From Synechococcus sp. PROS-9-1 (GTDB taxonomy: Bacteria > Cyanobacteriota > Cyanobacteriia > PCC-6307 > Cyanobiaceae): a stretch of 64,000 bases of DNA. How positions within the stretch are numbered: the first letter of the stretch is position 1; every line of letters starts with the position of its first letter. The notes beneath the pieces were generated by a model. The model saw only the letters and a program-made list of their open reading frames with translations, made no database searches and was not told the origin of the DNA. Positions 1 through 64,000 of this stretch are shown here, piece after piece. The stretch lies in NCBI RefSeq assembly GCF_014279775.1, contig NZ_CP047961.1:1364001-1428000 (forward strand), read 5' to 3'. The position numbers were made by a program, and so were the translations under genes.

Positions 1-121
1 TCGATCACAGGTGAAGACCTGCTGGTTGTCCGCTTCCCAAGCCAAGACCAACCTGAAGTATCGATCACGGATTGAAGCGGGGCTAGGTCGCATTCAGAAT
101 GAGGAACCATCTCTCGAGCCC

Positions 122-253
122 ATGACCCTCAATCAATTTTTGATCTTCTTGGTCATAGGCATCGCGATAGCGGTTCTAACAAGTGCAACCTGGATTTGGT
201 GGATACTCGCAATTTGCACGGCTTTAGTTGTATTCAGACTATTAAGGAAATAA
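122..253 (+). CDS. Small hydrophobic protein (43 aa), hypothetical
   Basis: Predicted protein of 43 residues, almost entirely hydrophobic from residue 6 to 38, ending in a basic tail (RLLRK), so probably one or two membrane-spanning helices with the tail in the cytoplasm. The ATG at 122 is preferred because the upstream in-frame extension (from 11) is polar and unlike a leader. It ends 11 bases before the next gene on the same strand, so the two could be co-transcribed. I do not recognise a family; it may be spurious. Confidence 0.35.
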   Translation: MTLNQFLIFLVIGIAIAVLTSATWIWWILAICTALVVFRLLRK

Positions 254-264
254 TTTTTCATTCA

Positions 265-897
265 ATGATGACAACACAACTAACGGCGATTAATTGGGCA
301 AAAGTGCTCACAATTGCAGTCATTGCAGTTTTAATTGCACTTTTTGGCATTAATGGGCAAAGGCAGATTCTTTACGCGTGCATGCACATCAGTTATTGCG
401 TATGGTGGTTACTCGAGCAAAAAATTTATCCTGATCGTTGCAAGCAGATTTTCACAGAAAAAGTAGATGCAGTTGGCTTCATAGGCGCTTTGTTGATCGT
501 GGGTGTCTTTTATTCACTTCCAGCATTCTTGGCCTTCACCAATCCAACGGAATTATCTATCGCAGCTACTGCAACAGCAATCCCACTTTTTTACTTTGGC
601 AGCCTGATCAATACCGCCGCCGACATCCAGAAAACAACAGCTAAAGCCAGTGAGGCCGGGTTAGTTCGCACTGGGATCTGGAGTGGAGTACGGCATGTTA
701 ATTACACGGGTGATTTAATGCGCTACTTAAGTTTCAGCGTGGTAGCAGGGTCCCTATGGGCATTTCTAGTACCACTCTCGATTCTCGTCTTATATGTTCA
801 GCGTATTCGAGCCAAAGAAGCATTAATGAGAAGCAAATATCAGGACTTTTCAGATTACAAATCAACAAGTTTTCGATTGATCCCTGGAATTTGGTAA
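265..897 (+). CDS. Isoprenylcysteine methyltransferase / DUF1295-like membrane protein
   Basis: A 210-residue polytopic membrane protein with about five hydrophobic segments. The C-terminal third carries the pattern shared by isoprenylcysteine carboxyl methyltransferases and the steroid-reductase-like DUF1295 group: a GVRHVNYTGD block (around residues 139-148), then a hydrophobic pair, then an EALMRSKYQDFSDYK stretch near the end. Members of this superfamily bind an S-adenosylmethionine or NADPH cofactor at the membrane face, but the substrate here cannot be deduced. The ATG pair at 265/268 is chosen; an in-frame start at 196 would overlap the preceding small gene. It is followed after 10 bases by the YccF gene. 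Confidence 0.7.
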   Translation: MMTTQLTAINWAKVLTIAVIAVLIALFGINGQRQILYACMHISYCVWWLLEQKIYPDRCKQIFTEKVDAVGFIGALLIVGVFYSLPAFLAFTNPTELSIAATATAIPLFYFGSLINTAADIQKTTAKASEAGLVRTGIWSGVRHVNYTGDLMRYLSFSVVAGSLWAFLVPLSILVLYVQRIRAKEALMRSKYQDFSDYKSTSFRLIPGIW

Positions 898-907
898 GAA
901 TGAGTTC

Positions 908-1318
908 ATGTTCAGATCCATTCTCAATATTCTTTGGGTCGTCTTAGGTGGCCTGCCTATGGCCTTGGGCTGGTGGCTGGCGGGACTTGTCTCTGCCATC
1001 AGCATCGTGGGTCTGCCATGGAGCCGATCATGTTTTGTGATTGGGAGATTTGCTCTGTGGCCTTTTGGTTTTGAAGCCATCAACCGTCTCGACCTAAGCG
1101 GACGTGTTGATCTAGGCACCGGTCCGATGGGTCTGATCGGAAATGTGATTTGGTTTTTAGTGGCTGGCTGGTGGCTGGCGATTGGCCATCTCACATCGGC
1201 ACTCGCCTGCTTCGTCTCCATCATTGGAATCCCCTTCGGAATTCAGCACATCAAACTTGCTCTCATTGCCATAGCTCCGATCGGAATGACGATCGTTCCA
1301 GCCCATCGCACTGACTAA
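908..1318 (+). CDS. YccF (DUF307) family inner-membrane protein
   Basis: A 136-residue protein with two repeats of the YccF domain: each half has a hydrophobic helix followed by an Ile-(V/I)-Gly-(L/I)-Pro turn (SIVGLPW near residue 33, SIIGIPFG near residue 106) and an aromatic FxLWPFG element. This internal duplication is characteristic of the family. Function is unknown; members are small cytoplasmic-membrane proteins. It lies directly downstream of the DUF1295-like gene and a 37-codon membrane gene follows 32 bases later, suggesting a run of co-directional membrane-protein genes. Confidence 0.85.
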   Translation: MFRSILNILWVVLGGLPMALGWWLAGLVSAISIVGLPWSRSCFVIGRFALWPFGFEAINRLDLSGRVDLGTGPMGLIGNVIWFLVAGWWLAIGHLTSALACFVSIIGIPFGIQHIKLALIAIAPIGMTIVPAHRTD

Positions 1319-1350
1319 TGGCAAGGAGCTAACCCCAAGGAACAGAATCT

Positions 1351-1464
1351 ATGGATCCAGAAGTACGACAATTGGTGATCGGACAGCTCCTGGTGATCGT
1401 GATCCCCGTTGGGACCCTGTTTGCAATCTGGATCAACATGCTGCGATGGAAAAGAAATCGTTGA
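1351..1464 (+). CDS. Small single-helix membrane protein (37 aa), hypothetical
   Basis: Thirty-seven residues: an acidic N-terminus (MDPEVRQ), one hydrophobic helix (about residues 8-30) and a strongly basic end (LRWKRNR), the arrangement expected for a small single-span protein with its C-terminus in the cytoplasm or stroma side. An AAGGA element sits about 8 bases before the ATG. It resembles the small accessory subunits of photosynthetic complexes in size and topology only; no named subunit is recognised. Confidence 0.5.
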   Translation: MDPEVRQLVIGQLLVIVIPVGTLFAIWINMLRWKRNR

Positions 1465-1557
1465 GGGAGGGGATAAGACAGCTTGCAACTGATGTGGTCC
1501 GACAAGGCATCCGTTGCCAAGCTGCAAACAACGAGCATGACAATAATCAGAATCGCA

Positions 1558-1785
1558 ATGAACATTCCTAGCGAATTTCAAGCCTTCTCCAACGTCCACG
1601 CCATCAGAGACGGCAGTGCTTTCATTAATGTGCTCGGTTGGATGTGGAGCGAAGACAAAGGCATCCAATATCTGGCCTGGGACGGGAGCATCTATTCAGC
1701 GAGTTCCATTGACGGGATCAGCCCGCAGGCTTCACACCAGTTGTATCGAACAGCTAACTCCCTGGAAAAGCTGGCGGAACAGTAG
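1558..1785 (+). CDS. Hypothetical protein (75 aa)
   Basis: A 75-residue soluble-looking protein rich in Ser, Ala and aromatic residues (GWMWSEDKG, QYLAWDG). The frame is open from 1483, with in-frame ATGs at 1483, 1537 and 1558; the last is chosen because residues from that point have ordinary protein composition. No family recognised. It follows the 37-aa membrane gene on the same strand with a gap of about 90 bases. Confidence 0.45.
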   Translation: MNIPSEFQAFSNVHAIRDGSAFINVLGWMWSEDKGIQYLAWDGSIYSASSIDGISPQASHQLYRTANSLEKLAEQ

Positions 1786-1975
1786 GGAAAAGCGCAACAA
1801 TAAGAGCCAGGAAGCCTGACAGCTAAATCCCCAAAAAGCCTGCAAGGACTGGAAAAGCTGCTTTGAAAGCTCAATTCAAAAGCGAAGACATAAAAGCAGT
1901 TGATTGAGCAGTGAAACAAGGGTTGCAAATTCAAGTCAAGACGTGCCAGAACAAAGGGACATAGGCCTTTGGCAG

Positions 1976-2206
1976 ATGACAAGCACAGCTCAACGCACAA
2001 TTGAAGCCCAAACAGGGGAAGACATGCTGATTGATGCCTTACGAGGGATCAAAACAAAGCAAGAGCTGATGCTCTTGCAAAGCCGGCTGAACTCGAACCC
2101 AGCCAATCCCCCCCTGTTCAATTGGGTTTGCAATTTATTGATCGAACGAAGGATCTCACGAGGGCTGGCCGCAAGGGTTTTATCCCAATTGCATGCAGCT
2201 GGGTAA
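1976..2206 (+). CDS. Hypothetical protein (76 aa), helical
   Basis: A 76-residue charged, probably all-helical protein: an acidic N-terminal half (EAQTGEDMLIDALRG), then Lys/Gln/Leu-rich helices and a C-terminal amphipathic helix with several Arg (LLIERRISRGLAARVL). The frame remains open back to a TTG at 1904, but the ATG at 1976 begins the better-structured part. No family recognised. It is the last gene before a 360-base gap leading to the CyAbrB regulator. Confidence 0.5.
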   Translation: MTSTAQRTIEAQTGEDMLIDALRGIKTKQELMLLQSRLNSNPANPPLFNWVCNLLIERRISRGLAARVLSQLHAAG

Positions 2207-2566
2207 CCAAGCTGAGACCAGAAACAGCTGGATCCTCATGCATCCCTGTTCCACCCGATCGCTTTGAACACACAACCCAGAAGCCAACACATCAGTGGCA
2301 TGGATAGAACAAGCTGAATACAGAAGAGCCCAGAGGCATAAGGACCTAAACAACAACAGCGACAACGCTTGAACTCAGAACAGAAAAGAAGCCAAGAAAA
2401 ACTGCCAACACAACACTGGATACTGCAGCTCGAGCAGTCAAAATCCGTAGAAAACAACCAAGTGGAAAAACAACTTCATCAACACAACAAGAGCCGAAAA
2501 TAAAATACACAAAAGAAAAGAAACTCGGTCAAAATAGTTGACGTAGATGAGGAGGAGCTGTTAGTA
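2207..2566. other. Intergenic leader region upstream of cyAbrB
   Basis: About 360 bases without a convincing gene. Two minus-strand open frames here have Cys/Leu-rich, non-protein-like translations and are read as shadows. The region is A-rich on the plus strand in its last 150 bases and probably contains the promoter and a long 5' leader of the downstream regulator. A TTGACG sequence lies at about 2539 but no partner box is clear. Confidence 0.4.
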
Positions 2567-2956
2567 ATGGTTTATTCAGGCTTTACCCAAATGCTTACTG
2601 GTGTTGATCTTCTCGCCAAGGTTAAAGATCTTGGCGATGTGTCCAAAACCGATTTAGCCACTCAGTGCGGCTACGTTTCACAAAAGAAAGATGGAAGTGA
2701 TCGAGTAAATTTCACAGCCTTTTATGAAGCACTCCTGAACGCGAAAGGCATTGATCTCGGTGGCAGAGCAGGGGGGATTGGCAAAGGTGGACGCAAACTG
2801 AGCTACATCGCCAAAGTTCAAGGCAATGGAAATCTTTTGATCGGGAAAGCCTATACAGCAATGCTTGAGCTCAACCCAGGAGATAATTTCACTATCAAGT
2901 TAGGTCGAAAGCAAATTCGTCTCATCCCTGAAGGTGCGGAAGACACCGAAGAATGA
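2567..2956 (+). CDS. CyAbrB-type (AbrB-like) transcriptional regulator
   Basis: A 129-residue protein of the cyanobacterial AbrB-like family. The N-terminus (MVYSGFTQMLTGVDLL, then KTDLATQCGYVS) and the later LGGRAGGIGKGGR linker are family hallmarks; the C-terminal 50 residues form the swapped-hairpin-like DNA-binding part ending in GRKQIRLIP. In other cyanobacteria these proteins tune carbon/nitrogen balance genes, acting as global repressors or activators. A strong ribosome site (GAGGAGGAGC) lies 10-20 bases before the ATG. It is monocistronic, followed by a hairpin. Whether it is the CyAbrB1 or CyAbrB2 type cannot be decided without alignment. Confidence 0.9.
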   Translation: MVYSGFTQMLTGVDLLAKVKDLGDVSKTDLATQCGYVSQKKDGSDRVNFTAFYEALLNAKGIDLGGRAGGIGKGGRKLSYIAKVQGNGNLLIGKAYTAMLELNPGDNFTIKLGRKQIRLIPEGAEDTEE

Positions 2957-2981
2957 TTATTGCAAACAAAACATCAAAAAA

Positions 2982-3000
2982 AGAGGCTCACGAAGCCTCT
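2982..3000 (+). terminator. Hairpin downstream of cyAbrB
   Basis: A perfect 7-bp stem (AGAGGCT / AGCCTCT) with a 5-base loop, 25 bases after the regulator's stop codon and preceded by an A-run. The 3' side reads CTTGG, so the uridine tract is weak; it would also function in reverse because the A-run gives a T-run on the minus strand. Confidence 0.5.
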
Positions 3001-3160
3001 CTTGGTATATGTATTGAAAATGATAGGGTAAGATCGGCAGCAAGACAGTCGAAGCCTATAGATCAGAAGATTAATCAAACGAAAAACAATTTACTTATAA
3101 CGATGATTCTTAATTACAGCCAAGTAAGACACTAGATTTAAACACAATCAAGCAAAAGAA

Positions 3161-3355
3161 TCAGGCATTATCCCATTTAATTTTGCCATCAAGAAGTTCC
3201 ATAAGTTCCTCAAGCTTTTGATTCGTCACACGAACATCGGCAGCATCTGGCATGGTGCCCTCCTCAATGAGAACGTTGTAGTGCTCTCGGCACAAATTGC
3301 GCAGTTCCTGAAGGCGCTTCTTCGTAATGGTGCGCTTCTCTTCTGCTGTTGCCAT
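3161..3355 (-). CDS. Hypothetical protein (64 aa), helical
   Basis: A 64-residue charged protein, probably two helices: a basic N-terminal helix (TITKKRLQELRNLCREHYNV) and an acidic second part ending LEELMELLDGKIKW. ATG start at 3355. Convergent with cyAbrB across 200 bases. Composition is convincingly protein-like, and similar short proteins are common in marine Synechococcus, but I do not recognise a named family. Confidence 0.65.
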   Translation of the reverse strand: MATAEEKRTITKKRLQELRNLCREHYNVLIEEGTMPDAADVRVTNQKLEELMELLDGKIKWDNA

Positions 3356-3493
3356 GTTTGGATCCTTGACCTAAGCCCAGTCTGCCTTACCGACAGCAAC
3401 AGCTGACTGGACGGAGCCAGTTAGGTCATCAACCTAAAACTGAGATGCATCTCGACCAGCAACGTTCAAGCTCATCTAAGCAATCCCCAAAAG

Positions 3494-3595
3494 ATGGACA
3501 ACAATGCTGAAAGGACACAACTGGAACGAATGCATCAAGAGTGGCTAAACGCTCAGCCAATGCAACATTCTCTGGACAAAACAATAGAACCTTGA
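3494..3595 (+). CDS. Possible small protein (33 aa)
   Basis: ATG-to-TGA frame of 33 residues, polar and helical in character (NNAERTQLERMHQEWLNAQ). An AAAAG element lies just ahead of the ATG. Too short to assign; included because the residue composition is better than the alternatives in this sparse stretch. Confidence 0.25.
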   Translation: MDNNAERTQLERMHQEWLNAQPMQHSLDKTIEP

Positions 3596-4209
3596 TTAAA
3601 AAGCACACCTAGCGAACAAAACCGTGTAACAGCAGGACCTTTCAGCGCATCTATTATTAACAACCAAGTAAAATCACAGAAGTATTTCCCTTGAAAACCA
3701 TAGGAAGAAAAGGGGGAAAGCTTAATCAACCCATGAAAGCAATGGCCGGGTGTCGTCTATCATTGGCCATGACGAGTCGCCCACTTGGCGTGACGATTCC
3801 GACTCTCGAGTTCCCAACGGCGCCATTCCGTGGAAGAGGCAGGTGCCGCAGATGACATCAAGGCTGGATCGGTCCAATAGTCAGGTGAATCGAGAGTGGA
3901 TTGATGAATGGGGCAACAGGGTCCGTGGTTCACAGCGGAATAACTACATATTTTCTTTATCATGCTCCTCTGGGCCGCCGTTGCGCAATGCTCAAGCAGG
4001 AAAGAGTTCAGATGAAACACTGAACAGGGCATTCAGCAGATCTGAGTCACACAGCTAACAACAAAGCCTCCCGCACCCTGAAACCAGCGACTCAGGGGGG
4101 CACGCGGACGGGAACAACGAATTACAGAATTTCTGAAGGGCAAACTGAAGGATGAGCCTGTTCTGATTTCAAGATCCAACGTAAGCTCAAATACCTAATT
4201 AATTGGTCG
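3596..4209. other. Gene-poor stretch, no supported gene
   Basis: About 610 bases. Overlapping open frames exist on both strands between 3750 and 4058, but both translations are rich in Ser/Arg/Cys and look like chance frames; neither has a ribosome site. No RNA gene or strong hairpin was recognised. A short GC-rich element (about 4076-4108) is visible but is not a clear terminator. Confidence 0.4.
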
Positions 4210-4371
4210 ATGTCCGCACCTCTTCAAAAATACGAATTGTCGTCGATGAAGTGGGCGTCAAATGGAGAACTCTCTACCCATGACATCCATAAGCTGCTCA
4301 GCAAAATGAGTCAGGCACAAGCCATTGAACGCCAAACCCAGTGCCTTGAACCAATAGAAATTCCAAAATAA
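4210..4371 (+). CDS. Small hypothetical protein (53 aa)
   Basis: Fifty-three residues, ATG to TAA, with normal protein composition: SAPLQKYELSSMKWASNG, then a helix-like HDIHKLLSKMSQAQAIERQ and a short tail. The start is an ATG with no strong ribosome site upstream. No family recognised. It lies in the orphan-rich region together with several others of the same size. Confidence 0.45.
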   Translation: MSAPLQKYELSSMKWASNGELSTHDIHKLLSKMSQAQAIERQTQCLEPIEIPK

Positions 4372-4419
4372 TCTCATCAGCAGTGCTCGGCGGATCATTC
4401 AAACTCTTCTCATAAGCCC

Positions 4420-4506
4420 ATGGCGATTAAAGCGAAACTAAATAAAAAATACAGAAATGCGTCGGAACAAGTAAAAAGTCTTTCTGATCCCAAGGTTATT
4501 CAGTAG
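4420..4506 (+). CDS. Possible tiny basic protein (28 aa)
   Basis: ATG-to-TAG frame of 28 residues with a lysine-rich start (AIKAKLNKKYRNASEQ). It ends 54 bases before the next small gene. Either a very small protein or the decayed front part of a longer gene; evidence is weak. Confidence 0.2.
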   Translation: MAIKAKLNKKYRNASEQVKSLSDPKVIQ

Positions 4507-4560
4507 ATCCCACACATTTGCCCCGATCGAGGCCAAAATATCGATAACGCTGATGTCTTG

Positions 4561-4758
4561 ATGTACACGATTGAACACTTGTCCGAGGAAAGCTGGACAC
4601 CTGAGGTGACCAGAGAAACCGAGTTCAAAGCATTTGTAGATGCTCGGACAAAATGTATGGCCACAGGGAAAATTTATAGGGTTGTGGACGACAAGCACAA
4701 TGTGAGGTATACAATCACACTGGATGCATGCAAAAAGCAACTATTTTCAAATCACTAA
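4561..4758 (+). CDS. Small protein of the MYxIxxLS family (65 aa), copy 1
   Basis: Sixty-five residues beginning MYTIEHLSEESWTPE and continuing RETEFKAFVDAR, with a C-terminal beta-like part (KIYRVVDDKHNVRYTITL). The first 29 residues align without gaps to the protein encoded at 9018-9224 on the minus strand: both have MYxIxxLS, a Trp at residue 12, a Glu at residue 20 followed by a hydrophobic residue, and Ala-Phe. They are therefore paralogues. Function unknown. A TTG immediately before the ATG is ignored. Confidence 0.6.
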   Translation: MYTIEHLSEESWTPEVTRETEFKAFVDARTKCMATGKIYRVVDDKHNVRYTITLDACKKQLFSNH

Positions 4759-4777
4759 CAACTATTTCTAAAAATCA

Positions 4778-4918
4778 TTACGGCAAGGCCGGCATAGCCT
4801 CTTGAAGTTCAGAAGAGGAGTCTAAATCGCTAACTCCACGAGTTAGCTGAAACGCCAAAATCGCAAAGCCAAGAAAGGCAATAATAACGATTACAAGTAA
4901 AATTTTTGTAGGAGTCAT
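4778..4918 (-). CDS. Small single-span membrane protein (46 aa)
   Basis: Forty-six residues, ATG at 4918, TAA at 4778. One hydrophobic helix (ILLVIVIIAFLGFAILAF, residues 6-23) follows a short MTPTK start, then a polar acidic tail (SDLDSSSELQEAMP). This is the layout of a small anchored protein with a soluble tail. It is convergent with the preceding 65-aa gene, 19 bases apart. No family name recognised. Confidence 0.55.
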   Translation of the reverse strand: MTPTKILLVIVIIAFLGFAILAFQLTRGVSDLDSSSELQEAMPALP

Positions 4919-5075
4919 AAAGAGAACAAGATTGAATCAACTATAGGAAGAATTTAAAAAAATCTAAGTCAATGAAACATCCCAACAAATTAGCAAGCAC
5001 ATATCAAGCAAATTAGACCTAACAAAAAACTAGGTAGCATTAAAATAGCCCCTTATATAACAGAATGAAAGATAT

Positions 5076-5279
5076 ATGAGCAAACGGGGGCAAGTCAATC
5101 TGGAAAATTATGGACAAGAGAAAGTCACCATTGAACAAATCCAATACGGCAGGTTGAGTAGGTACAAAAAAACCGCTCAATACAAGAACGGTCATCTACC
5201 AAGCAATCCCCATCACCCGGCCTTTTACACCACATTGAGATGTGATGCGCAGATCATAGTAACGACATACACCAAATGA
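5076..5279 (+). CDS. Possible hypothetical protein (67 aa)
   Basis: An ATG-initiated frame of 67 residues; the N-terminal half (KRGQVNLENYGQEKVTIEQIQ) is protein-like, the C-terminal part (NPHHPAFYTTLRCD) less so. No ribosome site and no recognised family. Could be a chance frame in AT-rich sequence. Confidence 0.25.
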   Translation: MSKRGQVNLENYGQEKVTIEQIQYGRLSRYKKTAQYKNGHLPSNPHHPAFYTTLRCDAQIIVTTYTK

Positions 5280-5541
5280 GCATGAGTATCGATTTACTCA
5301 AGATTGTGACTACATTGTGTAAAGCTATGAAAACGGGCAATAGCTAATAAAACCGTTGGTGTGCTGAGATAACACTACACATACATATTCAGCAGCAAAA
5401 TTCAAAACTTCGCCAAGTCGCGATACCGAAGCAATATCAATTGATGGCCAGAAATTCATATAAGTGCTATCAACCATTGATCATCTCGACAAAAACACAA
5501 TTAGCTTAATCAAGGCCAAATAATACAACCAGAAGAAGCAA

Positions 5542-5757
5542 TCAAATTGGCACAATTGAATACTCTATTCTCTCGTCAGAGCAGCATAAATCTCCATAAA
5601 AGCGCTCTAGTTCATCATAGGCATCATCGTAACAAACAAATTGCATCTTGGTGATCGGATCTTCCTGAAAATCGTCCCGAACGATGTGATACAAAGGAAC
5701 AATCGGATTTAGCTTTTTTGCACTCGAACGCATGGTTTCAAAAGAGTCATTTTCCAT
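5542..5757 (-). CDS. Hypothetical protein (71 aa), acidic
   Basis: Seventy-one residues from the ATG at 5757. The protein has a Lys/Pro-containing start, then YHIVRDDFQEDPITKMQF and an acidic aromatic helix (YDDAYDELERFYGDL), finishing with a predicted beta strand. The frame extends to 5784 but those residues (Cys/His-rich) look untranslated. No family recognised; the alternation of short strands and helix suggests a small folded domain. Confidence 0.55.
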   Translation of the reverse strand: MENDSFETMRSSAKKLNPIVPLYHIVRDDFQEDPITKMQFVCYDDAYDELERFYGDLCCSDERIEYSIVPI

Positions 5758-5958
5758 ATAAATACAATGCAAACAAAGAATCACTCTAGGTCATTAATAG
5801 GCCAATGACAATTAACGCAAAACAGCAAGGAGTAAGTCGATCAATCAAATACTATTATGAACCCAAGGAAGTCTCACTCTAAACAAAGTTCAACGCAAGT
5901 TAGACACAAAGCATAAGGGGCTATTGGACGTACTCAAACGAAACTCGCGTCTAAACCA

Positions 5959-6243
5959 TCAAGAGACAACGACACCCTTTCCGGAATAGAAAGCAACCCG
6001 ATAACGAATGGCTTCTGCATCAGGCTTTGGTGTCTCATAACTCCATGCCACATTCGTAATAATCTGATCGTCAACAATCAAGTCCCAGTAGCGTGCTGTA
6101 CCCTTCCAACCACACACCGATGTATGTCTAGAGTCGCGAAAGTATTGGAGATGCAGGGCATCACGAGGGAAATAAGCATTTCCATCCACATAAACGATAT
6201 CATCGCTTATGGCCAGAATGCTACCGTTAAAAATTGCTTTCAT
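5959..6243 (-). CDS. DUF427 domain protein
   Basis: Ninety-four residues from the ATG at 6243. The family signature is visible: an N-terminal MKAIFNG strand, AISDD, FPRDAL, then C-G-W-K-G-TARYWDL with the conserved Trp-Lys-Gly and Tyr-Trp, followed by VAWSYETPKPDAE and a final strand. DUF427 proteins are small single-domain beta proteins (tyrosyl/Trp-rich fold) of unknown biochemical role, sometimes linked to nucleotide handling. An upstream in-frame ATG pair at 6276 would add 11 residues and is less likely. Confidence 0.85.
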   Translation of the reverse strand: MKAIFNGSILAISDDIVYVDGNAYFPRDALHLQYFRDSRHTSVCGWKGTARYWDLIVDDQIITNVAWSYETPKPDAEAIRYRVAFYSGKGVVVS

Positions 6244-6265
6244 TGCGAACAGTCTTTTTACCATA

Positions 6266-6460
6266 TTAAGTAGCAATATGCTGAGGTGTGCGAATTGGCA
6301 TCACACATCCAATGGATCGGAGGAAACCGTAAGGAATAACCAATAGAATGAGATTGCATACAACAAGCACCAGTGAAGATAATAAAGCCAACTCAGCTTG
6401 TGTCAAATAAGACAAAAAGATTAATACACTAAAAAAGGTATCTGGAAGGTGCGGCAGCAA
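6266..6460 (-). CDS. Possible small membrane protein (64 aa)
   Basis: Sixty-four residues with two hydrophobic helices (about residues 10-30 and 30-48) separated by a short polar turn. It sits just upstream of and co-directional with the DUF427 gene. No ribosome site is obvious and AT-rich DNA often gives such frames, so confidence is low. Confidence 0.3.
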   Translation of the reverse strand: MLPHLPDTFFSVLIFLSYLTQAELALLSSLVLVVCNLILLVIPYGFLRSIGCVMPIRTPQHIAT

Positions 6461-6654
6461 TACTCAAGCCATATCAAACAATCACAAGAGATCTGGTTAG
6501 TGTTAGCAACGAAAACGTAACGACATCAAAAGAGCAGACAATGCAACAAGTCTTTATTCTCTGCAAAAATCTATTTCGATCTGAAAAGGAACGGACACAA
6601 AACGGACGCAATGCCCAGATGCTGACCTAGACCATGGATAACTGAGTCAATCCA

Positions 6655-6819
6655 GTGGCCTTTCTCAGCAGAATCTGCGCAACATCCAAGGGTTCAACAA
6701 TCGATGCCGTTGGGAATGGGAAATATCGAGTGTGTGACAAGGAATTCACATGCTCAGAGGTTGTTGGGTTATGGAAAGCCTATGAAATGCTTAAAGCTAA
6801 GGAACAGCGAGTGAGCTAA
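6655..6819 (+). pseudogene. Decayed fragment of a small protein gene
   Basis: The frame ending at the TAA at 6817-6819 encodes a good-looking C-terminal segment (GNGKYRVCDKEFTCSEVVG, then LWKAYEMLKAKEQRVS). There is no ATG in frame; a stop lies at 6643-6645 and the only plausible starts are GTG at 6655 or none. The tail looks like the end of a genuine protein whose front has been lost. Origin unidentified. Confidence 0.3.
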
Positions 6820-6938
6820 CAGATGTATGAGCGTCCATACAACTGAACAGACTTCCACTTAGACCAAGCTTGTACATAGCGACAGTTATAAGAGAAGAAC
6901 AAAGTCATGATCTCCCACCCAGGTCATAGGTCCATGGA

Positions 6939-7316
6939 TCAATAACATGCATCACCCTGCTTTAGCTTATAAGCAGCTTCAGGATGTGCGTTCTTCCAAA
7001 TAACACAATTCTTCTGTTCTTTCGACAAACTTTTGAATGTCTTGACTGCAGAAGAGCCGGATGGTTGATCTGTATTTTCTAATTGTTTTATATCTGCTGC
7101 TTGAGGGTTAGAGACATTGGGATACTCACTATCAGGAGATAATTCACTCAAGTAAGGCTTAGACTCAGGATTACTCACTTCCTTGGGGGAATCCAGCTGA
7201 ATCTCACTGTTTAAGGTGTGTCCAATTAAAAGTGAACCAACGGAGAACCCAACCAAAGAGAAGCCTATTCCTACCAATAATTCCATCCTATTTGCTGGGC
7301 GTAATCGTTTAAGCAT
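6939..7316 (-). CDS. Membrane-anchored hypothetical protein (125 aa)
   Basis: A 125-residue protein with a basic start (MLKRLRPANR), one hydrophobic helix (about residues 13-33), a long Ser/Pro/Glu/Asn-rich and probably disordered middle, and a compact C-terminal part (KEQKNCVIWKNAHPEAAYKLKQGDACY) containing two cysteines that could form a disulphide. The topology suggests an N-terminal anchor with the tail outside the cytoplasm. No family recognised. Confidence 0.55.
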   Translation of the reverse strand: MLKRLRPANRMELLVGIGFSLVGFSVGSLLIGHTLNSEIQLDSPKEVSNPESKPYLSELSPDSEYPNVSNPQAADIKQLENTDQPSGSSAVKTFKSLSKEQKNCVIWKNAHPEAAYKLKQGDACY

Positions 7317-7783
7317 ATTCTTCCCATATACGTTATCAATATACTAAAAACGGGATCAATTTTCAACTAGGTGTAGTAATGAAAAACAATCAAGATATTT
7401 CAAGAAGTAAGCAAAAACTCCTAATCGTGCCTTGCTCTGATTAGCGCGAAACAAATGGATTCCGCACAAAGATCATAACGACGCATCTCGAAGATGGAGA
7501 TCGTGATCAAATCTTGAACATCTTTCGTAGAATACAAGATTTAAGTTAGGCGCAATCAATCTCGAATGAATGGGAGGGTAAGATATTTATGCAAGATAAA
7601 AGTTGTCAAGACCATTGCAAAAGTGAAAACTTGCCCCTACGCAATTCATGAAATAATTAGCTTGACCGAAGAAAATTCATGCCGATCTGACAGGAATGAG
7701 CGATTGATCTATGCACTTTAAAATCTGGATGCATTAGTCATCCCAGTGAATAGAGGCATTCGATTCGCCAAGCCAAATCGTGA
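7317..7783. other. Gene-poor stretch, no supported gene
   Basis: About 470 bases, AT-rich, with only frames shorter than 25 codons. It includes the start region of the membrane-anchored protein on the left and the 3' side of the next minus-strand gene on the right. No hairpin or RNA gene recognised. Confidence 0.4.
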
Positions 7784-8023
7784 TCAGCTGTGACGTCCGA
7801 GAGGTTCAATCCAGTCCACTAGGACCTCACGATGATGTAGCCAGCGCTTCGAGACCCGGCACCCGAGATTAACTTGACCGTCATCCATGAGACGACCCAA
7901 GCGAATGGCAGCTGCTTCTTCAGGCCGCGAAAATGTCTGCAAATGATCAGTCAACCAAGTGACCTCATCTTCCGTAATTACCCCAGTGGAGAGGGTTTCG
8001 AGCACGAGTTCGCCAACAGTCAT
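7784..8023 (-). CDS. Hypothetical protein (79 aa)
   Basis: Seventy-nine residues from the ATG at 8023: MTVGELVLETLSTGVITEDE, then a Trp-containing helix (VTWLTDHLQTFSRPEEAAAIRLGRL) and a basic C-terminus with two His-Trp elements (RWLHHREVLVDWIEPLG). The 19 residues upstream in the open frame are excluded because MTVGEL starts the folded region. Likely a conserved picocyanobacterial orphan family; function unknown. Confidence 0.7.
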   Translation of the reverse strand: MTVGELVLETLSTGVITEDEVTWLTDHLQTFSRPEEAAAIRLGRLMDDGQVNLGCRVSKRWLHHREVLVDWIEPLGRHS

Positions 8024-8127
8024 GGGGTTTGTAACGATTTCGTTACATCCTGGCGCCTCGCTCGGCCAACCGTGGCCCACGGTCCTAATGAAGAGTTTTT
8101 AAGATTGCTAGATCAATAGGCAATTCC

Positions 8128-8286
8128 ATGCAAGCTACTCTTGCCCAGCAATTCGAAACAGAGGCAATCAAGCGTCAAATCGACTCCTCAACTGACGTAG
8201 CGGAGCTGAAAGAGCTTGCCAAACATCTTGCAGATCTCTACTTAAAGCAACGCGTTGCCACTGCTTGGGTGATTGCAAATAAATGA
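8128..8286 (+). CDS. Small helical protein (52 aa)
   Basis: Fifty-two residues, ATG to TGA, almost entirely helical in composition: QATLAQQFETEAIKRQID, then VAELKELAKHLADLYLKQR and a short hydrophobic end. The heptad-like Leu spacing suggests a helical hairpin. It is divergent from the 79-aa gene with about 100 bases between the starts, enough for promoters on both strands. Confidence 0.6.
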   Translation: MQATLAQQFETEAIKRQIDSSTDVAELKELAKHLADLYLKQRVATAWVIANK

Positions 8287-8586
8287 TCCAGCAATGGTCA
8301 TCGCTTTCCAACACTAAATTTTCTGCTGTGGCTCCAAGGACATTTCAGCTTCGTTTTTAAGATCTTTCTCACAAAGTTCTCTTTTCGTTCAATGCAGTAG
8401 CAGACTTGATTTAATTCAAGAGCGTTGAGCCCTCCATCGTGATGCCTGCCTCATCACATCAAGGCACAGCGTTTGTGGTCAGCGTGATTAAGAGACAATG
8501 AGCTACCGCTGCCAGCAAGACTATTGATCAAGAGGATGTGATCCGTTTTTCATTTTCACAGGGATGAGCTCAGCCCCTCACCAAAT

Positions 8587-8742
8587 TCAGAGTTGAAAAA
8601 CGGTTCCAAGCAGGCTTGCTGGATGCTCAAACTTCTCTGCACTGCGACGCTCGAGCTGAGCAATCATCACGATATGAGCCGTGGTTCGAATCGCTGAGAG
8701 CAGCGCTAAGCCGATACAGAGTGGACAGTGAGTCAAAGTCAT
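8587..8742 (-). CDS. Small hypothetical protein (51 aa)
   Basis: Fifty-one residues, ATG at 8742 and TGA at 8587. An N-terminal hydrophobic segment contains a Cys-Pro-Leu-Cys pair (residues 6-9), then ALLSAIRTTAHIVMIAQLERR and a polar tail. The CxxC could bind metal or be redox active, but with no homologue recalled this is a guess. It occupies the otherwise empty space between 8287 and 8826. Confidence 0.35.
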   Translation of the reverse strand: MTLTHCPLCIGLALLSAIRTTAHIVMIAQLERRSAEKFEHPASLLGTVFQL

Positions 8743-8825
8743 GAAGCCAATTTTGGAGCCAGTTCATGCCTCTGACCCCATTATTTGCAATTTCTTGACT
8801 TAATGGAAGATTCGGCAGCTGATGA

Positions 8826-9014
8826 TCAGAAGCGACAACCCACTTCGTGGATCAGATCGATGCTGTTGGGCCATCGACGAATGTGCTCGTAAAACTCCAT
8901 AGCAAGGATGCGAGCCTCCCAAGCATCAGATGCATAGAAACAGGCCTCCTGCTTGCTGCCATCAGACATCTTGTAGCGAATCGTGAAATGTTTGTAGTGA
9001 CTGAAATAAGCCAT
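8826..9014 (-). CDS. Small hypothetical protein (62 aa)
   Basis: Sixty-two residues with clear folded-protein character: FSHYKHFTIRYKMSDGSKQ forms two strands, then an aromatic helix (SDAWEARILAMEFYEHIRR) and a tail. It lies 3 bases downstream of the preceding minus-strand gene (9018-9224), so the two form an operon. Function unknown. Confidence 0.7.
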   Translation of the reverse strand: MAYFSHYKHFTIRYKMSDGSKQEACFYASDAWEARILAMEFYEHIRRWPNSIDLIHEVGCRF

Positions 9015-9017
9015 CGG

Positions 9018-9224
9018 TTAAGCCACCAATTCGTGATCAGTTTGAATCGCAGTCGATCCAGAGCGGTTCATGATGCAAACCATCTCATCCAAAGGGTTGA
9101 GGACTCTCGCAGATTGTCCTTCCTGCTGGCTGAGGGCATGAGCAGCCCAAAAGGCCTCGATTTCGGTTGCTCTGGCTGCATGATCGGTCCAGCCGGAAGA
9201 GCTCAGCTCTTGAATTCTGTACAT
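9018..9224 (-). CDS. Small protein of the MYxIxxLS family (68 aa), copy 2
   Basis: From the ATG at 9224 the protein begins MYRIQELSSSGWTDH and continues ATEIEAFWAAHAL; this aligns with the 65-aa protein at 4561-4758 over its first 30 residues, with the same Tyr, Ile, Leu-Ser, Trp, Glu and Ala-Phe positions. An alternative ATG three codons upstream (9233) is equally possible. The C-terminal half (SARVLNPLDEMVCIMN) also matches the strand-rich end of copy 1 loosely. It is the first gene of a two-gene operon with 8826-9014. Confidence 0.65.
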   Translation of the reverse strand: MYRIQELSSSGWTDHAARATEIEAFWAAHALSQQEGQSARVLNPLDEMVCIMNRSGSTAIQTDHELVA

Positions 9225-9426
9225 CAATGGCATTTCGTATGTCCTCAATTTATGCACCCAACCTGCCAAACACGGTGAAAACCACGCACATCGATCAGAA
9301 GTCTTCGGGATCACGGATGATTCATGTGGTGATAAACACAAATAACCGCGATTTTTCAAGCTTTCAGCACATTCAAAGGCATAACAGACAGCGAACAGAA
9401 CTCATCCAACCTGGATGCAACAGACC

Positions 9427-9458
9427 AATAAAAAGGCCGTGACCCCCCGGCCACGGCC
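9427..9458 (-). terminator. Rho-independent terminator of the Nif11 gene
   Basis: A 7-bp GC-rich stem (GGCCGTG 9435-9441 with CACGGCC 9452-9458, loop of 10) followed, when read on the minus strand, by TTTTTATT. It lies about 110 bases downstream of the Nif11-type gene and 200 bases ahead of the next minus-strand start, so it should separate those transcripts. Confidence 0.65.
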
Positions 9459-9486
9459 CACGAGACGCATTCATCGAACTTGATCT

Positions 9487-9509
9487 GAGCCCTTCCCATT
9501 GGGCTCTTT
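9487..9509 (+). terminator. Hairpin with short T-run, unassigned
   Basis: A 6-bp stem (GAGCCC / GGGCTC) with an 8-base loop followed by TTT on the plus strand. No plus-strand gene ends here, so it may terminate a small non-coding transcript or be a second structure within the 3' region of the minus-strand Nif11 transcript. Confidence 0.4.
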
Positions 9510-9565
9510 CGTTATGGCGCATGCCATTTCTCAGACACATCAGTGTTTGTACTCAGCAGCTTGAA

Positions 9566-9784
9566 TCAGTAACGGTGTGGGTATTCACCAGGATGATCGA
9601 TACGAAGAACTCGCATCCCTGTCAGTGACTTGCCAGATAGCAACAGCAACTCGCTTCCAGACACGGGGTAGCCGAGCTCCTGAGCGATCATCGCAACCTC
9701 AGCGGCTGTCATTGCTGACTGGACGCGGCTTTGCAAACGACCATCGCGTTGCAAGTGCTCCAAAAAGGACTGGAGAGCGCTCAA
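9566..9784 (-). CDS. Nif11-domain protein
   Basis: Seventy-two residues. The N-terminal 50 residues follow the Nif11 pattern: SALQSFLEHLQRDGRLQ, a helix with Ala-Met-Thr-Ala-Ala-Glu, then IAQELGYPVSGSELL. Nif11 domains act as leader peptides for lanthipeptide-type natural products in marine picocyanobacteria, but many copies are stand-alone and lack a core peptide. Here the tail after the domain is about 20 residues with no Cys and few Ser/Thr, and no modification enzyme is nearby, so a product precursor is unlikely. Its own terminator follows at 9427-9458. Confidence 0.75.
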   Translation of the reverse strand: MSALQSFLEHLQRDGRLQSRVQSAMTAAEVAMIAQELGYPVSGSELLLLSGKSLTGMRVLRIDHPGEYPHRY

Positions 9785-9897
9785 AACAGATATCCCATGC
9801 CCTTTTTCTCCGTTAGTGAATCACGAAATGAGACCACAACGGGACCCCATGCAAGCGAAACCCAAGAACCGGGATGAGCTGCTGAATCGATCGTCAG

Positions 9898-11394
9898 ATG
9901 ACGTCCAAGCCGCGATGGAGTACGAATCAAGTCATGACCCAACACCAATCTCCAGCGATCGCCGGCCGAGAAGCCGATCTGCATTCCCTTTTGCAGAATC
10001 GCGAGCCTGTCTGGATAGAGCACACAAATCTGAAGCTTGAGGGGATCAGCTCAGCGTTCGCTTGTGCTCTACACATGCATCAGCCAACGATCCCGGCCGG
10101 CAAAAGTGGAGAACTGGTTTCCCATCTGCAATACATGGTTGAGAACCAGGGAGAGGGTGACAATCACAACGCGGAACCCTTCGCTCAGTGCTATCGACGG
10201 ATGGCTGATCTCATTCCGCAACTGATCAGCGAAGGATGCAATCCACGCATCATGCTCGATTATTCGGGCAACCTCCTCTGGGGAGTTCACCAGATGGGTC
10301 GAGAAGACATCACACGCGCACTGCGCTATCTCGCCTGTGATCCAGACATGCAACGCCATGTGGAATGGCTAGGTACGTTCTGGAGCCATGCGGTAGCTCC
10401 ATCCACACCGATTCCCGATCTCAAGCTTCAGATCAGTGCCTGGCAACACCAGTTTGTTGATCTTTTCGGGGAGGAAGCACTCAAACGGGTGAAAGGGTTT
10501 TCACCCCCCGAAATGCATCTTCCAAACCACCCAGATACCCTTCATGCCTTCATCCAGGCTCTCAATGATTGTGGTTACAGCTGGTTGATGGTTCAAGAAC
10601 ACAGTGTAGAAAACCCAGATGGCTCACCTCTGACCCATGCACAGAGGTACCTCCCCAATCAACTGGTCGCACGGAGCTCAACAGGAGACACAGCACGGAT
10701 CACTGTTTTAATCAAGACACAAGGCTCTGACACCAAACTGGTGGGCCAAATGCAGCCCTATTACGAGGCGCTCACCCTGGGGCAACAACCGCTTGGACGC
10801 AGGCATATTCCATCAGTGGTAACGCAAATCGCGGATGGCGAAAACGGGGGAGTGATGATGAATGAATTCCCAGAGGCGTTTCTTCAAGCGCACCGCAAAG
10901 CGTGCAATCAGAACCCGGTGGGAGAGGGGCAAGCCCAAACGGTGGCAATCAACGGAAGCGAATGGCTTGAGCTTCTCGAGCAGGCAGGAGTAACGACCAC
11001 CGATTTCCCCGAAGTACAGGCAGTACAGCAGCACCGGCTATGGCAGCAGGTGGGACGTGGTTCAAATCGTGAGACTGTCAAAGCAGCAATCGATGAACTC
11101 AAAGCCAGTAATAGTGGCTTCTCGATGGAGGGAGCCTCATGGACCAACAACCTCAGTTGGGTTGAGGGGTACGACAACGTGTTGGAACCGATGAACCAAC
11201 TCAGCGCAGCCTTTCATCAACGTTTCGACCAGCAAACGGCAGAAAATCCATCATTCACGACAGATGAGAGGTACCAAAAAGCACTGCTGCATCTGCTTCT
11301 ACTTGAAACAAGCTGCTTTCGTTATTGGGGCCAAGGCACATGGACGGAGTACGCCCGCAACATTCACAGCCGAGGCAAGGCTTTACTGAACTAA
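9898..11394 (+). CDS. Glycoside hydrolase family 57 protein
   Basis: A 498-residue protein with the GH57 conserved blocks in order: CALHMHQPTIPAG (region 1, around residue 57), the region 3 block GFSPPEM whose Glu (about 205) matches the family nucleophile, and ADGENGG whose Asp (about 313) matches the acid/base residue. GH57 enzymes act on alpha-glucans (amylase, branching or transferase activities), fitting glycogen metabolism in a cyanobacterium; which activity cannot be told. Size agrees with short cyanobacterial members. The start is uncertain: ATG at 9898 or 9934, neither with a clear ribosome site. Divergent from the Nif11 gene. Confidence 0.85.
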   Translation: MTSKPRWSTNQVMTQHQSPAIAGREADLHSLLQNREPVWIEHTNLKLEGISSAFACALHMHQPTIPAGKSGELVSHLQYMVENQGEGDNHNAEPFAQCYRRMADLIPQLISEGCNPRIMLDYSGNLLWGVHQMGREDITRALRYLACDPDMQRHVEWLGTFWSHAVAPSTPIPDLKLQISAWQHQFVDLFGEEALKRVKGFSPPEMHLPNHPDTLHAFIQALNDCGYSWLMVQEHSVENPDGSPLTHAQRYLPNQLVARSSTGDTARITVLIKTQGSDTKLVGQMQPYYEALTLGQQPLGRRHIPSVVTQIADGENGGVMMNEFPEAFLQAHRKACNQNPVGEGQAQTVAINGSEWLELLEQAGVTTTDFPEVQAVQQHRLWQQVGRGSNRETVKAAIDELKASNSGFSMEGASWTNNLSWVEGYDNVLEPMNQLSAAFHQRFDQQTAENPSFTTDERYQKALLHLLLLETSCFRYWGQGTWTEYARNIHSRGKALLN

Positions 11395-11414
11395 CCCACC
11401 CAACTTGCACTGAA

Positions 11415-11445
11415 ATGCACTGCAGAATGAGGTCCTGCAGTGCAT
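11415..11445. repeat. Perfect 11-bp inverted repeat after the GH57 gene
   Basis: ATGCACTGCAG (11415-11425) is perfectly complementary to CTGCAGTGCAT (11435-11445) across a 9-base loop, 20 bases after the GH57 stop codon. There is no T-run, so it may be a factor-dependent terminator, a 3'-end stabilising structure or a protein site. A copy of the TGCACTG core precedes it at about 11406. Confidence 0.5.
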
Positions 11446-11543
11446 ATGGGAGAAGCAAAAAGTTCGTTTGTAGGCCGATCCAAGATCTGAGCAGGACTCA
11501 ATGAGTCGATCAACACCTGCTCATCGAACAATCCCTTCCTTGA

Positions 11544-11846
11544 TCAACCGGCAGCACGTGATCGACGACGCACCACTCGACGACCATCAGGTGTCTGCTC
11601 CACCTCAGGCTCGTTGTCAGGACTGGTTGTGACATCTTTGCCCTGAGGTTCATTCTCAGGCGGTTCTTGCTCGGCAATGAGACCCACAACAACCGCAGCC
11701 TGAACCTGGTCGGAAAGATCACCAATCACCATCAGTGCCTTGAGGGTGAGCTCCAATCGAGATTCACGAGGCAAACCCGGACGCAGCTTCTTGACTGACC
11801 CCCACAACTCCTGTCCGACTTCTTTGAGTAGCTCCTTGTCTGCCAT
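11544..11846 (-). CDS. Conserved hypothetical protein (100 aa)
   Basis: One hundred residues. The first 60 are helical and well structured (KELLKEVGQELWGSVKKL, then RLELTLKALMVIGDLSDQ and a hydrophobic helix), followed by a disordered Glu/Pro/Asp tail and a basic end (RRVVRRRSR). The domain-plus-tail design suggests a small protein with nucleic-acid or partner binding at its basic end, but this is inference. Divergent from the DCC gene across 40 bases. Confidence 0.7.
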   Translation of the reverse strand: MADKELLKEVGQELWGSVKKLRPGLPRESRLELTLKALMVIGDLSDQVQAAVVVGLIAEQEPPENEPQGKDVTTSPDNEPEVEQTPDGRRVVRRRSRAAG

Positions 11847-11886
11847 CTAAATTACTGTCAATCACATCAACTTACCGAACGAACGG

Positions 11887-12273
11887 TTGGAGGGGTTGCT
11901 GAAAACGCTGGTCTACGACGGTGGCTGTCCTTTCTGCAAAGCATTTGCCTTGCAAAGCGAACTGAAAGGAGGCATTCCAGATCTCCTGATCCGGGATGGA
12001 AGGCTTGAACATGGACTCCGCAACGATTTACGCCAGCGGGGATTCGATTTGAGCGAAGGAGCCGTATTGATGGACGGAGATCGGATTTGGCACGGAAGCG
12101 AAGCAATTTCTGTTCTCTGCAGCCAACTCAAACCAAGCGATCCACTTTTGGTATTGCTGAATGGACTCTTCCGAGATAGCAAGAGAGCTAGGTTTTTATA
12201 TCCAGGGTTGCTTGCAGCCCGTCAGCTCGCTCTAGCACTCAAGGGACTGACTGTGGATCCAGATCGAGCCTGA
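11887..12273 (+). CDS. DCC-family thiol-disulphide oxidoreductase (DUF393)
   Basis: A 128-residue protein with the family signature VYDGGCPFC near the N-terminus (residues 9-17); the CxxC pair is the presumed redox centre. The following GAVLMDGDRIWHGSEAI is the second conserved block of DCC proteins. Members are thioredoxin-like proteins of unknown partner, common in cyanobacteria. No ATG exists in frame; a TTG at 11887 is taken as start, with another TTG at 11896. The 3' end overlaps a possible minus-strand small gene. Confidence 0.8.
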   Translation: MEGLLKTLVYDGGCPFCKAFALQSELKGGIPDLLIRDGRLEHGLRNDLRQRGFDLSEGAVLMDGDRIWHGSEAISVLCSQLKPSDPLLVLLNGLFRDSKRARFLYPGLLAARQLALALKGLTVDPDRA

Positions 12274-12350
12274 GCCTTTTGATAGCGCTGTTCTTCAAGA
12301 TCCATTTGATAAGAGAATTCGCGAAGCTCTGCTTGCATCTCTAAGAGCAT
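12222..12350 (-). CDS. Possible small helical protein (42 aa)
   Basis: ATG at 12350 to TGA at 12222. The first 28 residues are a strongly amphipathic, acidic helix (LLEMQAELREFSYQMDLEEQ), followed by a Ser/Arg tail that is read across the 3' end of the DCC gene. Its start codon overlaps the start of the plus-strand frame at 12349. The helical part is protein-like, the overlapping tail less so. Confidence 0.3.
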   Translation of the reverse strand: MLLEMQAELREFSYQMDLEEQRYQKAQARSGSTVSPLSARAS

Positions 12351-12462
12351 GACCACGAGTGAACGTGCAAGGTCCCTGCTGAAGCAATTCTGCATGGATG
12401 CTGCTCACTATCAGGACGAAACTCTTCTAAGTGACTTGAACGTCCGTTCGTGGATAAGGTGA
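12349..12462 (+). CDS. Possible small protein (37 aa)
   Basis: Thirty-seven residues: TTSERARSLLKQFCMDAAH, then YQDETLLSDLNVRSWIR. The composition is convincing for a small helical protein, but there is no ribosome site and its ATG overlaps the reverse-strand ATG of the 42-aa frame, so probably only one of the two is real. Confidence 0.3.
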   Translation: MTTSERARSLLKQFCMDAAHYQDETLLSDLNVRSWIR

Positions 12463-12938
12463 GCTTGCTGTTACACAGCTCAATGCATGTCAAGCAAAAG
12501 ATCAGGTCAATACAAACAGCTAGTGAAGAAAAGTTCGCTCAAGCCGCTTTCTTGATGATGAATTGGATTAACACAATTTCGTGTTCGGCATGATCGAATA
12601 GTTCCAAACACAAACAAACTCAGGCTTATGCCTTAACAATGGCTTGATTTTTCAAAGCAAAAGCCCACGTGGCGAGGGACTTTGCTTCGGGGGCTGAAAC
12701 CGTTCTGGCGACCGTTGTGGAACGACCCGATAGCGAACACGCACTTGGGTTTTGGATGCGCAATGGGTGATCAAACCCAAGAGCAACACCACAAAAAGCC
12801 CCCTAATTACACGACGATTCACTCACTCACCTCACAAGAGCTGGTTCTGAAATCAGCGATATCACGTTAAATCAACCTGTAGAGAATGCTCATGGAATCC
12901 AGAAGGGTTCAATTCCCTATACATAACCACACCAATTC
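12463..12938. other. Intergenic stretch, no supported gene
   Basis: About 475 bases. One 62-codon plus frame (from 12682) has a Pro/His/Asn-rich translation and is rejected. A GGGTTCAATTCCC element near 12905 looks like a tRNA T-arm but no acceptor or anticodon arm can be folded around it. Confidence 0.4.
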
Positions 12939-12963
12939 CAAAAAACAATGAGCCCTCGGCTCA
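12939..12963 (-). terminator. Terminator of the prohibitin gene
   Basis: Stem TGAGCC / GGCTCA (12949-12954 with 12958-12963, 3-base loop) followed on the minus strand by TTGTTTTTT. It lies 120 bases downstream of the stop codon of the prohibitin-family gene and is oriented to end that transcript. Confidence 0.65.
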
Positions 12964-13083
12964 AGGATTGGCGTTTCAAACAATACTAAGAATACATCAA
13001 CGCAGAAATAAAGTTAGATCCAGCTGATGGTTGCAAAAATATGCACCCATCAGCTTAGAATTGATTTCAGGACTATGGAACCC

Positions 13084-13893
13084 TTACTTCTTTGATCCAA
13101 CGATCACGGAAGGCATACCACCGTTGGTTCCTGGCAAACCAGGAACAACTTGGGTCATGCCGTCCCACTTGTCTAGAAATAATTTGTACAACACTCGATC
13201 ATCAAGACTTTTGTTCAAAGTGTCGTAGCGCAAAGCCTCTTGCTCAGCAATTTTCACCTCGGTTTGAGCTCTGAGAAGTTGCTGCTCAGCAATTTGTTTC
13301 TGCTCAATCGCTGCTCGATACTCTTCGGCAATTTCTAGTCCTGTGAGATCAAGCCCGAGAACCTGTACATAATCAAATTGTTGAAGTTCATCTGCAACCG
13401 TTTCTTCAACAAGAGTTGAGATGTCATTCCACTCGGATGCAATTGTGACCAATTCATATTGAGAAAACACAGATTTAAGTGCTTTCAGCAAAGAAGGCTG
13501 AATGATACGGGGATAAATATCACGATCACTGCTTGCGATCGTGCTGTAAGCCCGACCAGCTTGATCAGCACGCAATGCATATTTGATCGTGGCCGTAGCC
13601 TCAATCACCTGCAAATCCTTGGTAAGGGTCGCAAAATTTTCAGGTCGAACCTGGGTGCGAATACTGAAGGGCCAAACCTGCTGCACCAGGGGGAGTTTGG
13701 TATTCAAACCAGGTTGGCGTGACGCACCACTGACCTTGCCAAGTGTTGTCACAACAGCAACTTCACCAGCTGGCACCACAAATAAAGCCTGAGAAAGCAA
13801 CAGCAGAGCGGCTAAGACGAGACCAAGGATCGCGACCAGTCCTCCTTCAGGCCCTCCTGGGGTCACCGAACGCATCTGAGATGGGGTCTGCAT
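13084..13893 (-). CDS. Prohibitin-family (SPFH/Band 7) membrane protein
   Basis: A 269-residue protein: Gly/Pro-rich start, one hydrophobic helix (about residues 18-42, LVAILGLVLAALLLLSQ), then the SPFH domain beginning VVPAGEVAVVTTLGKV and PGLNTKLPL, and a C-terminal coiled-coil rich in Glu/Gln/Ala (KQIAEQQLLRAQTEVKIAEQEA) ending with LFLDKWDG. This is the full domain order of cyanobacterial prohibitins, which form ring assemblies at the cytoplasmic or thylakoid membrane and modulate FtsH protease activity. Monocistronic with its own terminator. Confidence 0.9.
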   Translation of the reverse strand: MQTPSQMRSVTPGGPEGGLVAILGLVLAALLLLSQALFVVPAGEVAVVTTLGKVSGASRQPGLNTKLPLVQQVWPFSIRTQVRPENFATLTKDLQVIEATATIKYALRADQAGRAYSTIASSDRDIYPRIIQPSLLKALKSVFSQYELVTIASEWNDISTLVEETVADELQQFDYVQVLGLDLTGLEIAEEYRAAIEQKQIAEQQLLRAQTEVKIAEQEALRYDTLNKSLDDRVLYKLFLDKWDGMTQVVPGLPGTNGGMPSVIVGSKK

Positions 13894-14006
13894 AGGAAAT
13901 GTTGTCCGCTAAAACTTTTCTGACCCTTCTCTAGCGAAAATGCACGGTAATCAGTCGATGATCGTGCTCAAAATGCCACAGTGATCTTGGTATCGACTGG
14001 AGAGCG

Positions 14007-14171
14007 ATGTCCCAGCGATTCACCGTTTTCTTCAAACTCACTGGTGAGAGTGTCGGCTCCATCACAGTGTTTGCCTCAGACCATGCAGCGGCATGGGCTG
14101 CAGCTCTGGATGAATTCGGAGCCCGTACTATTTCCGTCGTGCGAACTCCTGACGACGGCAGCGCCCTATAG
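14007..14171 (+). CDS. Small hypothetical protein (54 aa)
   Basis: Fifty-four residues from an ATG with an AGAG element just upstream. The sequence (SQRFTVFFKLTGESVGSITV, then ASDHAAAWAAALDEFGARTI and a strand) reads as beta-hairpin, helix, strand, a compact small fold. It is transcribed away from the prohibitin gene and its last 6 bases overlap the end of the convergent membrane-protein gene. Confidence 0.7.
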   Translation: MSQRFTVFFKLTGESVGSITVFASDHAAAWAAALDEFGARTISVVRTPDDGSAL

Positions 14172-14498
14172 GTTTCGATTCAACGACGATTTCCATCGAT
14201 CCCACATTTTTCGCTGCCAAGGAGTCACATCCATAGGAATGCGTTTGGAAGATTTCCTCTGAACTTGATCCAGTTGCTCGAGTTCATTGCGCAATTGACG
14301 CAGGATCGGGATCAGGGCTAGCGCGGCCAGCAAGCCAGCGATCAGCATGATCGGCAACACGATGGGTAGCAACGCCGCCATCACTACCAATCCCAAGCCA
14401 ACAACAAGACCAGAAATGAGTTGCTGCTGCCAACGAGGACGCGTGCGACCTGGAAGCTGTTTCATGTCATCGCTGTCAGCCTTAGCGCACTCTTCCAC
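14166..14498 (-). CDS. Membrane protein with charged tail (110 aa), hypothetical
   Basis: A 110-residue protein: polar N-terminus, a long hydrophobic block (about residues 27-65, LISGLVVGLGLVVMAALLP and following) consistent with two spans, then a charged helix (RQLRNELEQLDQVQRKSSK) and a Trp-rich basic end (TPWQRKMWDRWKSSL). Function unknown. Its start is 11 bases from that of the divergent short-chain dehydrogenase, so the promoters overlap the coding starts. Confidence 0.7.
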   Translation of the reverse strand: MEECAKADSDDMKQLPGRTRPRWQQQLISGLVVGLGLVVMAALLPIVLPIMLIAGLLAALALIPILRQLRNELEQLDQVQRKSSKRIPMDVTPWQRKMWDRWKSSLNRNL

Positions 14499-14509
14499 AT
14501 CAGTCCCGG

Positions 14510-15328
14510 ATGTCCAAGCCTCAACGGACTGTTTTGATCACTGGGGCATCGAGCGGGATTGGCAAAGCCACCGCTCAGCTCCTTCTGGTTCAAGGCTGGA
14601 AGGTCATCGCTGCAGCACGAAACACAGAATCAATGAACGATCTTCGTGCGTCAGGTGCCGAAGTCCTATCTCTCGATATCACTGACAGCCAATCAAGGCA
14701 ATCTGTTGTGAGGCATATCCATCAACAATTTGGAACTCTTGATGCCCTTGTGAACAATGCGGGCTTTGGAGACGTAGGTCCGATAGAAACCATGCCAATA
14801 CAAACCGCTCAGAAGCTGTTTGAGGTCAACGTCTTCGGCTTAATCGGACTCACCCAAATGGTATTGCCGGAAATGAGAAAGCGTGGCAAGGGAAGAGTCA
14901 TCAATCTTTCATCGATCGCGGGGCGATTTGTTACCCCTGGAGCCGGTTGGTATGGGGCAAGTAAATTTGCCCTGGAAGCGCTGAGCGATGCCTTGCGTCT
15001 AGAGCTTCACCAATTCGGAATCAAAGTGGTCATTATCGAACCCGGCTTAATTGCAACCCGCTTCGAAACCGTCGCTAGCAAATCAATGGCTGAAGCCCAA
15101 AGAGATCTCGCATGGGCTCCAATGATGAAGAAAGTGCAAGGAAACTGGGTTGAGGGGTTCAAAAGGGCATCTCCGGCAGACGTCGTTGCTGCGACCATCC
15201 ACAAGGCCTTAGATGCCCGCGCCCCAAAAGCACGTTATCGATGCGGCCACCGGGCCCAGTCTGCAGTCATACAAAGACTTCTGCCCACAAGCCTGTGGGA
15301 TAGCATCATTCGTAATCAGATGACCTAA
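14510..15328 (+). CDS. Short-chain dehydrogenase/reductase
   Basis: A 272-residue classical SDR. The nucleotide-binding TGASSGIG motif (residues 11-18), the NNAG motif (about residues 82-85), and the catalytic Ser with Tyr-x-x-x-Lys (SSIAGRF, then YGASK) are all intact. Arg residues after the second strand (AAARN) suggest NADP(H) preference. The substrate is unknown; a C-terminal basic extension (RYRCGHRAQSAV) fits lipid- or carotenoid-type substrates in related enzymes but is not diagnostic. It lies 80 bases upstream of ocp but probably in a separate transcript, because an extended -10 element lies between. Confidence 0.85.
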   Translation: MSKPQRTVLITGASSGIGKATAQLLLVQGWKVIAAARNTESMNDLRASGAEVLSLDITDSQSRQSVVRHIHQQFGTLDALVNNAGFGDVGPIETMPIQTAQKLFEVNVFGLIGLTQMVLPEMRKRGKGRVINLSSIAGRFVTPGAGWYGASKFALEALSDALRLELHQFGIKVVIIEPGLIATRFETVASKSMAEAQRDLAWAPMMKKVQGNWVEGFKRASPADVVAATIHKALDARAPKARYRCGHRAQSAVIQRLLPTSLWDSIIRNQMT

Positions 15329-15373
15329 CCGTTACCAAATCAACGCCAAAAGCGCTACTCCTTCGACACAGAG

Positions 15374-15382
15374 TGTTACACT
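15374..15382 (+). promoter_or_regulatory. Extended -10 element ahead of ocp
   Basis: TGTTACACT: a TACACT hexamer with the TG extension one base upstream, 28 bases before the ocp ATG. No good -35 box is present, as is common for extended -10 promoters. A near-identical TGTTACAGT precedes the high-light-inducible gene at 44345. Confidence 0.35.
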
Positions 15383-15409
15383 TCACGAATCTTCAAGCGC
15401 GGTACTTCC

Positions 15410-16366
15410 ATGTTCACGATCGATAAGGCCGCGCAGATATTCCCAGATACACGCACAGCTGATGCTGTTCCAGCGATTACTGCTCGCTACAAGTTGTTGA
15501 GCGCGGACGATCAACTCGCACTGATTTGGTTTGCCTATTTAGAGATGGGGCGCACGATCACAGTTGCAGCTCCAGGCGCTGCACGTATGGCGATCGCACA
15601 GCCAACGCTGGATGAAATTACAAGTATGAGCTTCAGCGAGCAAAGCCGCGTGATGTGCGACCTGGCTGGAAAAGTTGATGCTCCAATTTCAAAGCGTTAT
15701 GCCTTCTGGTCGATCAATGTGAAATTGGGTTTCTGGTACGAACTCGGTGAGCTGATGAATCAGGGGAAAGTCGCCCCAATTCCCGAGGGCTATAAGTTGT
15801 CATCCAATGCGAACGCTGTTCTTGAATCAGTCAAAAAAGTTGAGCAGGGACAGCAGATCAGCATCTTGCGGAATTTTGTAGTTGATATGGGTTTTGACCC
15901 TGACAGCGACGATTCAGCCATTATTTCTGAACCGATTGTTGCTCCAACACCTTCAGAAGCTCGCGAAAAGGTTTTCATTCCTGGTGTGTTGAACCAAACA
16001 GTTCTCGATTACATGGAACTTCTGAATTCCAATGATTTTGATGGATTGATTAAATTATTTTTATCGGATGGCGCTCTTCAACCCCCCTTCCAAAGACCGA
16101 TCGTCGGAACAGAAGCCATTCTCAAATTCTTCAAGCGCGATTGTCAGAACCTAAAGCTATTGCCTAAGGGTGGTTATGGCGAACCTACAGATGGCGGTTT
16201 CAACCAAATCAAAGTGACCGGACAAGTTCAAACACCTTGGTTTGGAGGAGAAGTCGGCATGAATGTTGCTTGGCGTTTCCTTCTGGACGAGAACAACAAA
16301 ATCTATTTTGTTGCCATCGACCTCCTCGCATCACCAGCTGAACTTTTGAAACTTGGTAAAAGCTGA
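15410..16366 (+). CDS. ocp: Orange carotenoid protein (OCP)
   Basis: A 318-residue photoactive protein that binds a keto-carotenoid and, after strong blue-green light, docks on phycobilisomes and dissipates excess energy. The N-terminal all-helical domain (about residues 1-165) and the C-terminal NTF2-like domain (about 195-312) are both complete. Carotenoid and quenching residues are present: Trp40, Tyr43, Trp109, Tyr110 and Arg154 in the N-domain (one less than the usual numbering), and Tyr201 and Trp288, which hydrogen-bond the carotenoid keto group, in the C-domain. It overlaps the ketolase gene by 14 bases, so pigment and protein are made together. Confidence 0.97.
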   Translation: MFTIDKAAQIFPDTRTADAVPAITARYKLLSADDQLALIWFAYLEMGRTITVAAPGAARMAIAQPTLDEITSMSFSEQSRVMCDLAGKVDAPISKRYAFWSINVKLGFWYELGELMNQGKVAPIPEGYKLSSNANAVLESVKKVEQGQQISILRNFVVDMGFDPDSDDSAIISEPIVAPTPSEAREKVFIPGVLNQTVLDYMELLNSNDFDGLIKLFLSDGALQPPFQRPIVGTEAILKFFKRDCQNLKLLPKGGYGEPTDGGFNQIKVTGQVQTPWFGGEVGMNVAWRFLLDENNKIYFVAIDLLASPAELLKLGKS

Positions 16367-17102
16367 ATCAGTTCAGCAGCGTGAGCTGGGTTTGGTACTT
16401 GCCGCAATGATCACAGCGATTTGGTGTATCACACTTGTGGGCTGCCTTTCGTTGAATCTTGAATCATTGCGGCTTGCAACACTCATCCCACTCGTTCTGT
16501 TGAGAACTTTTGTTCAAACGGGTTTATTTATCATTGGCCACGACGCCATGCATGGAACCCTTGCCCCCAAAAGTTCAAAACTCAACCATGGCATTGGTAC
16601 TGCTGCGCTAATTCTTTATGCAGGTCTGAGTTATCACTGGTGCAAGAGCAACCACAATCTTCACCACCTCAAGGCTGAAACCGAGAGAGACCCTGATTAC
16701 CTAAGCCATCCAGACCAATCCGCTTTGCGATGGTTTTGGGACTTCATGAGCCGGTACTTGAATGCCGGACAACTCACGATTTTAGTTGCGCAATGGATGA
16801 CACTGATCATCCTGATCCCATCAACGGATCAACAAGCAGTTTTATCCGTTGCTGTGTTCTGTGTTCTCCCTTTAATTCTGAGCGCTCTGCAACTCTTTTT
16901 TGTAGGTACATGGTTTCCCCACCACCTCAATAAGAACAATCCCAATCGTCAAACACCGAGGAGTTTGACGATTCATCCATGGCTCTCGTTCGCAGCTTGC
17001 TATCACTTTGGATATCATCGCGAACACCACCTATCACCGTCCACCCCCTGGTTTGATCTTCCGCGTTTGCGCCAACGATCCCCATTGAGTCAGACGGCCT
17101 GA
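16353..17102 (+). CDS. crtW: Beta-carotene ketolase-like di-iron membrane enzyme (CrtW type)
   Basis: A 249-residue membrane protein with the three histidine clusters of the fatty-acid-hydroxylase/CrtW superfamily: HDAMHG (about 64-69), HNLHH (about 100-104) and HREHHLSP (about 223-230), separated by four hydrophobic spans. CrtW adds 4-keto groups to beta-carotene, yielding echinenone or canthaxanthin, the pigments OCP needs. Its position between ocp and frp strongly supports this role over a fatty-acid desaturase. The start is a TTG at 16353 inside the ocp end; a later ATG at 16407 would drop 18 residues. Translational coupling to ocp is likely. Confidence 0.88.
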   Translation: MVKAESVQQRELGLVLAAMITAIWCITLVGCLSLNLESLRLATLIPLVLLRTFVQTGLFIIGHDAMHGTLAPKSSKLNHGIGTAALILYAGLSYHWCKSNHNLHHLKAETERDPDYLSHPDQSALRWFWDFMSRYLNAGQLTILVAQWMTLIILIPSTDQQAVLSVAVFCVLPLILSALQLFFVGTWFPHHLNKNNPNRQTPRSLTIHPWLSFAACYHFGYHREHHLSPSTPWFDLPRLRQRSPLSQTA

Positions 17103-17143
17103 ACCTCCACCTCCGGCTAACACCACCCCTTTTGATTCACGTC

Positions 17144-17464
17144 ATGACGCAAGTTGACTGGCCTTCCACAGAAACAGAAATTGCTCGAAAAGCCTTCCAT
17201 AAAGGCAATGAGAGGGCCGTGACTGTTTTGATTGGTGTCATACAAAACAAGAGTCAATCCCTGAACTCACTGGAATCAGTTTGCTCACTTCATGACTATC
17301 TCAGTACGGAGAGGTTCGAGATAGAGGGTCGAATGGAATTCAACCACGACACAATCCTCTTTTCTCTCGCAGAAATGATGAAAAGAGATCTTATTGAAGC
17401 CAATGACCTACAAGGCCTGGATCCCAAAAAAGTGTCAAAGATTAAAGCGATGTCTCTTTTCTAG
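17144..17464 (+). CDS. frp: Fluorescence recovery protein (FRP)
   Basis: A 106-residue protein that turns OCP off by accelerating its return to the orange form and detaching it from the phycobilisome. The central SLHDYLSTERFEIEG block carries the known functional His and Asp (here 50 and 51) and Arg57. The Trp that precedes this pair by three residues in the well-studied Synechocystis protein is Cys47 here. The ATG at 17144 gives the usual family length; an upstream TTG at 17132 is less likely. It follows the ketolase gene by 42 bases, completing the photoprotection operon. Confidence 0.9.
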   Translation: MTQVDWPSTETEIARKAFHKGNERAVTVLIGVIQNKSQSLNSLESVCSLHDYLSTERFEIEGRMEFNHDTILFSLAEMMKRDLIEANDLQGLDPKKVSKIKAMSLF

Positions 17465-17595
17465 GCTTCTACTCAGCCAAGAAAACATACTTTACTTGTC
17501 TGAATTTGCACCAACAGAAATTAATTATTCACTAAGTCTGATACATTCCTCTTAACAAAAGGTACATTGTTGATATTATCAAACAAATCTGAAAG

Positions 17596-17760
17596 CTAGG
17601 CTACAGAATCTTCAAGACCTACGGCGGAAGGACCCTGCTCGAGCTTGCGTTGCGTTTTGGCAGCCTTCTTTAAAATTTTCTGCGCCTCGTCTCTCGTGAG
17701 GCACACTTCAGCTCTTGATAAAAGCTTATGAAGCTTGCGATGCTGTTTTGCCGGATTCAT
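17596..17760 (-). CDS. Small basic protein (54 aa), hypothetical
   Basis: Fifty-four residues, ATG at 17760 and TAG at 17596. A long basic helix dominates (PAKQHRKLHKLLSRAEVCL, then TRDEAQKILKKAAKTQRKLEQ), with a short acidic tail. The regular Lys/Arg spacing suggests a nucleic-acid- or ribosome-binding helix, which is inference. A GGTAGGTG-type ribosome site precedes the start on its strand. It is convergent with frp. Confidence 0.7.
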   Translation of the reverse strand: MNPAKQHRKLHKLLSRAEVCLTRDEAQKILKKAAKTQRKLEQGPSAVGLEDSVA

Positions 17761-17920
17761 TTTTCACCTACCTTTTCCAGTAATAGCACAATAACCGTGG
17801 TAGATGCAAAAGTGTGGTATAACACGGCACTTTTTCAACAAAATCAGTAACCATCTGAACTCATCAACCCCATTGCGACAGCCGTTCAAAGCATGCTGAG
17901 GCAGCAATCAAACAGACGCC

Positions 17921-18718
17921 GTGGTGCCTTGGTGGGATATCCCGATCTTGATCAGCCTCGGACTCCTAGCGGGTGGATTGGCTGGATTGTTAGGAATCGG
18001 CGGCGGTCTTATCTTTGCGCCGGTTCTGCTCTGGCTCAACCTTCCGGCTCATCAGGCCCTCGCCACTAGCAGCTTTGCGATTGTCCCAACCGCTTTAGCT
18101 GGGACAATCGTGCACCTTCAAAGCGGAAGCCTGCCAACACGATCGGCCTTAGCCATTGGGTTAGCAGGCTTCGGATCAGCATTGATATTTGGACGACTCG
18201 GTGGCCTTGCCACTGGATGGATGCTGTTAGCCATGCAGACATCGGTGTATGTCTTGTTGGCTTTTTCCATCAAAGAGCCGCCACAAGCTGAGACAAATGA
18301 AGCTGAAGAGGAAGAAACAGTCGAAGACGCAGAAATAGAAGAAACATCCGCACCCCTGCTGGCTGGGGTGGGCTGCATCGCGGGTTGGACAGCAGGCATG
18401 CTTGGCCTGGGCGGAGGACTCGTGCTCGTACCACTCATGAGTGGGCCTTTTGCAGTCCCCATCCATCAGGCGATTCGACTGAGCACCGTGGCAGTGCTTT
18501 GCTCAGCAAGTGCAGCGTCACTCCAGTTTCTGCACGAAGGTAGGGGCATTCCCTGGATGGGACTCACGCTGGGCTGCGTTGCGGCATTAGCCGCCCAATG
18601 GTCAGCGAGACGCCTCGATCTTTTTGATTCGTCAGTGTTGGTTCGTTGTCTACGAGGATTAGCCATCGTCTTGGCCATCGACAGCAGTCGCCGCGCCATT
18701 CAACTGGTACTGAATTGA
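17921..18718 (+). CDS. TauE/SafE family membrane transporter
   Basis: A 265-residue protein with eight hydrophobic spans in two inverted halves. Each half starts with the glycine-rich family signature: GGLAGLLGIGGGLIFAPVL (about 18-36) and GWTAGMLGLGGGLVLVPL. The halves are joined by an unusually acidic linker (ETNEAEEEETVEDAEIEET). The family exports or imports small sulphur- or carbon-containing anions such as sulphite or sulphoacetate; the substrate cannot be deduced. A GTG codon at 17921 is taken as the start because no ATG precedes the first span. Confidence 0.85.
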   Translation: MVPWWDIPILISLGLLAGGLAGLLGIGGGLIFAPVLLWLNLPAHQALATSSFAIVPTALAGTIVHLQSGSLPTRSALAIGLAGFGSALIFGRLGGLATGWMLLAMQTSVYVLLAFSIKEPPQAETNEAEEEETVEDAEIEETSAPLLAGVGCIAGWTAGMLGLGGGLVLVPLMSGPFAVPIHQAIRLSTVAVLCSASAASLQFLHEGRGIPWMGLTLGCVAALAAQWSARRLDLFDSSVLVRCLRGLAIVLAIDSSRRAIQLVLN

Positions 18719-19023
18719 TATCTCTAACCTTCTGAGCCTCAGATTTCATTGATACCTAACCGATCATTCAGCTAATTCAAAGGACAAAAAGATCTAACTC
18801 AATAGTATTTCTGAAATGACAATTCCAAAAACAATCAACTGCGGCAGCTCTTTACTAAGACAGTTTTTATAGGAGTGTTTGCACCAGTCCTAGCAGCAGT
18901 TGCTCTTAGCCACAAACTATCCCAATCATCTACACATACAACAAAGTTTCAACTCTGGTAATTGAAATCACTGGTTACCGAGGATGGCATCTTGCAAATT
19001 GCTCCTAATGAAGAGAGAATACT
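18719..19023. other. Intergenic stretch with a possible frameshifted small gene
   Basis: About 300 bases. At 18816 an ATG opens a short frame (TIPKTINCGSSLLRQF) that stops within 20 codons, while the neighbouring frame continues with a hydrophobic segment (TVFIGVFAPVLAAVALSHK) to a TAA near 18960. Together they look like one small single-span protein broken by a frameshift, but each part is too short to prove it. Confidence 0.25.
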
Positions 19024-19044
19024 GTGAAAGCCAACCTACTACAG

Positions 19045-19206
19045 ATGACGAACGATTCAGACAACAGTAAAGACTATTGGATCGACGAAATTGCCTTCCT
19101 GGAAGCACGACTAAATGGAAGCCAGGGGGATATTGATTCCGAAGATCGATCGGCTTGCGAGGATGCACTAAAGATGGCAAAAGCGAATCTCTCTTCCTTT
19201 AAGTAA
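19045..19206 (+). CDS. Small acidic protein (53 aa), hypothetical
   Basis: Fifty-three residues from the ATG at 19045 (a GTG at 19024 would add seven). It is acidic and helical (SKDYWIDEIAFLEARLNGS, then a DIDSEDRSACEDALKMAK helix). The frame has ordinary protein composition, unlike the antisense frame. No family recognised. Confidence 0.5.
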   Translation: MTNDSDNSKDYWIDEIAFLEARLNGSQGDIDSEDRSACEDALKMAKANLSSFK

Positions 19207-19398
19207 TCACCAGCAAAATAGACAACGCCAATGATTCAATCAAGATGGAAATAAAATAAAAAATATAACGCATCATAAATAAGACGAATTAATGTTTTCC
19301 AATCGCTCGCGAACAGTCCATCCTTCACACCTAAGCCTCTGGCCTCAACTTCTCTGTTCACTGCAAAAAATCAACCCAAAGGAAGAAAGGAAGGCACA

Positions 19399-19950
19399 AT
19401 GAAGCCTGAGCTGCGGCATGGTGCAGGTCTGAACCCCGTCCAAGCCATGATTCAGCGCTCTCTTATTTCACTTCTGATCGCCATGTGTTTGCTGATCAGT
19501 ACCCCCGTTCTGGCAGCTGAATTGCGGTTGAGTGACGTGGCCTTAGCTCCCTGCGATGCCAAGGACCCAGGGGCACAACCAAGTCAGGCTCAAGGGAATA
19601 CTCGCAATACCATCACCAGTCCTGAGGGAGCCAGCTGCTACGTGCTCAGCGGAACAGTGGAGAATCCCAGCAAACGGGCTGTCGTCGATACGGATGTTTA
19701 TGCACGCATTCTTGATCGCAGCGGTGAGCCAGTGCTTCAAAACCGCACACGGGTTGGATCCATTGGAGATGTAGACCCTGGGCCCCATCCGTTCGCACTA
19801 CGACTCGCTGTTCCCAAAGGAACTCCAGGCCCTTTTGATGTCAAGAACCCACGAGCACGTGGGTTCAATGCTCCTGTTCGTACTCGGGCAAACGACGACG
19901 ACGAATTGCTACCACTTGAACAGAATGTTGTGACGGCAGTGGAGGATTGA
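19399..19950 (+). CDS. Secreted hypothetical protein (183 aa)
   Basis: A signal peptide is clear: a basic/polar N-region, a hydrophobic core (SLISLLIAMCLLISTPV) and an Ala-Ala-Glu cleavage area (LAAEL) near residue 40. The mature part has two cysteines (APCDAK, GASCYVL) that could pair, and beta-strand-rich segments typical of a small periplasmic domain (SGTVENPSKRAVVDTDVYA), resembling FxLYD-like modules that compare a protein's amide backbone to extracytoplasmic folds. A strong purine-rich ribosome site (AAGGAAGG) precedes the ATG at 19399; an internal ATG at 19447 would shorten the N-region. The next small gene starts 2 bases after the stop. Confidence 0.65.
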   Translation: MKPELRHGAGLNPVQAMIQRSLISLLIAMCLLISTPVLAAELRLSDVALAPCDAKDPGAQPSQAQGNTRNTITSPEGASCYVLSGTVENPSKRAVVDTDVYARILDRSGEPVLQNRTRVGSIGDVDPGPHPFALRLAVPKGTPGPFDVKNPRARGFNAPVRTRANDDDELLPLEQNVVTAVED

Positions 19951-19952
19951 AG

Positions 19953-20129
19953 ATGATCTCACCGATTAGGTCTGGGATCATATTGCTGGGCTTGATTGCT
20001 TTGATGTTGCTCATCAGTTTGAACCCAAGAGCAGAGAATCGAGACGCCCCTCTCCATTCACTCAAAGACAATCGGATCATGCCCCGCAACAGCATGCGAC
20101 GCCTCAGGGACCAACGGATTCGAGATTGA
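19953..20129 (+). CDS. Small single-span membrane protein (58 aa)
   Basis: Fifty-eight residues with one hydrophobic helix (SGIILLGLIALMLLISL, about residues 7-23) and a long basic tail (RIMPRNSMRRLRDQRIRD). It begins 2 bases after the secreted-protein gene's stop, so it is probably translated from the same message. The Arg-rich tail would remain in the cytoplasm. Function unknown. Confidence 0.55.
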   Translation: MISPIRSGIILLGLIALMLLISLNPRAENRDAPLHSLKDNRIMPRNSMRRLRDQRIRD

Positions 20130-20150
20130 ACAGCAAGGAACGGGGATCGA

Positions 20151-20810
20151 TCACTGGATGTCAAATAGCGAACCCTGGAAAGGAGATGGAGATGGTTCTT
20201 TCCCGCCCGATTGAATCGGTTCCACCATCCAACCTTGAGGATCCCAACCCATCAGGAGTGGCTCTAGAGCCCGGAGGTCATGCCCATCAGCAACGGCCAG
20301 CCAGGCCTCTTCCAGACCATCAGGAATCAACACAGGCATTCGATCGTGCAGCGGCTGAATCAGAGAATTCGCTGCAGTGGTGAGAATCGTGCAGGTATCA
20401 AGTTCACTCCCATCCGAACCAAGCCAGCGCTCCCACAATCCAGCCATCCAAAAGGAACGTTGATCAAGACGGCGTACAAAGAAGTTTTTTTCGAAAAATC
20501 CAGTCGCTGGAATCAAACATCGCCGGTGGCGCCAGGCTGCTCGAAAACTCGCTTTCTCGGCGACGGTCTCAGAGCGGGCATTGATGGGTCTAGGCCCAGC
20601 AGAGGGGTCTTTCGCCCAGGAAGGAATCAACCCCCAAAGCATGAGCGCAGCTTCGGTCTTGCACTCTTCTCGACGCAATCCCAACACGGGTTCAGAAGGG
20701 CGGATCAGTTGCCGTGGCGCATAGCGCGAAAGATGCACATCACCCATGAGCTCCCGAATCGTCTCCGGGAGCTCACGGGCATCCGCAGTGAGTGCAAAAC
20801 GTCCACACAT
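20151..20810 (-). CDS. SOS-response-associated peptidase (SRAP / YedK / HMCES family)
   Basis: A 219-residue SRAP protein. These proteins covalently trap abasic sites in single-stranded DNA through Cys2, exposed after Met removal; the required MCGRF start is present at 20810, which is why that ATG is chosen over one four codons upstream. Other active-site elements are intact: NARSET, the GFFEK Glu, and HDRMPV with its His. The usual G-(F/Y)-(F/Y)-E-W is GFFEK here and is followed by a basic, aromatic insertion (NFFVRRLDQRSFW). Neighbouring genes are unrelated. Confidence 0.9.
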   Translation of the reverse strand: MCGRFALTADARELPETIRELMGDVHLSRYAPRQLIRPSEPVLGLRREECKTEAALMLWGLIPSWAKDPSAGPRPINARSETVAEKASFRAAWRHRRCLIPATGFFEKNFFVRRLDQRSFWMAGLWERWLGSDGSELDTCTILTTAANSLIQPLHDRMPVLIPDGLEEAWLAVADGHDLRALEPLLMGWDPQGWMVEPIQSGGKEPSPSPFQGSLFDIQ

Positions 20811-20904
20811 GCCATCCATCATCGATGGCTGATGCTCGCGATGGAAGATCTCACGGATGAGAGATCAAACTCGTCAGAATTGGTGTCTCTTTGTAGGCGA
20901 AGAC

Positions 20905-21132
20905 ATGCTTCCTCTTAATCCGTTCTTCCTGATCAGTGCAGGCAAGGTGGCTGGTCTTAAAGCCACCATCGTGATCTTGATGGTGATGCTGATGAAGTCC
21001 AAGCTTCTACGCGTCAAGATGTCGCTTCTTGGCTCCTTGATTGGTTTCACCCTGTTGGTTGGTTTCCTAATCACCACTGGCGCCCTGACGCTTGTTGCAG
21101 GTGGAGCGGTCGTCTACGCGGCTAAGAAATAA
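20905..21132 (+). CDS. Small membrane protein (75 aa or shorter)
   Basis: Two hydrophobic helices flank a basic loop (MKSKLLRVK). The C-terminal half, starting at an internal ATG at 21019 (SLLGSLIGFTLLVGFL, then a Gly/Ala-rich helix ending AAKK), is the most convincing and could be a 37-residue single-span protein by itself. The ATG at 20905 has a weak AGGCGAAG ribosome site. No family recognised. Confidence 0.4.
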   Translation: MLPLNPFFLISAGKVAGLKATIVILMVMLMKSKLLRVKMSLLGSLIGFTLLVGFLITTGALTLVAGGAVVYAAKK

Positions 21133-21143
21133 AGCCAAACCAC

Positions 21144-22022
21144 TCATCCCAATTCCAAACAGGCCAGAGCAAACACGTCGTTCAAAGCCACTTTCGGCAG
21201 ATCACCCCGATACATCCGCATGGTTTCCGACTCAGCCTTAAAACCCAGTGCGTCCATAAGCTCATTCGCAGAAGCGTTAAAACCAGGCGTATCGATCAAC
21301 AACATTCCTGGGTGGCGCTGCTGAAGCTTTCGAATGAGATAGGTGGCTAACCCAGGTGAATCGGCGAGGAGAGGGCCGATACGCCAACCTTCACCATCTC
21401 GCAAAAGGCATGGACGAATGCGGCCAAAACCATGACAATTGCCGCTGTCATCAAGAAGCGCAAGAACTTGACCAGACTGATGTCCAAGCCAATCGGCAAG
21501 AAAATGGGGCCTAGGACTTGGCTCTCGCTGAGCGTCGTACAGCTGAACAGCTTCTGAAGGAACATCGCGGCCCTCCACAACATGAAGTCCTGGTGGGAGA
21601 TCGCCTCTGGAGCCCTCTGAAATGCCCTTGTTAAGGCAGCTCCAACGGGTGGTCAACGAAGATGATTTAAATCCCCATCCCTCATAATCCAAGATTCGAG
21701 CTGGGGCTGCCTCCAATCCGATGCAGGTGAGATCCGCAAGGTGATCGAGAGCATGCCTCCAAAGCTGTTGTCCATACCCATGACCTCTCTGATGCGGAAC
21801 AACGAGATACAGGCCAATAAATCCATAATCAAGGTTGTAACGAACACCGGCAATGCAACCAATCGGCTCCTGATCGAGCCAGGCAATCCACAACCCTTGC
21901 CGATCCGTGTGCCGGTAAATCTCAATATCCCCAAGGCCTGGGGCAAATCCCTCACGACGGGACCAATCCGTCACGATTGGAATCTGGTCTGACTCCAATT
22001 CGCAAATTTGAAGAGACCCCAT
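21144..22022 (-). CDS. GNAT-family N-acetyltransferase, two-domain
   Basis: A 292-residue protein. The N-terminal GNAT domain has the acetyl-CoA binding loop LVVPHQRGHGYGQQLW (Arg-Gly-x-Gly-x-Gly type) preceded by a strand (IGLYLV), and the GFKSSSLTTRW segment typical of the DUF1248/Acetyltransf_18 group. The C-terminal half (from about residue 150) is a second, diverged GNAT-like domain ending with TMRMYRGDLP. Such proteins acylate small amines or peptides; the substrate is unknown. An ATG ten codons upstream (22052) is an alternative start. Confidence 0.82.
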   Translation of the reverse strand: MGSLQICELESDQIPIVTDWSRREGFAPGLGDIEIYRHTDRQGLWIAWLDQEPIGCIAGVRYNLDYGFIGLYLVVPHQRGHGYGQQLWRHALDHLADLTCIGLEAAPARILDYEGWGFKSSSLTTRWSCLNKGISEGSRGDLPPGLHVVEGRDVPSEAVQLYDAQREPSPRPHFLADWLGHQSGQVLALLDDSGNCHGFGRIRPCLLRDGEGWRIGPLLADSPGLATYLIRKLQQRHPGMLLIDTPGFNASANELMDALGFKAESETMRMYRGDLPKVALNDVFALACLELG

Positions 22023-22078
22023 CCAACCAATACAAACGTGGCACGTCCTCAATCATGGGGAACACCCCGCCTAAGGAC

Positions 22079-22261
22079 TCAGAATTCATTCTTGAATATT
22101 CGTTCCAAATCTTTTCGAAACTGTTGGGTGCTCAAAGGCTGAGCTTTTTGACGCGCTGAATTTCTAAACAGCAACGACCGAATCCACCAGACCTGAAGAA
22201 CGACAAAGAAAAACCCCACAATCAGAAGGCTGACTGTGGGGGAATTAAGAGGAACGTTCAT
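22079..22261 (-). CDS. Small single-span membrane protein (60 aa)
   Basis: Sixty residues from the ATG at 22261: a short polar start (NVPLNSPTV), one hydrophobic helix (SLLIVGFFFVVLQVWWI) and a basic, Gln-rich soluble tail (ARQKAQPLSTQQFRKDLERIF). Probably stop-anchored with the tail inside. It ends 57 bases upstream of the acetyltransferase start and is divergent from the 55-aa gene at 22285, with start codons 23 bases apart. Confidence 0.65.
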   Translation of the reverse strand: MNVPLNSPTVSLLIVGFFFVVLQVWWIRSLLFRNSARQKAQPLSTQQFRKDLERIFKNEF

Positions 22262-22284
22262 TGCTGTGACACTGATCAAGCAGG

Positions 22285-22452
22285 ATGGAGGCTGATCGGG
22301 ACAGAACCGTGCGCGAAATGAGTGTGAGCGAACTGCTACTTCGCAATGTAGGGAAGTTTGCGGCAGTGTCAGGAGTGATCGGGGTGGTGATTTGGTTGAG
22401 CTGGGTGATGCTCGACGTCAAGCATCTTCAATCCGGATTCACCCTTCCATAA
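22285..22452 (+). CDS. Small membrane protein (55 aa)
   Basis: Fifty-five residues, ATG with an AAGCAGG ribosome site just upstream. A charged start (EADRDRTVREMSVSELLLR) precedes a hydrophobic helix (FAAVSGVIGVVIWLSWVML) and a short end. It is convergent with the DoxX gene, 13 bases from its stop. Function unknown. Confidence 0.6.
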   Translation: MEADRDRTVREMSVSELLLRNVGKFAAVSGVIGVVIWLSWVMLDVKHLQSGFTLP

Positions 22453-22465
22453 AGCTGACTTAGAC

Positions 22466-22948
22466 CTAAGCGAGACCGCCTTCTGATACAACCGTATCAA
22501 TCGGACCAGACAGTTCTCGCTCAAGTTCAGGACTGAAGCGGCGCACGATTAATTCATCAATAGCAAAACGTCCGGGGCCCATGGCAAGAATCGCCACGGC
22601 TGCACCGAAGTAGAGACCGAGAAGTTCCAACAAATAGATGTTGAATCCAGCAGTAATGATGGCGTGATAGATGGCCACTGAGATCGTTCCCATGATCGCG
22701 AGTGCACCAAAACGGGTCAGAAATCCAGTGATCAGCAACCAACTACCAATCACCTCCGAAAAGGCAGCGATATAAGAGAGAAGAATTGGGAAGGGCAGGT
22801 GAAGCGGACGCACGAAAGCGTCTGCGAAATTCTCGATATTGGCTAACTTCTCATACCCGTGATGGATCAGAAGAGTTCCTGTAATGACCCGAAGAATCAA
22901 AATCCCGAAATCCGAAAGGAAGGGTTTCGTCGCAATGGATCTCAGCAT
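22466..22948 (-). CDS. DoxX-family membrane protein
   Basis: A 160-residue protein with four hydrophobic spans. The family pattern is visible: LILRVITGTLLIHHGYEKL in the first span and loop, FSEVIGSWLLITGFLTRFGA in the middle and LYFGAAVAILAMGPGRFAIDEL near the end. DoxX proteins are quinone-associated or redox-linked membrane proteins, with few characterised functions. The ATG at 22948 is chosen; the open frame extends to 23014 but the extra residues lack a pattern. Confidence 0.85.
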   Translation of the reverse strand: MLRSIATKPFLSDFGILILRVITGTLLIHHGYEKLANIENFADAFVRPLHLPFPILLSYIAAFSEVIGSWLLITGFLTRFGALAIMGTISVAIYHAIITAGFNIYLLELLGLYFGAAVAILAMGPGRFAIDELIVRRFSPELERELSGPIDTVVSEGGLA

Positions 22949-23094
22949 TGAGTTTACGTTTCTCAACACACCGTAATGAAACCCCAGCCGCTTTGTGAAG
23001 AAACACGCCATCAAGACGTGTCATTAGGAATAAATACTTACTCGCGCCCAGGGTGGCGCGTACGCCATAATGAGATTTGTATCAAATTATTGAC

Positions 23095-23208
23095 ATGTCA
23101 AGCGAAGCATTGATCACTGTTTTCCTCGGATTTGGTGCAGCCGTTACGAGCCTCATGTTTTGGAAGCTCAGCCAAAGCCGTTCACCACAAAATTCTTCCA
23201 CGCGCTGA
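23095..23208 (+). CDS. Small single-span membrane protein (37 aa)
   Basis: Thirty-seven residues: SSEALITVFLGFGAAVTSLMF forms one helix, followed by a short basic, Ser/Gln tail (KLSQSRSPQNSSTR). The size and topology recall small thylakoid polypeptides but no named subunit is recognised. It begins 147 bases from the DoxX start (divergent) and is convergent with the NTF2-like gene. Confidence 0.5.
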   Translation: MSSEALITVFLGFGAAVTSLMFWKLSQSRSPQNSSTR

Positions 23209-23253
23209 AGCAAACCAAAGGCAATGCTTCTTGCGCTGACTTGAAGGGCCTGA

Positions 23254-23673
23254 TCAATCCACAAACCTCTTGTAAAGCCATCTGACAAAACCACCAAGAA
23301 CTGGGACAGGGCCAAAAGTAGGACCAATAAAGTCAAAATAATCCCTATGGCTAATAACCTTTCCATCAGCATTAATCTCTAACCTAGAAACACCAGGGTA
23401 AATAAATTCAATCCCCTTAATCTTTAAGCCCATTTCCCATTCAATGAAAGTAATTTCTTCATTGATGACAATCGCTCCAGGCACCAGATAAATATCGTCG
23501 CACCGCTTCATCAGCCCATCTTGAGCAGCAATGTAAGCCTCAATGCCTTGACGCTCCTGCGTTGGATCCTGAAAGCAAACCTGCTCGTCATACAACTCTC
23601 TCCATTGAGACTCCGTTGGGGCTGACTGTCCATAGGGTTTGGTAAAAAGTGCTTTTAAACGAACAGAATCCAT
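23254..23673 (-). CDS. SnoaL/NTF2-like protein
   Basis: A 139-residue single-domain protein of the NTF2-like superfamily: N-terminal helices (DSVRLKALFTKPYG, WRELYDEQVCFQDPTQ), a helix around residue 45 (IEAYIAAQDGLMKR), then four strands with the typical FIEWEMGLKIKG and ISHRDYFDF. The cone-shaped fold binds small hydrophobic ligands or acts as an isomerase; the ligand is unknown. ATG start at 23673. Divergent from the high-light-inducible gene across 83 bases. Confidence 0.8.
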   Translation of the reverse strand: MDSVRLKALFTKPYGQSAPTESQWRELYDEQVCFQDPTQERQGIEAYIAAQDGLMKRCDDIYLVPGAIVINEEITFIEWEMGLKIKGIEFIYPGVSRLEINADGKVISHRDYFDFIGPTFGPVPVLGGFVRWLYKRFVD

Positions 23674-23756
23674 GGGTTCGGGCCTAAGGGTGTCCTAAGC
23701 CTATGAAAAGAAGCTGGATCTCTGCATAAGATCGATGTCGATTCAATGGAGACCAT

Positions 23757-23975
23757 TTGTCACCTCAAAATTTCCAGTACGAACCTTTGGAAGCTTTCGG
23801 TGAAGGCCTAACGACGAAACGCCCCTGGAATCAAGGATCTCTGGGCTTTGTTGAGCGTCTCAACGGAAGAGTGGCGATGTTGGGCTTTATGGCTGCCATC
23901 ATTGGAGAATTGATTAGTGGTCATGGACCTGCAGGCCAAGTTGCAGATGTGATCCGCTGGTACTTGTCTCTATAA
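23757..23975 (+). CDS. hli: High-light-inducible protein (one-helix chlorophyll-binding)
   Basis: Seventy-two residues with the chlorophyll a/b-binding motif ERLNGRVAMLGFMAAIIGE (about residues 30-48), in which Glu, Asn, Arg and Met are the conserved pigment-binding positions. HLIPs protect photosystem assembly and bind chlorophyll and carotenoid under light stress. No ATG is present; a TTG at 23757 is taken as start, which gives a leader of the usual length. A second HLIP is at 44345. Confidence 0.93.
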   Translation: MSPQNFQYEPLEAFGEGLTTKRPWNQGSLGFVERLNGRVAMLGFMAAIIGELISGHGPAGQVADVIRWYLSL

Positions 23976-24239
23976 ACTAAACAGAAAAAAACTTTTACCT
24001 GAATAAAAAATTATTTCAACGGTCGATACTTAATTCCTTAATCCTCAAAGACCGCAAAGCAAAACAAGCTCGATTATCGCTATACTAATATATCTATCTA
24101 AGTGAAGAAAGTAATCTCTTTTTACAAAAATTTTGGCCGACAGTTGTCTTACTAATTGGATAACCTTTTCGATGAATGTGAATGTATAATCTTCAAGTGG
24201 ATGCAAAAGAGCCAATTTTTTTGTAATCCAACCCCTCGG

Positions 24240-24584
24240 TCACGGCGCCGCGATGTCTGACATCTCAGGCTGGAGCAAAACATCGCGGGCATTGTTCAAA
24301 CGCGTCATCGTGTCTGGATCGCCACCTTTATCAGGGTGATGCTGCACAGCGAGAGCCTTGTGCACCTTCTTCACCGCCTGCTCTGTTAACCGACCCGAAA
24401 GAACCAATCCCAGGGCCTGCCTCGCGCAAATCGCTTCAAAATCAGGATCGCGGCCCAAGGGCTGACGCTCGCGACCATGGTTGGAGTGACCAGGCTTGCG
24501 CTTTTTACTTCGGCTGCGCTTACTACCGCCAGCGTTGCCGGTTCCGAAACCAGAGCCCTCTTTGGCCTCTTGACTGCTCGCCAT
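24240..24584 (-). CDS. J-domain (DnaJ-like) protein
   Basis: One hundred and fourteen residues from the ATG at 24584. The N-terminal half is Gly/Ser/Lys/Arg-rich and disordered (GGSKRSRSKKRKPGHS); the C-terminal half is a J domain with the diagnostic HPD (QHHPDKGGDPDTM) between helix II and III, followed by LNNARDVLL. It should stimulate an Hsp70 ATPase. The basic leader suggests nucleic-acid contact. It is followed after about 60 bases by the end of nothing else on its strand; the glutathione-transferase gene lies upstream in the same direction. Confidence 0.85.
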   Translation of the reverse strand: MASSQEAKEGSGFGTGNAGGSKRSRSKKRKPGHSNHGRERQPLGRDPDFEAICARQALGLVLSGRLTEQAVKKVHKALAVQHHPDKGGDPDTMTRLNNARDVLLQPEMSDIAAP

Positions 24585-24644
24585 GGTGATCTCACATGAC
24601 CTGCCAGCCTGCCGGATCGCGATCACCGGACGCAAAGAAAGCCC

Positions 24645-25895
24645 TCACGAGTTCAAAAATGGCCTTGGATCTTGATCGAAACGATTCTCAAAAGCTGGCG
24701 GGGCTGGCTGAGCCTCACCATCAAGAGCTGCTGTGGATTCAAGGGCCTTCCTTAACAGTCGAGCACTCTGCAAAGGCATATCTCGCGGCACCGAAATTCG
24801 ATCCCTCAAATAGCGCAGACCGTAAGCAGTGTCAGTATTTGGCTGGCAGAGATTGCCAGACATGAGATAGGTCAATGCAGCCCGCAGGGGCTGATCAAAA
24901 GCAGCACCGAGAGGATTGCGTGCCATTAGCGCAGAGCGATGGCGCAACACCCTCTCCAGAGCCCTTTGCGAAGACATCACACCATCGTCTTCGATCTGCG
25001 TGGACCAACTTGTTTCGAGTTCAGCGAGGCCAGCACCTTGATCCACTGCATGCGCCATCGCTTGCTGTTCAGGGCTTCCATTGCTCCAACAACCACCCAT
25101 TTGTGGTGGCAAGTCGTGGGCATGGGTATGGACATCACTCTGGGTACCGCGATAGGTCGCCAGCTGCTCCAAAGCGTTGAACCATCGATCGATGCCTGGA
25201 TGCTCTTGACGAAGTGCAAAGCCCTTGAAGTAAGCCAAGGAGGCATTCATCCGCTCCACGTAAGGCACGAACACCAGGTCTGCCGTTCCAGGATGAGCTC
25301 CACCCGGACGATCAGGATCAAGCCAATGGCCACCTCCCGCCATGAGGGCCGCCTCCATTTGACGTGCCACCGTCTGAAACTGTTCTTGCGCTTGAACCTC
25401 CTGCCTGTTGTTCAGCCTGGGTGTGCATAGCCAAATGCACCAAGCACGAAACAAAAGACGCTCGAGATCGCGGAATCGGCGCACACGTTTGTCATGCATC
25501 CCTGCGCCCAAGGCGCCAAAGGCATGCTCTAACGCTTCAAGGATGCGATCACTTTCTGTGAACAGCCGTCCATCCAACTCAAGCGCAGGAAGCATTCCTG
25601 ACGGCACCTTGGCGGTAAACCAGGGCTCCTTCGGCCCATAGCAGCGCATGGTGACTTTTCGAATCCGATAGGGGACTCGACGAAACTCCAGCCATAGCCA
25701 TACCTTCTGGCAATACGGGCACCAAGCGTGATGATCACGAAACAAGGTGACCCTCACCTGAGACTCCGACTGCCCAAACAAGCGCAATGTGGCTTGGGCA
25801 TTCGCTGGGCCTTCACAACGCTCTGCAGGGTCAGGAGCCAAAGCATCCAGCTGCTCCCAGCTCAGGGCAACAGCGTCAGCGAGCAGATCGGCCAT
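24645..25895 (-). CDS. Glutathione S-transferase family protein
   Basis: A 416-residue protein, longer than classical GSTs. The thioredoxin-like N-domain has a CPYC motif (HAWCPYCQKVWLWLEF, about residues 58-73) and the cis-Pro/SNAIL-like segment (PSGMLPALELDGRLFTESDRIL); the helical C-domain extends from about 125 to 290 and is followed by an additional helical region to the end. CPYC-type members act on disulphides or as glutathione lyases rather than as classical transferases. The gene ends 60 bases ahead of the J-domain gene on the same strand. Confidence 0.85.
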   Translation of the reverse strand: MADLLADAVALSWEQLDALAPDPAERCEGPANAQATLRLFGQSESQVRVTLFRDHHAWCPYCQKVWLWLEFRRVPYRIRKVTMRCYGPKEPWFTAKVPSGMLPALELDGRLFTESDRILEALEHAFGALGAGMHDKRVRRFRDLERLLFRAWCIWLCTPRLNNRQEVQAQEQFQTVARQMEAALMAGGGHWLDPDRPGGAHPGTADLVFVPYVERMNASLAYFKGFALRQEHPGIDRWFNALEQLATYRGTQSDVHTHAHDLPPQMGGCWSNGSPEQQAMAHAVDQGAGLAELETSWSTQIEDDGVMSSQRALERVLRHRSALMARNPLGAAFDQPLRAALTYLMSGNLCQPNTDTAYGLRYLRDRISVPRDMPLQSARLLRKALESTAALDGEAQPAPPAFENRFDQDPRPFLNS

Positions 25896-25920
25896 AGCCC
25901 ACGTTCGGATCTATGCATGA

Positions 25921-26157
25921 TCAAGGATCACCGAGCCTGTGGGGGCTCAGAAGGGCATACTCCCGAGCCTCGGCCGTGGTGTGCAGCATGGGCTCGCCGC
26001 CATTCAGCAACCAGAATTCAAGCCGAGCATCATCAGGCGCCTCGAAAAAGTACACCTCAGACGGCATCAAAACTTTTTCACAAAAGAATTGACTCTCGCC
26101 AATACATTTGAGGATTACCATTTTTGAGGAATCGTTCCGATAGCAACATTCACCCAT
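25921..26157 (-). CDS. DUF1830 protein
   Basis: Seventy-eight residues matching DUF1830, a cyanobacteria-specific family: ECCYRNDSSKMVILKCI at the start, then FFCEKVLMPSEVYFFEAP and ARLEFWLL. The pattern is a small beta-sheet domain. Function unknown. It is 25 bases upstream of the glutathione-transferase start... in transcription order it follows nothing and precedes that gene, so the two could share a message. Confidence 0.8.
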   Translation of the reverse strand: MGECCYRNDSSKMVILKCIGESQFFCEKVLMPSEVYFFEAPDDARLEFWLLNGGEPMLHTTAEAREYALLSPHRLGDP

Positions 26158-26293
26158 CTAAGAATTCCATTCACGATCAAAAGAACATCCTCTGAAAACC
26201 TCATAAAAATTGTCTAACTCAACACAAAAACAGACGTATCTTTAGATTCTTTTTATTTCCAATGCGACGATTCCCTTACTCCTGCACGCTCTC

Positions 26294-26767
26294 ATGAATT
26301 TCGCCATTCTGAACGCGAGGGAAAAGGCTGTGCGCCTTACAGGCACTGGCCTCAAGAGTAGTGATCTCTTGGGTTGCTGGCTCCTGCAAACGGTTTGGTC
26401 GAAGGGAGACAAGAAAGCCAATCCATTCAGCAGTTGGATGCTGAGAAGCCTGGATGCCCGCCTGGAGATCAAAGCAGATTTAGAGGACAACTGCAGTGAT
26501 TTGCGTCTCTCTAACGCCGTCAACTTGGGGCCTGTTGAACTCAAATTTCAAGGTCCAGGTTTGTTAAAGGGGAAGCGCCCATTGCTGACCTTTCACTTCG
26601 ACTCACTCACGCTAAGGATTGGTGGCATTGTGTTGCTCAAAAAAGCATTGCCCACTCCAGACCAAAAGCGCACTCCATTTTTTGCTCTGATCGAACGCAA
26701 CCCTGATGGCTGGATGGCGGCCCGTGGACGGGGTGGCGGACTCGCACTCTGGAGACTCAAGGATTGA
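26294..26767 (+). CDS. Conserved cyanobacterial protein, PAP/fibrillin-like fold possible
   Basis: A 157-residue soluble protein. It begins with a helix, then GCWLLQTVWSKGDKK, a series of strands (NAVNLGPVELKFQGPGLL, LTFHFDSLTLRIGG) and a C-terminal FFALIERNPDGWMAARGRGGG. The Trp-x-Leu-x-x-Thr-x-Trp opening and strand-rich rest resemble the plastid-lipid-associated (PAP/fibrillin) lipocalin-like family; this is a judgement by eye. The 3' end overlaps the convergent PPOX gene by 11 bases. Confidence 0.6.
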   Translation: MNFAILNAREKAVRLTGTGLKSSDLLGCWLLQTVWSKGDKKANPFSSWMLRSLDARLEIKADLEDNCSDLRLSNAVNLGPVELKFQGPGLLKGKRPLLTFHFDSLTLRIGGIVLLKKALPTPDQKRTPFFALIERNPDGWMAARGRGGGLALWRLKD

Positions 26768-27347
26768 GCCTTTGTTCTTGCCATTGCCTTGCAGATGTCC
26801 ACAACCGCCGCAAATGAGGGTGTGGCTTTAAATCGAGCTGCTCCACTTGGTGCAAGGAAATCCGAAGCAGGCGCAAGTGCTCTGGCATCCCTGAATCGTC
26901 TGACAGCTCCTGAGGCCATGGCCCTTGAGCGTCAAATGGATCACCAGGAGAGGGCCACGCCCAGACCGAACGCCCAGAGGGTGGGAGACGCTTCCAGTGT
27001 TGATCCAAAGCCACACCCTCATTCGCGGTGGGAGCGATCAGTCTTGCCGTTCCACGGAGGCGAAACTGCTCGCGAGCCTTACGAAACAACCAGCACAACT
27101 CCACCTCAGGTGTTCGTTCAATCTCTAAGCATTTCTCACTGCGGGCATCTGTGAGCAGATCCAGCGTCGCCGCCGCACTCCAATCGCGGAAAACGAGCGT
27201 TCGCACCCTCGGGTAGCCATCAATGGAAAGGCTTGCAAGTTGCAACCAGCGACCACCCGGTGACCGGCCTTCCCGCTTACGCGCCGCAAACAACAGAGGT
27301 CTCCAAGGGGGAAGCGGCTGAGCTGGATCCACTTCAGTGCTCACTTT
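26757..27347 (-). CDS. PPOX-type FMN flavoprotein (Alr4036 / Npun_F5749 type)
   Basis: About 196 residues. The split-barrel flavin domain is visible: PPWRPLLFAARKREG, WLQLASLSIDGYPRVRTLVF (flavin-binding strands), LDLLTDARSEKCLEI and LCWLFRKAREQFRLRG. It ends with RRLWTSARQWQEQRL, as in the cyanobacterial pyridoxamine-phosphate-oxidase-like group. The physiological substrate is unknown. The GTG at 27347 overlaps the upstream gene's stop; a TTG at 27362 is an alternative. Translationally coupled to the peroxiredoxin-like gene. Confidence 0.85.
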   Translation of the reverse strand, partial: KVSTEVDPAQPLPPWRPLLFAARKREGRSPGGRWLQLASLSIDGYPRVRTLVFRDWSAAATLDLLTDARSEKCLEIERTPEVELCWLFRKAREQFRLRGTARLIAPTANEGVALDQHWKRLPPSGRSVWAWPSPGDPFDAQGPWPQELSDDSGMPEHLRLLRISLHQVEQLDLKPHPHLRRLWTSARQWQEQRLNP

Positions 27348-28029
27348 CCAGCCAAGGGTCAAGAAAAGAGAGTGGCTGATTCATGGTCTCCGAGAAGCCC
27401 AAGATGCCCTGGTCGCGGTGGACATAGAGAACGGAATCATCCTCGTCCAACAGAAATGTGCCGCCTCGCTGCGTGATGTAAGCGTTGTTGGGTACATAGG
27501 TACCCCACTTCGTCAACACTTCATTCATGTTGCGAAGACGAACCGTGGCCAGCTCGAACGGACGTTGGAATCCGCTTCCCCCGGCCAGGCGAAACAGAGA
27601 AGAGTCATCAAAACGGGGGGGAGCACTGCGGTCTCCCGTATATCCCCTCAGGACTTCAGCAAGAGTGCCTGGCGAGCCAATCCCCGCACACATCAGCAAG
27701 AGGGATGGCCACGGACCGCCAGCAACCTCAAGCCCGGGTGAGAGACCAACACTGCGATGCAGGTCCGCATCAGAAACCACCCGAAGCTGAGACCTTGGAA
27801 ATCCAGTAAAAACGCAAAAACGATCAGCACCTGCTTGATCACCGATCGCGATGCCCAAGGTCTTGATTCCTACATGCTCTAAACGAGAAAGCGCAGGCAC
27901 GAGAGCTTGGGCATATTCCATGGAGTCGAAATCACCAAGCTGAGTGAAAAGCAACACCAAACGCTTGGAACCTGATTCCAGGCCAGGGATTTGTTGGAGA
28001 TAAGCGAGTAAGGCTTCTGGTGCTTTCAT
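27334..28029 (-). CDS. Peroxiredoxin-like (AhpC/TSA) protein
   Basis: A 231-residue thioredoxin-fold protein of the cyanobacterial peroxiredoxin-like group: KRLVLLFTQLGDFDSMEYA, GIKTLGIAIGDQ, ADRFCVFTGFP with a single Cys in the expected helix, and LFRLAGGSGFQRPFE later. There is no CxxC, so a classic resolving cysteine is absent and peroxidase activity is uncertain. It overlaps the PPOX flavoprotein gene by 14 bases, so the two may function together in redox metabolism. Confidence 0.8.
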   Translation of the reverse strand: MKAPEALLAYLQQIPGLESGSKRLVLLFTQLGDFDSMEYAQALVPALSRLEHVGIKTLGIAIGDQAGADRFCVFTGFPRSQLRVVSDADLHRSVGLSPGLEVAGGPWPSLLLMCAGIGSPGTLAEVLRGYTGDRSAPPRFDDSSLFRLAGGSGFQRPFELATVRLRNMNEVLTKWGTYVPNNAYITQRGGTFLLDEDDSVLYVHRDQGILGFSETMNQPLSFLDPWLESEH

Positions 28030-28647
28030 GTTGGATCGAGCCTTAACAGCGCAATTCGATGCTGAAGATCTAAACCTTAATCAAAATCTGATCCGATCTC
28101 CTGATCTAAAAATTTCATGCCCAAGCTCAAGGCAGAAGAGAGATCGGGGTAAACCCCATCAATCAATGATTAGCAATCAACAACACCACCACAAGATGAG
28201 GCAACAACCAACTATCGCGTCTAGGTATAGCCAAGTGCTCAATCGGCATGCGTCTCCACAACGTGATTAAGGCTCATCACTGCGTCATCCAAAATCCGAG
28301 ATCATCGATCGGATCGCTTCTTCAATATCTAATTCTTCTAGCCTCCACTGCTTGGAGGAAGAATTTGGCATCTCAATGCGTTTGTAAATGTGACCATCAG
28401 TCACGAGGTACTGGCTGGGATCAACCATCTTTTTAGAGGTGACGATCAACGAAAAGTCTCCAGCAACAATTCAAATCTGATCGGACTAGGTAGGAAGTCA
28501 CAAGGGTTTGTCTTGGGGAGCACATCAATAGGTGATGAACTCTCCTTACCGCCAGCCACGATCACAAGCCATGGCGATCGGGAATTGAGAACTGAGATTC
28601 GAAAGCCCTGGAGCGATGATGACCCATCTGTGAATGCAGCAGTCAGC
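28030..28647. other. Intergenic stretch, no supported gene
   Basis: About 620 bases. Frames on both strands have low-complexity Gln/His/Ser translations. Small inverted repeats (CCTCCA...TGGAGG near 28345 and GTGAC...GTCAC near 28390) are visible but not followed by T-runs. The right part presumably contains the promoter of the secreted protein. Confidence 0.4.
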
Positions 28648-28998
28648 ATGAAAACCCATCGTCTTTGCCTTCCTCTGCTGCTGCTTGCGCTGGGAGGACC
28701 CAGCTCAGTTCATGCCAGTTGCGACATCTTTTCAACCGCCCTGAACAGGATTAATGCTGAAGAACAAGAGTCCTTGAGAAAAGCCCGAAAAAAGCACGTA
28801 AAAAAGAAATGCGGGACTCAAAGCCAATCCTGGATCGGAGGAGCGGCAGGATCCAGAAGATTTGAGTATTTAAATTGCAAACTCAGTGCTCGGAATAGCG
28901 AAGAGTTCAAAAAAAAATGGGCTGTTGAAGCTGCGACTTGGCAGGCCAAGCGAGAGAACATAAAAACTGAACGCTTCTTCTCCGGATGTTCTGAATGA
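28648..28998 (+). CDS. Secreted small basic protein (116 aa)
   Basis: A signal peptide (KTHRLCLPLLLLALGGPS, cleavage after SVHA) precedes a mature basic protein of about 90 residues with three cysteines (ASCDIF, KKCGTQ, LNCKLS) plus one at the end (FSGCSE), consistent with two disulphides. Lys/Arg clusters (RKARKKHVKKK) are prominent. The frame is open upstream to 28390 but the signal peptide fixes the start at 28648. No family recognised. Confidence 0.65.
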   Translation: MKTHRLCLPLLLLALGGPSSVHASCDIFSTALNRINAEEQESLRKARKKHVKKKCGTQSQSWIGGAAGSRRFEYLNCKLSARNSEEFKKKWAVEAATWQAKRENIKTERFFSGCSE

Positions 28999-29047
28999 TG
29001 GGTGGTTCCCCAACACCAACCAGACAGCCAAGCGCAGATTCATACAT

Positions 29048-30052
29048 CTATGAGGCCGTCTGATCGAGCACGAAGCGATAGCGCACATCACCACGATGCA
29101 AGCGCTCAATCGCTTGATTGACCTGATCGAACGGAAGATGCTCCACCTGGGGTTTGATGGCGTGCCTCACGCAGAATTCCATCATTTTCCGAAGACTCCC
29201 TGGTGAGGACGTGGGACTACCCGTGATCGACCGACGAAAGGAAATCAAATCGAAAGCACCAACTTGTATGGGCTGCAAGACGGCTCCCAGCTGATGCAAT
29301 CGACCCCTTGGGGCCAGAGATCCCATCACGGCAGACCAGTCGAGCGGTTGATTCACGGTGTTAATCACAAGATCAAAACGTCCCGGCAATGCGGGTAGCT
29401 CTTCCAAGAGCATCACGTTGTGGGCCCCAAAGCCCCTCGCCTCATCAGCTTTGCTGAGGTCCGTGGTGAGCGCGGTCACCTCACAGCCCCAGGCTCTAGC
29501 GAACTGCAGCGCCATATGACCTAGTCCACCGATCCCTACAACCGCCACATGGGCCATCGGCGATACCTGCTCATCCAGGAGAGGCGCGAAAACTGTGATT
29601 CCACCGCAGAACAAAGGTCCTGCCACAGCCGGATCCAACCCTTTCGGCAGAACAACGGTCCAATCCTGATGCGCTTTGACATGGCTGGCAAACCCGCCCT
29701 GGCGGCCCACGATCGTCGCCTCCAGGGACGGACAAAGATTGCTGGTTCCCGCCAGACATTGATTGCATCGAAAACAACTGCCACTGATCCAACCCAACCC
29801 ACGGATCTGTCCGATCACGCTTGAGTCCACGCCAGCTCCAATAGACACGACCCGGCCCACAACTTCATGGCCAGGAACGAGCGGGTACTGGCTAACCCCC
29901 CAGCTGTTGTCGATCATCGACAGGTCGCTGTGGCAAAGACCGCAGTAAAGGACCTCTAAAACAAGTTCGTCAGCACCAGGCTCAAGCAAGACTCGTTTGA
30001 CCTTTTGAAGAGACGCGGATGCACACTCCGCTTCCCAAACAGCAATATCCAC
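29048..30052 (-). CDS. Zinc-dependent alcohol dehydrogenase (CAD/YahK type)
   Basis: A 334-residue medium-chain dehydrogenase. The catalytic zinc ligands (CGLCHSD, GHEVVG) and the structural-zinc cysteine lobe (CFRCNQCLAGTSNLC) are intact, and the coenzyme fold has VGIGGLGHMALQFA (GxGGxG). The sequence type matches the NADP(H)-dependent aldehyde/cinnamyl alcohol reductases (YahK-like). It reduces aldehydes in the cytoplasm; the in-vivo substrate is unknown. ATG start at 30052. Divergent from the DUF1651 gene. Confidence 0.92.
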   Translation of the reverse strand: MDIAVWEAECASASLQKVKRVLLEPGADELVLEVLYCGLCHSDLSMIDNSWGVSQYPLVPGHEVVGRVVSIGAGVDSSVIGQIRGLGWISGSCFRCNQCLAGTSNLCPSLEATIVGRQGGFASHVKAHQDWTVVLPKGLDPAVAGPLFCGGITVFAPLLDEQVSPMAHVAVVGIGGLGHMALQFARAWGCEVTALTTDLSKADEARGFGAHNVMLLEELPALPGRFDLVINTVNQPLDWSAVMGSLAPRGRLHQLGAVLQPIQVGAFDLISFRRSITGSPTSSPGSLRKMMEFCVRHAIKPQVEHLPFDQVNQAIERLHRGDVRYRFVLDQTAS

Positions 30053-30231
30053 GATGAATCCAGCCAGCCTGATTCAGTTTTAGCCAGCAACAACGGCATG
30101 GGCGTTGACGCACGCACAGAACTCAACTAGAACATCTGTACCAGCAGCAGACTCTTGGCTCCGAGCTCGCCCTACGCCCCCTTCCAGGCTGAAGCGTGGA
30201 TGCATGACTCTGTCATCAGCCCTCGAAAGAC

Positions 30232-30480
30232 ATGCCACACCAAAACTGGATCCAGGATCCCAACTCCACTGACACGAAACGCTTCCACCCCGACGAAAGG
30301 AGTTGGAGCCGTGATCCACACGTCTTCGTGGATTCAGGGCGACCTCTTTCAGGTGACTCTCCCCTGTTGAAAACGCGTGTCCATTTGAGCCAGCAAACGG
30401 CTGATCAACTTTGGCGAGAGCTCGTACGCGTTGGCTGGAGGCCCTGCAGCCCACAGTGGAGCTCAGACTCAGACATCTGA
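30232..30480 (+). CDS. DUF1651 protein
   Basis: Eighty-two residues matching DUF1651, a picocyanobacterial family: NWIQDPNSTDTKRFHPDE at the start, VDSGRP, then LLKTRVHLSQQTADQLWREL and GWRPCSPQW. The Trp, Arg-Phe-His-Pro, Leu-Trp and Gly-Trp positions are the conserved ones. Function unknown. The convergent frame on the other strand is rejected because its translation is Ser/Arg/Gly-rich. It ends 52 bases before the convergent cupin gene. Confidence 0.75.
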   Translation: MPHQNWIQDPNSTDTKRFHPDERSWSRDPHVFVDSGRPLSGDSPLLKTRVHLSQQTADQLWRELVRVGWRPCSPQWSSDSDI

Positions 30481-30532
30481 GTTTCCTCCAACACCAATCA
30501 AGGCTTGATTCGGAATGCTTCTATCGAAGCGT

Positions 30533-30802
30533 CTAGCCGAATTGGTAATGCTTGCGGACAAATTGGTGGACCTCCCAGGTGCAGCTCATCCCCTTCGGAA
30601 ACACAACAAGATCTCCCGCCCCAAAGCGGACGGGCACGCCGCCATCCGGAGTCACCGTCACCTTCCCCTCCAGGATCAAGCAGGTTTCGCGCTGGTCATA
30701 GGTCCAGGGGAATGTACTGATCTCACAGCCCCAAATCGGCCAATCACGTAACCCCAGCGCCAGGATCGTGCTCTCGGGACAAGGCGATGTGACGCTGATC
30801 AT
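30533..30802 (-). CDS. Cupin protein (DUF861/cupin_3)
   Basis: Eighty-nine residues forming a single small cupin: WGCEISTFPWTYDQRETCLILEG, then TVTPDGG, FGAGDLVVFPKGMSCTW. The conserved PxG and FPxG turns and the metal-site Tyr/Glu/Cys positions of the cupin_3 subfamily are seen. It lies 21 bases downstream of the Rieske-oxygenase gene on the same strand, so the two are likely co-transcribed. Confidence 0.85.
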   Translation of the reverse strand: MISVTSPCPESTILALGLRDWPIWGCEISTFPWTYDQRETCLILEGKVTVTPDGGVPVRFGAGDLVVFPKGMSCTWEVHQFVRKHYQFG

Positions 30803-30823
30803 CGTGTAATTGAGCGGACTTTC

Positions 30824-32146
30824 TCAGATTCGCTGATTGCGGGGCGCCTGACCATCCCCAACGAGCAATCCACGTTGCCAACGCGACGTTTGTCGGAGAG
30901 AAAGACCGCTCAATGCAGCGAGACCTATACCCAACCAAAACAGCCAACTCAACTGAGCCGCTCCGATCAATACAGCAGACAACCACAGCAAGCCCCAGAG
31001 CCAAGGCCGTAGCGAGCGAATGCGGCGCAGAGCACCCGAACAGCTGCGACAATGCTTTGTATGACTGTGATATCGGTCCATTAAGACCTCTACATCCTGC
31101 CGCGGTGGCAGCGGTCGGCCTGCAAAAGGTCCACCTCCTTGGCGGTTGACCCAACGATGCAGCGCCTTGACGTACACATCGGCTGATGTGGGGAGGGTAA
31201 AGGCCTGTTCAGCAGCAGCACTACCTCCAGCGGTTTCAAAGACCCGTTCTTGCCAGTGCAGGAACACCTGATCGTCTTCCAGAACCTTGTGATTGCCGAT
31301 GTGCTGCAACCAGCGAGGTCGCAGTCCCACCAAGAGACGAGGAGCAGCTGCCTTGAACTGAAAAGGAAACCGAGCAAACAAACGACATTTTCCTCGGCTG
31401 ATCGGTACGGCATAAACCACCGTCAAAATGCGCGCAAACCCCTTAGCCGTGAGGTCATGCCACATCAGTTGGGGAGCTCGAAAGTGAGTGTCCTGTGAAC
31501 CGAGCTTTCCTTTTCGAGGGCCTTCCTGCCAAAACGCTTCAAACCCTTGCGAATCCTCGCGGGTGATTACCGCTTCCAATGGAGACGCATTTTCCCTTTT
31601 GCCGACGGTGCGGTGATGCGTGAAAGGGACATGACTCACATCCAAGACATTTTCAAGGAGGGTGAGAGCATCCATCGGCAAATCGCGGAAGGTGTCCTGC
31701 ACAATCCAGCCATCCGCCCAGCCGTCTCCCTGCTCCTGCAAAACGGGAACCAAAGGAAGCGATGCAGGGTCAGCAGCTGAAGCCGTGCCGCTCCAGACAA
31801 ACAACAAGCCCTGGCCTATTGCAGTGGGCAAGCTCCCGCATTTTGTTCGCTGGGATTCAGAGCGAGCGCCTTCCCCCATTTGAGGAATCGCTTTACACGT
31901 GCCTTGTCCATCAAAACTCCAACCGTGATAAGGACATTCCAATTGACCGGACTCGTTGATACGGCCTTCACTGAGAGGCACAAGTCGATGAGGGCACACA
32001 TCTTTAAAGGCCCTCCAGCTTTCGCCCGGAGCATCCCACCACAACACCAGGTCTTGTTCAAGAAGGGTGAATCGCTGGGGACGGGTTGGGTCAAGATCGC
32101 GCGTATAGGCAACGGGCCACCACTGATCACTCCAGCTGGGGGGCAT
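30824..32146 (-). CDS. Rieske oxygenase, PaO family (pheophorbide a oxygenase-like)
   Basis: A 440-residue protein. The Rieske [2Fe-2S] motif is intact: CPHRLVPL and CPYHGWSF. A mononuclear iron site in the catalytic domain fits ENVLDVSHVPFTHH (Asp/His/His). The C-terminus carries a CRSC pair and a hydrophobic stretch (two spans), as in chloroplast/cyanobacterial PaO-type enzymes that oxygenate chlorophyll breakdown products or related substrates at membranes. The ATG at 32146 is chosen; the 40 residues upstream are Arg/Ser-rich and unlike the family. Confidence 0.88.
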   Translation of the reverse strand: MPPSWSDQWWPVAYTRDLDPTRPQRFTLLEQDLVLWWDAPGESWRAFKDVCPHRLVPLSEGRINESGQLECPYHGWSFDGQGTCKAIPQMGEGARSESQRTKCGSLPTAIGQGLLFVWSGTASAADPASLPLVPVLQEQGDGWADGWIVQDTFRDLPMDALTLLENVLDVSHVPFTHHRTVGKRENASPLEAVITREDSQGFEAFWQEGPRKGKLGSQDTHFRAPQLMWHDLTAKGFARILTVVYAVPISRGKCRLFARFPFQFKAAAPRLLVGLRPRWLQHIGNHKVLEDDQVFLHWQERVFETAGGSAAAEQAFTLPTSADVYVKALHRWVNRQGGGPFAGRPLPPRQDVEVLMDRYHSHTKHCRSCSGALRRIRSLRPWLWGLLWLSAVLIGAAQLSWLFWLGIGLAALSGLSLRQTSRWQRGLLVGDGQAPRNQRI

Positions 32147-32284
32147 GGTTGCTTCACGACTGACGCCATGATCGTCGGATCGTGATCCGTAACGTGAGAA
32201 GGTACGCCGAACGGAGCAAATTGGGCGTTCAGCGCGATGACCATCGGCTCCCACACTCTTAATCAAGACTGAGACACCTTCCCT

Positions 32285-32686
32285 ATGGTTTTGACCGTTT
32301 TTTCAATCCTTCTGGCTCTGTTTCATTTCGTCGGGCCGATGCCCACCGATCTGGGCATCCATCAAGGTCAACTGAGTTCATGCGAATCACCCGCACATTG
32401 CGCCCGACTCGAGTGGGAGCGAAACGACCCGATCGGGAGCCTGAAGGAACTCGCCGAAGTCATCAAACAAACCCCGCGATCCGAGATCATCGAACAGCAA
32501 GCGGACTATCTCCATGCCACGGCAAGCAGTCAGATTTTCGGCTTCGTTGACGATCTAGAGCTCTACGCCGATACGGAACGATCTGTTCTCCAGGCACGCT
32601 CAGTTTCAAGACTTGGAGAGTCAGATCTTGGTGTCAACGAACAACGTCTTCGAAGCTTGCAGGCTGCCTTGTCCAATCAAGAGTGA
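32285..32686 (+). CDS. DUF1499 protein
   Basis: A 133-residue protein. It begins with a hydrophobic segment (VLTVFSILLALFHFVGP) likely to be a signal or anchor, followed by the DUF1499 pattern: CESPAHC, EIIEQQADYLHATASSQIFGFVDD with the family's YLHA and FVDD, and ARSVSRLGESDLGVN. Members are small extracytoplasmic proteins in photosynthetic bacteria and chloroplasts; function unknown. Divergent from the Rieske gene. Confidence 0.85.
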   Translation: MVLTVFSILLALFHFVGPMPTDLGIHQGQLSSCESPAHCARLEWERNDPIGSLKELAEVIKQTPRSEIIEQQADYLHATASSQIFGFVDDLELYADTERSVLQARSVSRLGESDLGVNEQRLRSLQAALSNQE

Positions 32687-32806
32687 TTGAGATCGTGTCG
32701 CGTTGAATGTCAAGCGACCACGTAAATCAGTGCAGCTCAAACACATGCAAGGGTCGTCATCATGCACGCTGGCATGGAGCCGAACTGGGCGATAACCGGG
32801 GCGCAT
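32621..32806 (-). CDS. Possible Cys-containing small protein
   Basis: A minus-strand frame of 61 codons overlapping the end of the DUF1499 gene. Its first 35 residues (RPGYRPVRLHASVHDDDPC, then MCLSCTDLRGRL) have a CxCxxC-like pattern and look protein-like; the rest is antisense to DUF1499 and probably not translated or only the tail. Low confidence. Confidence 0.25.
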   Translation of the reverse strand: MRPGYRPVRLHASVHDDDPCMCLSCTDLRGRLTFNATRSQSLLIGQGSLQASKTLFVDTKI

Positions 32807-32911
32807 GGGTAATCCGCTTTGAGTTGTTTTGACGCATCAATGAACTGCTCACCAGTGCTGGCAATCCATTCTGAAATTGTTGTTATCAATTGTTGAGCGA
32901 TCCGTTTTCAT

Positions 32912-34048
32912 TCAAATCAGTTGGGCGGCGAGATCAACCGCACTTTGAAGAGCACCTTCAGCCATGCCAAAACCTGGGCCGTCGATCCAATCCCCACAAA
33001 AGCCAACAGCGCTGGACTCGCACCATTGCAGGGACGTGGGGAGGGGGTAATCCAGGGGCTGTGACGCGCCCCAGCGCATGACCCCTAAGGAACGGGCCAG
33101 GGGAAGTGCCTGAGCCAACTCTGGCCAAGGCAGCAACAGTTCAGTCAGAGCCCTTCGTTGACGTAATTCCTGCTCCACCAACAAACCTGGCTGACTGGCT
33201 GGCGTGATCGGGGATCCGTCGTCTAATCCATGGACCACTAAGCCCAGCCTTTGATCCTGCTGACGATGGAGAACAATCCGTTCGATGCCAAATTTTTCTT
33301 GGGCTTCAGATGTCAACCAAATTTGCCTCGGCAGATGGTCGGCACAGCGAGGGAATTCGAGCATCAAATTCCAGCGCACCGTTGCACGCATCTCAGCAAT
33401 TTGCTCGAGTGCAGCGTCCAAGGAGGGATCCACATTCAATGGAACTGCCGAACGCAAAGGAACATCGCGCCAACCCAACATCGCCAGGGAGCGGGGATGG
33501 GCCAGAAGATTGCCAGTCACCACTAAAGATCGTGCTCGGAGCTGACCGGACAGACACCACCATCCATTTTCCCTGCGCAAGCTACTGATTCGTTCTCCAA
33601 ACGCCCCTTGCGTTTTTGAACCTGCAAGCTGCAGCAAAGCCTCCGGCACGGATGCCATGGTTGGCACACCACGAAAACGTGGACCCTGGAGCAGTGGATG
33701 ATCCGGCGGGTCAACAAGGCAACCCGTCTCACTTAGCCCAACAACAAGTCCTCGGTCGGACTGGACAACCCCCTGCTCAAGAAGAGAATTCCACAATTCA
33801 GCGAGACAACCCTGCGGTGGTTGGCTGAAGCTGAAACAAGGTGCTCCATGGTCGAGCCGCCAGAGCAAATCATCACGTCGTCGCCGCGAAGCCGCTCGAC
33901 CGCCCGGACCACGACCAGCCTCTAACAGCAGAATTGTGCCGTCATAACCACGTTGGCGAAGCGAAGCAGCAAGACCAGTGCCGGCAAGACCAGCTCCAAT
34001 CACAGCAAGATCAACGTCTGAGTGCTGGGAATCAGCAAATAGGGTCAT
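32912..34048 (-). CDS. FAD-dependent oxidoreductase (renalase-like)
   Basis: A 378-residue flavoprotein. The Rossmann dinucleotide site (DLAVIGAGLAGTGLAASL, about residues 13-30) is followed by EAGRGPGGRAASRRRR, the family's second FAD-contact motif, and the C-terminal GFCGDWIDGPGFGMAEGA closes the FAD site. The layout matches renalase-like/amine-oxidase-type proteins conserved in cyanobacteria, whose substrate is unknown. The ATG at 34048 is chosen. Divergent from the bestrophin gene. Confidence 0.88.
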   Translation of the reverse strand: MTLFADSQHSDVDLAVIGAGLAGTGLAASLRQRGYDGTILLLEAGRGPGGRAASRRRRDDLLWRLDHGAPCFSFSQPPQGCLAELWNSLLEQGVVQSDRGLVVGLSETGCLVDPPDHPLLQGPRFRGVPTMASVPEALLQLAGSKTQGAFGERISSLRRENGWWCLSGQLRARSLVVTGNLLAHPRSLAMLGWRDVPLRSAVPLNVDPSLDAALEQIAEMRATVRWNLMLEFPRCADHLPRQIWLTSEAQEKFGIERIVLHRQQDQRLGLVVHGLDDGSPITPASQPGLLVEQELRQRRALTELLLPWPELAQALPLARSLGVMRWGASQPLDYPLPTSLQWCESSAVGFCGDWIDGPGFGMAEGALQSAVDLAAQLI

Positions 34049-34104
34049 GCTTGTGAAGCGCCAAGGGCCGCGGGATTGTGTCAAAGCGAATCGTTGGAAA
34101 CGCC

Positions 34105-35040
34105 ATGACGATTAAGTCTGGGACCTACGGAGAGCCACCGCGTACAGCTCGACGGGACTATGTCGTTGTTTTATTGATGTTGCTGTGGCGCATGCGCTAC
34201 GACCTACTGCTACTGGCAGTCGTCGGCACTCTGATCTTGAGTGAAACCGTGCCTACAAATTGGCAACAAAGCGGCAGCGTGGTCTCCATTATGGGAATCA
34301 CGGTTTCGATCTTTATAGGTTTTAGAAATACTCAGGCGATTGGCCGTTGGTGGGAAGCGCGGCAATTATGGGGAGCAATCGTTAACCACAGCCGCAATTG
34401 GTCCGACATCCTTACGAGTCTGCTTCCAGAAGAACAATTAGTGAGTACACACGGACGGAATTTAATACGCTATCAAGTTGCCATGGCGTGGCAACTCAAT
34501 TTTCAGTTGAGGAATTTTTATCATTATGATCTAAGGCGCTTCCAAGACTATCTCTTGGAGAATCTGGGGTTGGAGCCAACGACAACATTAAGGCAATTAG
34601 GGCAGGCAAGAGCGAGCGAAATTCGCAAGCTATATGAGAATAAAAGCATCGACGCTCGTGGCCGGGAACAATTAATGAACGTCGCAAATGCCACCGTTGA
34701 TGCCATCGGCGGCCTGGAGAGAATTAGGAATACCCCATTGCCCGCAAGTTACGACGTCTTTGTACGCATGCTGAGCTGGATCTTTGGGTTTCAGCTCCTG
34801 CTGAACTTCAAGATGGATGGAACATCTGTCGTCGGGAGCATCACAGGGATCACATTGTTCCTGGGCTTTTTAATGGCCGAACGCATTGGTGCCTACGTTG
34901 AAGGTCCATTCGACGGAGATGGAAGCACATTTGCATTGCCTCTCAATGCAATCTGTCTCACGATTAGCCGCGACTTACTTGGGAATGAAACCGATTCATG
35001 TCTCCACCATTTCTCCAAAGACCCTGTTCGCTGGACATAA
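34105..35040 (+). CDS. Bestrophin-family (UPF0187) membrane channel
   Basis: About 311 residues. The bestrophin signature FIGFRNTQAIGRWWEARQLWG and VNHSRNW is complete, with four hydrophobic helices at the membrane. Bacterial and thylakoid bestrophins are anion channels (chloride, possibly bicarbonate) at membranes and could adjust the proton-motive force across thylakoids. An upstream GTG at 34078 is an alternative start. A weak terminator follows at 35073-35098. Confidence 0.88.
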   Translation: MTIKSGTYGEPPRTARRDYVVVLLMLLWRMRYDLLLLAVVGTLILSETVPTNWQQSGSVVSIMGITVSIFIGFRNTQAIGRWWEARQLWGAIVNHSRNWSDILTSLLPEEQLVSTHGRNLIRYQVAMAWQLNFQLRNFYHYDLRRFQDYLLENLGLEPTTTLRQLGQARASEIRKLYENKSIDARGREQLMNVANATVDAIGGLERIRNTPLPASYDVFVRMLSWIFGFQLLLNFKMDGTSVVGSITGITLFLGFLMAERIGAYVEGPFDGDGSTFALPLNAICLTISRDLLGNETDSCLHHFSKDPVRWT

Positions 35041-35072
35041 AATAGTTACCGCTGAAATCAAAAGCCATTAAA

Positions 35073-35098
35073 AAAGACGGGTGGCGGCCCATCTTTTC
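35073..35098 (+). terminator. Weak terminator after the bestrophin gene
   Basis: AAAAGA (35073-35078) pairs with TCTTTT (35093-35098) and GGG (35080-35082) with CCC (35089-35091), with one mismatch and a 6-base loop; the stem itself provides the final T-run. Confidence 0.4.
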
Positions 35099-35167
35099 AA
35101 CTTGATTGCAATGAACAGAGATCAAACCCTGACGATGGATTTATCGCATATCCACAGGAGCTGGTCC

Positions 35168-35845
35168 CTAGGAATCAATACTCAATAATGCATCGGAAAG
35201 TGAGATCACTGGTCGAGACGCACTGCTTGTCACTTCAAGAATCCTTCCAATCGAGGCCGGGGTATTCAACGCCTCTACGCAACAACGGGCAACCAGACGC
35301 CTTGGGATGGAATCCTTCTCCTGTTGATTAGGACCTGACCAATACACCCCCTCTTCCTTCAGTGATGGCTCTCTTTCGCTAAGACCGCCTGGCCTAATGA
35401 CCGTCCAATCCAGACCGCTGTGCTCTAACGCTTGCTCTCCAATTCGTTTCCAGACAAGAATCAGACCAAACAAGTTCAGGGGGTGTCGCCAACGACCCGC
35501 ACATAGAGAGCTCACGAGAATCACCCTGGACACCCCAACTCTCAGACAGCTTTCCACCTGAGAGCGCACGCCCCAAGCATCAACCCGCATCGGGCCTAAC
35601 AAATCAATCGAAGGCCTAGCACCCGTTGCAATCACTAAGGCATCCACACCCTTTAAGGCTGAATCCAAAGCGCTTGGATCTTGCAAGCTGAGCCGAACTT
35701 GCTCAGCCTTGGAGAGGGTATCGGGAATCACCGACTCAGATCTCAACAACAAACGCGGACGGTCTCCATAAGCCATTAACTCCTCTGCAATTCGAAACCC
35801 TGTTTTTCCAGAGGCCCCAGAAATCGCAATCATTCGCTGACTCAT
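35168..35845 (-). CDS. NAD(P)-binding epimerase/reductase-like protein (atypical SDR)
   Basis: A 225-residue atypical SDR. The ISGASGKTG glycine motif (residues 8-16), VIATGARPSIDLLGP and the RVILVSSLCAGRW segment (third strand, Ser) are present, with TVIRPGGLSEREPSL as the substrate-loop block. There is no YxxxK, so it is of the NAD(P)H-sensing/epimerase-like group, related to proteins that modulate chlorophyll or quinone metabolism in plastids. Convergent with the bestrophin gene. Confidence 0.85.
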   Translation of the reverse strand: MSQRMIAISGASGKTGFRIAEELMAYGDRPRLLLRSESVIPDTLSKAEQVRLSLQDPSALDSALKGVDALVIATGARPSIDLLGPMRVDAWGVRSQVESCLRVGVSRVILVSSLCAGRWRHPLNLFGLILVWKRIGEQALEHSGLDWTVIRPGGLSEREPSLKEEGVYWSGPNQQEKDSIPRRLVARCCVEALNTPASIGRILEVTSSASRPVISLSDALLSIDS

Positions 35846-35949
35846 GTGAAAGCGTTAATAGAATAATTTTGAAATTGATGATAAGGGAGATCTAAGGTGA
35901 ACCGAACAGCAACGCATCATCATCAACGTCAAAACTGACGCATCAAACC

Positions 35950-36216
35950 ATGAGAACCTCAATAGCTGCAGCAATACTGACCCTTATGAGCTTGCATGCA
36001 GGCCAAAGCCAAGCAACAACAGAGTGTGAGCTACTCACAAGAATCATGAATAGCCTTGGCTCAAAAATGAGCATCAATCGCTATATCATCTCAAGCAATG
36101 ACGATGGTGAAGCCACAAAAGAGGCCAGCAAGGAACTATCAGAGCAAAACAAAAGCTACCGCAAAGCAAAAGCACAATATAAAAAAGCAAACTGCAAGAG
36201 TATCTGGGATAAATAA
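35950..36216 (+). CDS. Secreted small protein (88 aa)
   Basis: A signal peptide (RTSIAAAILTLMSLHAGQS, cleavage near QAT) precedes a mature part of about 65 residues with two cysteines (ECELL, ANCKSIW) and a highly charged middle (DDGEATKEASKELSEQ). The two Cys are at the ends and could bridge. No family recognised. Similar in style to the secreted 116-aa protein at 28648. Confidence 0.6.
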   Translation: MRTSIAAAILTLMSLHAGQSQATTECELLTRIMNSLGSKMSINRYIISSNDDGEATKEASKELSEQNKSYRKAKAQYKKANCKSIWDK

Positions 36217-36241
36217 CAACTAAATTTATCTGAACATTCCA

Positions 36242-36272
36242 AATAAAAGCCCGATTGCAGAAGCAACCGGGC
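36242..36272 (-). terminator. Terminator of the DUF4278 gene
   Basis: GCCCGATTGC (36249-36258) pairs with GCAACCGGGC (36263-36272), a 10-bp stem with one mismatch and AGAA loop, followed on the minus strand by TTTTATT. It sits between convergent genes and may serve both, though the T-run is only on the minus side. Confidence 0.7.
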
Positions 36273-36313
36273 AACAAACTAAACCACTCAAAATAATGGG
36301 TGTGGGAGCTTGG

Positions 36314-36490
36314 TTACTTGGAGTAACGAACGCCCCGATAACTCAAAACTGGATGCTGTTGCATTTCAGCCCTGACCTGTTCACGACAAGTGTTGTAATG
36401 CTCGTGGCGATAGGTTAGCTCCACACAGGATTTAGCAGCAGAAGGCTGATGGGCTGCGTAGGACTGGCCTCTATAAAGAAGAGTGCTCAT
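36314..36490 (-). CDS. DUF4278 protein (58 aa)
   Basis: Fifty-eight residues from the ATG at 36490. The family's repeated L-x-YRG-x-x-Y motif is present twice: LLYRGQSYAAHQP at the start and LSYRGVRYSK at the end, linked by a helix with two Cys. DUF4278 proteins are small cyanobacterial proteins of unknown function, often stress-related. A strong ribosome site (GGAG) precedes the ATG directly after a stem-loop leader. The open frame runs back to 36709 but that is the leader, not protein. Confidence 0.8.
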   Translation of the reverse strand: MSTLLYRGQSYAAHQPSAAKSCVELTYRHEHYNTCREQVRAEMQQHPVLSYRGVRYSK

Positions 36491-36505
36491 GATGTTCTCC
36501 GAGAA

Positions 36506-36559
36506 AGCCCAAGTCCCCGTTCCTTGGCTTGGGCTGGTCTGCGCCTCGCAAAAACGAGG
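36506..36559 (-). promoter_or_regulatory. Two stem-loops in the DUF4278 5' leader
   Basis: AGCCCAAG (36506-36513) pairs with CTTGGGCT (36528-36535), and CCTCG (36544-36548) with CGAGG (36555-36559). Read on the minus strand both lie immediately upstream of the GGAG ribosome site, the inner one ending only about 7 bases before it. They could form a leader that controls translation or protects the message. Confidence 0.45.
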
Positions 36560-36653
36560 TGAACGATGCAATGCGTAGCGGTTGCTACTGCATAAACATA
36601 GTGATTGGTCAAGCAGATCGTCGTTCATCACGATACAAAGACACAAATCAGGA

Positions 36654-37295
36654 TCAAAGAAAGCCATTGGGATGGGTGTGCTCCACTTGCACCACATGAC
36701 CTTCACCATTCACACGGCAAAGCCAGGGAGCCTTTGCTCGAGGAACATTGACACGTACGGAAAAACCACCCTTATACCTTTCAGTCCCAACGATCTGAAG
36801 GGAATCACGGCTGCGCCCAACCTGATTTGAGACCGCGCGAAGACAGGTTGACTCTGCATGCTGGCGCTGATTTCCACCGCCATGGCCAGAGTGACCTTGA
36901 ATCAAACTTCCGATTAAAGCTCCTGCAAACGCTCCGATTGCAGACCCCGTACTCGTTGAAGAAGGATTGTCATAGCGAGGACTCGGATCGTGCGCGGTTT
37001 CTAAACGAACTGCAAGGCGCTGCGCTTGACCTCGATCGTTCCATGCAAAAACATTTCTAGTCCCACCATCACGAAATTGGGCGTTGTGCAAGCCAGAGGA
37101 TGTTTCAATTTGCAGAGCCTCCTTGGAAGGTCCGCGAAAGCGATAGGTGGAGCCATTTTCAAGCTTGATCACCAACACGGTGTTGCCAGCATTGACCTTT
37201 TGTTGACTCAGGCAATGACCCTGAAATTCGACAGCACCGCCACTCATCAATCGGCACACGCCCTGAGCACGAGCAATGGTTTTAGCAGAGACCAT
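36654..37295 (-). CDS. Glycine-zipper-containing hypothetical protein (213 aa)
   Basis: The coding frame begins with an ATG at 37295 and encodes 213 residues. The N-terminal domain is strand-rich with two Cys (GVCRLMSGGA, QGHCLSQQKV), the middle has a Gly/Ala-rich hydrophobic stretch (SAIGAFAGALIGSL) typical of glycine-zipper proteins, and the C-terminal domain has SVRVNVPRAKAPWLCRV. It looks like an envelope protein but its own N-terminus lacks a signal. In the same frame, directly upstream, a complete signal peptide (37308-37376) is separated from it by a stop codon; see the next entry. Confidence 0.6.
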   Translation of the reverse strand: MVSAKTIARAQGVCRLMSGGAVEFQGHCLSQQKVNAGNTVLVIKLENGSTYRFRGPSKEALQIETSSGLHNAQFRDGGTRNVFAWNDRGQAQRLAVRLETAHDPSPRYDNPSSTSTGSAIGAFAGALIGSLIQGHSGHGGGNQRQHAESTCLRAVSNQVGRSRDSLQIVGTERYKGGFSVRVNVPRAKAPWLCRVNGEGHVVQVEHTHPNGFL

Positions 37296-37307
37296 TGCAG
37301 GACCCGT

Positions 37308-37376
37308 TTAAAAGTGCAGAGATGAAAGAGTGGCTACCCCAGACACCACAACACCAAAACGAACCAAACGCTTCAT
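37308..37376 (-). pseudogene. Signal-peptide exon cut off by an in-frame stop
   Basis: Reading minus from the ATG at 37376 gives a typical signal peptide (KRLVRFGVVVSGVATLSSL) that ends with a TAA at 37308-37310, in the same frame as the 213-aa protein that resumes four codons later. The arrangement suggests a nonsense change (for example CAA to TAA) in what was a single secreted protein. It could be a real mutation, a sequencing error or, less likely, a regulated stop. Confidence 0.5.
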
Positions 37377-37704
37377 ATCAGTAAAAAAGATCACCACTCA
37401 TGGGTAGCAAGACCTCTCGTTCACAGCCAAAAAACCGGTATCAACCAAAAGCCATTGGTTAGCAAGAGATCATGCAACACTTAGGCCCAAAACAGCCATT
37501 CTAAATAGCCAATGCGGGAAAAGAAATCAGTCAGATCGACAACAAAAGGCGAACAAAAAGCTGAATCAAAGATAGTTTTTACATGATAAGCTATGATTTG
37601 CTAAAGCTCAAATAATCCAAAGTCACTGACTAACAAGCATCGAAGCTTGACAAGGAAACATTGATTTTTTCAGATCACAGCAAAGAGCAACCACGAGAAA
37701 AGCT
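37377..37704. other. Intergenic stretch, no supported gene
   Basis: About 330 bases, AT-rich, between divergent genes. It should contain the promoters of the signal-peptide gene (minus) and the lipoprotein gene (plus). No hairpin or RNA gene is recognised. Confidence 0.35.
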
Positions 37705-38283
37705 ATGCATTTCAAAGCAATGCTTCACGTCATCAAAGGGCTGTTCTTGGCAGCATCCTTGCTGTTGATCATGAGCTGTGAGCCAGGAAATTCGGCAAAG
37801 CAGTCCACAAGCGAACATGACACCCAACGCAGCAAGACAGAAAAAACAAAACAGCTTGATCCTGGCCAAACAGGTCCAAATCCTGCCCTCCTACAGGGAA
37901 ATCAAGATAGCTTTTCGCTCAAAGCTAGGCGTCTTACCAGCAACGGCCCATGGGTGGTTGAATTGTTTCAAGGGAGCGAACGCCTTGCCCGATGGTCTGC
38001 CATCAGCGGATACAACACCAAGCCAACGGCTGATCGACGTTGGAGTCCAGGGAATGGAGCAGCTCTACCAATCGGAGATTATCTACTTGGGCAGCCAGAG
38101 CCATGGGGAACAGACATCTGGTTGAACCTTCAGCCACAATTCAAAACAGAGCGAAGCGGACTCGGCATCCATCATTGCAATCCAGGAAGTGGATGCCTTT
38201 GTATTCCTAATCGCACTGACCTTGAAGCAATTGCCGCATGGGTAAAAGCCACCAAGATCAATAAGTTAACCGTTCAGAATTGA
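37705..38283 (+). CDS. L,D-transpeptidase-like lipoprotein
   Basis: A 192-residue protein. The N-terminus is a lipoprotein signal: hydrophobic LFLAASLLLIMSC with a lipobox ending at Cys25. After a polar linker the C-terminal domain (from about residue 70) is strand-rich, with LPIGDYLLGQPEPWG and, at residues 152-166, GLGIHHCNPGSGCLC, which matches the His...Ser-x-Gly-Cys active-site pattern of YkuD/Tlde1-like L,D-transpeptidases (His156/157 and Cys164). The usual Arg after Cys is replaced. It may crosslink or edit peptidoglycan at the outer face. Confidence 0.6.
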   Translation: MHFKAMLHVIKGLFLAASLLLIMSCEPGNSAKQSTSEHDTQRSKTEKTKQLDPGQTGPNPALLQGNQDSFSLKARRLTSNGPWVVELFQGSERLARWSAISGYNTKPTADRRWSPGNGAALPIGDYLLGQPEPWGTDIWLNLQPQFKTERSGLGIHHCNPGSGCLCIPNRTDLEAIAAWVKATKINKLTVQN

Positions 38284-38336
38284 ACAACATAAAGACAATG
38301 TATCCTAGAAACTAAAGATGCGATAATAATACAGTC

Positions 38337-38543
38337 TCAACGAAGCTCATAGTAAACACAGATCGCAATCATGGTGAGCACGATTCCCTTTAAAAATGAA
38401 AGCCATAGAAGTTGATACGTCGAAAGGCCAAATCTCCTAATCAATCCGTTCAAAACAGATTTATGGAATGCGACAATTCGACCATCTCCTGCTGTATTGA
38501 ATTGCTGGAGACTTTTAACGCCTGTTTCTGCTAATTTTGCCAA
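38337..38543 (-). CDS. Small membrane protein (68 aa), hypothetical
   Basis: Sixty-eight residues: a soluble helix (AKLAETGVKSLQQFNTAGD), a basic linker (IVAFHKSVLNGLIRRFG) and one hydrophobic helix (LLWLSFLKGIVLTMIAICVYY) to the end, so it is tail-anchored. Convergent with the lipoprotein gene across 54 bases. No family recognised. Confidence 0.6.
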   Translation of the reverse strand: MAKLAETGVKSLQQFNTAGDGRIVAFHKSVLNGLIRRFGLSTYQLLWLSFLKGIVLTMIAICVYYELR

Positions 38544-38749
38544 TGCGCCGATTCAATTCAATTGATCATAAGCTCAAGCAGATTCCCCACAGAATTGACC
38601 GTCTTACAATCGAAACAATTGAATTTTATAGGGAATCTCACGACTTACGCTCCTGAGAATCAAAATAGTTTGATGGCCTACCAATACTGAGACTCACAAT
38701 CGACCAGCCAGAATTAAAACTTTTCAAGGAAAATCTCCATACCTTAAAC

Positions 38750-38965
38750 ATGAGCTGGACTATTGCTAAAGCCTGGACAAGCGTGATGCCCCAGGAGGGC
38801 TTCCGGCATTTTCGCCTGATCCTTCAGGGCGGCAAAGGACAATCGCGATGGGTGGAACTGGAAGCAGTGCTTGATTCAAGCGTTCGTCTACGCATCAACT
38901 GGAACGAACTCAAGAACCAAGAGCTTTGGACCAGCGGTTGGCAACAGCTTCCACCAGATGAGTGA
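38750..38965 (+). CDS. Trp-rich protein, TIGR02450 family (71 aa)
   Basis: Seventy-one residues matching the TIGR02450/DUF2389 pattern: AWTSVMPQEGFRHFRLI, WVELEAVLDSSV and NWNELKNQELWTSGWQQL, with the four conserved Trp. The family is small, cyanobacterial and marine-gammaproteobacterial, and functionally unknown. Its stop codon overlaps the open frame of the methyltransferase gene, whose ATG is 48 bases further on. Confidence 0.8.
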   Translation: MSWTIAKAWTSVMPQEGFRHFRLILQGGKGQSRWVELEAVLDSSVRLRINWNELKNQELWTSGWQQLPPDE

Positions 38966-39012
38966 GGACTTCGTGCTCGCAGGGCAGCCAACAAACTCGC
39001 CAAAATGCGTTC

Positions 39013-39666
39013 ATGGCAGTTCAAATTCTTACTGAAGACCAGCGATACAAGCTCGACCGCGAGCCTGATCGCGTTTTTTATTCAGAACCTCGCTTCGTCC
39101 AGCATTTAGACGAAGGCTTTAGGACACGTCTCACCAGTTTTTACAGAGAGCACATTCCGTCTGGAGCTGTTGTGCTTGACCTGGGATCGTCTTGGGTGAG
39201 TCACTTGCCAGAAGAAGTCCATTACGAGCGCGTGATTGGCCATGGCATGAATGAGGCGGAACTCGTAGCCAACCCACGGCTCGACAGCCACTACGTCCAA
39301 GACATGAACCTGGAGCCCACCATCCCCTTAAAGGATGCATCCGTTGATGCCTGTCTTGCCGTTGCTGCATGGCAGTACTGGACACAACCCGAAAATGTCG
39401 CAGCGGAAATGCTTCGCGTCACGAGGCCCAATGGCACAGCCATCGTTGCGTTCTCAAATCGGATGTTTTTTACAAAGGCACCACAAGTGTGGACTGATAA
39501 CGACGACAAACAGCATCTCGACTACGTGGGCACAGTGCTGCAAGCCAATGGCTGGTCTGACGTACGGGTGTTTGCTGAAGAAACAAAATCCGCTGGGTTG
39601 ATGGGAATAGTGGGTGGGAAAGGCGACCCATTTTTTGCAGTGGTCGCACGTAAAAGTATTGGCTAA
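39013..39666 (+). CDS. Class I SAM-dependent methyltransferase-like protein
   Basis: A 217-residue protein. The SAM-binding motif I is VVLDLGSSWVSHL, modified from the usual G-x-G-x-G, motif III is LPEEVHYERVIGHG and NPRLDSHYVQDMN, followed by ACLAVAAWQYWTQPENVAAE and the VTRPNGTAIVAFSN strand. This is a class I fold, probably acting on a small molecule; no substrate is suggested by the neighbours. The ATG at 39013 is preferred to the upstream frame start at 38962, whose residues are Ser/Gln/Arg-rich. Confidence 0.75.
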   Translation: MAVQILTEDQRYKLDREPDRVFYSEPRFVQHLDEGFRTRLTSFYREHIPSGAVVLDLGSSWVSHLPEEVHYERVIGHGMNEAELVANPRLDSHYVQDMNLEPTIPLKDASVDACLAVAAWQYWTQPENVAAEMLRVTRPNGTAIVAFSNRMFFTKAPQVWTDNDDKQHLDYVGTVLQANGWSDVRVFAEETKSAGLMGIVGGKGDPFFAVVARKSIG

Positions 39667-39907
39667 TTATCAACAAGGCAAGAAAATACTTGAAAAGAAG
39701 CTCAGCTTTCTACGCCTAGCCAATGATGCAATAAAATTAAAATATTCCATGCCAATCAAAGCAATAAATCTTAAATCACATTTGCATTATTAATCTTCCT
39801 AGATTAAAGTGAATCAAGAATAAGCCATTTAGCAATTAACTTGCTTATCACTTAAATCATTCCTTACCATTGAAAAACTGATCTTTTCAGGATTACAAAT
39901 AAAATGC

Positions 39908-41440
39908 TTACAGCTCTAGCCTGCGAAGCAAGTCCCGCTGAGCCTTACGACCTGTGATTGCATGAGCTGCCATCGCACCACTCGCAGCAACAGGTGGAAT
40001 TCCAATTCCAGGAAAACAACTCGATCCACACTGCAGCAATCCCTGAATGGGAGTGGTGACCCCAGGGAACAGCCCCTTCGCTGCTGACAAAGCAGGCCCA
40101 TAACTTCCTTGATGGGTGGATAGGTAATGACGGTGGGTAAGAGGAGTCCCCTCCATTACTACTTGGCAACGACTGCGCAGATCGGGGATGCGTTGCTCCA
40201 ATACATCCCAAAACACCTGACAGCGTTGTCCGCGTTTCTCCTGATAATCCGCCGTTCCCCTCTTGAGATCGGCCCACTCTGACCAGGGTTCGTTGGCAGG
40301 GGTATAGGCATGCAGCACATGATGGCCCTCCGGTGCCATCGAGGGATCGAGCACAGATGGAATCGACACCACCACAGCATTGCGATCAGCATCGATCCCA
40401 CGTTCCCAATCTCCGACCCAAACCGTATGAATCGGTAGGTCCTCAAGACCAGTCGCATCAAAGCCAAGGTGAAGATGCAGAAACGAATGACAAGCAGGTG
40501 TGGACAGTCGTTCCTGACTCCAAGCCTTCGCAGCCGTCTCGGGTAAAAGAGCCGCCGTACCCCAGGCATCCGTATTGCTCACCACCACATCGGCGTAAAG
40601 GGTCTCGCCGTTACTGAGTTGCACTCCGATGGCCCGATCACCATCGAGCAACACCTGACTCACCCTTGCACCTAGCCGCAAGCTGCCGCCGTGAGCCTCG
40701 AGGCCACACACGAGAGCATCCACCACGGCCGCACTGCCTCCTTTGGGAAAATCGAGGCACGATTCAGGGTCAAACCACTCACCAAACAAGGTGGCCATCG
40801 CGGCTGCGTTGGTGTCAGCCATCGGCATACCGCTGATCAAAAAACAGAGCAAATCCACCCAGTGACGCAGAAATGGATCCTGCAGATGACGGTCCACTAA
40901 AGGGCCAAATGCACCACTGAGATGGCGGATAGCTGGCAAGTGCTGCACCAGGCGTCCACTCCGTCTCAACAGAGGACCAATCCCATCCACGGATGCTGGT
41001 AACGCCAGCAACGGCAGGGCATCTGCTGCTGCTGCGATCGGCTGCAGCACCTCTGTAAACCGCTGCCACTCAGCCACAGCCTCAGGTCCGCGCAACCTCT
41101 CCACCACGCGCTCAAATCCATCACCGCCAACCCCAACGCGGAGATGGCCTTCCGGAAACAAGACATCCCAGTCTTTGTAGGTCAGGACATCCAGGGGCTG
41201 ATCCAAAGCACGCAGGATCTGGGCGAGCGGGTTACTGCTTGGCCAACGCGATAACCCACTCCAAAGGGATGGACCAGATTCAAAGCGATAGCCCTGCCGT
41301 TCAAAGCCATGGGCAGCACCGCCTGGCTGACTATGGGCTTCAAGGACCAAAACCTCCTTACCCGCTCGGGCAGTGAGTGCGGCACAGCACAAGCCGCCGA
41401 TCCCACTGCCGATCACGATCACCTCAGCGCTTTTTGGCAT
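39908..41440 (-). CDS. Carotenoid isomerase / phytoene-desaturase-like FAD enzyme
   Basis: About 510 residues of the CrtI/CrtH family. The N-terminal FAD site EVIVIGSGIGGLCCAALTA and EAHSQPGGAAHGF are complete, and the C-terminal signature LLQCGSSCFPGIGIPPVAA (substrate/FAD closing loop) is present. CrtH isomerises poly-cis lycopene after desaturation; CrtISO-like paralogues have unknown substrates. Which member this is cannot be decided without alignment. An upstream ATG at 41470 would add ten residues. Divergent from the SIMPL gene. Confidence 0.85.
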   Translation of the reverse strand: MPKSAEVIVIGSGIGGLCCAALTARAGKEVLVLEAHSQPGGAAHGFERQGYRFESGPSLWSGLSRWPSSNPLAQILRALDQPLDVLTYKDWDVLFPEGHLRVGVGGDGFERVVERLRGPEAVAEWQRFTEVLQPIAAAADALPLLALPASVDGIGPLLRRSGRLVQHLPAIRHLSGAFGPLVDRHLQDPFLRHWVDLLCFLISGMPMADTNAAAMATLFGEWFDPESCLDFPKGGSAAVVDALVCGLEAHGGSLRLGARVSQVLLDGDRAIGVQLSNGETLYADVVVSNTDAWGTAALLPETAAKAWSQERLSTPACHSFLHLHLGFDATGLEDLPIHTVWVGDWERGIDADRNAVVVSIPSVLDPSMAPEGHHVLHAYTPANEPWSEWADLKRGTADYQEKRGQRCQVFWDVLEQRIPDLRSRCQVVMEGTPLTHRHYLSTHQGSYGPALSAAKGLFPGVTTPIQGLLQCGSSCFPGIGIPPVAASGAMAAHAITGRKAQRDLLRRLEL

Positions 41441-41525
41441 CAATGACTCAACGGTCTTGATTTGGGTCATAGCCAGTCACAGCTGTGATCGCGAAAAACA
41501 CGTCTCAATCCAAAGATCGGTTGAA

Positions 41526-42308
41526 ATGGTGGAAAGCCGAAAGTCAGTGCCAGAACACCCCCCCCCAGGCCAGCACCAACTTTCCCTATGGCGTCGAACG
41601 CCTCCCCTGGTGTTGCCGATGTTGGTGCTGAGCTGCGGGCTTGTTCTGGCTGGAGCTGTTGCCGTGAAAGGGATTCGAACCGCAACAGACACCGTGACCG
41701 TGACCGGTGCCAGCACCGAACGGCTTCGTAGCGACTACGCAGATTGGACCGTGACCGTGAGCGGCAATGGTCTCAGCCAGCAGCAGGCCTATCAAAATCT
41801 GCAACCCGATTTGAAGCGAGCGCTCGCCTTTCTGCAAGATGCGGGCATTCCAGAAAGCAACACCCAACTCACTGTTTTACGAACTGATCGCAACGACATT
41901 CGCAACCGTGTGACCGGGATGCTCACCAATACGGAGTGGACAGCACGTCAATCCATCCACGTTGGCAGCTCAGATGTGGCCTTAATCCGCAAGGCATCGA
42001 ACTCCATCAGCAACCTGATTGGTGATGGTGTGTCGTTGGCGATTCAGCCACCGGCTTACACCTACACAAAATTGGCTGAAAAGCGCGTTGACATGCTGGC
42101 CAAAGCCACTGCCGATGCTCGAGATCGAGCGATTGCGATCGCAGGTGAGGCTGGTTCCGGCATTGGAGCGATTACCAATGCCGACACAGGTACCTTCCAA
42201 ATCACCGTGCCGAACTCCACCAAAATGGGGAGCTATGGCTCCTATGACACCAGCACCATCGACAAAGACATCACTGCGGTGATGGGAGTGACATTCAGAG
42301 TGCAGTGA
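41526..42308 (+). CDS. SIMPL-domain (DUF541) periplasmic/membrane protein
   Basis: A 260-residue protein. A proline-rich cytoplasmic start and one hydrophobic helix (LVLPMLVLSCGLVLAGAVA, about residues 28-46) precede the SIMPL domain: VTVTGASTERLRSDYADW, TVSGNGLSQQQAYQNL and the C-terminal MGVTFRVQ. SIMPL proteins form large oligomers at the outer side of the membrane and are linked to stress tolerance. The rhomboid gene starts inside its stop codon (GTGA), so the two are coupled. Confidence 0.85.
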   Translation: MVESRKSVPEHPPPGQHQLSLWRRTPPLVLPMLVLSCGLVLAGAVAVKGIRTATDTVTVTGASTERLRSDYADWTVTVSGNGLSQQQAYQNLQPDLKRALAFLQDAGIPESNTQLTVLRTDRNDIRNRVTGMLTNTEWTARQSIHVGSSDVALIRKASNSISNLIGDGVSLAIQPPAYTYTKLAEKRVDMLAKATADARDRAIAIAGEAGSGIGAITNADTGTFQITVPNSTKMGSYGSYDTSTIDKDITAVMGVTFRVQ

Positions 42309-42841
42309 TCGTTCTTCCCTTGATCCTTTTAGGTCTGTCCTGGCTTCAGGAAGGCATCGATCAACTCCTGCTAGGCGGACGATGGAATTTGGCTATGGGG
42401 CCTGGCACACCTTGGTGGACCCTGATCACCGCTCCATTCAGCCATGGAGATCTAGGTCACCTGATCGGGAACAGCATTGTTTTTCTACCCCTTAGCTATC
42501 TCGTGCTGTTGAAAAGCCTGCGCGGTTATGTGGCGGTTTGGATTGCCGTGATTCTTCTCGAAATTCCGCTCTGGTTGTTTTGGCCTGTGGGCAGCCACGG
42601 ACTCTCTGGTGTCGTCTATGGACTCCTTGGCTATCTCGTGCTCATCGGATTTCTCGAACGACGACCGATGGCCATCGCTTTGAGCGTGATTGCCGTTGCC
42701 TTCTACGGAAGCGCCCTCCCTGGATTGCTGCCTTGGGCTTCACCCGCGGGAGTGAGCTGGATTGGCCATGCGAGTGGATTCATCGCTGGCCTTTTGGCAG
42801 CCGGAGCTGTGTCACGTGAGCCCCATCAGTCGTCAGCCTGA
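42305..42841 (+). CDS. Rhomboid-family intramembrane serine protease
   Basis: A 178-residue polytopic protein with about six spans. The rhomboid features are present: a His/Asn loop (FSHGDLGHLIGN), the catalytic Ser motif SGVVYG within GLSGVVYGLLGY, and a His in the last helix (WIGHASGFIAG). It cleaves membrane helices of other proteins; substrates unknown. It overlaps the SIMPL gene by four bases, suggesting that the protease and the SIMPL protein function together. The GTG at 42305 is the start. Confidence 0.85.
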   Translation: MIVLPLILLGLSWLQEGIDQLLLGGRWNLAMGPGTPWWTLITAPFSHGDLGHLIGNSIVFLPLSYLVLLKSLRGYVAVWIAVILLEIPLWLFWPVGSHGLSGVVYGLLGYLVLIGFLERRPMAIALSVIAVAFYGSALPGLLPWASPAGVSWIGHASGFIAGLLAAGAVSREPHQSSA

Positions 42842-43050
42842 TCCTCAGCTGATTTGAGAAAGCGACCAGACAATCGAACAGCCAAGACAGAACAAGCCGC
42901 TCCATAGCCGATAAATGTGGCCACTTGACCAAAAGATCCCATCTCGTAGACCTCTCCGCTTAACAACACCCAATCAATGAGTGATGAGGCGACACCCCAC
43001 ACAACAACCCAAACCGAAACGTAGAGAATCCCCCTCACGGCGGTGTTCAC
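42826..43050 (-). CDS. Small membrane protein (74 aa)
   Basis: Seventy-four residues with two hydrophobic helices (GILYVSVWVVVWGVASSL, about 8-25, and a second FIGYGAACSVLAVRL, about 46-60) and a charged tail (KSAEDQADD). ATG start at 43050. Its 3' end overlaps the end of the rhomboid gene by 16 bases. No family recognised. Confidence 0.65.
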   Translation of the reverse strand: MNTAVRGILYVSVWVVVWGVASSLIDWVLLSGEVYEMGSFGQVATFIGYGAACSVLAVRLSGRFLKSAEDQADD

Positions 43051-43139
43051 GGCAGCTCCTTTTGAAAATGCTTGTTCGACCCGACGCTAAGCCAAACGTT
43101 CATCAGATAACACCTTCCTCTAATTAAGGAGGCGGCGGC

Positions 43140-43220
43140 ATTGGCATTGGCCTGGTTCTGGCGGCATTAATTCTTGGAGGTGCGCTGGTCTATGCCGTCA
43201 CAATCTGGTCAAACACGTAG
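43140..43220 (+). CDS. Possible 26-aa hydrophobic peptide with ATT start
   Basis: A strong ribosome site (AAGGAGG, 43126-43132) is followed 7 bases later by ATT, then a frame of 26 codons (GIGLVLAALILGGALVYAV, then TIWSNT) that is one perfect transmembrane helix. There is no ATG, GTG or TTG in frame, so it would need the rare ATT start. If real it is a single-span peptide of the size of small photosystem or cytochrome subunits. A 24-codon ATG frame follows at 43227-43301 but is weaker. Confidence 0.35.
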   Translation: MGIGLVLAALILGGALVYAVTIWSNT

Positions 43221-43357
43221 ATAAGAATGATCAAAGCGCCCAAAGAAGCAATCCAGAAAGGCGTGTACACCCTTAAAAAAGCCATTCAGCCTGGCTCGTA
43301 AGGGTTCAATCCTTGCTGTTCTGATCACGAAGATCAATAGACCCAAGAGTCAAGACT

Positions 43358-43633
43358 TCATCCCCCTTCCGCCGATTGCTGCTGGCTGTGATGGCGGTAC
43401 AGGTCGCTATCTCCATCAGTGTTGCTCTCAGATTTCGCTTGGGACTGGGGACGAGATCGCAGCTGAGGGGACTCAACTTCTGAACAATGTTCATCGGAAC
43501 TCACGCCCTTTTCTTCTCGTGCGATCGCACGCTCATAGGCCGAAGTGACGTCTGTTGAACCGTCGTTACGAACAGATGACATGGCCGCAAAAGCAGTGTG
43601 GTCATGATGGCAGTCCTGCAACTCGATGACCAT
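43358..43633 (-). CDS. Polar hypothetical protein (91 aa)
   Basis: Ninety-one residues, polar and probably disordered: an N-terminal VIELQDCHHDHTAFAAM, then TSAYERAIAREEKGV and a long Ser/Gln/Asp/Glu tail. ATG at 43633, whose bases overlap the TTG start of the divergent endonuclease gene. No family recognised. Confidence 0.45.
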   Translation of the reverse strand: MVIELQDCHHDHTAFAAMSSVRNDGSTDVTSAYERAIAREEKGVSSDEHCSEVESPQLRSRPQSQAKSESNTDGDSDLYRHHSQQQSAEGG

Positions 43634-44286
43634 TGCTCAAAAAAGAGCGTGCTGCCCATCTGCTCTGCCGCCTGGATGAGCACTATCCAGATCCACCCAT
43701 TCCTCTCGATCACAGCGACCCTTTCAGCCTGCTGATCGCTGTGCTCCTTAGCGCGCAGTGCACCGACAAAAAGGTCAATGAAGTGACGCCGGCCTTGTTT
43801 GCTGCTGGACCAACTCCAATTGCCATGGCGGCTTTAACAGAAGCAGAGATTTTCCAACACATCCGCCAGCTCGGCCTCGCCAAAACGAAGGCCCGCAACG
43901 TGCACAAACTTGCTCACCTGTTGATCACTGTGCATGGGGGAAACGTGCCCAGAAGCTTTGAAGAACTGGAGGCGCTGCCTGGCGTAGGCCACAAAACCGC
44001 CAGCGTGGTGATGGCCCAAGCCTTTGGAGTACCGGCCTTCCCTGTGGACACTCACATTCATCGATTAGCGCAGCGCTGGGGGCTCAGCAATGGAGACAGC
44101 GTTGAGCGCACCGAAAAGGATTTGAAATCCCTATTCCCCCCAGAGAGCTGGAACAAGCTCCACCTGCAAATCATTTTTTATGGACGCGAGCACTGCACTG
44201 CTCGTGGATGCGATGGAACCGTTTGCCCAATGTGCCGCGAGCTGTACCCGAAGCGAAGACAGCCTGTGATTTGGAGAAGGCAATAG
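43633..44286 (+). CDS. nth: Endonuclease III (DNA glycosylase/AP lyase)
   Basis: A 217-residue base-excision repair enzyme that removes oxidised pyrimidines. The helix-hairpin-helix LEALPGVGHKTASVV carries the catalytic Lys121; the catalytic Asp is Asp139 in FPVDTHIHR. The C-terminal iron-sulphur region has four cysteines (188, 193, 198, 201) but with spacing C-x4-C-x4-C-x2-C instead of the classical C-x6-C-x2-C-x5-C. Start is a TTG at 43633 because upstream codons in frame contain a stop. Divergent from the 91-aa gene with overlapping start codons. Confidence 0.9.
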   Translation: MLKKERAAHLLCRLDEHYPDPPIPLDHSDPFSLLIAVLLSAQCTDKKVNEVTPALFAAGPTPIAMAALTEAEIFQHIRQLGLAKTKARNVHKLAHLLITVHGGNVPRSFEELEALPGVGHKTASVVMAQAFGVPAFPVDTHIHRLAQRWGLSNGDSVERTEKDLKSLFPPESWNKLHLQIIFYGREHCTARGCDGTVCPMCRELYPKRRQPVIWRRQ

Positions 44287-44313
44287 CCGCAAGACGGTCC
44301 AACGTCAAATCTC

Positions 44314-44338
44314 TGTTACAGTTCGTTTCAATTGAAAC
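44314..44338 (+). promoter_or_regulatory. Extended -10 box and 14-bp palindrome ahead of the second hli
   Basis: TG at 44314 with TACAGT (44317-44322) forms an extended -10 box, and GTTTCAATTGAAAC (44325-44338) is a perfect 14-bp palindrome ending 6 bases before the ATG. The palindrome could be an operator or a 5' mRNA hairpin. The -10 box is almost the same as that ahead of ocp. Confidence 0.4.
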
Positions 44339-44344
44339 ACCACC

Positions 44345-44581
44345 ATGGAACGCACTCCCGCTAACGACACCTGGTTCCAAGGCAAAGCAGCTCGCTCCAT
44401 TCACGAAGATCAACTCAAGAAGGTTGAACTTTTCAACGGTCGCGCCGCCATGATCGGTTTTGTGATCGGGGTCATTACGGAAGGGCTCACAGGCCAAGGC
44501 ATCCTTCACCAGATCGGCCTAGGCCCCCTGGTTGATGGCTACGTGAATTGCAGCGCTCAGATGCTCCCCTTCTGTTTCTGA
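44345..44581 (+). CDS. hli: High-light-inducible protein (second copy)
   Basis: Seventy-eight residues with the chlorophyll-binding motif ELFNGRAAMIGFVIGVITE (about residues 29-47). The N-terminal part is polar (ERTPANDTWFQGKAARS) and the C-terminus extends past the helix with two Cys (NCSAQMLPFC). It belongs to the same family as the protein at 23757. An inverted repeat follows its stop codon. Confidence 0.93.
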   Translation: MERTPANDTWFQGKAARSIHEDQLKKVELFNGRAAMIGFVIGVITEGLTGQGILHQIGLGPLVDGYVNCSAQMLPFCF

Positions 44582-44589
44582 TCAGACCA

Positions 44590-44642
44590 GCCAATCTCTG
44601 TCAGCCACTTGCCCTTAGAATGAAGGGCTGACAGAGATTGGC
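44590..44642 (+). repeat. 17-bp perfect inverted repeat between hli and the next gene
   Basis: GCCAATCTCTGTCAGCC (44590-44606) is exactly complementary to 44626-44642, giving a 17-bp stem with a 19-base loop. It lies just after the hli stop and ends two bases before the ATG of the next gene, so that gene's ribosome site would be inside the stem. An inner alternative, GCCCTT (44611-44616) with AAGGGC (44623-44628), is mutually exclusive with part of it. No T-run follows, so it may be a translational switch or a factor-dependent terminator. Confidence 0.65.
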
Positions 44643-44644
44643 CA

Positions 44645-44914
44645 ATGGCTCGAAAGCGGCGCAAACTCAGCAAAGACATGGAAGCCGAAATTAAAGCGGC
44701 CCATAAAAAAGTTGAGTTTATTTCTGCGTTAATTCGAGACATCCGCGAAGAAGACATTCAAAACGAATATGCGGAAGCATTTGTGCAAGTGCATGCCGCA
44801 TGTAGCCATCTCGCCCAGCTTTATGACGCTGAGGGCATCACTGAAGAAAGTGAAGGCACACTGGTTCTCTACAAAGGTCTTCTCAATCAATTTGAAGAAG
44901 ATTATGAGCTCTAG
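44645..44914 (+). CDS. Hypothetical protein (89 aa), helical
   Basis: Eighty-nine residues: a basic start (ARKRRKLSKDMEAEIKAAH) followed by acidic helices (EFISALIRDIREEDIQNEY, then HLAQLYDAEGITEESEG). The whole is probably a helical bundle. Its ATG is two bases after the 17-bp inverted repeat. It is followed by a terminator at 44956-44984. No family recognised, but it is probably conserved in marine Synechococcus. Confidence 0.65.
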   Translation: MARKRRKLSKDMEAEIKAAHKKVEFISALIRDIREEDIQNEYAEAFVQVHAACSHLAQLYDAEGITEESEGTLVLYKGLLNQFEEDYEL

Positions 44915-44955
44915 GACATTTTCAGAATCTGGACCTCACCTACTAATTTTTTGCT

Positions 44956-44984
44956 AAAAACCCGGTACAACCGGATGGGTTTTT
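44956..44984 (+). terminator. Terminator after the 89-aa gene
   Basis: AAAAACCC (44956-44963) pairs with GGGTTTTT (44977-44984), the stem giving its own T-run; the inner GC content is moderate. It lies 40 bases after the stop and 12 bases before the next ATG. Confidence 0.6.
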
Positions 44985-44996
44985 AGAAATGGTTTG

Positions 44997-45506
44997 ATGC
45001 CAGAGAACAACGATCCACGCTGGTTCACATTGGCAATGGCAAGCCACTGGCCCCTCGCTGTTGTGATTGCGGCGTGGTCAGTTGCCGTTGCTGCAACCCA
45101 GATTCTCCGTCAACCCATTCCCATCGGCCTGCCCCTCGATCAGCCGTTGCCAGTGCGCCTCGTCGGCGGAGTCACTGTTGACGAAATCATGGCACCGGTC
45201 AGTGTGAGAAGTGAGGGTGCGATCGCAATTGAGGCCGCGGAAGTCCTTCCCGTTCAAGGCCAAGTTTCCGTCAATAAACCCGTCTTGATTGACTCAAATC
45301 AAACACTCGAGGTGCAAGGTCAGGTTTCAGTTGATGAGGTCACAACGCCAGTCAAAGTGCAAGGTGTGCATGAAGGTCCTGTACTTGTAGGAACATCCGA
45401 CGAAGATCAGTTAACCGTTGGTGGAGCGGTAGAAGTCACTGAAGTAGGCGGTCGGATCAATGTTCGCCTGCGAGATGCAGCGAAATCGATCCTGCCAATT
45501 CCTTAA
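44997..45506 (+). CDS. Membrane-anchored hypothetical protein (169 aa)
   Basis: A 169-residue protein: short polar start (PENNDPRWFT), one hydrophobic helix (PLAVVIAAWSVAVAATQIL, about 19-37), then a beta-rich tail of repeated Val/Glu/Gln strands (VQGQVSVNKPVLIDSNQT, EVQGQVSVDEVTTPVKVQG) that resembles a stacked repeat. Trunk outside the cytoplasm is likely. It directly precedes the PfkB kinase gene with no gap (stop at 45504-45506, ATG at 45507), so the two are coupled. Confidence 0.6.
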   Translation: MPENNDPRWFTLAMASHWPLAVVIAAWSVAVAATQILRQPIPIGLPLDQPLPVRLVGGVTVDEIMAPVSVRSEGAIAIEAAEVLPVQGQVSVNKPVLIDSNQTLEVQGQVSVDEVTTPVKVQGVHEGPVLVGTSDEDQLTVGGAVEVTEVGGRINVRLRDAAKSILPIP

Positions 45507-46328
45507 ATGGCCTCACTTCCCGCTGATCTCACGCTTGCTGTTGTCGGGCACCTCGAGTGGGTTACTTTTCTTGCCGTCAATGAACTCCCTGCGCCTGGGC
45601 AGATCAGCCGTGCCCATCGCTCCCTCGAAGAACCAGCTGGAGCCGGAGCTGTCGTGGCTGTTCAACTGGCCAGGTTGACGGGGCAAAAAGTGGCTTTCTT
45701 CACGGCCCTTGGCAGGGATGAGATCGGCGCGCGAAGCGAAGCACGCCTGCGCGAGTTGGGTGTCACCCCAATCGTTGCCTGGCGTGACCAACCCACCCGC
45801 CGCGGGATCAGCTTGGTTGATCGCAGCAGCGATCGGGCGATCACGGTGATTGGAGAGCGGCTGACGCCAGTCGCTTATGACCCACTGCCCTGGGAGCATC
45901 TCGCCGATTGCGCTGGGGTGTTCGTCTCTGCAACCGATTCTGAGGGCCTCAAGCTGGCACGAGCAGCCAAAGTTTTAACGGCAACGCCCCGCCTTCGGGT
46001 CCCCGTTCTTCAAGGGGCAGGAGTCAGTCTCGATGCCTTGATCGGCAGCAATTTGGATCCAGGCGAATGCATCGAAGAGGGTGCACTCACACCAGCACCA
46101 ACCTTGCGGATTGCCACGGAAGGAGAGAAGGGAGGGATCCTCATTCCAGGAGGACGATTTGAAGCCCAACCCCTGCCAGGAGCCCTTACGGAAACCTATG
46201 GATGCGGCGACAGCTTTGCGGCTGGCGTGACGGCTGGACTCGCTGCTGGATGGTCCACCACTGACGCCATCAAGCTTGGGGCCCAGTGTGGTGCGACCTG
46301 TGCAACCCACTTCGGTCCCTACGCCTGA
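45507..46328 (+). CDS. PfkB-family carbohydrate kinase
   Basis: A 273-residue ribokinase-like kinase. The N-terminal signature TLAVVGHLEWVTFLA and GAGAVVAVQLARL, and the C-terminal ATP-site motif YGCGDSFAAGVTAGLAAG (equivalent of D-T-x-GAGD, with the catalytic Asp) are present. The family phosphorylates sugars or nucleosides; the substrate is not evident. It is shorter than classical ribokinases by 30-40 residues. Translated immediately after the 169-aa membrane protein. Confidence 0.85.
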   Translation: MASLPADLTLAVVGHLEWVTFLAVNELPAPGQISRAHRSLEEPAGAGAVVAVQLARLTGQKVAFFTALGRDEIGARSEARLRELGVTPIVAWRDQPTRRGISLVDRSSDRAITVIGERLTPVAYDPLPWEHLADCAGVFVSATDSEGLKLARAAKVLTATPRLRVPVLQGAGVSLDALIGSNLDPGECIEEGALTPAPTLRIATEGEKGGILIPGGRFEAQPLPGALTETYGCGDSFAAGVTAGLAAGWSTTDAIKLGAQCGATCATHFGPYA

Positions 46329-46393
46329 GCACAAAAACACTGAATAAAAACAGTGGTGGGCTGACCAGAGTGATGGAGCTCGATTCCGTTCTT

Positions 46394-46519
46394 ACTGAGC
46401 CATCACAACAAAAAAGCCCCCACCTTTCGGCGGGAGCTTTCTAGTTCAGTTGATCTGAACTTTGGATGATTTCCAGATCAACCGATTGCAGGTGCCTGAA
46501 GAGCCACAGGTGTGGACTC
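46394..46519. repeat. 126-bp block shared by both psbA 3' ends (copy A)
   Basis: Bases 46394-46519 are identical to 48841-48966: they span the intergenic end, the terminator, the stop codon and the last codons of psbA. The sequences diverge on both sides. Because the same order is kept relative to each gene, this reflects gene conversion or selection on the 3' region, not a mobile repeat. Confidence 0.9.
46407..46438 (-). terminator. Terminator of psbA (D1:2 form)
   Basis: AGCTCCCGCC / GGTGGGGGCT read on the minus strand (46429-46438 with 46415-46424), GAAA loop, followed by TTTTTTGTTG. It is about 40 bases past the stop codon. Confidence 0.85.
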
Positions 46520-47557
46520 AGCAGCAGCCAGGTCGAGAGGGAAGTTATGAGCGTTGCGCTCGTGCATCACTTCCATGCCAAGTCCAGCTCTGTTAAGAAC
46601 ATCGGCCCAGGTGTTCAGGACGCGGCCCTGACCATCAAGGATCGACTGGTTGAAGTTGAAGCCGTTCAAGTTGAAGGCCATGGTTGACACGCCAAGAGCG
46701 GTGAACCAGATGCCGACAACAGGCCAGGCTGCAAGGAAGAAGTGAAGGCTACGGCTGTTGTTGAAGGAGGCGTATTGGAAGATCAGGCGACCGAAGTAGC
46801 CGTGAGCAGCCACGATGTTGTACGTCTCTTCTTCTTGGCCGAACTTATAGCCGTAGTTCTGGGACTCGGTCTCGGTTGTTTCACGAACCAAGGAGGAGGT
46901 CACCAATGAACCGTGCATGGCGGAGAACAGTGAACCACCGAAGACACCAGCCACTCCAAGCATGTGGAAGGGGTGCATCAGGATGTTGTGCTCAGCCTGG
47001 AAGACCAACATGTAGTTGAAGGTTCCAGAGATGCCCAAAGGCATGGCGTCAGAGAACGAACCCTGACCGAAGGGGTAGACCAGGAACACTGCAGATGCAG
47101 CAGCAACAGGTGCGCTGTATGCAACACAGATCCAAGGGCGCATGCCCAAGCGGTAGGAAAGTTCCCACTCACGTCCCATATAGGCGTAGATGCCGATCAG
47201 GAAGTGGAAAACAACCAGTTGGAAAGGACCGCCGTTGTAGAGCCACTCGTCGAGTGAGGCAGCTTCCCAGATTGGGTAGAAGTGCAAGCCAATAGCGTTG
47301 CTGGAAGGAACAACAGCACCAGAGATGATGTTGTTGCCATACATCAGTGAACCTGCAACAGGCTCGCGGATGCCGTCGATATCAACCGGAGGTGCGGCGA
47401 TAAAAGCAACGATGAAGCAAGTGGTAGCGGCAAGCAGTGTGGGGATCATCAGAACACCGAACCAACCGACATAAAGACGGTTGTTGGTGGAGGTGACCCA
47501 CTCACAGAACTGCTGCCAGCCGTTAGCGCCGGAGCGCTGCTGGATGGTGGTAGTCAT
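46478..47557 (-). CDS. psbA: Photosystem II D1 protein, D1:2 isoform (Glu130)
   Basis: A 359-residue D1 reaction-centre protein with five spans and the C-terminal processing region ([18 protein letters not shown], cleaved after the Ala in the AES region). Position 130 is Glu ([13 protein letters not shown]), the mark of the D1:2 or high-light form that gives better photoprotection. Ligands for the manganese cluster and QB are in the conserved helices ([10 protein letters not shown] and others). It is the first of two psbA genes here; only the C-terminal 14 codons and the 3' region are fully identical to the second. Confidence 0.98.
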
Positions 47558-47740
47558 GAGAACGGAAAAGAGCCTTTGGGATGAATCCCGGTGGCGAATA
47601 AGGAAGGTCGGTTAACCCGACACAGGCAATGTAACGGAAGATTGCGCTGCTAACACGATCTCCGCCGTGAGCCCTCCTGATCCCAACGATTAGCTCAGCT
47701 GATCATTGGCCTTATTGCTGGCGCTAATAGCATTAAGAGG

Positions 47741-48796
47741 ATGCAAACAAGTCGACGCTTATTTCTGAAGCTGTTAGCAACCACGGCAGTGAGTCGGGGC
47801 TTGATTCATGCCGTTCAAGCAGCGTCCAACCCAAAAACGTTTGAATCAACGGCCCTCTCAGAGCGAGGAGATCTTCGCCTGGCCTTGATCAGTGATCTCA
47901 ACGGACCTTATGGGTCAACCCGATACAGCCCAAGCGTGGCAACAGGACTTGATCTGCTGTCTGAACTGAAACCAGATCTGGTGCTTTGCGCAGGGGACAT
48001 GGTGGCCGGCCAGAAGATCAGCCTGACGGATTCTCAACTTGAAGCGATGTGGAGCAGCTTCCAATCCACGATTCTCAATCCCCTCCTTCAGCAAGGGATT
48101 GGAATAATCCCAACCATGGGCAATCACGACGCATCCAGTCAAACAACGGCCTCTCGGTACGTTTTTGCAAGAGAACGCCATCAGGCAAAGACCTTTTGGG
48201 AACGTCAGAAGAACCGGCTTGGGCTCGAGTTCATCGACGCGAAGCACTATCCCTTCCAGTTCAGCGTTAAACAACCTGGCTTGTTCATAGTCGTGATTGA
48301 TGCCTCTTCCGCCAATGTTGATCGAGGTCAACGGCGCTGGCTTGAGCAAGCACTTGCCTCAGAGTCCAGATCTCCAGACGATTGCTGTGTGGTGATGGGA
48401 CATCTCCCACTGACCGCCATCAGTGTTGGTCGAGATCGTGCCGGCGAGTGCATCGCAGACGCCATGCACCTCACCGATTTAATGCAACGTCATCAGGTAG
48501 ACCTCTATCTCTCAGGACATCACCATGCCTGGTATCCGGGCGAACTCAAGGGACAGCGCCTGCTCAGTCTTGGTGCCATGGGAAACGGACCTCGTCGGTT
48601 ACTAGGAACGCAACGCACATCTGATCCGAGCCTCACACTGCTTGATCTTTTTCAAGCCACAAAGGCTGTTCGTGAAACCACATTCAGCTTGAAAACATTG
48701 AAGACCATCAGCCTTGACTCCCTACCAAAGCAGTTGAGCGCAAAATCGTTTCCAAGCTTGAATCGGCGAAACACCAACTGGTCCTATGGCTCCTAA
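47741..48796 (+). CDS. Tat-exported metallophosphoesterase
   Basis: A 351-residue calcineurin-like phosphoesterase. The N-terminus has a twin-arginine signal (SRRLFLKLLATTAV) with a cleavage region near AVQAA. The metal-site motifs are in order: ISDLNGPYG (Asp), LCAGDMV, MGNHDAS, VVMGHLPLT and LSGHHHAWY. Phosphate-ester hydrolysis outside the cytoplasm is expected; the substrate is unknown. It stands on the plus strand between the two minus-strand psbA genes, with an AGAGG ribosome site before the ATG. Confidence 0.88.
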   Translation: MQTSRRLFLKLLATTAVSRGLIHAVQAASNPKTFESTALSERGDLRLALISDLNGPYGSTRYSPSVATGLDLLSELKPDLVLCAGDMVAGQKISLTDSQLEAMWSSFQSTILNPLLQQGIGIIPTMGNHDASSQTTASRYVFARERHQAKTFWERQKNRLGLEFIDAKHYPFQFSVKQPGLFIVVIDASSANVDRGQRRWLEQALASESRSPDDCCVVMGHLPLTAISVGRDRAGECIADAMHLTDLMQRHQVDLYLSGHHHAWYPGELKGQRLLSLGAMGNGPRRLLGTQRTSDPSLTLLDLFQATKAVRETTFSLKTLKTISLDSLPKQLSAKSFPSLNRRNTNWSYGS

Positions 48797-48840
48797 AGAC
48801 GCTCCCTGACGTGAACACATTGCATCTTCTTGAAGTTCTC

Positions 48841-48966
48841 ACTGAGCCATCACAACAAAAAAGCCCCCACCTTTCGGCGGGAGCTTTCTAGTTCAGTTGA
48901 TCTGAACTTTGGATGATTTCCAGATCAACCGATTGCAGGTGCCTGAAGAGCCACAGGTGTGGACTC
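48841..48966. repeat. 126-bp block shared by both psbA 3' ends (copy B)
   Basis: Identical to 46394-46519 (see that entry); it includes the terminator and the end of the second psbA gene. Confidence 0.9.
48854..48885 (-). terminator. Terminator of psbA (D1:1 form)
   Basis: Same hairpin and T-run as the terminator of the other psbA gene, at the same distance from the stop codon. Confidence 0.85.
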
Positions 48967-50001
48967 AACAGTTGCCAGGTCGAGAGGGAAGTTATGAGCG
49001 TTGCGCTCGTGCATCACTTCCATGCCGAGACCGGCACGGTTCACCAAGTCAGCCCAGGTGTTCAGGACGCGGCCCTGACTATCAAGGATCGACTGGTTGA
49101 AGTTGAAGCCGTTCAAGTTGAAGGCCATGGTTGACACGCCCATGGACGTAAACCAAATGCCAACAACAGGCCAAGCTCCCAACAAGAAGTGAAGGCTACG
49201 GCTGTTGTTGAAGGAGGCGTATTGGAAGATCAGGCGACCGAAGTAGCCGTGAGCAGCCACGATGTTGTACGTCTCTTCTTCTTGGCCGAACTTATAGCCG
49301 TAGTTGTGCGACTCATTCTCGGTTGTTTCACGAACCAAGGAGGAGGTCACCAATGAACCATGCATGGCGGAGAACAGTGAACCACCGAAGACACCAGCCA
49401 CTCCAAGCATGTGGAAGGGGTGCATCAGGATGTTGTGCTCAGCCTGGAACACCAACATGAAGTTGAAGGTTCCAGAGATGCCCAAAGGCATGCCATCAGA
49501 GAACGAACCCTGACCGAAGGGGTAGACCAGGAAAACAGCCATGGCTGCAGACAGCGGAGCGCTGTATGCAACACAGATCCAAGGGCGCATGCCCAAGCGG
49601 TAGGAGAGTTCCCACTGACGGCCCATATAGGCCGAAATGCCGATCAGGAAGTGGAACACAACCAGCTGATAGGTGCCGCCGTTGTAGAGCCACTCGTCGA
49701 GTGAGGCAGCATCCCAGATTGGGTAGAAGTGCAAGCCAATGGCGTTGCTGGAAGGAACAACAGCACCAGAGATGATGTTGTTGCCATAAAGCAAGGAGCC
49801 AGCGACAGGCTCGCGGATGCCGTCGATATCAACCGGAGGGGCGGCGATGAAAGCGACGATGAAGCAAGTGGTCGCGGCAAGCAGACAAGGGATCATCAGC
49901 ACACCGAACCAACCGATATAAATACGGTTGTTGGTATCTGTGACCCACTGACAAAAACTTTGCCAGCTGCTTAAGCGACCGCTACGAACGGCAGTTGCCA
50001 T
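48925..50001 (-). CDS. psbA: Photosystem II D1 protein, D1:1 isoform (Gln130)
   Basis: A 358-residue D1 protein with Gln at the position equivalent to 130 ([13 protein letters not shown]), the low-light or standard isoform. The N-terminus differs from the first copy ([15 protein letters not shown]), and the sequence differs at several scattered helix positions (for example IGISAYMG versus [15 protein letters not shown] versus GPFQLVV). C-terminal processing region as in copy 1. Light-regulated switching between D1:1 and D1:2 is known in marine Synechococcus; here both genes are on one strand within 3.5 kb. Confidence 0.98.
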
Positions 50002-50132
50002 GAGATGAAAATAAGAACGGGATCGATCAATCCATCCTCAAAAGAGGGCAAATGATCGTGCTCAGGATGATGAACAGGCCTCCACAATTCAAGAGAAACA
50101 AACGGATCTCATCATCTCGACAACATTTTTCA

Positions 50133-50167
50133 TGACAACTTCATGAACCATTCATGAAGTTATGTCA
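50133..50167. repeat. Palindrome between DUF697 gene and psbA
   Basis: ACTTCATGA (50138-50146) pairs with TCATGAAGT (50152-50160), and TGACA (50133-50137) with TGTCA (50163-50167), with a two-base bulge. It lies 130-165 bases upstream of the psbA D1:1 start and contains the stop codon of the DUF697 gene. It may be an operator for psbA or a 3' structure of the DUF697 message; no T-run follows. Confidence 0.45.
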
Positions 50168-51511
50168 AGCGCCGGCGTATCTCTGAGTCTTCAGCCAATC
50201 CCGGGCCTGATCGGCAAAACCGGGAAGATTCAATCGTTCACGCTCCGCCGCCTTCGCCACCAACAGTGGGGCCTGTCGCTTGAGATCGTCGAGATCAGGC
50301 TGGGCCACTCCGGCATTGAGGGCCATCCAATCAGCCATTGACGCTCCCACAACCCGCGTGAGATAGGCAGCGCTCAGGCCTTGGAGCATCCCTGCAGCCA
50401 ACCAGGTACCACCGTCAAGTTTTGCCATGCCAAGCAACGCTTGACCACTCCACTCCACAACCCCCTGCCCAAGGGCTGCGGTCCCCAATTGGCGCGCCAC
50501 CACCTGCAACACCTCAGAGCTCCAGGAACACCCCCAGATTTGAGCCATTTCCTTCACCATCAAACCGTTCACCACAGCCACAGCAAGTAGATCAACGCTT
50601 GGAACAGGGGAGGCAATCACCACACCCGCCACAATCCACTGACTCCGTTGAAGCAGGGAGCGGAATCGCTCACGACGCAGCTGCTCTAGCTCTGCTTGCC
50701 AGCGGCGATGAAGCGAGGTCAACAAGCGTTGCTTGGTGATCTCGCGGCTCCGAGAAGGCTGAGCGAAATGCCGTCGTACAGGAAGCAAGCCCCGCCGCAG
50801 ATCAGCGGACTCTCCGCTCCAGAACAACAATCGATCGCACCATGGCTTGGGTAACTGACAGCTCAAGGCTTCCTGTCGTGCTTCGCGCGAGTCTTGGACA
50901 GCATCCTTGATGAGCAACCACGCAGGACGATCAGTTGGCAACTGTTCCAGCCGTAAAAGATCAGCTGCCCTGAGAGGCATTGGAAGTCCGTACAAGATCA
51001 CATCAAGCTGCTCAAGCTCCTGAGGCCAGCTCCAGGCATCAGAAACGACTGGCAACGGCTTGGCAATGCACAGCTCAAGTGAATTGGCTCCCTCCAAAGC
51101 GGTGTGAAGGTCTGAACTGCTCGGATGGGTCCCGCCCTCACTAATGACCACACCCACACTGAGAGGTGCATGTTGAGCTTTCAACAGCTCAAGCTCCTGT
51201 TCGCGAGGACGACGCAAACCATCGAGACCTAACGACAGCTCCAGCTCAGTGAACTGCGCCAGCACCGTCTCACAACGACGGATCCAACCTGGGATTGAGG
51301 ACGGCTCTGAAAATTGAGCAGGCCGAGCAGGACGGGACACCCACCAGATGCCAGCCCCCAAGACGAGGAAGCCTGCGCCTCCACCGGGAAGGTGAACAAG
51401 GTCACTGAACAGCCAACTCCCAAATGCCAGGGTCCCTCCAGCCAAAGCAAGCTTCCCTGCGATGGATGGAATCAGCTTGATGGTGCTGATTGATGGAACC
51501 GGCATCAGCAC
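50165..51511 (-). CDS. DUF697 (YcjF-like) membrane protein, GTPase-like part lost
   Basis: A 448-residue protein. Two N-terminal hydrophobic segments (about 15-55), a soluble middle part (about 100-270) and a C-terminal DUF697 region with several hydrophobic helices (WIVAGVVIASPVPSVDLLA, then VNGLMVKEMAQIWG and YLTRVVGASMADWMALN) are seen. In related cyanobacterial proteins the middle part is a GTPase; here no P-loop (GxxxxGKS/T) or DxxG is visible, so nucleotide binding is doubtful. It precedes psbA on the same strand but with 163 bases between. Confidence 0.75.
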   Translation of the reverse strand: MLMPVPSISTIKLIPSIAGKLALAGGTLAFGSWLFSDLVHLPGGGAGFLVLGAGIWWVSRPARPAQFSEPSSIPGWIRRCETVLAQFTELELSLGLDGLRRPREQELELLKAQHAPLSVGVVISEGGTHPSSSDLHTALEGANSLELCIAKPLPVVSDAWSWPQELEQLDVILYGLPMPLRAADLLRLEQLPTDRPAWLLIKDAVQDSREARQEALSCQLPKPWCDRLLFWSGESADLRRGLLPVRRHFAQPSRSREITKQRLLTSLHRRWQAELEQLRRERFRSLLQRSQWIVAGVVIASPVPSVDLLAVAVVNGLMVKEMAQIWGCSWSSEVLQVVARQLGTAALGQGVVEWSGQALLGMAKLDGGTWLAAGMLQGLSAAYLTRVVGASMADWMALNAGVAQPDLDDLKRQAPLLVAKAAERERLNLPGFADQARDWLKTQRYAGA

Positions 51512-51664
51512 AACAAATCCATAACTTGAGGCTTTCTTAGCTCAACCTGTCTAGTCAGGACCAGCAATTGCGCATGTATGAAAACTGGCAGCGCCCACTC
51601 CGTCCACACAACGAGACCTAAGAGCGAAGTATTTATATGGTAAGGAGACCTGTGCCTGACATCG

Positions 51665-52570
51665 ATGGCCCGCGATCGTCGCCATGAGGTCAAACGGGTC
51701 CTAATGGTGGCCCTCACCATCAACGTGGCCATGACGTTGCTGAAGATGTTGGTGGGACTGGCAAGTGGGTCACTGGCAGTGGTTGCTGACGCGATGCACA
51801 GCGCAACCGACGCCCTTTCAAGCTTGACGGGACTGATCACCAATGGGCTCTCGGATCCCAAGCCAGACCGTGATCATCCCTACGGCCATCACAAATACGA
51901 AGGGATTGGAGCTCTTGCGGTCGCCGGCTTCATCTTCTTCACAGCAATCGAAATCCTGATCACCTCAAGCGAAAGACTCGCTGAGGGGTTGCCTGAACTG
52001 CGAATTAATGAAACGGAGCTTTTGCTTCTGCTCCTGGTGCTCGTCTTCAATCTTTTGCTCGCCAGCTACGAGCGACGTGAGGGGCGCCGATTAAACAGTC
52101 CTCTGCTTCTAGCCGATGCTCATCACACCACCAGTGACATCTGGACCACCGTGATCGTGCTCGTGGGTCTGACAGGGGCCTGGCTGCTCAAGATCAGCTG
52201 GCTGGACGTCGCGCTTGCCATGCCCCTTGCCGTGCTTCTGATTCGTGTCTGCTGGCAGGTTTTACGCGACAACCTCCCCTGGCTTGTTGATCACATTGCG
52301 ATTGCACCCGAAGCCATCAACGAGCAGGCGTTGGCTGTACCCGGAGTCGTCAATTGCCACGACATCGCCAGCAGAGGGATCCTGGGCCAACAGGTCTTCA
52401 TCGACATGCACATGGTGGTGGATGTCGATGATCTGATTGCGGCGCATCAGATCACTGAGCGGGTTGAAGAGCGCCTGGAAGCCCGCTTCGGACCCGTTCG
52501 TTGCACCATCCATCTCGAGCCACGGGACTATGCAGAACAAGTGATCACCTTCCGTGGAACCCACGGTTAA
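51665..52570 (+). CDS. Cation diffusion facilitator (CDF) transporter
   Basis: A 301-residue CDF protein. Six spans with the metal motifs AVVADAMHSATDALSS (HxxxD in helix 2) and LLADAHHTTSDIW (HxxxD in helix 5), and a cytoplasmic C-terminal domain (CHDIASRGILGQQVFIDMHM) with His-rich elements. It exports zinc, manganese, cobalt or iron using the proton gradient; the metal is not evident. The HHTTSD variant and the preceding DAH suggest zinc or manganese. Divergent from the DUF697 gene across 153 bases. Confidence 0.9.
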   Translation: MARDRRHEVKRVLMVALTINVAMTLLKMLVGLASGSLAVVADAMHSATDALSSLTGLITNGLSDPKPDRDHPYGHHKYEGIGALAVAGFIFFTAIEILITSSERLAEGLPELRINETELLLLLLVLVFNLLLASYERREGRRLNSPLLLADAHHTTSDIWTTVIVLVGLTGAWLLKISWLDVALAMPLAVLLIRVCWQVLRDNLPWLVDHIAIAPEAINEQALAVPGVVNCHDIASRGILGQQVFIDMHMVVDVDDLIAAHQITERVEERLEARFGPVRCTIHLEPRDYAEQVITFRGTHG

Positions 52571-52646
52571 AAACGGAGATCAAGAAAGGACGCCACTTGG
52601 AGTTCGATGATGCGTCACACTTGCCCCTGATTCCAGGCCTCGGGCC

Positions 52647-53183
52647 ATGACTGATTCCAACAGCGATTCCCGTCAACAGGGCAGACAAGGTGAGGGCGGC
52701 GGCGGCTCCCGTGGCGGCCGCAATTCCGGCAACAAAGAGGGGGGCGGATTTCGTATTCGACTCAGTGAAAACGAAATGCGTGCGGTGAGAGCCCTTCAAG
52801 AGGCTTTCAATCTGCGTTCAACAGTTGCAGTGCTGGGTTTTGCCGTTCGCACTCTTGCTCAAATGCTGGAGGACGGCAAATTGACTGAGCTCGTCGCTCA
52901 GCAGCAAGCCCAAGGCGGCGGGCGGCGATCCGAGGACGGACGTGGAGAAGGCAATCGGGGGGAACGGAATCGAACACCTCGTCCTGATCCTTTTGCACGG
53001 CCAGCCAAACCCCAACCTCCGGCCCCTGATCCAGAGCCTGCAGCGGAGCCAGAGCCTGCAGCGGAGCCAGAGCCTGCAGCGGAGTCAGAGCCTGCACCAG
53101 AGACAGAAGCTCCTGCAGACACCAGCGCTAGCGATGGGACGGCCACGCAAGCGAGTGAAGAGAACACCGAGACAGGAGCCTGA
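52647..53183 (+). CDS. Possible ribbon-helix-helix protein with RGG-like start and Pro/Glu tail
   Basis: A 178-residue protein in three parts. Residues 1-33 are Gly/Arg/Ser-rich (GGGGSRGGRNSGNKEGGG), like RNA-binding RGG tracts. Residues 35-75 form strand (FRIRLSENE), helix (MRAVRALQEAFNLR), turn and helix (STVAVLGFAVRTLAQML), the order and length of a ribbon-helix-helix DNA-binding domain. The rest is an acidic Pro/Ala tail with repeated PEPAAE units. It lies four bases upstream of trpS, so it is probably co-expressed with it. The RHH reading is by eye and unconfirmed. Confidence 0.65.
   Translation: MTDSNSDSRQQGRQGEGGGGSRGGRNSGNKEGGGFRIRLSENEMRAVRALQEAFNLRSTVAVLGFAVRTLAQMLEDGKLTELVAQQQAQGGGRRSEDGRGEGNRGERNRTPRPDPFARPAKPQPPAPDPEPAAEPEPAAEPEPAAESEPAPETEAPADTSASDGTATQASEENTETGA
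53031..53102 (+). repeat. 18-bp tandem repeat within the RHH-like gene
   Basis: Four adjacent 18-base units (CCAGAGCCTGCAGCGGAG, the last one partly changed) in frame, encoding PEPAAE repeats in the C-terminal tail. Such repeats are prone to copy-number change between strains. Confidence 0.85.
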
Positions 53184-53186
53184 TCG

Positions 53187-54197
53187 ATGGGGCGGCCGAG
53201 GGTTCTCTCCGGCGTTCAACCAACAGGTGCACTTCATTTGGGCAACTGGTTGGGCGCCATTCGTAATTGGGTTGATCTGCAGCACGACAACGACACATTC
53301 TTTTGTGTCGTTGATCTGCATGCCGTCACCGTTCCGCACGACCCAAATCGTTTAGCGGAGAACACCCTCAGCACCGCAGCCCTCTACCTGGCCTGCGGTC
53401 TCGACCCAGATCAATCCACCGTCTTTGTCCAAAGCCATGTCAAAGCTCACAGCGAACTGTGCTGGCTTCTGAACTGCGTGACTCCCTTGAACTGGCTGGA
53501 GCGCATGATTCAGTTCAAAGAAAAAGCAGTGAAGCAAGGCGACAACGTCTCTGTAGGCCTTCTTGACTACCCAGTGCTGATGGCCGCCGACATCCTTCTC
53601 TATGACGCAGACCTTGTGCCTGTTGGGGAAGATCAGAAACAACATCTGGAGTTAGCGCGCGACATCGCCCAACAACGCATCAACGCTCGCTTCGGCTCAG
53701 AGGATCAACCGCTCCTGCAGGTTCCCAAGCCATTGATCATGCGCGAAGGAGCAAGGGTGATGAGCCTGACGGATGGCCGCAACAAAATGAGCAAAAGCGA
53801 TCCGAACGACAACAGTCGGATCACCCTGCTTGACCCACCTGCACTGATCACGAAGAAGATCAAGCGGGCCAAAACAGATCCTCAAATGGGTCTTGAGTTC
53901 AGCAACCCGGATCGACCGGAAACCGACAACCTCCTTGGCCTCTACGCCCTGCTAAGCGGCAAGGGCCGATCAGCCGCTGCAGAGGAATGTGCAGCGATGG
54001 GATGGGGAACGTTTAAGCCTCTGCTGGCAGAGGCCGCCGTGAGCGCTCTAGAGCCGATTCAAAGCCGATACAACGAGCTCATGGATGATCGGGCCGAGCT
54101 AGAGAAGGTGCTGAATCAAGGCCGTGAGCGGGCTGAAGCCGTAGCAATAGCCACCGTGGATCGTGTACGCAAGGCCATGGGCTTCCTGACGGCCTAA
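53187..54197 (+). CDS. trpS: Tryptophanyl-tRNA synthetase
   Basis: A 336-residue class I synthetase of normal bacterial length. The HIGH-equivalent is GALHLGN (about residues 13-19), and the KMSKS motif is at residues 200-204 (NKMSKSDPN). Tryptophan-site residues lie in the SGVQPTGALHLG and VADIL/VGEDQ segments (VPVGEDQKQHLE). It attaches Trp to its tRNA. ATG start four bases after the upstream gene's stop. Confidence 0.97.
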   Translation: MGRPRVLSGVQPTGALHLGNWLGAIRNWVDLQHDNDTFFCVVDLHAVTVPHDPNRLAENTLSTAALYLACGLDPDQSTVFVQSHVKAHSELCWLLNCVTPLNWLERMIQFKEKAVKQGDNVSVGLLDYPVLMAADILLYDADLVPVGEDQKQHLELARDIAQQRINARFGSEDQPLLQVPKPLIMREGARVMSLTDGRNKMSKSDPNDNSRITLLDPPALITKKIKRAKTDPQMGLEFSNPDRPETDNLLGLYALLSGKGRSAAAEECAAMGWGTFKPLLAEAAVSALEPIQSRYNELMDDRAELEKVLNQGRERAEAVAIATVDRVRKAMGFLTA

Positions 54198-54323
54198 TCA
54201 TTCGGCAGCTCTTTGAAAAGATTCTCTAATACTTAAGGCTTCCTGAGAAGACTTGACCCCAGTCCCGAGAAATGCAACTAAGAACCAGCTAAAACGGCGC
54301 GTCTCGCGAGTCTCGAGCAGGGA

Positions 54324-55118
54324 TTGATTGAGTGTTTCTGCTTATGCACAGCTGATACGCACTCGTCAAGGCCGGTAGCAAAGGACTCGCCAAAGGCTTC
54401 CCATCCCTACGAAGGTGGCAGTCCTATTACAGAACGTCACCTTTTGCTGAGCTCCTTCGCCAAGCTGCCCCGCGCCGTCTTACCGGCTTTCAGTCAAGCC
54501 AGCGGCATCGGTGTTGTCAGCATGGGGCTGCTACTCGGCCTTGCACACAGCATTCATTCTGAACGCTCCAGCGAAAGGCTTAACCAAGCAGAACAGGTGG
54601 CATCAGCCCTCCAACAAGACGTCAAGACGGACCAAAAAGCATCTCCATACACGATCACTCACGAACGACGCGCCCTGCTCAACACCATTCGCTTTGCTGA
54701 AGGGACTTGGAAGGACGGTCACGACCTTGGGTATCGCACCCTCTATGGAGGTGGACAATTTGAAGATCTCTCCAAACATCCAGAAAGGGTGGTCGTGAAG
54801 CGTTACGTCAGTGCCGCGGCCGGGGCATATCAATTTTTGCCCACCACCTGGCAAGAGGTTTCAGGTCGTTTGAACTTGCCCAGTTTCTCTCCAGACCACC
54901 AAGACCAAGCGGCTCTTCATCTGGTCAAGAGACGCGGAGCTCTCCATGAGGTGGACCAGAAAGGTTTAACGGCAAAAGCAATGAATAGCCTCGCCCCGGA
55001 ATGGGCTTCTTTTCCCACCCACTCAGGACTCAGTGCCTACGGTCAACCCGTCAAAAGCCATGCTGAGCTAGCAAGCTTTTATTCAAAAAACCTTCAGACG
55101 CTCCGTCAGGGCGCCTAA
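54324..55118 (+). CDS. Lysozyme-like glycoside hydrolase (GH104/GH24 type) with membrane anchor
   Basis: Up to 264 residues. The C-terminal 150 are a lysozyme-like domain: a catalytic Glu in NTIRFAEGTW, then YRTLYGGG and SAAAGAYQFLPTTWQE, the signature of the phage-like muramidase group (COG4678). Upstream there is one hydrophobic helix (IGVVSMGLLLGLAHSI) that would place the domain outside the cytoplasm. The start is uncertain: TTG at 54324 or a later TTG; no ATG precedes the helix. It may cleave peptidoglycan during growth. Confidence 0.8.
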   Translation: MIECFCLCTADTHSSRPVAKDSPKASHPYEGGSPITERHLLLSSFAKLPRAVLPAFSQASGIGVVSMGLLLGLAHSIHSERSSERLNQAEQVASALQQDVKTDQKASPYTITHERRALLNTIRFAEGTWKDGHDLGYRTLYGGGQFEDLSKHPERVVVKRYVSAAAGAYQFLPTTWQEVSGRLNLPSFSPDHQDQAALHLVKRRGALHEVDQKGLTAKAMNSLAPEWASFPTHSGLSAYGQPVKSHAELASFYSKNLQTLRQGA

Positions 55119-55432
55119 AGCGAATTTTTCCTATTCGCTTCCGTCACACGGGCTGAGAGCCCCCAAACCTCGATCACGAGCTGGTGCCAAGGAGTCATCG
55201 CCTCCATCGAGATGGCCATTGCCGTAGGGGTGGCATTCACAAGGGCTCTTGTGGCAGCAATGGCCTTAAGGCCCTCATCAATTCGAACTCCCATCGCTTC
55301 GCGTTCGTCCAGGGGCATGACTGAATCCGGGCAAGCCGCTAAAAGCTCCTGCCCACGCTTGAAGCAGTGGTTGAAGTCATTGAGCAACGAGTCCAACAAC
55401 GACTCGAGCAGAGCGTCCGCCTCTTGATTCAT
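55115..55432 (-). CDS. DUF2605 protein
   Basis: A 105-residue helical protein matching DUF2605: LLESLLDSLLNDFNHCFKRG, then LLAACPDSVMPLDEREAMG, and a C-terminal helix (PWHQLVIEVWGLSARV). The family is restricted to cyanobacteria and unknown in function. It is convergent with the lysozyme-like gene, overlapping by four bases, and divergent from thrS. Confidence 0.8.
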   Translation of the reverse strand: MNQEADALLESLLDSLLNDFNHCFKRGQELLAACPDSVMPLDEREAMGVRIDEGLKAIAATRALVNATPTAMAISMEAMTPWHQLVIEVWGLSARVTEANRKNSL

Positions 55433-55457
55433 TGTCTGTTCAACTCACACCCATAGG

Positions 55458-57308
55458 ATGGCGGGCCCTGAACAGGAAACGGTGAGCAGCGTCGCAGCAA
55501 CCACCCCAGCCACGATCGCGCCTGTGGTTCTGCCCAAGACCAGCAACAGCGAAAGCCTGCTGAAGATTCGCCACTCGATGAGCCACGTGATGGCCATGGC
55601 CGTCCAGAAGCTGTTTCCCACTGCCCAAGTGACCATTGGTCCCTGGACTGAAACAGGGTTTTATTACGACTTCGACAATCCGGAACCCTTTACGGAAGCT
55701 GATCTCAAGGCGATCAAGAAGGAGATGGGAAAAATCATTGGCCGCAAGCTCCCGTTAGAGCGCATTGAAGTCAGTCGAGACGAAGCAGAACGTCGAATCA
55801 AGGCTCAAAACGAACCCTACAAACTGGAAATTCTCGAGAGACTGGTCGAGCCAATCACGCTTTACACCCTGGGGGATCAGTGGTGGGATCTCTGTGCTGG
55901 TCCTCATGTGGCCAACACAAGCGAACTCAATCCAAAAGCATTTGAGCTCGAAAGTGTGGCAGGTGCTTACTGGCGTGGTGACGAAACCAAGGCTCAGCTG
56001 CAGCGCATCTATGGCACTGCGTGGGAGACCGCCGATCAACTGGCAGAGCACAGACGCCGCAAAGAAGAAGCACTCCGTCGTGACCATCGCCGCCTCGGCA
56101 AAGACCTCGATCTGTTCTCCATCGAAGACGAAGCGGGCGCCGGGCTTGTGTTCTGGCATCCCCGGGGCGCACGCATGCGTCTTCTGATTGAAGACTTCTG
56201 GAGGCAAGCGCACTTTGAAGGGGAGTACGAGCTGCTTTACACCCCCCACGTTGCGGACATCAGCCTCTGGAAGACTTCAGGACACCTCGACTTCTATGCA
56301 GAGAGCATGTTCGGCCCCATGGAGGTGGATGAGAGGCAATACCAGCTCAAGCCGATGAACTGTCCGTTCCACGTTCTGACCTACGCCAGCAAACTTCGCA
56401 GCTATAGGGAACTCCCCATTAGATGGGCGGAACTAGGAACCGTTTACCGCTACGAGCGACCTGGGGTGATGCATGGGCTGATGAGAGTGCGGGGCTTCAC
56501 CCAAGACGACGCCCACGTGTTTTGCCTACCAGAACAAATCAGTGATGAAATCTTGCAAATCCTGAATCTCACAGAACGGATTCTGTCGACATTCGATTTC
56601 AGCAACTACGAGATCAACCTTTCAACAAAACCAGACAAAGCCATCGGCGATGACGCTGTCTGGGAGCTCGCCACCAAAGGCCTGATCGAAGCCTTAGAGC
56701 GCAAGGGCTGGGACTACAAAATTGATGAGGGTGGCGGAGCCTTTTACGGACCCAAGATCGACCTGAAAATCGAGGATGCGATTGGTCGAATGTGGCAGTG
56801 CTCAACCATCCAGCTCGATTTCAACTTGCCTGAGCGTTTCGGACTGGATTACATCGCAGCTGATGGAAGCAAACAGCGCCCGATCATGATTCACCGAGCG
56901 ATTTTCGGTTCACTGGAACGATTTTTCGGAATCATGACCGAAAACTATGCGGGAGATTTTCCGTTTTGGCTCGCCCCAGAACAGATCCGGTTGCTGCCTG
57001 TGACCGATGAAGTACTGGGTTACGCAGAAGAGCTTCAAAACAAGCTCAAAGCAGCTGGTATTCGCGCCAGCATTGATCGCAGCGGAGACCGACTTGGGAA
57101 GCTGATCCGCACGGGAGAACAGATGAAAATCCCAGTGTTGGCTGTTATTGGAGCCAAAGAAGCTGATCAGGGCGCTGCGAGCCTGCGCAGCCGCCGCGAT
57201 GGCGACCTTGGTGTGATCGCAAAGGAGCGTCTAATCACAGCGGCACAATCGGCCAACCAAGAACGGCACGCCTCACTTTGTTTTGCCGACAATGGGGGCA
57301 TCGGGTAA
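55458..57308 (+). CDS. thrS: Threonyl-tRNA synthetase without TGS domain
   Basis: A 616-residue class II synthetase. The editing domain has HSMSHVMAMAVQKL and the CAGPHVANT zinc/editing motif; catalytic motif 2 (RYERPGVMHGLMRVRGFTQD) and motif 3 (GSLERFFGIMTE) are complete, as is the C-terminal anticodon domain (IRLLPVTDEVLGYAEEL). It starts at residue 1 with a Ser/Thr/Pro-rich segment instead of the TGS (N1) domain found in many bacteria. It couples Thr to its tRNA. The DUF1824 gene overlaps the stop (TAATGA). Confidence 0.96.
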   Translation: MAGPEQETVSSVAATTPATIAPVVLPKTSNSESLLKIRHSMSHVMAMAVQKLFPTAQVTIGPWTETGFYYDFDNPEPFTEADLKAIKKEMGKIIGRKLPLERIEVSRDEAERRIKAQNEPYKLEILERLVEPITLYTLGDQWWDLCAGPHVANTSELNPKAFELESVAGAYWRGDETKAQLQRIYGTAWETADQLAEHRRRKEEALRRDHRRLGKDLDLFSIEDEAGAGLVFWHPRGARMRLLIEDFWRQAHFEGEYELLYTPHVADISLWKTSGHLDFYAESMFGPMEVDERQYQLKPMNCPFHVLTYASKLRSYRELPIRWAELGTVYRYERPGVMHGLMRVRGFTQDDAHVFCLPEQISDEILQILNLTERILSTFDFSNYEINLSTKPDKAIGDDAVWELATKGLIEALERKGWDYKIDEGGGAFYGPKIDLKIEDAIGRMWQCSTIQLDFNLPERFGLDYIAADGSKQRPIMIHRAIFGSLERFFGIMTENYAGDFPFWLAPEQIRLLPVTDEVLGYAEELQNKLKAAGIRASIDRSGDRLGKLIRTGEQMKIPVLAVIGAKEADQGAASLRSRRDGDLGVIAKERLITAAQSANQERHASLCFADNGGIG

Positions 57309-57718
57309 TGAGCGACCCAGCGATCACGGCTCTGGCCGATCTCAATCGATTACTCAGTGCCCCTCAGCTGAGTTCGAGCGAGCGGAAGGGTCTCAAAAGC
57401 GAGCTCATCGCTGAGATGAATAAGTTCGCCTGGTTCACAGTTGGCATCATGGCCCCCTCATCCACTGACGCGATGATCTGTCTTCGCGACCTTGAGCTGG
57501 CGATGGGTTGGCCTGCCATGCAGCTCGAGGACGAAACACCCATTGACAGCGGGGTCTTCCTAAAGGCCAACCAATCGACTGGTTGCATTCGCATCCGAGC
57601 AGAGGCGGGGCTGGGTGAAGGCTTTTTAATCAGCGGACATCAAGCTGAGTCTCAACAATTAGGTCCACAGTCAGGCCCTACATGGGGTCCCCTCCCTCTC
57701 GACCTTTTTCATAACTGA
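57308..57718 (+). CDS. DUF1824 protein
   Basis: A 136-residue protein of the cyanobacterial DUF1824 family: helical N-half (ALADLNRLLSAPQLSSSER), then WFTVGIMAPSSTDAMICLRDLELAMGW... continuing into strands, ending with PTWGPLPLDLF, the family's hallmark. A structure of a homologue exists but no function. The ATG at 57308 overlaps the thrS stop by one base, indicating translational coupling. Confidence 0.8.
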   Translation: MSDPAITALADLNRLLSAPQLSSSERKGLKSELIAEMNKFAWFTVGIMAPSSTDAMICLRDLELAMGWPAMQLEDETPIDSGVFLKANQSTGCIRIRAEAGLGEGFLISGHQAESQQLGPQSGPTWGPLPLDLFHN

Positions 57719-57796
57719 GCGTTCCAGAGCCTCATCAAAACTTGTCGATTCCGATCAAAGCCATCAGCCTTGAGCTGAGATGCGCCGATCGATCCA

Positions 57797-58870
57797 ATGC
57801 AGGCAACGACTTACCTGGCCGGTGATCTTGGTGGCACCAAAACGCTCCTAGCGATCTACAGCGATCAAAACGGCAAGCTGAAACAAGAGCATGTCCAGCG
57901 TTACGTGTCGGCGGAATGGACGTCTCTGGACTCCATGCTCAAGCACTTCCTCCAAACACGCCCAGACGCCAACTCCAAACCTCAAACCAGCTGTTTCGCC
58001 GTCGCCGGCCCCGTGAAGAACCGTGCTGCTGAACTCACCAATTTGGGATGGAGTATCAGCCAAGAGTCACTGCAACAATCGGCCGGTTTAGAGCAGGTCG
58101 AACTCGTTAATGATTTCGCTGTTCTGATCTACGGCCTTCCACATTTCAGTGACAGCCAGCAGATCACGCTTCAAACCGGATCGGGAATCGATTCTGATGT
58201 CACCCAAGCCAAGCAGGGTCCCGTCGCCATTCTTGGAGCAGGAACAGGGCTGGGAATGGCTCGGGGACTTCCAAGCAACACAGGATGGATTGCTTTACCC
58301 AGCGAGGGTGGTCATCGAGAGTTCGCACCACGTAGCAACGACGAATGGGCCCTTGTGCAATGGCTCAAGCGTGATCTATCCCTTGAGCGGATCTCCGTGG
58401 AGAGAGTTGTAAGCGGAACCGGATTGGGCCATGTCATGCACTGGATGCTTCAGCAGTCTGAAAACGCGACGCACCCACTTCAAGAGAAGGCCAAGGCATG
58501 GAGATACAACACACCAGACCATCCTGATTATCACGATATCCCTGCTTCAACATGCCAATTCGCCAAAGCAGGCGACCAGCTTGCTAACGCTGCGATGACG
58601 CTTTGGCTCAGTGCCTACGGAGCAGCAGCAGGTGACTTGGCCTTACAGGAATTGTGCACTGGTGGGCTTTGGATCGGTGGAGGAACGGCCGAAAAAAACC
58701 AAGATGGCTTGAAGTCGATGCATTTTTTAAATGCCATGCGGCAGAAAGGGCGCTTTCAGCCTTTTTTGGAAGGTTTGACGGTGCGTGCTGTGATCGATCC
58801 GGAAGCTGGTCTGTTCAGTGCAGCTTGCAGAGCACGGAAACTAGCTGAGTCGAGTGGGACACTGGCCTGA
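57797..58870 (+). CDS. glk: Glucokinase
   Basis: A 357-residue ROK-unrelated hexokinase-fold glucokinase. The ATP-site LAGDLGGTKTLLAIY (residues 7-21), the sugar/catalytic Asp segment LVNDFAVLIYGLP, the ILGAGTGLGMAR phosphate-2 loop and SEGGHREFAP are all present, as in cyanobacterial glucokinases. It phosphorylates glucose from glycogen or glucosylglycerol breakdown. The thrB gene follows 14 bases later; the same strand order (DUF1824, glk, thrB, ndhD, M3) suggests a long transcript. Confidence 0.93.
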   Translation: MQATTYLAGDLGGTKTLLAIYSDQNGKLKQEHVQRYVSAEWTSLDSMLKHFLQTRPDANSKPQTSCFAVAGPVKNRAAELTNLGWSISQESLQQSAGLEQVELVNDFAVLIYGLPHFSDSQQITLQTGSGIDSDVTQAKQGPVAILGAGTGLGMARGLPSNTGWIALPSEGGHREFAPRSNDEWALVQWLKRDLSLERISVERVVSGTGLGHVMHWMLQQSENATHPLQEKAKAWRYNTPDHPDYHDIPASTCQFAKAGDQLANAAMTLWLSAYGAAAGDLALQELCTGGLWIGGGTAEKNQDGLKSMHFLNAMRQKGRFQPFLEGLTVRAVIDPEAGLFSAACRARKLAESSGTLA

Positions 58871-58884
58871 GTGGAAACGCAGGG

Positions 58885-59832
58885 ATGGCGCAGCCGCGTA
58901 TAGGCCAAACAGTGGTAGTGGATGTTCCCGCAACCACCGCCAACATTGGACCAGGATTCGATTGTCTAGGCGCTGCTCTGGATCTCAATAACCGATTCAC
59001 CATGCGTCGAATCGATGGCGATGGAGAGCGATTTGAACTGATCATCGAAGGGCAGGAGGGGTCTCATTTACGGGGAGGGCCAGACAACCTCGTGTATCGA
59101 GCAGCGCAACGGGTCTGGAAAGCAGCCGGCCAAGAGCCCATAGCCATCGAAGCTCGAGTGCGCCTAGCCGTTCCTCCAGCGAGGGGTCTAGGCAGCAGCG
59201 CCACAGCCATCGTGGCGGGACTGGTGGGTGCCAATGCCTTAGTGGGAGAGCCTCTCAGTCGAGAAAAACTGCTGGAGCTTGCAATCGATATCGAAGGACA
59301 CCCAGACAATGTTGTGCCTTCGCTCCTGGGGGGGCTATGCATGACGGCAAAGGCTGCTTCTCAGCGCTGGCGAGTGGTGCGTTGCGAATGGATGCACAGC
59401 ATCAAAGCAGTCGTTGCGATCCCAGCCATTCGTCTCAGCACCAGCGAAGCAAGACGGGCCATGCCGAAATCGGTCCCCATTGGTGATGCAGTGGTCAATC
59501 TTGGTGCCCTCACCCTGCTGCTGCAGGGCCTAAGGACTGGAAACGGCGATTTGATCTCAGACGGTATGCATGACCGCCTGCATGAGCCCTATCGCTGGAG
59601 GCTGATCAAAGGCGGGCAAGAAGTCAAAGAGGCTGCGCTAGCGGCTGGAGCCTGGGGATGTGCCATCAGCGGCGCAGGCCCAAGCATTTTGGCCCTGTGT
59701 TCAGAAGAGAAAGGGCAAACCGTGAGCCATGCCATGGTCAAGGCTTGGGAAGCGGCTGGCGTCGCTAGTCGCGCTCCACTGCTTAGCCTTCAGACGGCTG
59801 GGAGCCACTGGCACCCCAAAGATACTGAGTAG
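58885..59832 (+). CDS. thrB: Homoserine kinase
   Basis: A 315-residue GHMP kinase. The N-terminal [16 protein letters not shown], the ATP loop [16 protein letters not shown] (GLGSSA) and the C-terminal [10 protein letters not shown] are intact. It phosphorylates homoserine for threonine synthesis; thrS nearby is thematically linked through threonine. ATG at 58885; 56 bases before ndhD. Confidence 0.96.
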
Positions 59833-59888
59833 AATTACTCATCAAGGCCCCTGGGGCTGATAAGTTCAATCACAATCTTGCGAATGCC

Positions 59889-61460
59889 ATGGACGCCAAT
59901 TTGCCGCTGACGGCTGCGTCTCAGACAGCGTTCCCATGGCTCTCGCTCATCGTTTTGCTTCCTGCGGCGATGGCTCTGTTGATGCCATTGCTGCCAGGTG
60001 ATGACACAGAGCCATCACCTTTGCCGCGAAATCTGGCCATCGGAGTCCTTCTGATCGACCTTGTGTTGATGTTGGTGGTCTTTAGTAAGCATTTCGACCC
60101 CAGCGATAGCAGTCTTCAGCTCGTTGAACGGGTCAGCTGGGTTCCATCGATCGGCTTGGAATGGTCCCTCGGCGCCGATGGACTGTCAGCTCCACTTGTT
60201 GTGCTCAGTGGGCTAGTCACGCTTTTATCCGTTGCCGCCAGCTGGAACGTTCAACACAAGACCAACTTGTACTTCGGTCTTTTACTGGTTCAAGCCTCCG
60301 CTCAGGGACTGGTCTTTCTCTCCCAGGATTTTCTGCTGTTCTTCCTCTCTTGGGAACTGGAACTCGTTCCTGTTTATCTCCTGATTGCGATCTGGGGTGG
60401 AAGCAATCGTCAATACGCAGCCACAAAATTCATCCTCTACACGGCTGTCGCATCCCTTCTAATTCTCATTAGCGGCCTTGCCCTGGCCCTATCCGGAGAC
60501 AGCTTCACGCTCAACCTGACTGAGCTCGCTGCACGTTCTCCAGGAGGAACTTTTGGGTTGCTCTGTTACCTCGGCTTCCTAATCGGCTTTGGTGTGAAGT
60601 TACCGATGTTTCCACTTCACACCTGGCTTCCAGACGCCCATGGAGAGGCCAATGCTCCCGTGTCGATGTTGCTGGCTGGTGTGCTGTTGAAAATGGGCGG
60701 TTATGCCTTGCTGCGCTTCAACGTTCAGATGCTCCCCGATGCGCATCTCGTTCTTGCGCCAGCACTCATCGTTCTTGGCATCGTCAACATCATTTATGGA
60801 GCGTTGAACGCTTTCGCTCAAGACAATGTCAAACGGCGTATCGCCTGCAGCTCGGTCAGCCATATGGGCTTTGTGTTGCTTGGCATCGGTGCTGTGGATG
60901 CCCTCAGCCTGAGTGGCGCCATGCTCCAGATGATTAGTCACGGACTGATCGCAGCAGCAATGTTCTTCGTGACAGGCTGTTTTTACGAACGCACCAAAAC
61001 GCTGTCCATTCCCAACATGGGCGGACTTGCGAAGGTGCTACCGATCACCTTTGCATTCTTTCTTGCCAGCTCCCTGGCCTCCCTTGCCCTTCCTGGCATG
61101 AGCGGATTCATCAGTGAAATCACAATCTTTCTGGGCATAACCAGTCAGGAAAATTTCACCACCTTGTTCCGCATCACGACGGTTGCCATCGCAGCGATTG
61201 GGCTCGTGCTTACCCCGATGTATCTCCTCTCCATGTGCAGACGAGTGTTCTTTGGCCCACGAATCCCAGCTTTGGCCTTCATCGATGACATGCGCCCACG
61301 AGAACTAGTGATCGGGCTCACCCTGATGGTGCCAACGTTGGTGATTGGAATTTGGCCCCGTATCGCCATGGATTTCTACGAAGCAGCCACCAATGCTCTC
61401 GCCAGTGATCTAGGCACTCATAGCCTGGTTGCTCTCACAACCCTGCTGCCGGCGGGCTGA
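59889..61460 (+). CDS. ndhD: NAD(P)H-quinone oxidoreductase subunit 4 (NdhD)
   Basis: A 523-residue proton-pumping subunit of NDH-1 with about 14 spans. The antiporter-like core contains [18 protein letters not shown] (conserved Glu in helix 5), [19 protein letters not shown] and [20 protein letters not shown] (conserved Lys and His), the standard ND4 marks. It acts in cyclic electron flow or respiration; whether it is the D1/D2 (respiratory) or D3/D4 (CO2 uptake) type needs alignment, though the length fits D1/D2. The M3 peptidase gene begins 5 bases after its stop. Confidence 0.95.
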
Positions 61461-61465
61461 CATCG

Positions 61466-63583
61466 ATGACCAACCCAGAACTCTTGCGCGGATCCGGCCT
61501 ACCGCGCTTCGAGGCCATCGATGCATCCCAGGTAGAAGCTCATATCCCAGCACTGATCCAGGACTTGGGAGAACAGCTCAGCACGCTGGAATCCACGCTT
61601 CAGCAACGCCTATCTGACAACACACCGCTGAGCTGGGATGAGGTGATGACTCCACTTCACCACCTTGGGGAACGATTGCGCTGGAGCTGGGGGGTGGTGA
61701 GCCATCTCAACGGCGTCTGCAATAGCTCCGAGCTGCGCGAAGCCCACGCGGCTCAACAACCGGAGGTCGTGCGTTTTAGCAACCGCGCTGGACAGAGCCA
61801 AGTGATCCACCAGGCCCTGGAAAGCCTTCAACGGAACCCCAGTCATCCGCTGGACTCCACCCAAATCCGGATCCTTGATGCCGAGCTGTTGTCGATGCGC
61901 CATCGAGGGGTGGGCTTGAGCGGAGCGTCCCAAGAGTCCTTTAACGAAGCCAGCGAACAACTCGCTTCACTGTCCACCCGATTCAGCAATCACGTTCTCG
62001 ATGCCACCCAAGGCTGGACCCTGCTGGTGCATGAAGTAGACCAACTCCGAGGCATACCGGAACGGGCCTTGCAGGCTTTGGCTGCCGCCGCCAAAGACGC
62101 TGGAGATCTGCATCGCGATGGACAAGATCCCACAGCCTTGGAGGGGCCTTGGCGTCTTGGTCTCGATATGCCCAGATACCTACCCGTCCTGACCCATGCC
62201 GACAACCGCAACCTGAGAGAAACCGTTTACCGGGCACAGGTCAGTCGAGCGAGCTCCGGAGAGCTCGACAACACTCCTCTCATCGAGGAGATCCTCGACC
62301 TACGGACCCATCAGGCTGCACGCCTTGGCTACCAAAACTGGGCCGAACGAAGCCTGGCCTCAAAAATGGCTGACAACGTACAAGCCGTTGAACAGCTTCT
62401 TGAAGAACTTCGCGTTGCAGCCCTGCCCGTCGCGGAACAAGAGATTGATGAACTGAGGGACTGTGCTCGTCATCATGGTGCGACAGAAGCGGATGATTTC
62501 AGCCCCTGGGATGTGAGCTACTGGGCGGAGAAACTTCGTCAAGAGCGGTTCAACCTCAATCAAGAGGAGTTGCGTCCATGGTTTCCACTTCCACAAGTAC
62601 TAGATGGCCTTTTCCATCTTTGCGAACGCTTGTTCTCCATCCAGATTGAAGCTGCTGATGGCGAAGCACCGATCTGGCATCAGGATGTGCGCTTTTTCAG
62701 AGTCAACGATCAAGAAGGCCAACCCCTCGCAGCCTTTTATCTCGATCCCTTCAGCCGACCGGCCAGCAAGCGAGGTGGAGCCTGGATGGATGAATGTCTA
62801 AACCGGTCTCGCAATTCTGAGGGTGAGCTCACCCACCCTGTGGCCTATCTGATTTGCAACCAGACCCCACCTGCTGGAGACGTCCCAAGCCTGATGAGTT
62901 TCGAAGAGGTGGAGACCCTCTTTCATGAGTTTGGCCATGGGCTTCAACACATGCTCACCACGGTGGAACATCCTCAAGCCGCCGGAATCAACAATGTGGA
63001 ATGGGACGCGGTCGAGCTTCCCAGTCAGTTCATGGAGAATTGGTGCCTTGATCACCAGACCCTGATGGGAATGGCCCGTCATTGGAAAACAGGGGAACCA
63101 TTGCCTGAAGAGGACTACAACAAACTGCGCAACAGCCGCACCTTCATGCAGGGATGCGGAACGCTCCGCCAGGTTCATTTCGCTTTGACCGATTTACGTC
63201 TTCACAGCACTTGGACAACCGAGCTTGGTCAATCCCCTGATGCATTCAGACGCTCGATTGCAAACAACACAACCGTATTGCCACCGATCCCGGAAGATCG
63301 ATTCCTTTGCGCCTTCGGCCATATTTTTGCTGGTGGATACTCCGCTGGTTATTACTCTTACAAGTGGGCAGAGGTCTTAAGCGCCGATGCTTTTGCCGCT
63401 TTCGAGGAAGTTGGACTCGATCGAGAAGCGGACGTACAAGCCACCGGTCAACGCTTCCGCAACACGGTTCTCAGCCTCGGAGGAAGTCAGCGTCCAGCTG
63501 ATGTCTACAAATCCTTCAGGGGTCGAACGGCCAGCACTGATGCATTAATTCGCCATTCTGGACTGGCAGCAGCCGGTCGTTGA
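61466..63583 (+). CDS. prlC: M3-family oligopeptidase (oligopeptidase A-like)
   Basis: A 705-residue thimet-oligopeptidase-fold enzyme. The zinc site is HEFGH at residues 487-491 (FHEFGHGLQHML), with the third ligand Glu in EWDAVELPSQFMENW downstream. C-terminal FGHIFAGGYSAGYYSYKWAEV is the substrate-lid Tyr/Gly loop. It degrades peptides of up to about 20 residues in the cytoplasm, such as cleaved signal peptides. ATG at 61466, 5 bases after ndhD. Confidence 0.93.
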   Translation: MTNPELLRGSGLPRFEAIDASQVEAHIPALIQDLGEQLSTLESTLQQRLSDNTPLSWDEVMTPLHHLGERLRWSWGVVSHLNGVCNSSELREAHAAQQPEVVRFSNRAGQSQVIHQALESLQRNPSHPLDSTQIRILDAELLSMRHRGVGLSGASQESFNEASEQLASLSTRFSNHVLDATQGWTLLVHEVDQLRGIPERALQALAAAAKDAGDLHRDGQDPTALEGPWRLGLDMPRYLPVLTHADNRNLRETVYRAQVSRASSGELDNTPLIEEILDLRTHQAARLGYQNWAERSLASKMADNVQAVEQLLEELRVAALPVAEQEIDELRDCARHHGATEADDFSPWDVSYWAEKLRQERFNLNQEELRPWFPLPQVLDGLFHLCERLFSIQIEAADGEAPIWHQDVRFFRVNDQEGQPLAAFYLDPFSRPASKRGGAWMDECLNRSRNSEGELTHPVAYLICNQTPPAGDVPSLMSFEEVETLFHEFGHGLQHMLTTVEHPQAAGINNVEWDAVELPSQFMENWCLDHQTLMGMARHWKTGEPLPEEDYNKLRNSRTFMQGCGTLRQVHFALTDLRLHSTWTTELGQSPDAFRRSIANNTTVLPPIPEDRFLCAFGHIFAGGYSAGYYSYKWAEVLSADAFAAFEEVGLDREADVQATGQRFRNTVLSLGGSQRPADVYKSFRGRTASTDALIRHSGLAAAGR

Positions 63584-63621
63584 GCTTGCAGATATGGACC
63601 ATGACCTGCTTGCGCTGAGTT

Positions 63622-64000
63622 CTAGCTGGACCCCCGCTCAATCCGCTCGATCAGAGCTGCAGTTTGAAGAAAGGGATAAGCCGTAGAGATTGTCTTGCGG
63701 AGCTCCTGAAAGACGTCGCCATGTTTATCGTGACGGCGCCAGGAGCCTGCATCACTGCCGGAACAGTTGAGAGGACCTGAGGAGTCCCCTACTCCTGGAT
63801 GTATTCGCTCAATCAACAAGCAGTGATTCGATCAACAGATCGAGCGATTTGGGATGTGACATCAATTGCTGATGCGTCCAGACGGGCACAGCTGTGCTCT
63901 TCCCGATTGGAAGCACGGCTTGCCACCCAGGGCACACCATGAGATCCCAATAGCAGAAGAAGCTCAGGCACTCCACAGCCTGCAACTCGGCGTAATCGCG
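63622..64000 (-). CDS. Incomplete minus-strand gene cut by the window edge
   Basis: On the minus strand two different frames are open from the window edge until stops at 63809-63811 and 63813-63815; both translate without stops for about 63 codons, one containing PIGKSTAVPVWTHQQLMS and the other PELLLLLGSHGVPWVAS. A third frame of 65 codons (63622-63819, TTG start) follows. The right one cannot be chosen without the sequence beyond the edge, so no product is given. Confidence 0.35.

Follow-up and report, generated by a model that had tools for sequence, protein, structure and literature searches.

A family of small proteins and a shared upstream element in Synechococcus sp. PROS-9-1 and related cyanobacteria

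Two related small genes and their family

The window analyzed here, a stretch of 64 000 nucleotides from Synechococcus sp. PROS-9-1, holds two small genes, P1 (4561..4758, + strand) and P2 (9018..9224, − strand), with open reading frames at the coordinates given in the original prediction. P1 encodes 65 aa beginning with MYTIEHLSEESW, and P2 encodes 68 aa beginning with MYRIQELSSSGW. P3 (8826..9014, − strand; 62 aa, P0003 family) lies 3 nt downstream of P2, and a single-copy gene with a Glyco_hydro_57 domain (9934..11394, + strand; Pfam PF03065, 2.7e-6) is also found beside P2. The window has a genuine low-GC part, with a GC content of 42–44% at 3–9 kb compared with 47–57% elsewhere in the window.

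The proposed relatedness of P1 and P2, claimed over 30 residues, reaches over residues 1–43, where an ungapped local alignment gave 16 identities (37%): M1, Y2, I4, L7, S8, W12, T13, R18, T20, E21, A24, F25, A28, G36, R40 and V41. The shared residues named earlier were all present, except that the glutamate is residue 21 and not 20. The BLOSUM62 score was 73, against 21.2 ± 4.0 for shuffled sequences, and none of 20 000 shuffles attained it; moreover, either protein alone recovered the other in a search of the whole genome (E 0.006–0.011). Family profiles matched P1 and P2 with E-values of 1e-21 to 1e-31, which are not independent because those profiles contain both sequences. In several strains the frame of P2 remains open for about 82 codons upstream, but an N-terminal extension was dropped and the ATG starts were retained, because the frame of the upstream element described below differs in other members.

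Judged by sequence, P1 and P2 represent two sub-types within a single lineage-specific family of small proteins with one domain. The family is real and uncatalogued, its members have about 65 residues, and it is so far found only in Synechococcus-type cyanobacteria. No member came near the curated cut-off of any Pfam or NCBIfam model. The profile search for further copies that had been proposed, performed over 300 genomes of the host's taxonomic family, found members in 69 genomes and in 8 of 59 genera, with up to nine copies per genome. The view that this is an undescribed small-protein family is hence supported, and both findings that would have spoken against it, a lack of homologues and a lack of significance against shuffled sequences, are contradicted by the many homologues and by the shuffle-tested score.

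Trp12 was invariant among the aligned members (89/89), Ala24 and Ala28 were each present in 88 and Arg40 in 82, and P1 and P2 share all of these core residues. The corresponding tree (66 columns, midpoint root) separated sub-type A, to which P1 belongs, from sub-type B with P2, by a branch with support 100/96. This 89-row alignment and tree omit duplicates, the frameshifted L145:4030 and also L134:5634, in which the expected region lacks a start codon, while the 43-row set omits L012, L032 and L041 in addition to duplicates. Each sub-type occurs in several genera and, on this sequence evidence, the two are old. Both genes are under purifying selection, with a pooled pN/pS of 0.055 for P1 (7 orthologues) and 0.096 for P2 (8 orthologues).

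The host genome has three family copies, the third lying 388 kb away. Amplification within an island-like segment, as suggested in the original prediction, is not supported by the old split of the sub-types or by this copy number, since the tree separates P1 from P2 and only one further copy was found in the genome. In other genomes the copies do cluster; the clustering test covered 17 of 30 genomes (single contig and at least two copies, with one length rounded and internal-stop copies retained), and its random expectations serve as a guide only because the genomes are related. Of the 17 complete genomes tested, 12 had a family member within 20 kb of the Glyco_hydro_57 gene. The description of the surroundings as a region of orphan genes holds insofar as many neighbours are unnamed, but ORF clusters containing these neighbours recur in 9–11 loci, mostly of the same clade.

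P3 had been suggested as a conserved neighbour, and it indeed adjoins P2 in all nine examined loci with a P2 orthologue, with no copy at the other examined loci, those lacking such an orthologue. It belongs, however, to a different and more widely spread family, present in 31/31 genomes of the genus and in 51 of a sample of 121 genomes. P3 was rejected as a third member, as profile–profile comparison with the P1/P2 family gave a probability of 1.5% (P-value 0.033), and it showed a weak match to phrog_8866 (E 5e-4). The P0003 family resembles that of P1 and P2 in being small and paralogous with a predicted beta-beta-alpha-beta core (pLDDT 77), and differs from it in that low profile-match probability and in reaching more genera (28 of 59 within the 121-genome sample).

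The upstream element and the genes it precedes

Upstream of P1 we found CTGATCCCAAGGTTATTCAGTAGATCCC (4484..4511, + strand), in which the A of ATCCC at 4487 lies 74 nt before the start codon, and upstream of P2 the corresponding GTGATCCCGAAGACTTCTGATCGATGTG (9287..9314, − strand; the A of its ATCCC is at 9311, 87 nt 5′ of the ATG), of which TGATCCCGAAG was kept in 9/9 aligned strains. Both represent an element of about 25 nt with the consensus TGATCCC(A/G)AAG N4 YYnGTnRnTT, mostly located 72–89 nt 5′ of the start codons of family members. The strict form TGATCCC[AG]A was present in 68 of 96 distinct upstream regions, compared with a mean of 0.1 and a maximum of 1 in 300 base shuffles, and ATCCC[AG] was present in 85. 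The 11 regions lacking the latter include that of the third copy in the host genome, and several are those of second genes in tandem pairs.

In 875 kb of DNA, 77 of 79 sites scoring at least 18 bits preceded family members, training and test sets overlapping here, with the remaining two found before an ORF reading as a decayed member and before a ferredoxin-like ORF. Using a held-out matrix built from 32 sites of other genera only, the P1 element ranked first in the window on both strands (25.4 bits) and the P2 element second (24.1 bits), followed by a third site at 15.2 bits, with 19.8 bits for the best of 60 simulated windows; the simulated maximum was 22.1 with a 33-site version that included three source records of unchecked genus. 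Some family members, L135 (1.3), L138 (−4.9) and L139 (−12.8), scored low with the held-out matrix. The bare 9-mer TGATCCCRA was unspecific, occurring at 116 places in the genome, mostly within long ORFs (30 inspected).

An element-only search of 21 genomes, in which 150 of some 600–900 candidates per genome were scored, placed the element 5′ of chlN in at least 12 genomes, 5′ of a DUF4912 gene in at least eight and 5′ of an unnamed 68-aa gene in at least eight; among the matches listed, it also preceded some ferredoxin genes and a Nif11 gene. One element-preceded chlN product matched solved ChlN chains with an E-value of 1.7e-39. Up to an E-value of 1 the element model gives a mixed set: of at least 147 genome matches 85 were examined, and 33 of these were coding or unclassified, including an 'ILKEGFGI'-like coding stretch that mimics the element in several genomes. 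Spacing before chlN was similar to that in the small-protein family. The DUF4912 gene probably starts at a GTG located 27 nt downstream of the element; a spacing of 81 nt, counted to a later ATG, was dropped. The GTG is the likely start because the match to Rho_N sets in at position 13 of the profile and because, in the 19 codons preceding that ATG, synonymous changes (167) outnumber non-synonymous ones (81).

As the family members are homologous, the element could be inherited baggage, an ancestral promoter carried along by duplicated genes without common regulation. We consider this very improbable, because the flanking DNA is almost unconserved while the element itself stays, and because the element precedes the unrelated genes listed above.

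No consensus RNA fold was found for the leaders, covariation was not above the null, and there was no Rfam match over the elements in the window at 4300–9600 or at 10 other loci; on these grounds a structured leader RNA of riboswitch type was rejected. A translated leader peptide (NTG ATC CCR AAG) was likewise rejected, with frames distributed 29/28/28 and stops anywhere. The element is not palindromic, and its degenerate conserved positions showed 107 transitions versus 62 transversions, thus being mostly purine–purine or pyrimidine–pyrimidine. Such transition-biased degeneracy is also frequent at sites bound by proteins and commonly arises by ordinary mutation.

A candidate regulon of putative small binding proteins

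From the distribution of the element we infer joint control of the family and chlN. Most members, including P1 and P2 and excepting the third copy of the host genome, would be controlled together through the element, with ferredoxin, the DUF4912 protein, the Nif11 protein and the unnamed 68-aa protein joining this control in some genomes. The companion genes suggest that the signal behind the element may be light, redox or iron.

In one reading, the element is part of a promoter or serves as a DNA operator, and is recognized by a transcription regulator such as the redox regulator PedR, which activates chlLNB in Synechocystis; the family would then be that regulator's main regulon. This would agree with a linear motif of about 25 bp that has neither consensus fold nor covariation above the null, and with purine/pyrimidine degeneracy, which is common in operators; furthermore, chlN is among the PedR targets named in passages of PMC13421787 and PMC4500134. 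However, the PedR consensus as given in PMC13421787, RWWTRGGYNNYY, misfits the element on both strands in a visual comparison with the logo: in anchored sites, GGG on the reverse strand is followed by A. The lack of a palindrome and the short distance before the DUF4912 start also argue against an operator, which we regard as quite possible though falling short of probable. We favor, at about even odds, an element that would act within the transcribed 5′ leader, where a factor acting in trans would recognize it; for this factor, a small RNA that pairs with the site is a likelier candidate than a protein. This leader site is preferred because the spacing is similar in the family and at chlN and because transition-type degeneracy fits G–U pairing, and the 27 nt to the DUF4912 start would leave too little room for an activator to bind upstream of the transcription start. 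The targets named for the small RNAs IsaR1 and PsrR1, given below, also speak for it.

P1 is predicted to fold as beta-beta-alpha-beta-beta followed by a helix (mean pLDDT 90.9), and we regard the beta-beta-alpha-beta-beta fold as a confident prediction for the family. The proteins are most likely small binding or inhibitor modules acting on partner proteins, which we infer because other proteins of about 60 aa and such general shape act in this manner. Likeness to known binding proteins was weak (Foldseek best E 0.22; structural Z 6.1). The closest solved structures were phage Dmd (Z 6.1; 54 residues, 2.4 Å) and AcrIF9 (Z 5.8), where a Z below 8 may, as stated by the tool itself, reflect a common arrangement only. 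The Rubisco small subunit and PsaD also matched, at a Z of about 4, which was taken as such a common arrangement.

Together with a match among viral predicted structures (E 0.007, TM 0.75), the matches to Dmd and AcrIF9 could point to antitoxins of the Dmd kind or to inhibitors derived from phages. We find this unlikely: a profile search of solved structures at E ≤10 gave three weak matches with Dmd absent, neither P1 nor P2 had a PADLOC match, and the RnlA toxin was found in 0/31 genomes of the genus, with the control genomes likewise silent. Phage origin was also rejected by sequence, since P1 and one distant member were unmatched in phage records and profile A2 was unmatched in viral contigs. 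In 25 viral contigs having an exact element-like pattern, no downstream ORF matched the family better than E 0.055.

In our view, the evidence is best read as a set of small binding proteins whose genes are regulated jointly through one site, either in the leader or as an operator. The complete explanation, combining a family of two sub-types, control by a shared element, action in the leader and a binding role, is in our estimate evenly poised between right and wrong. More tentatively, and with somewhat less than an even chance, this may be a previously unseen picocyanobacterial regulon. Its leader site would be recognized by a factor acting in trans, plausibly a small RNA, which would thereby couple a growing set of small inhibitor-like proteins to the supply of proteins for chlorophyll synthesis and electron transfer, and gene copies would tend to retain the site.

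Marine Synechococcus carry many unnamed small genes without any functional handle. For this family, membership is now defined, a fold is predicted and selection is evident; most important is the cis element shared by most members, which is likewise found before chlN and certain ferredoxin genes. What were 'hypothetical proteins' thereby become a candidate regulon that can be put to the test. Sharing the element with a gene for chlorophyll making hints at when the small proteins are switched on or off. The family and its element appear new, as the titles and abstract openings listed in literature searches gave no description of either and no match to the motif letters, and passages of PMC3744912 named no mappable locus.

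Relation to known systems

The T4 Dmd antitoxin and AcrIF9 resemble the P1/P2 family by shape only, each being a single beta-beta-alpha-beta-beta-like domain of about 60 residues. They differ from it in sequence, with 2–14% identity in structural alignments and no detectable relation, and the P1/P2 family is cellular and multi-copy, with no toxin partner found in the search for RnlA. The PedR regulon is similar to the candidate regulon in including chlN and dissimilar in its consensus, by the comparison made above. The IsaR1 and PsrR1 regulons also share targets with it: in Synechocystis the targets of IsaR1, a small RNA, include the ferredoxin Fed1 and ChlN according to PMC8136909, and PMC6202907 names chlN as targeted by PsrR1. 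The PsrR1 sites described there lie at ribosome-binding regions, whereas the element is found about 80 nt upstream and its pairing RNA is putative.

The family of P1 and P2

Open reading frames were found for both members of the predicted pair, P1 (sub-type A) at 4561-4758 (+, 65 aa) and P2 (sub-type B) at 9018-9224 (-, 68 aa), in a genome of 2.27 Mb on a single contig. Their homology was borne out by a local alignment score of 73, as compared with 21.2 ± 4.0 for shuffled sequences, of which none in 20,000 scored as high. Searched singly, P1 gave matches at E ≤ 0.01 in 22 and P2 in 23 of 31 genus genomes, and the two ends of the family were joined via intermediates, such as MFQIEELTDAGW...ARSKSDADGHTYRVIS. 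The original prediction of an undescribed small-protein family also agreed with the profile check, which found homologues in 69 of the 300 genomes searched within the taxonomic family; in these 300, a 22-row profile placed the family in 8 of 59 genera, at up to nine copies per genome. A broader 30-row profile, run on 386 genomes drawn from across the phylum, detected the family in 30, all of them listed under that same taxonomic family, with 10 places, several having internal stops, in genome G018. Besides P1 and P2, the PROS-9-1 genome holds a single further copy, at 980 kb, and the 12 named loci with close relatives comprised 11 from Synechococcus and one from a MAG labelled Porticoccaceae.

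Among 89 aligned members, one Trp was invariant, two Ala were kept in 88 and an Arg in 82. Searches with the family gave no match near cut-off in Pfam or NCBIfam and only weak matches in PHROGs (best E 0.005), and PADLOC had no match for P1 or P2. From pooled, non-independent pairs, pN/pS was 0.055 for P1 (7 orthologues), 0.096 for P2 (8 orthologues) and 0.023 for the neighbouring gene P3 (9 orthologues). P1 of strain G007 is frame-shifted near its end. The P2 frame upstream of 9224 (-) stays open for about 80 codons in several strains and stops earlier in PROS-9-1.

Age and surroundings of the locus

The pair had also been proposed to result from amplification within an island-like segment, which is not what the family tree indicated. 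In that tree (89 rows, 66 columns; weak in detail, with most forks beyond its resolution), a branch with support of 100/96 parted P2 and 28 others from P1 and 59 others, and several genera lie on each side, which makes the pair old rather than the product of local amplification; the tree program warned that long branches meet, those of the P2 group and the third PROS-9-1 copy among them. Lineage-specific copying occurs elsewhere: G214 has three near-identical copies inside 10 kb, and G018 has two. Locus L116 (4303-13869) holds three near-identical copies and an apparent decayed fourth, its upstream element (see below) intact at 6571.

In 17 complete genomes, which hold 69 copies in all, 26 copies had another no more than 5 kb away, against a random mean of 1.3; in 12 of the 17 a copy lay within 20 kb of a single-copy glycoside-hydrolase-57-type gene (random mean 1.1), the gene adjoining P2 in PROS-9-1. 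One copy of each sub-type flanks this gene in G186, a genome of another genus, about 3.5 kb apart and on opposite strands, and G139 has the same layout as judged by position. Because of this clustering and layout, the family probably settled at the P1/P2 locus long ago, with the locus being rearranged afterwards.

P3, a 62-aa gene at 8826-9014 (-), did not prove to be kin of the pair, its profile giving no match to their family. Its predicted fold has a beta-beta-alpha-beta core (pLDDT 77, modelled from four near-identical sequences). P3 is one of four copies, the others at 1187037, 1840581 and 2183861 of the PROS-9-1 contig (G000:C1). Its family occurs in all 31 genus genomes searched, and six genomes, PROS-9-1 among them, share an identical matched protein. 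A 72-aa Nif11-domain protein (9566-9784, -) also adjoins P2, and a Nif11 gene at L316 carries the element. Unnamed small-protein families at 4210-4371 (+), 6655-6819 (+) and 8128-8286 (+), whose products had no Pfam match near cut-off, lie near members in 16, 23 and 23 of 69 clustered loci.

The upstream element and the genes that carry it

Most members are preceded by an element of about 25 nt, TGATCCC(A/G)AAG N4 YYnGTnRnTT, with positions counted from the A of ATCCC. Leader alignments gave TGATCCCAAGG before P1 (8 strains aligned; TGATTCC in one) and TGATCCCGAAG before P2 in 9 of 9 strains. Among 96 distinct upstream regions of the fetched set, 85 contained ATCCC[AG] and 68 the strict TGATCCC[AG]A (0.1 in base shuffles), with its A concentrated at -72 to -89. 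Outside the anchoring core, A at +6 (98-99%) and T at +21 (89-98%) were conserved, with mostly R at +7, +8, +16 and +19 and mostly Y at +13, +14 and +22. The 11 regions without ATCCC[AG] include that of the third PROS-9-1 copy; several others stand before the second gene of a tandem pair, where one transcript could cover both genes.

Scanning 875 kb of fetched sequence, with overlapping training and test sets, gave 79 sites of at least 18 bits, 77 of them before members and two before a decayed-member-like frame (L116) and a ferredoxin-like ORF (L148). When the whole window was scored on both strands with a held-out matrix (32 sites, loci of other genera), P1 ranked first (25.4) and P2 second (24.1), followed by a site at 15.2, the best site in 60 simulated windows averaging 13.6 and reaching at most 19.8. 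A matrix of 33 sites left the ranks of P1 and P2 unchanged, with a simulated maximum of 22.1.

A sequence-only model was applied to 21 genomes, of which 15 carry the family and 6, all from the genus, lacked a confident member (the protein profile found none in these, except one at E 4e-4 in G022). It gave at least 147 matches at E ≤ 1, counts being lower bounds because scoring covered 150 of the 620-887 first-look candidates in each genome. The 86 inspected loci, or 85 distinct sites, included 23 before family members (one site twice) and 33 inside coding or unclassified sequence. The element also preceded chlN at no fewer than 12 sites in 12 genomes, a DUF4912 gene at 8 or more sites in 8 genomes, an unnamed 68-aa protein (MGFQEE..RYRGFVLL..WLVRPERSPM) at 8 or more sites in 8 genomes, and at least one ferredoxin and at least one Nif11 gene. 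The scan of the 875 kb added three more leaders before ferredoxin-like ORFs, at 15.9-18.1 bits. PROS-9-1 itself had at least nine matches, including P1, P2, chlN (21.0 bits with the 33-site matrix), the DUF4912 gene (27.6) and three in coding or unclassified sequence. The identity of the PROS-9-1 ChlN was confirmed through solved structures and that of the eleven others through the opening sequence they share with it; DUF4912, Fer2 and Nif11 were assigned by Pfam on one protein each. The 68-aa family (RYRGF.LL....W.VRPERSPM..LPFRTP; L243, L245, L246, L249, L258, L269, L287 and L311) turned up as well in genomes that gave no member of the main family. Rfam places a glutamine-II riboswitch aptamer at 36508-36568 (-; 64.7 bits) and a second one in the ferredoxin-gene locus L273.

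The start lies 75-86 nt from the A of ATCCC for chlN, 76-78 nt for ferredoxin (two cases), 80-85 nt for the 68-aa protein (an earlier ATG at 36 in four) and 81 nt for Nif11 (one case, GTG). The likely GTG start of the DUF4912 gene is 27 nt from the element, so near that the element should there fall within the transcript or right at its 5' end, which speaks against an operator. The element is one-sided and, because its leaders gave no consensus fold, covariation or Rfam family, linear. Changes at its conserved positions were mostly A/G or C/T (107 transitions, 62 transversions), a variation that would be tolerable to small-RNA base pairing and might be tolerated by a protein too. PMC6202907 counts chlN among the targets of the small RNA PsrR1, and PMC8136909 names ferredoxin Fed1 and ChlN for IsaR1. 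An operator would find a candidate protein in PedR, which activates chlLNB in Synechocystis according to PMC13421787 and PMC4500134, but the consensus printed in the former did not fit the element when compared by eye. Judging from the one-sidedness, the DUF4912 spacing, the variation, the chlN and ferredoxin papers and the PedR misfit, we put an RNA-level leader site at about even odds and an operator somewhat lower.

Predicted fold and possible role

AlphaFold2, using 19 aligned sequences, predicted a beta-beta-alpha-beta-beta fold with a C-terminal helix (mean pLDDT 90.9), which as modelled resembles other folds weakly. Foldseek with this fold gave no significant E (0.22 at best); among predicted viral structures, phage small proteins of unknown function matched at E 0.007 and TM 0.75. 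The family proteins may most simply be read as binding modules, because they are small, strongly conserved and, as modelled, shaped like some known protein inhibitors. The best solved-structure match to the predicted fold was phage Dmd (Z 6.1), and AcrIF9 matched at Z 5.8.
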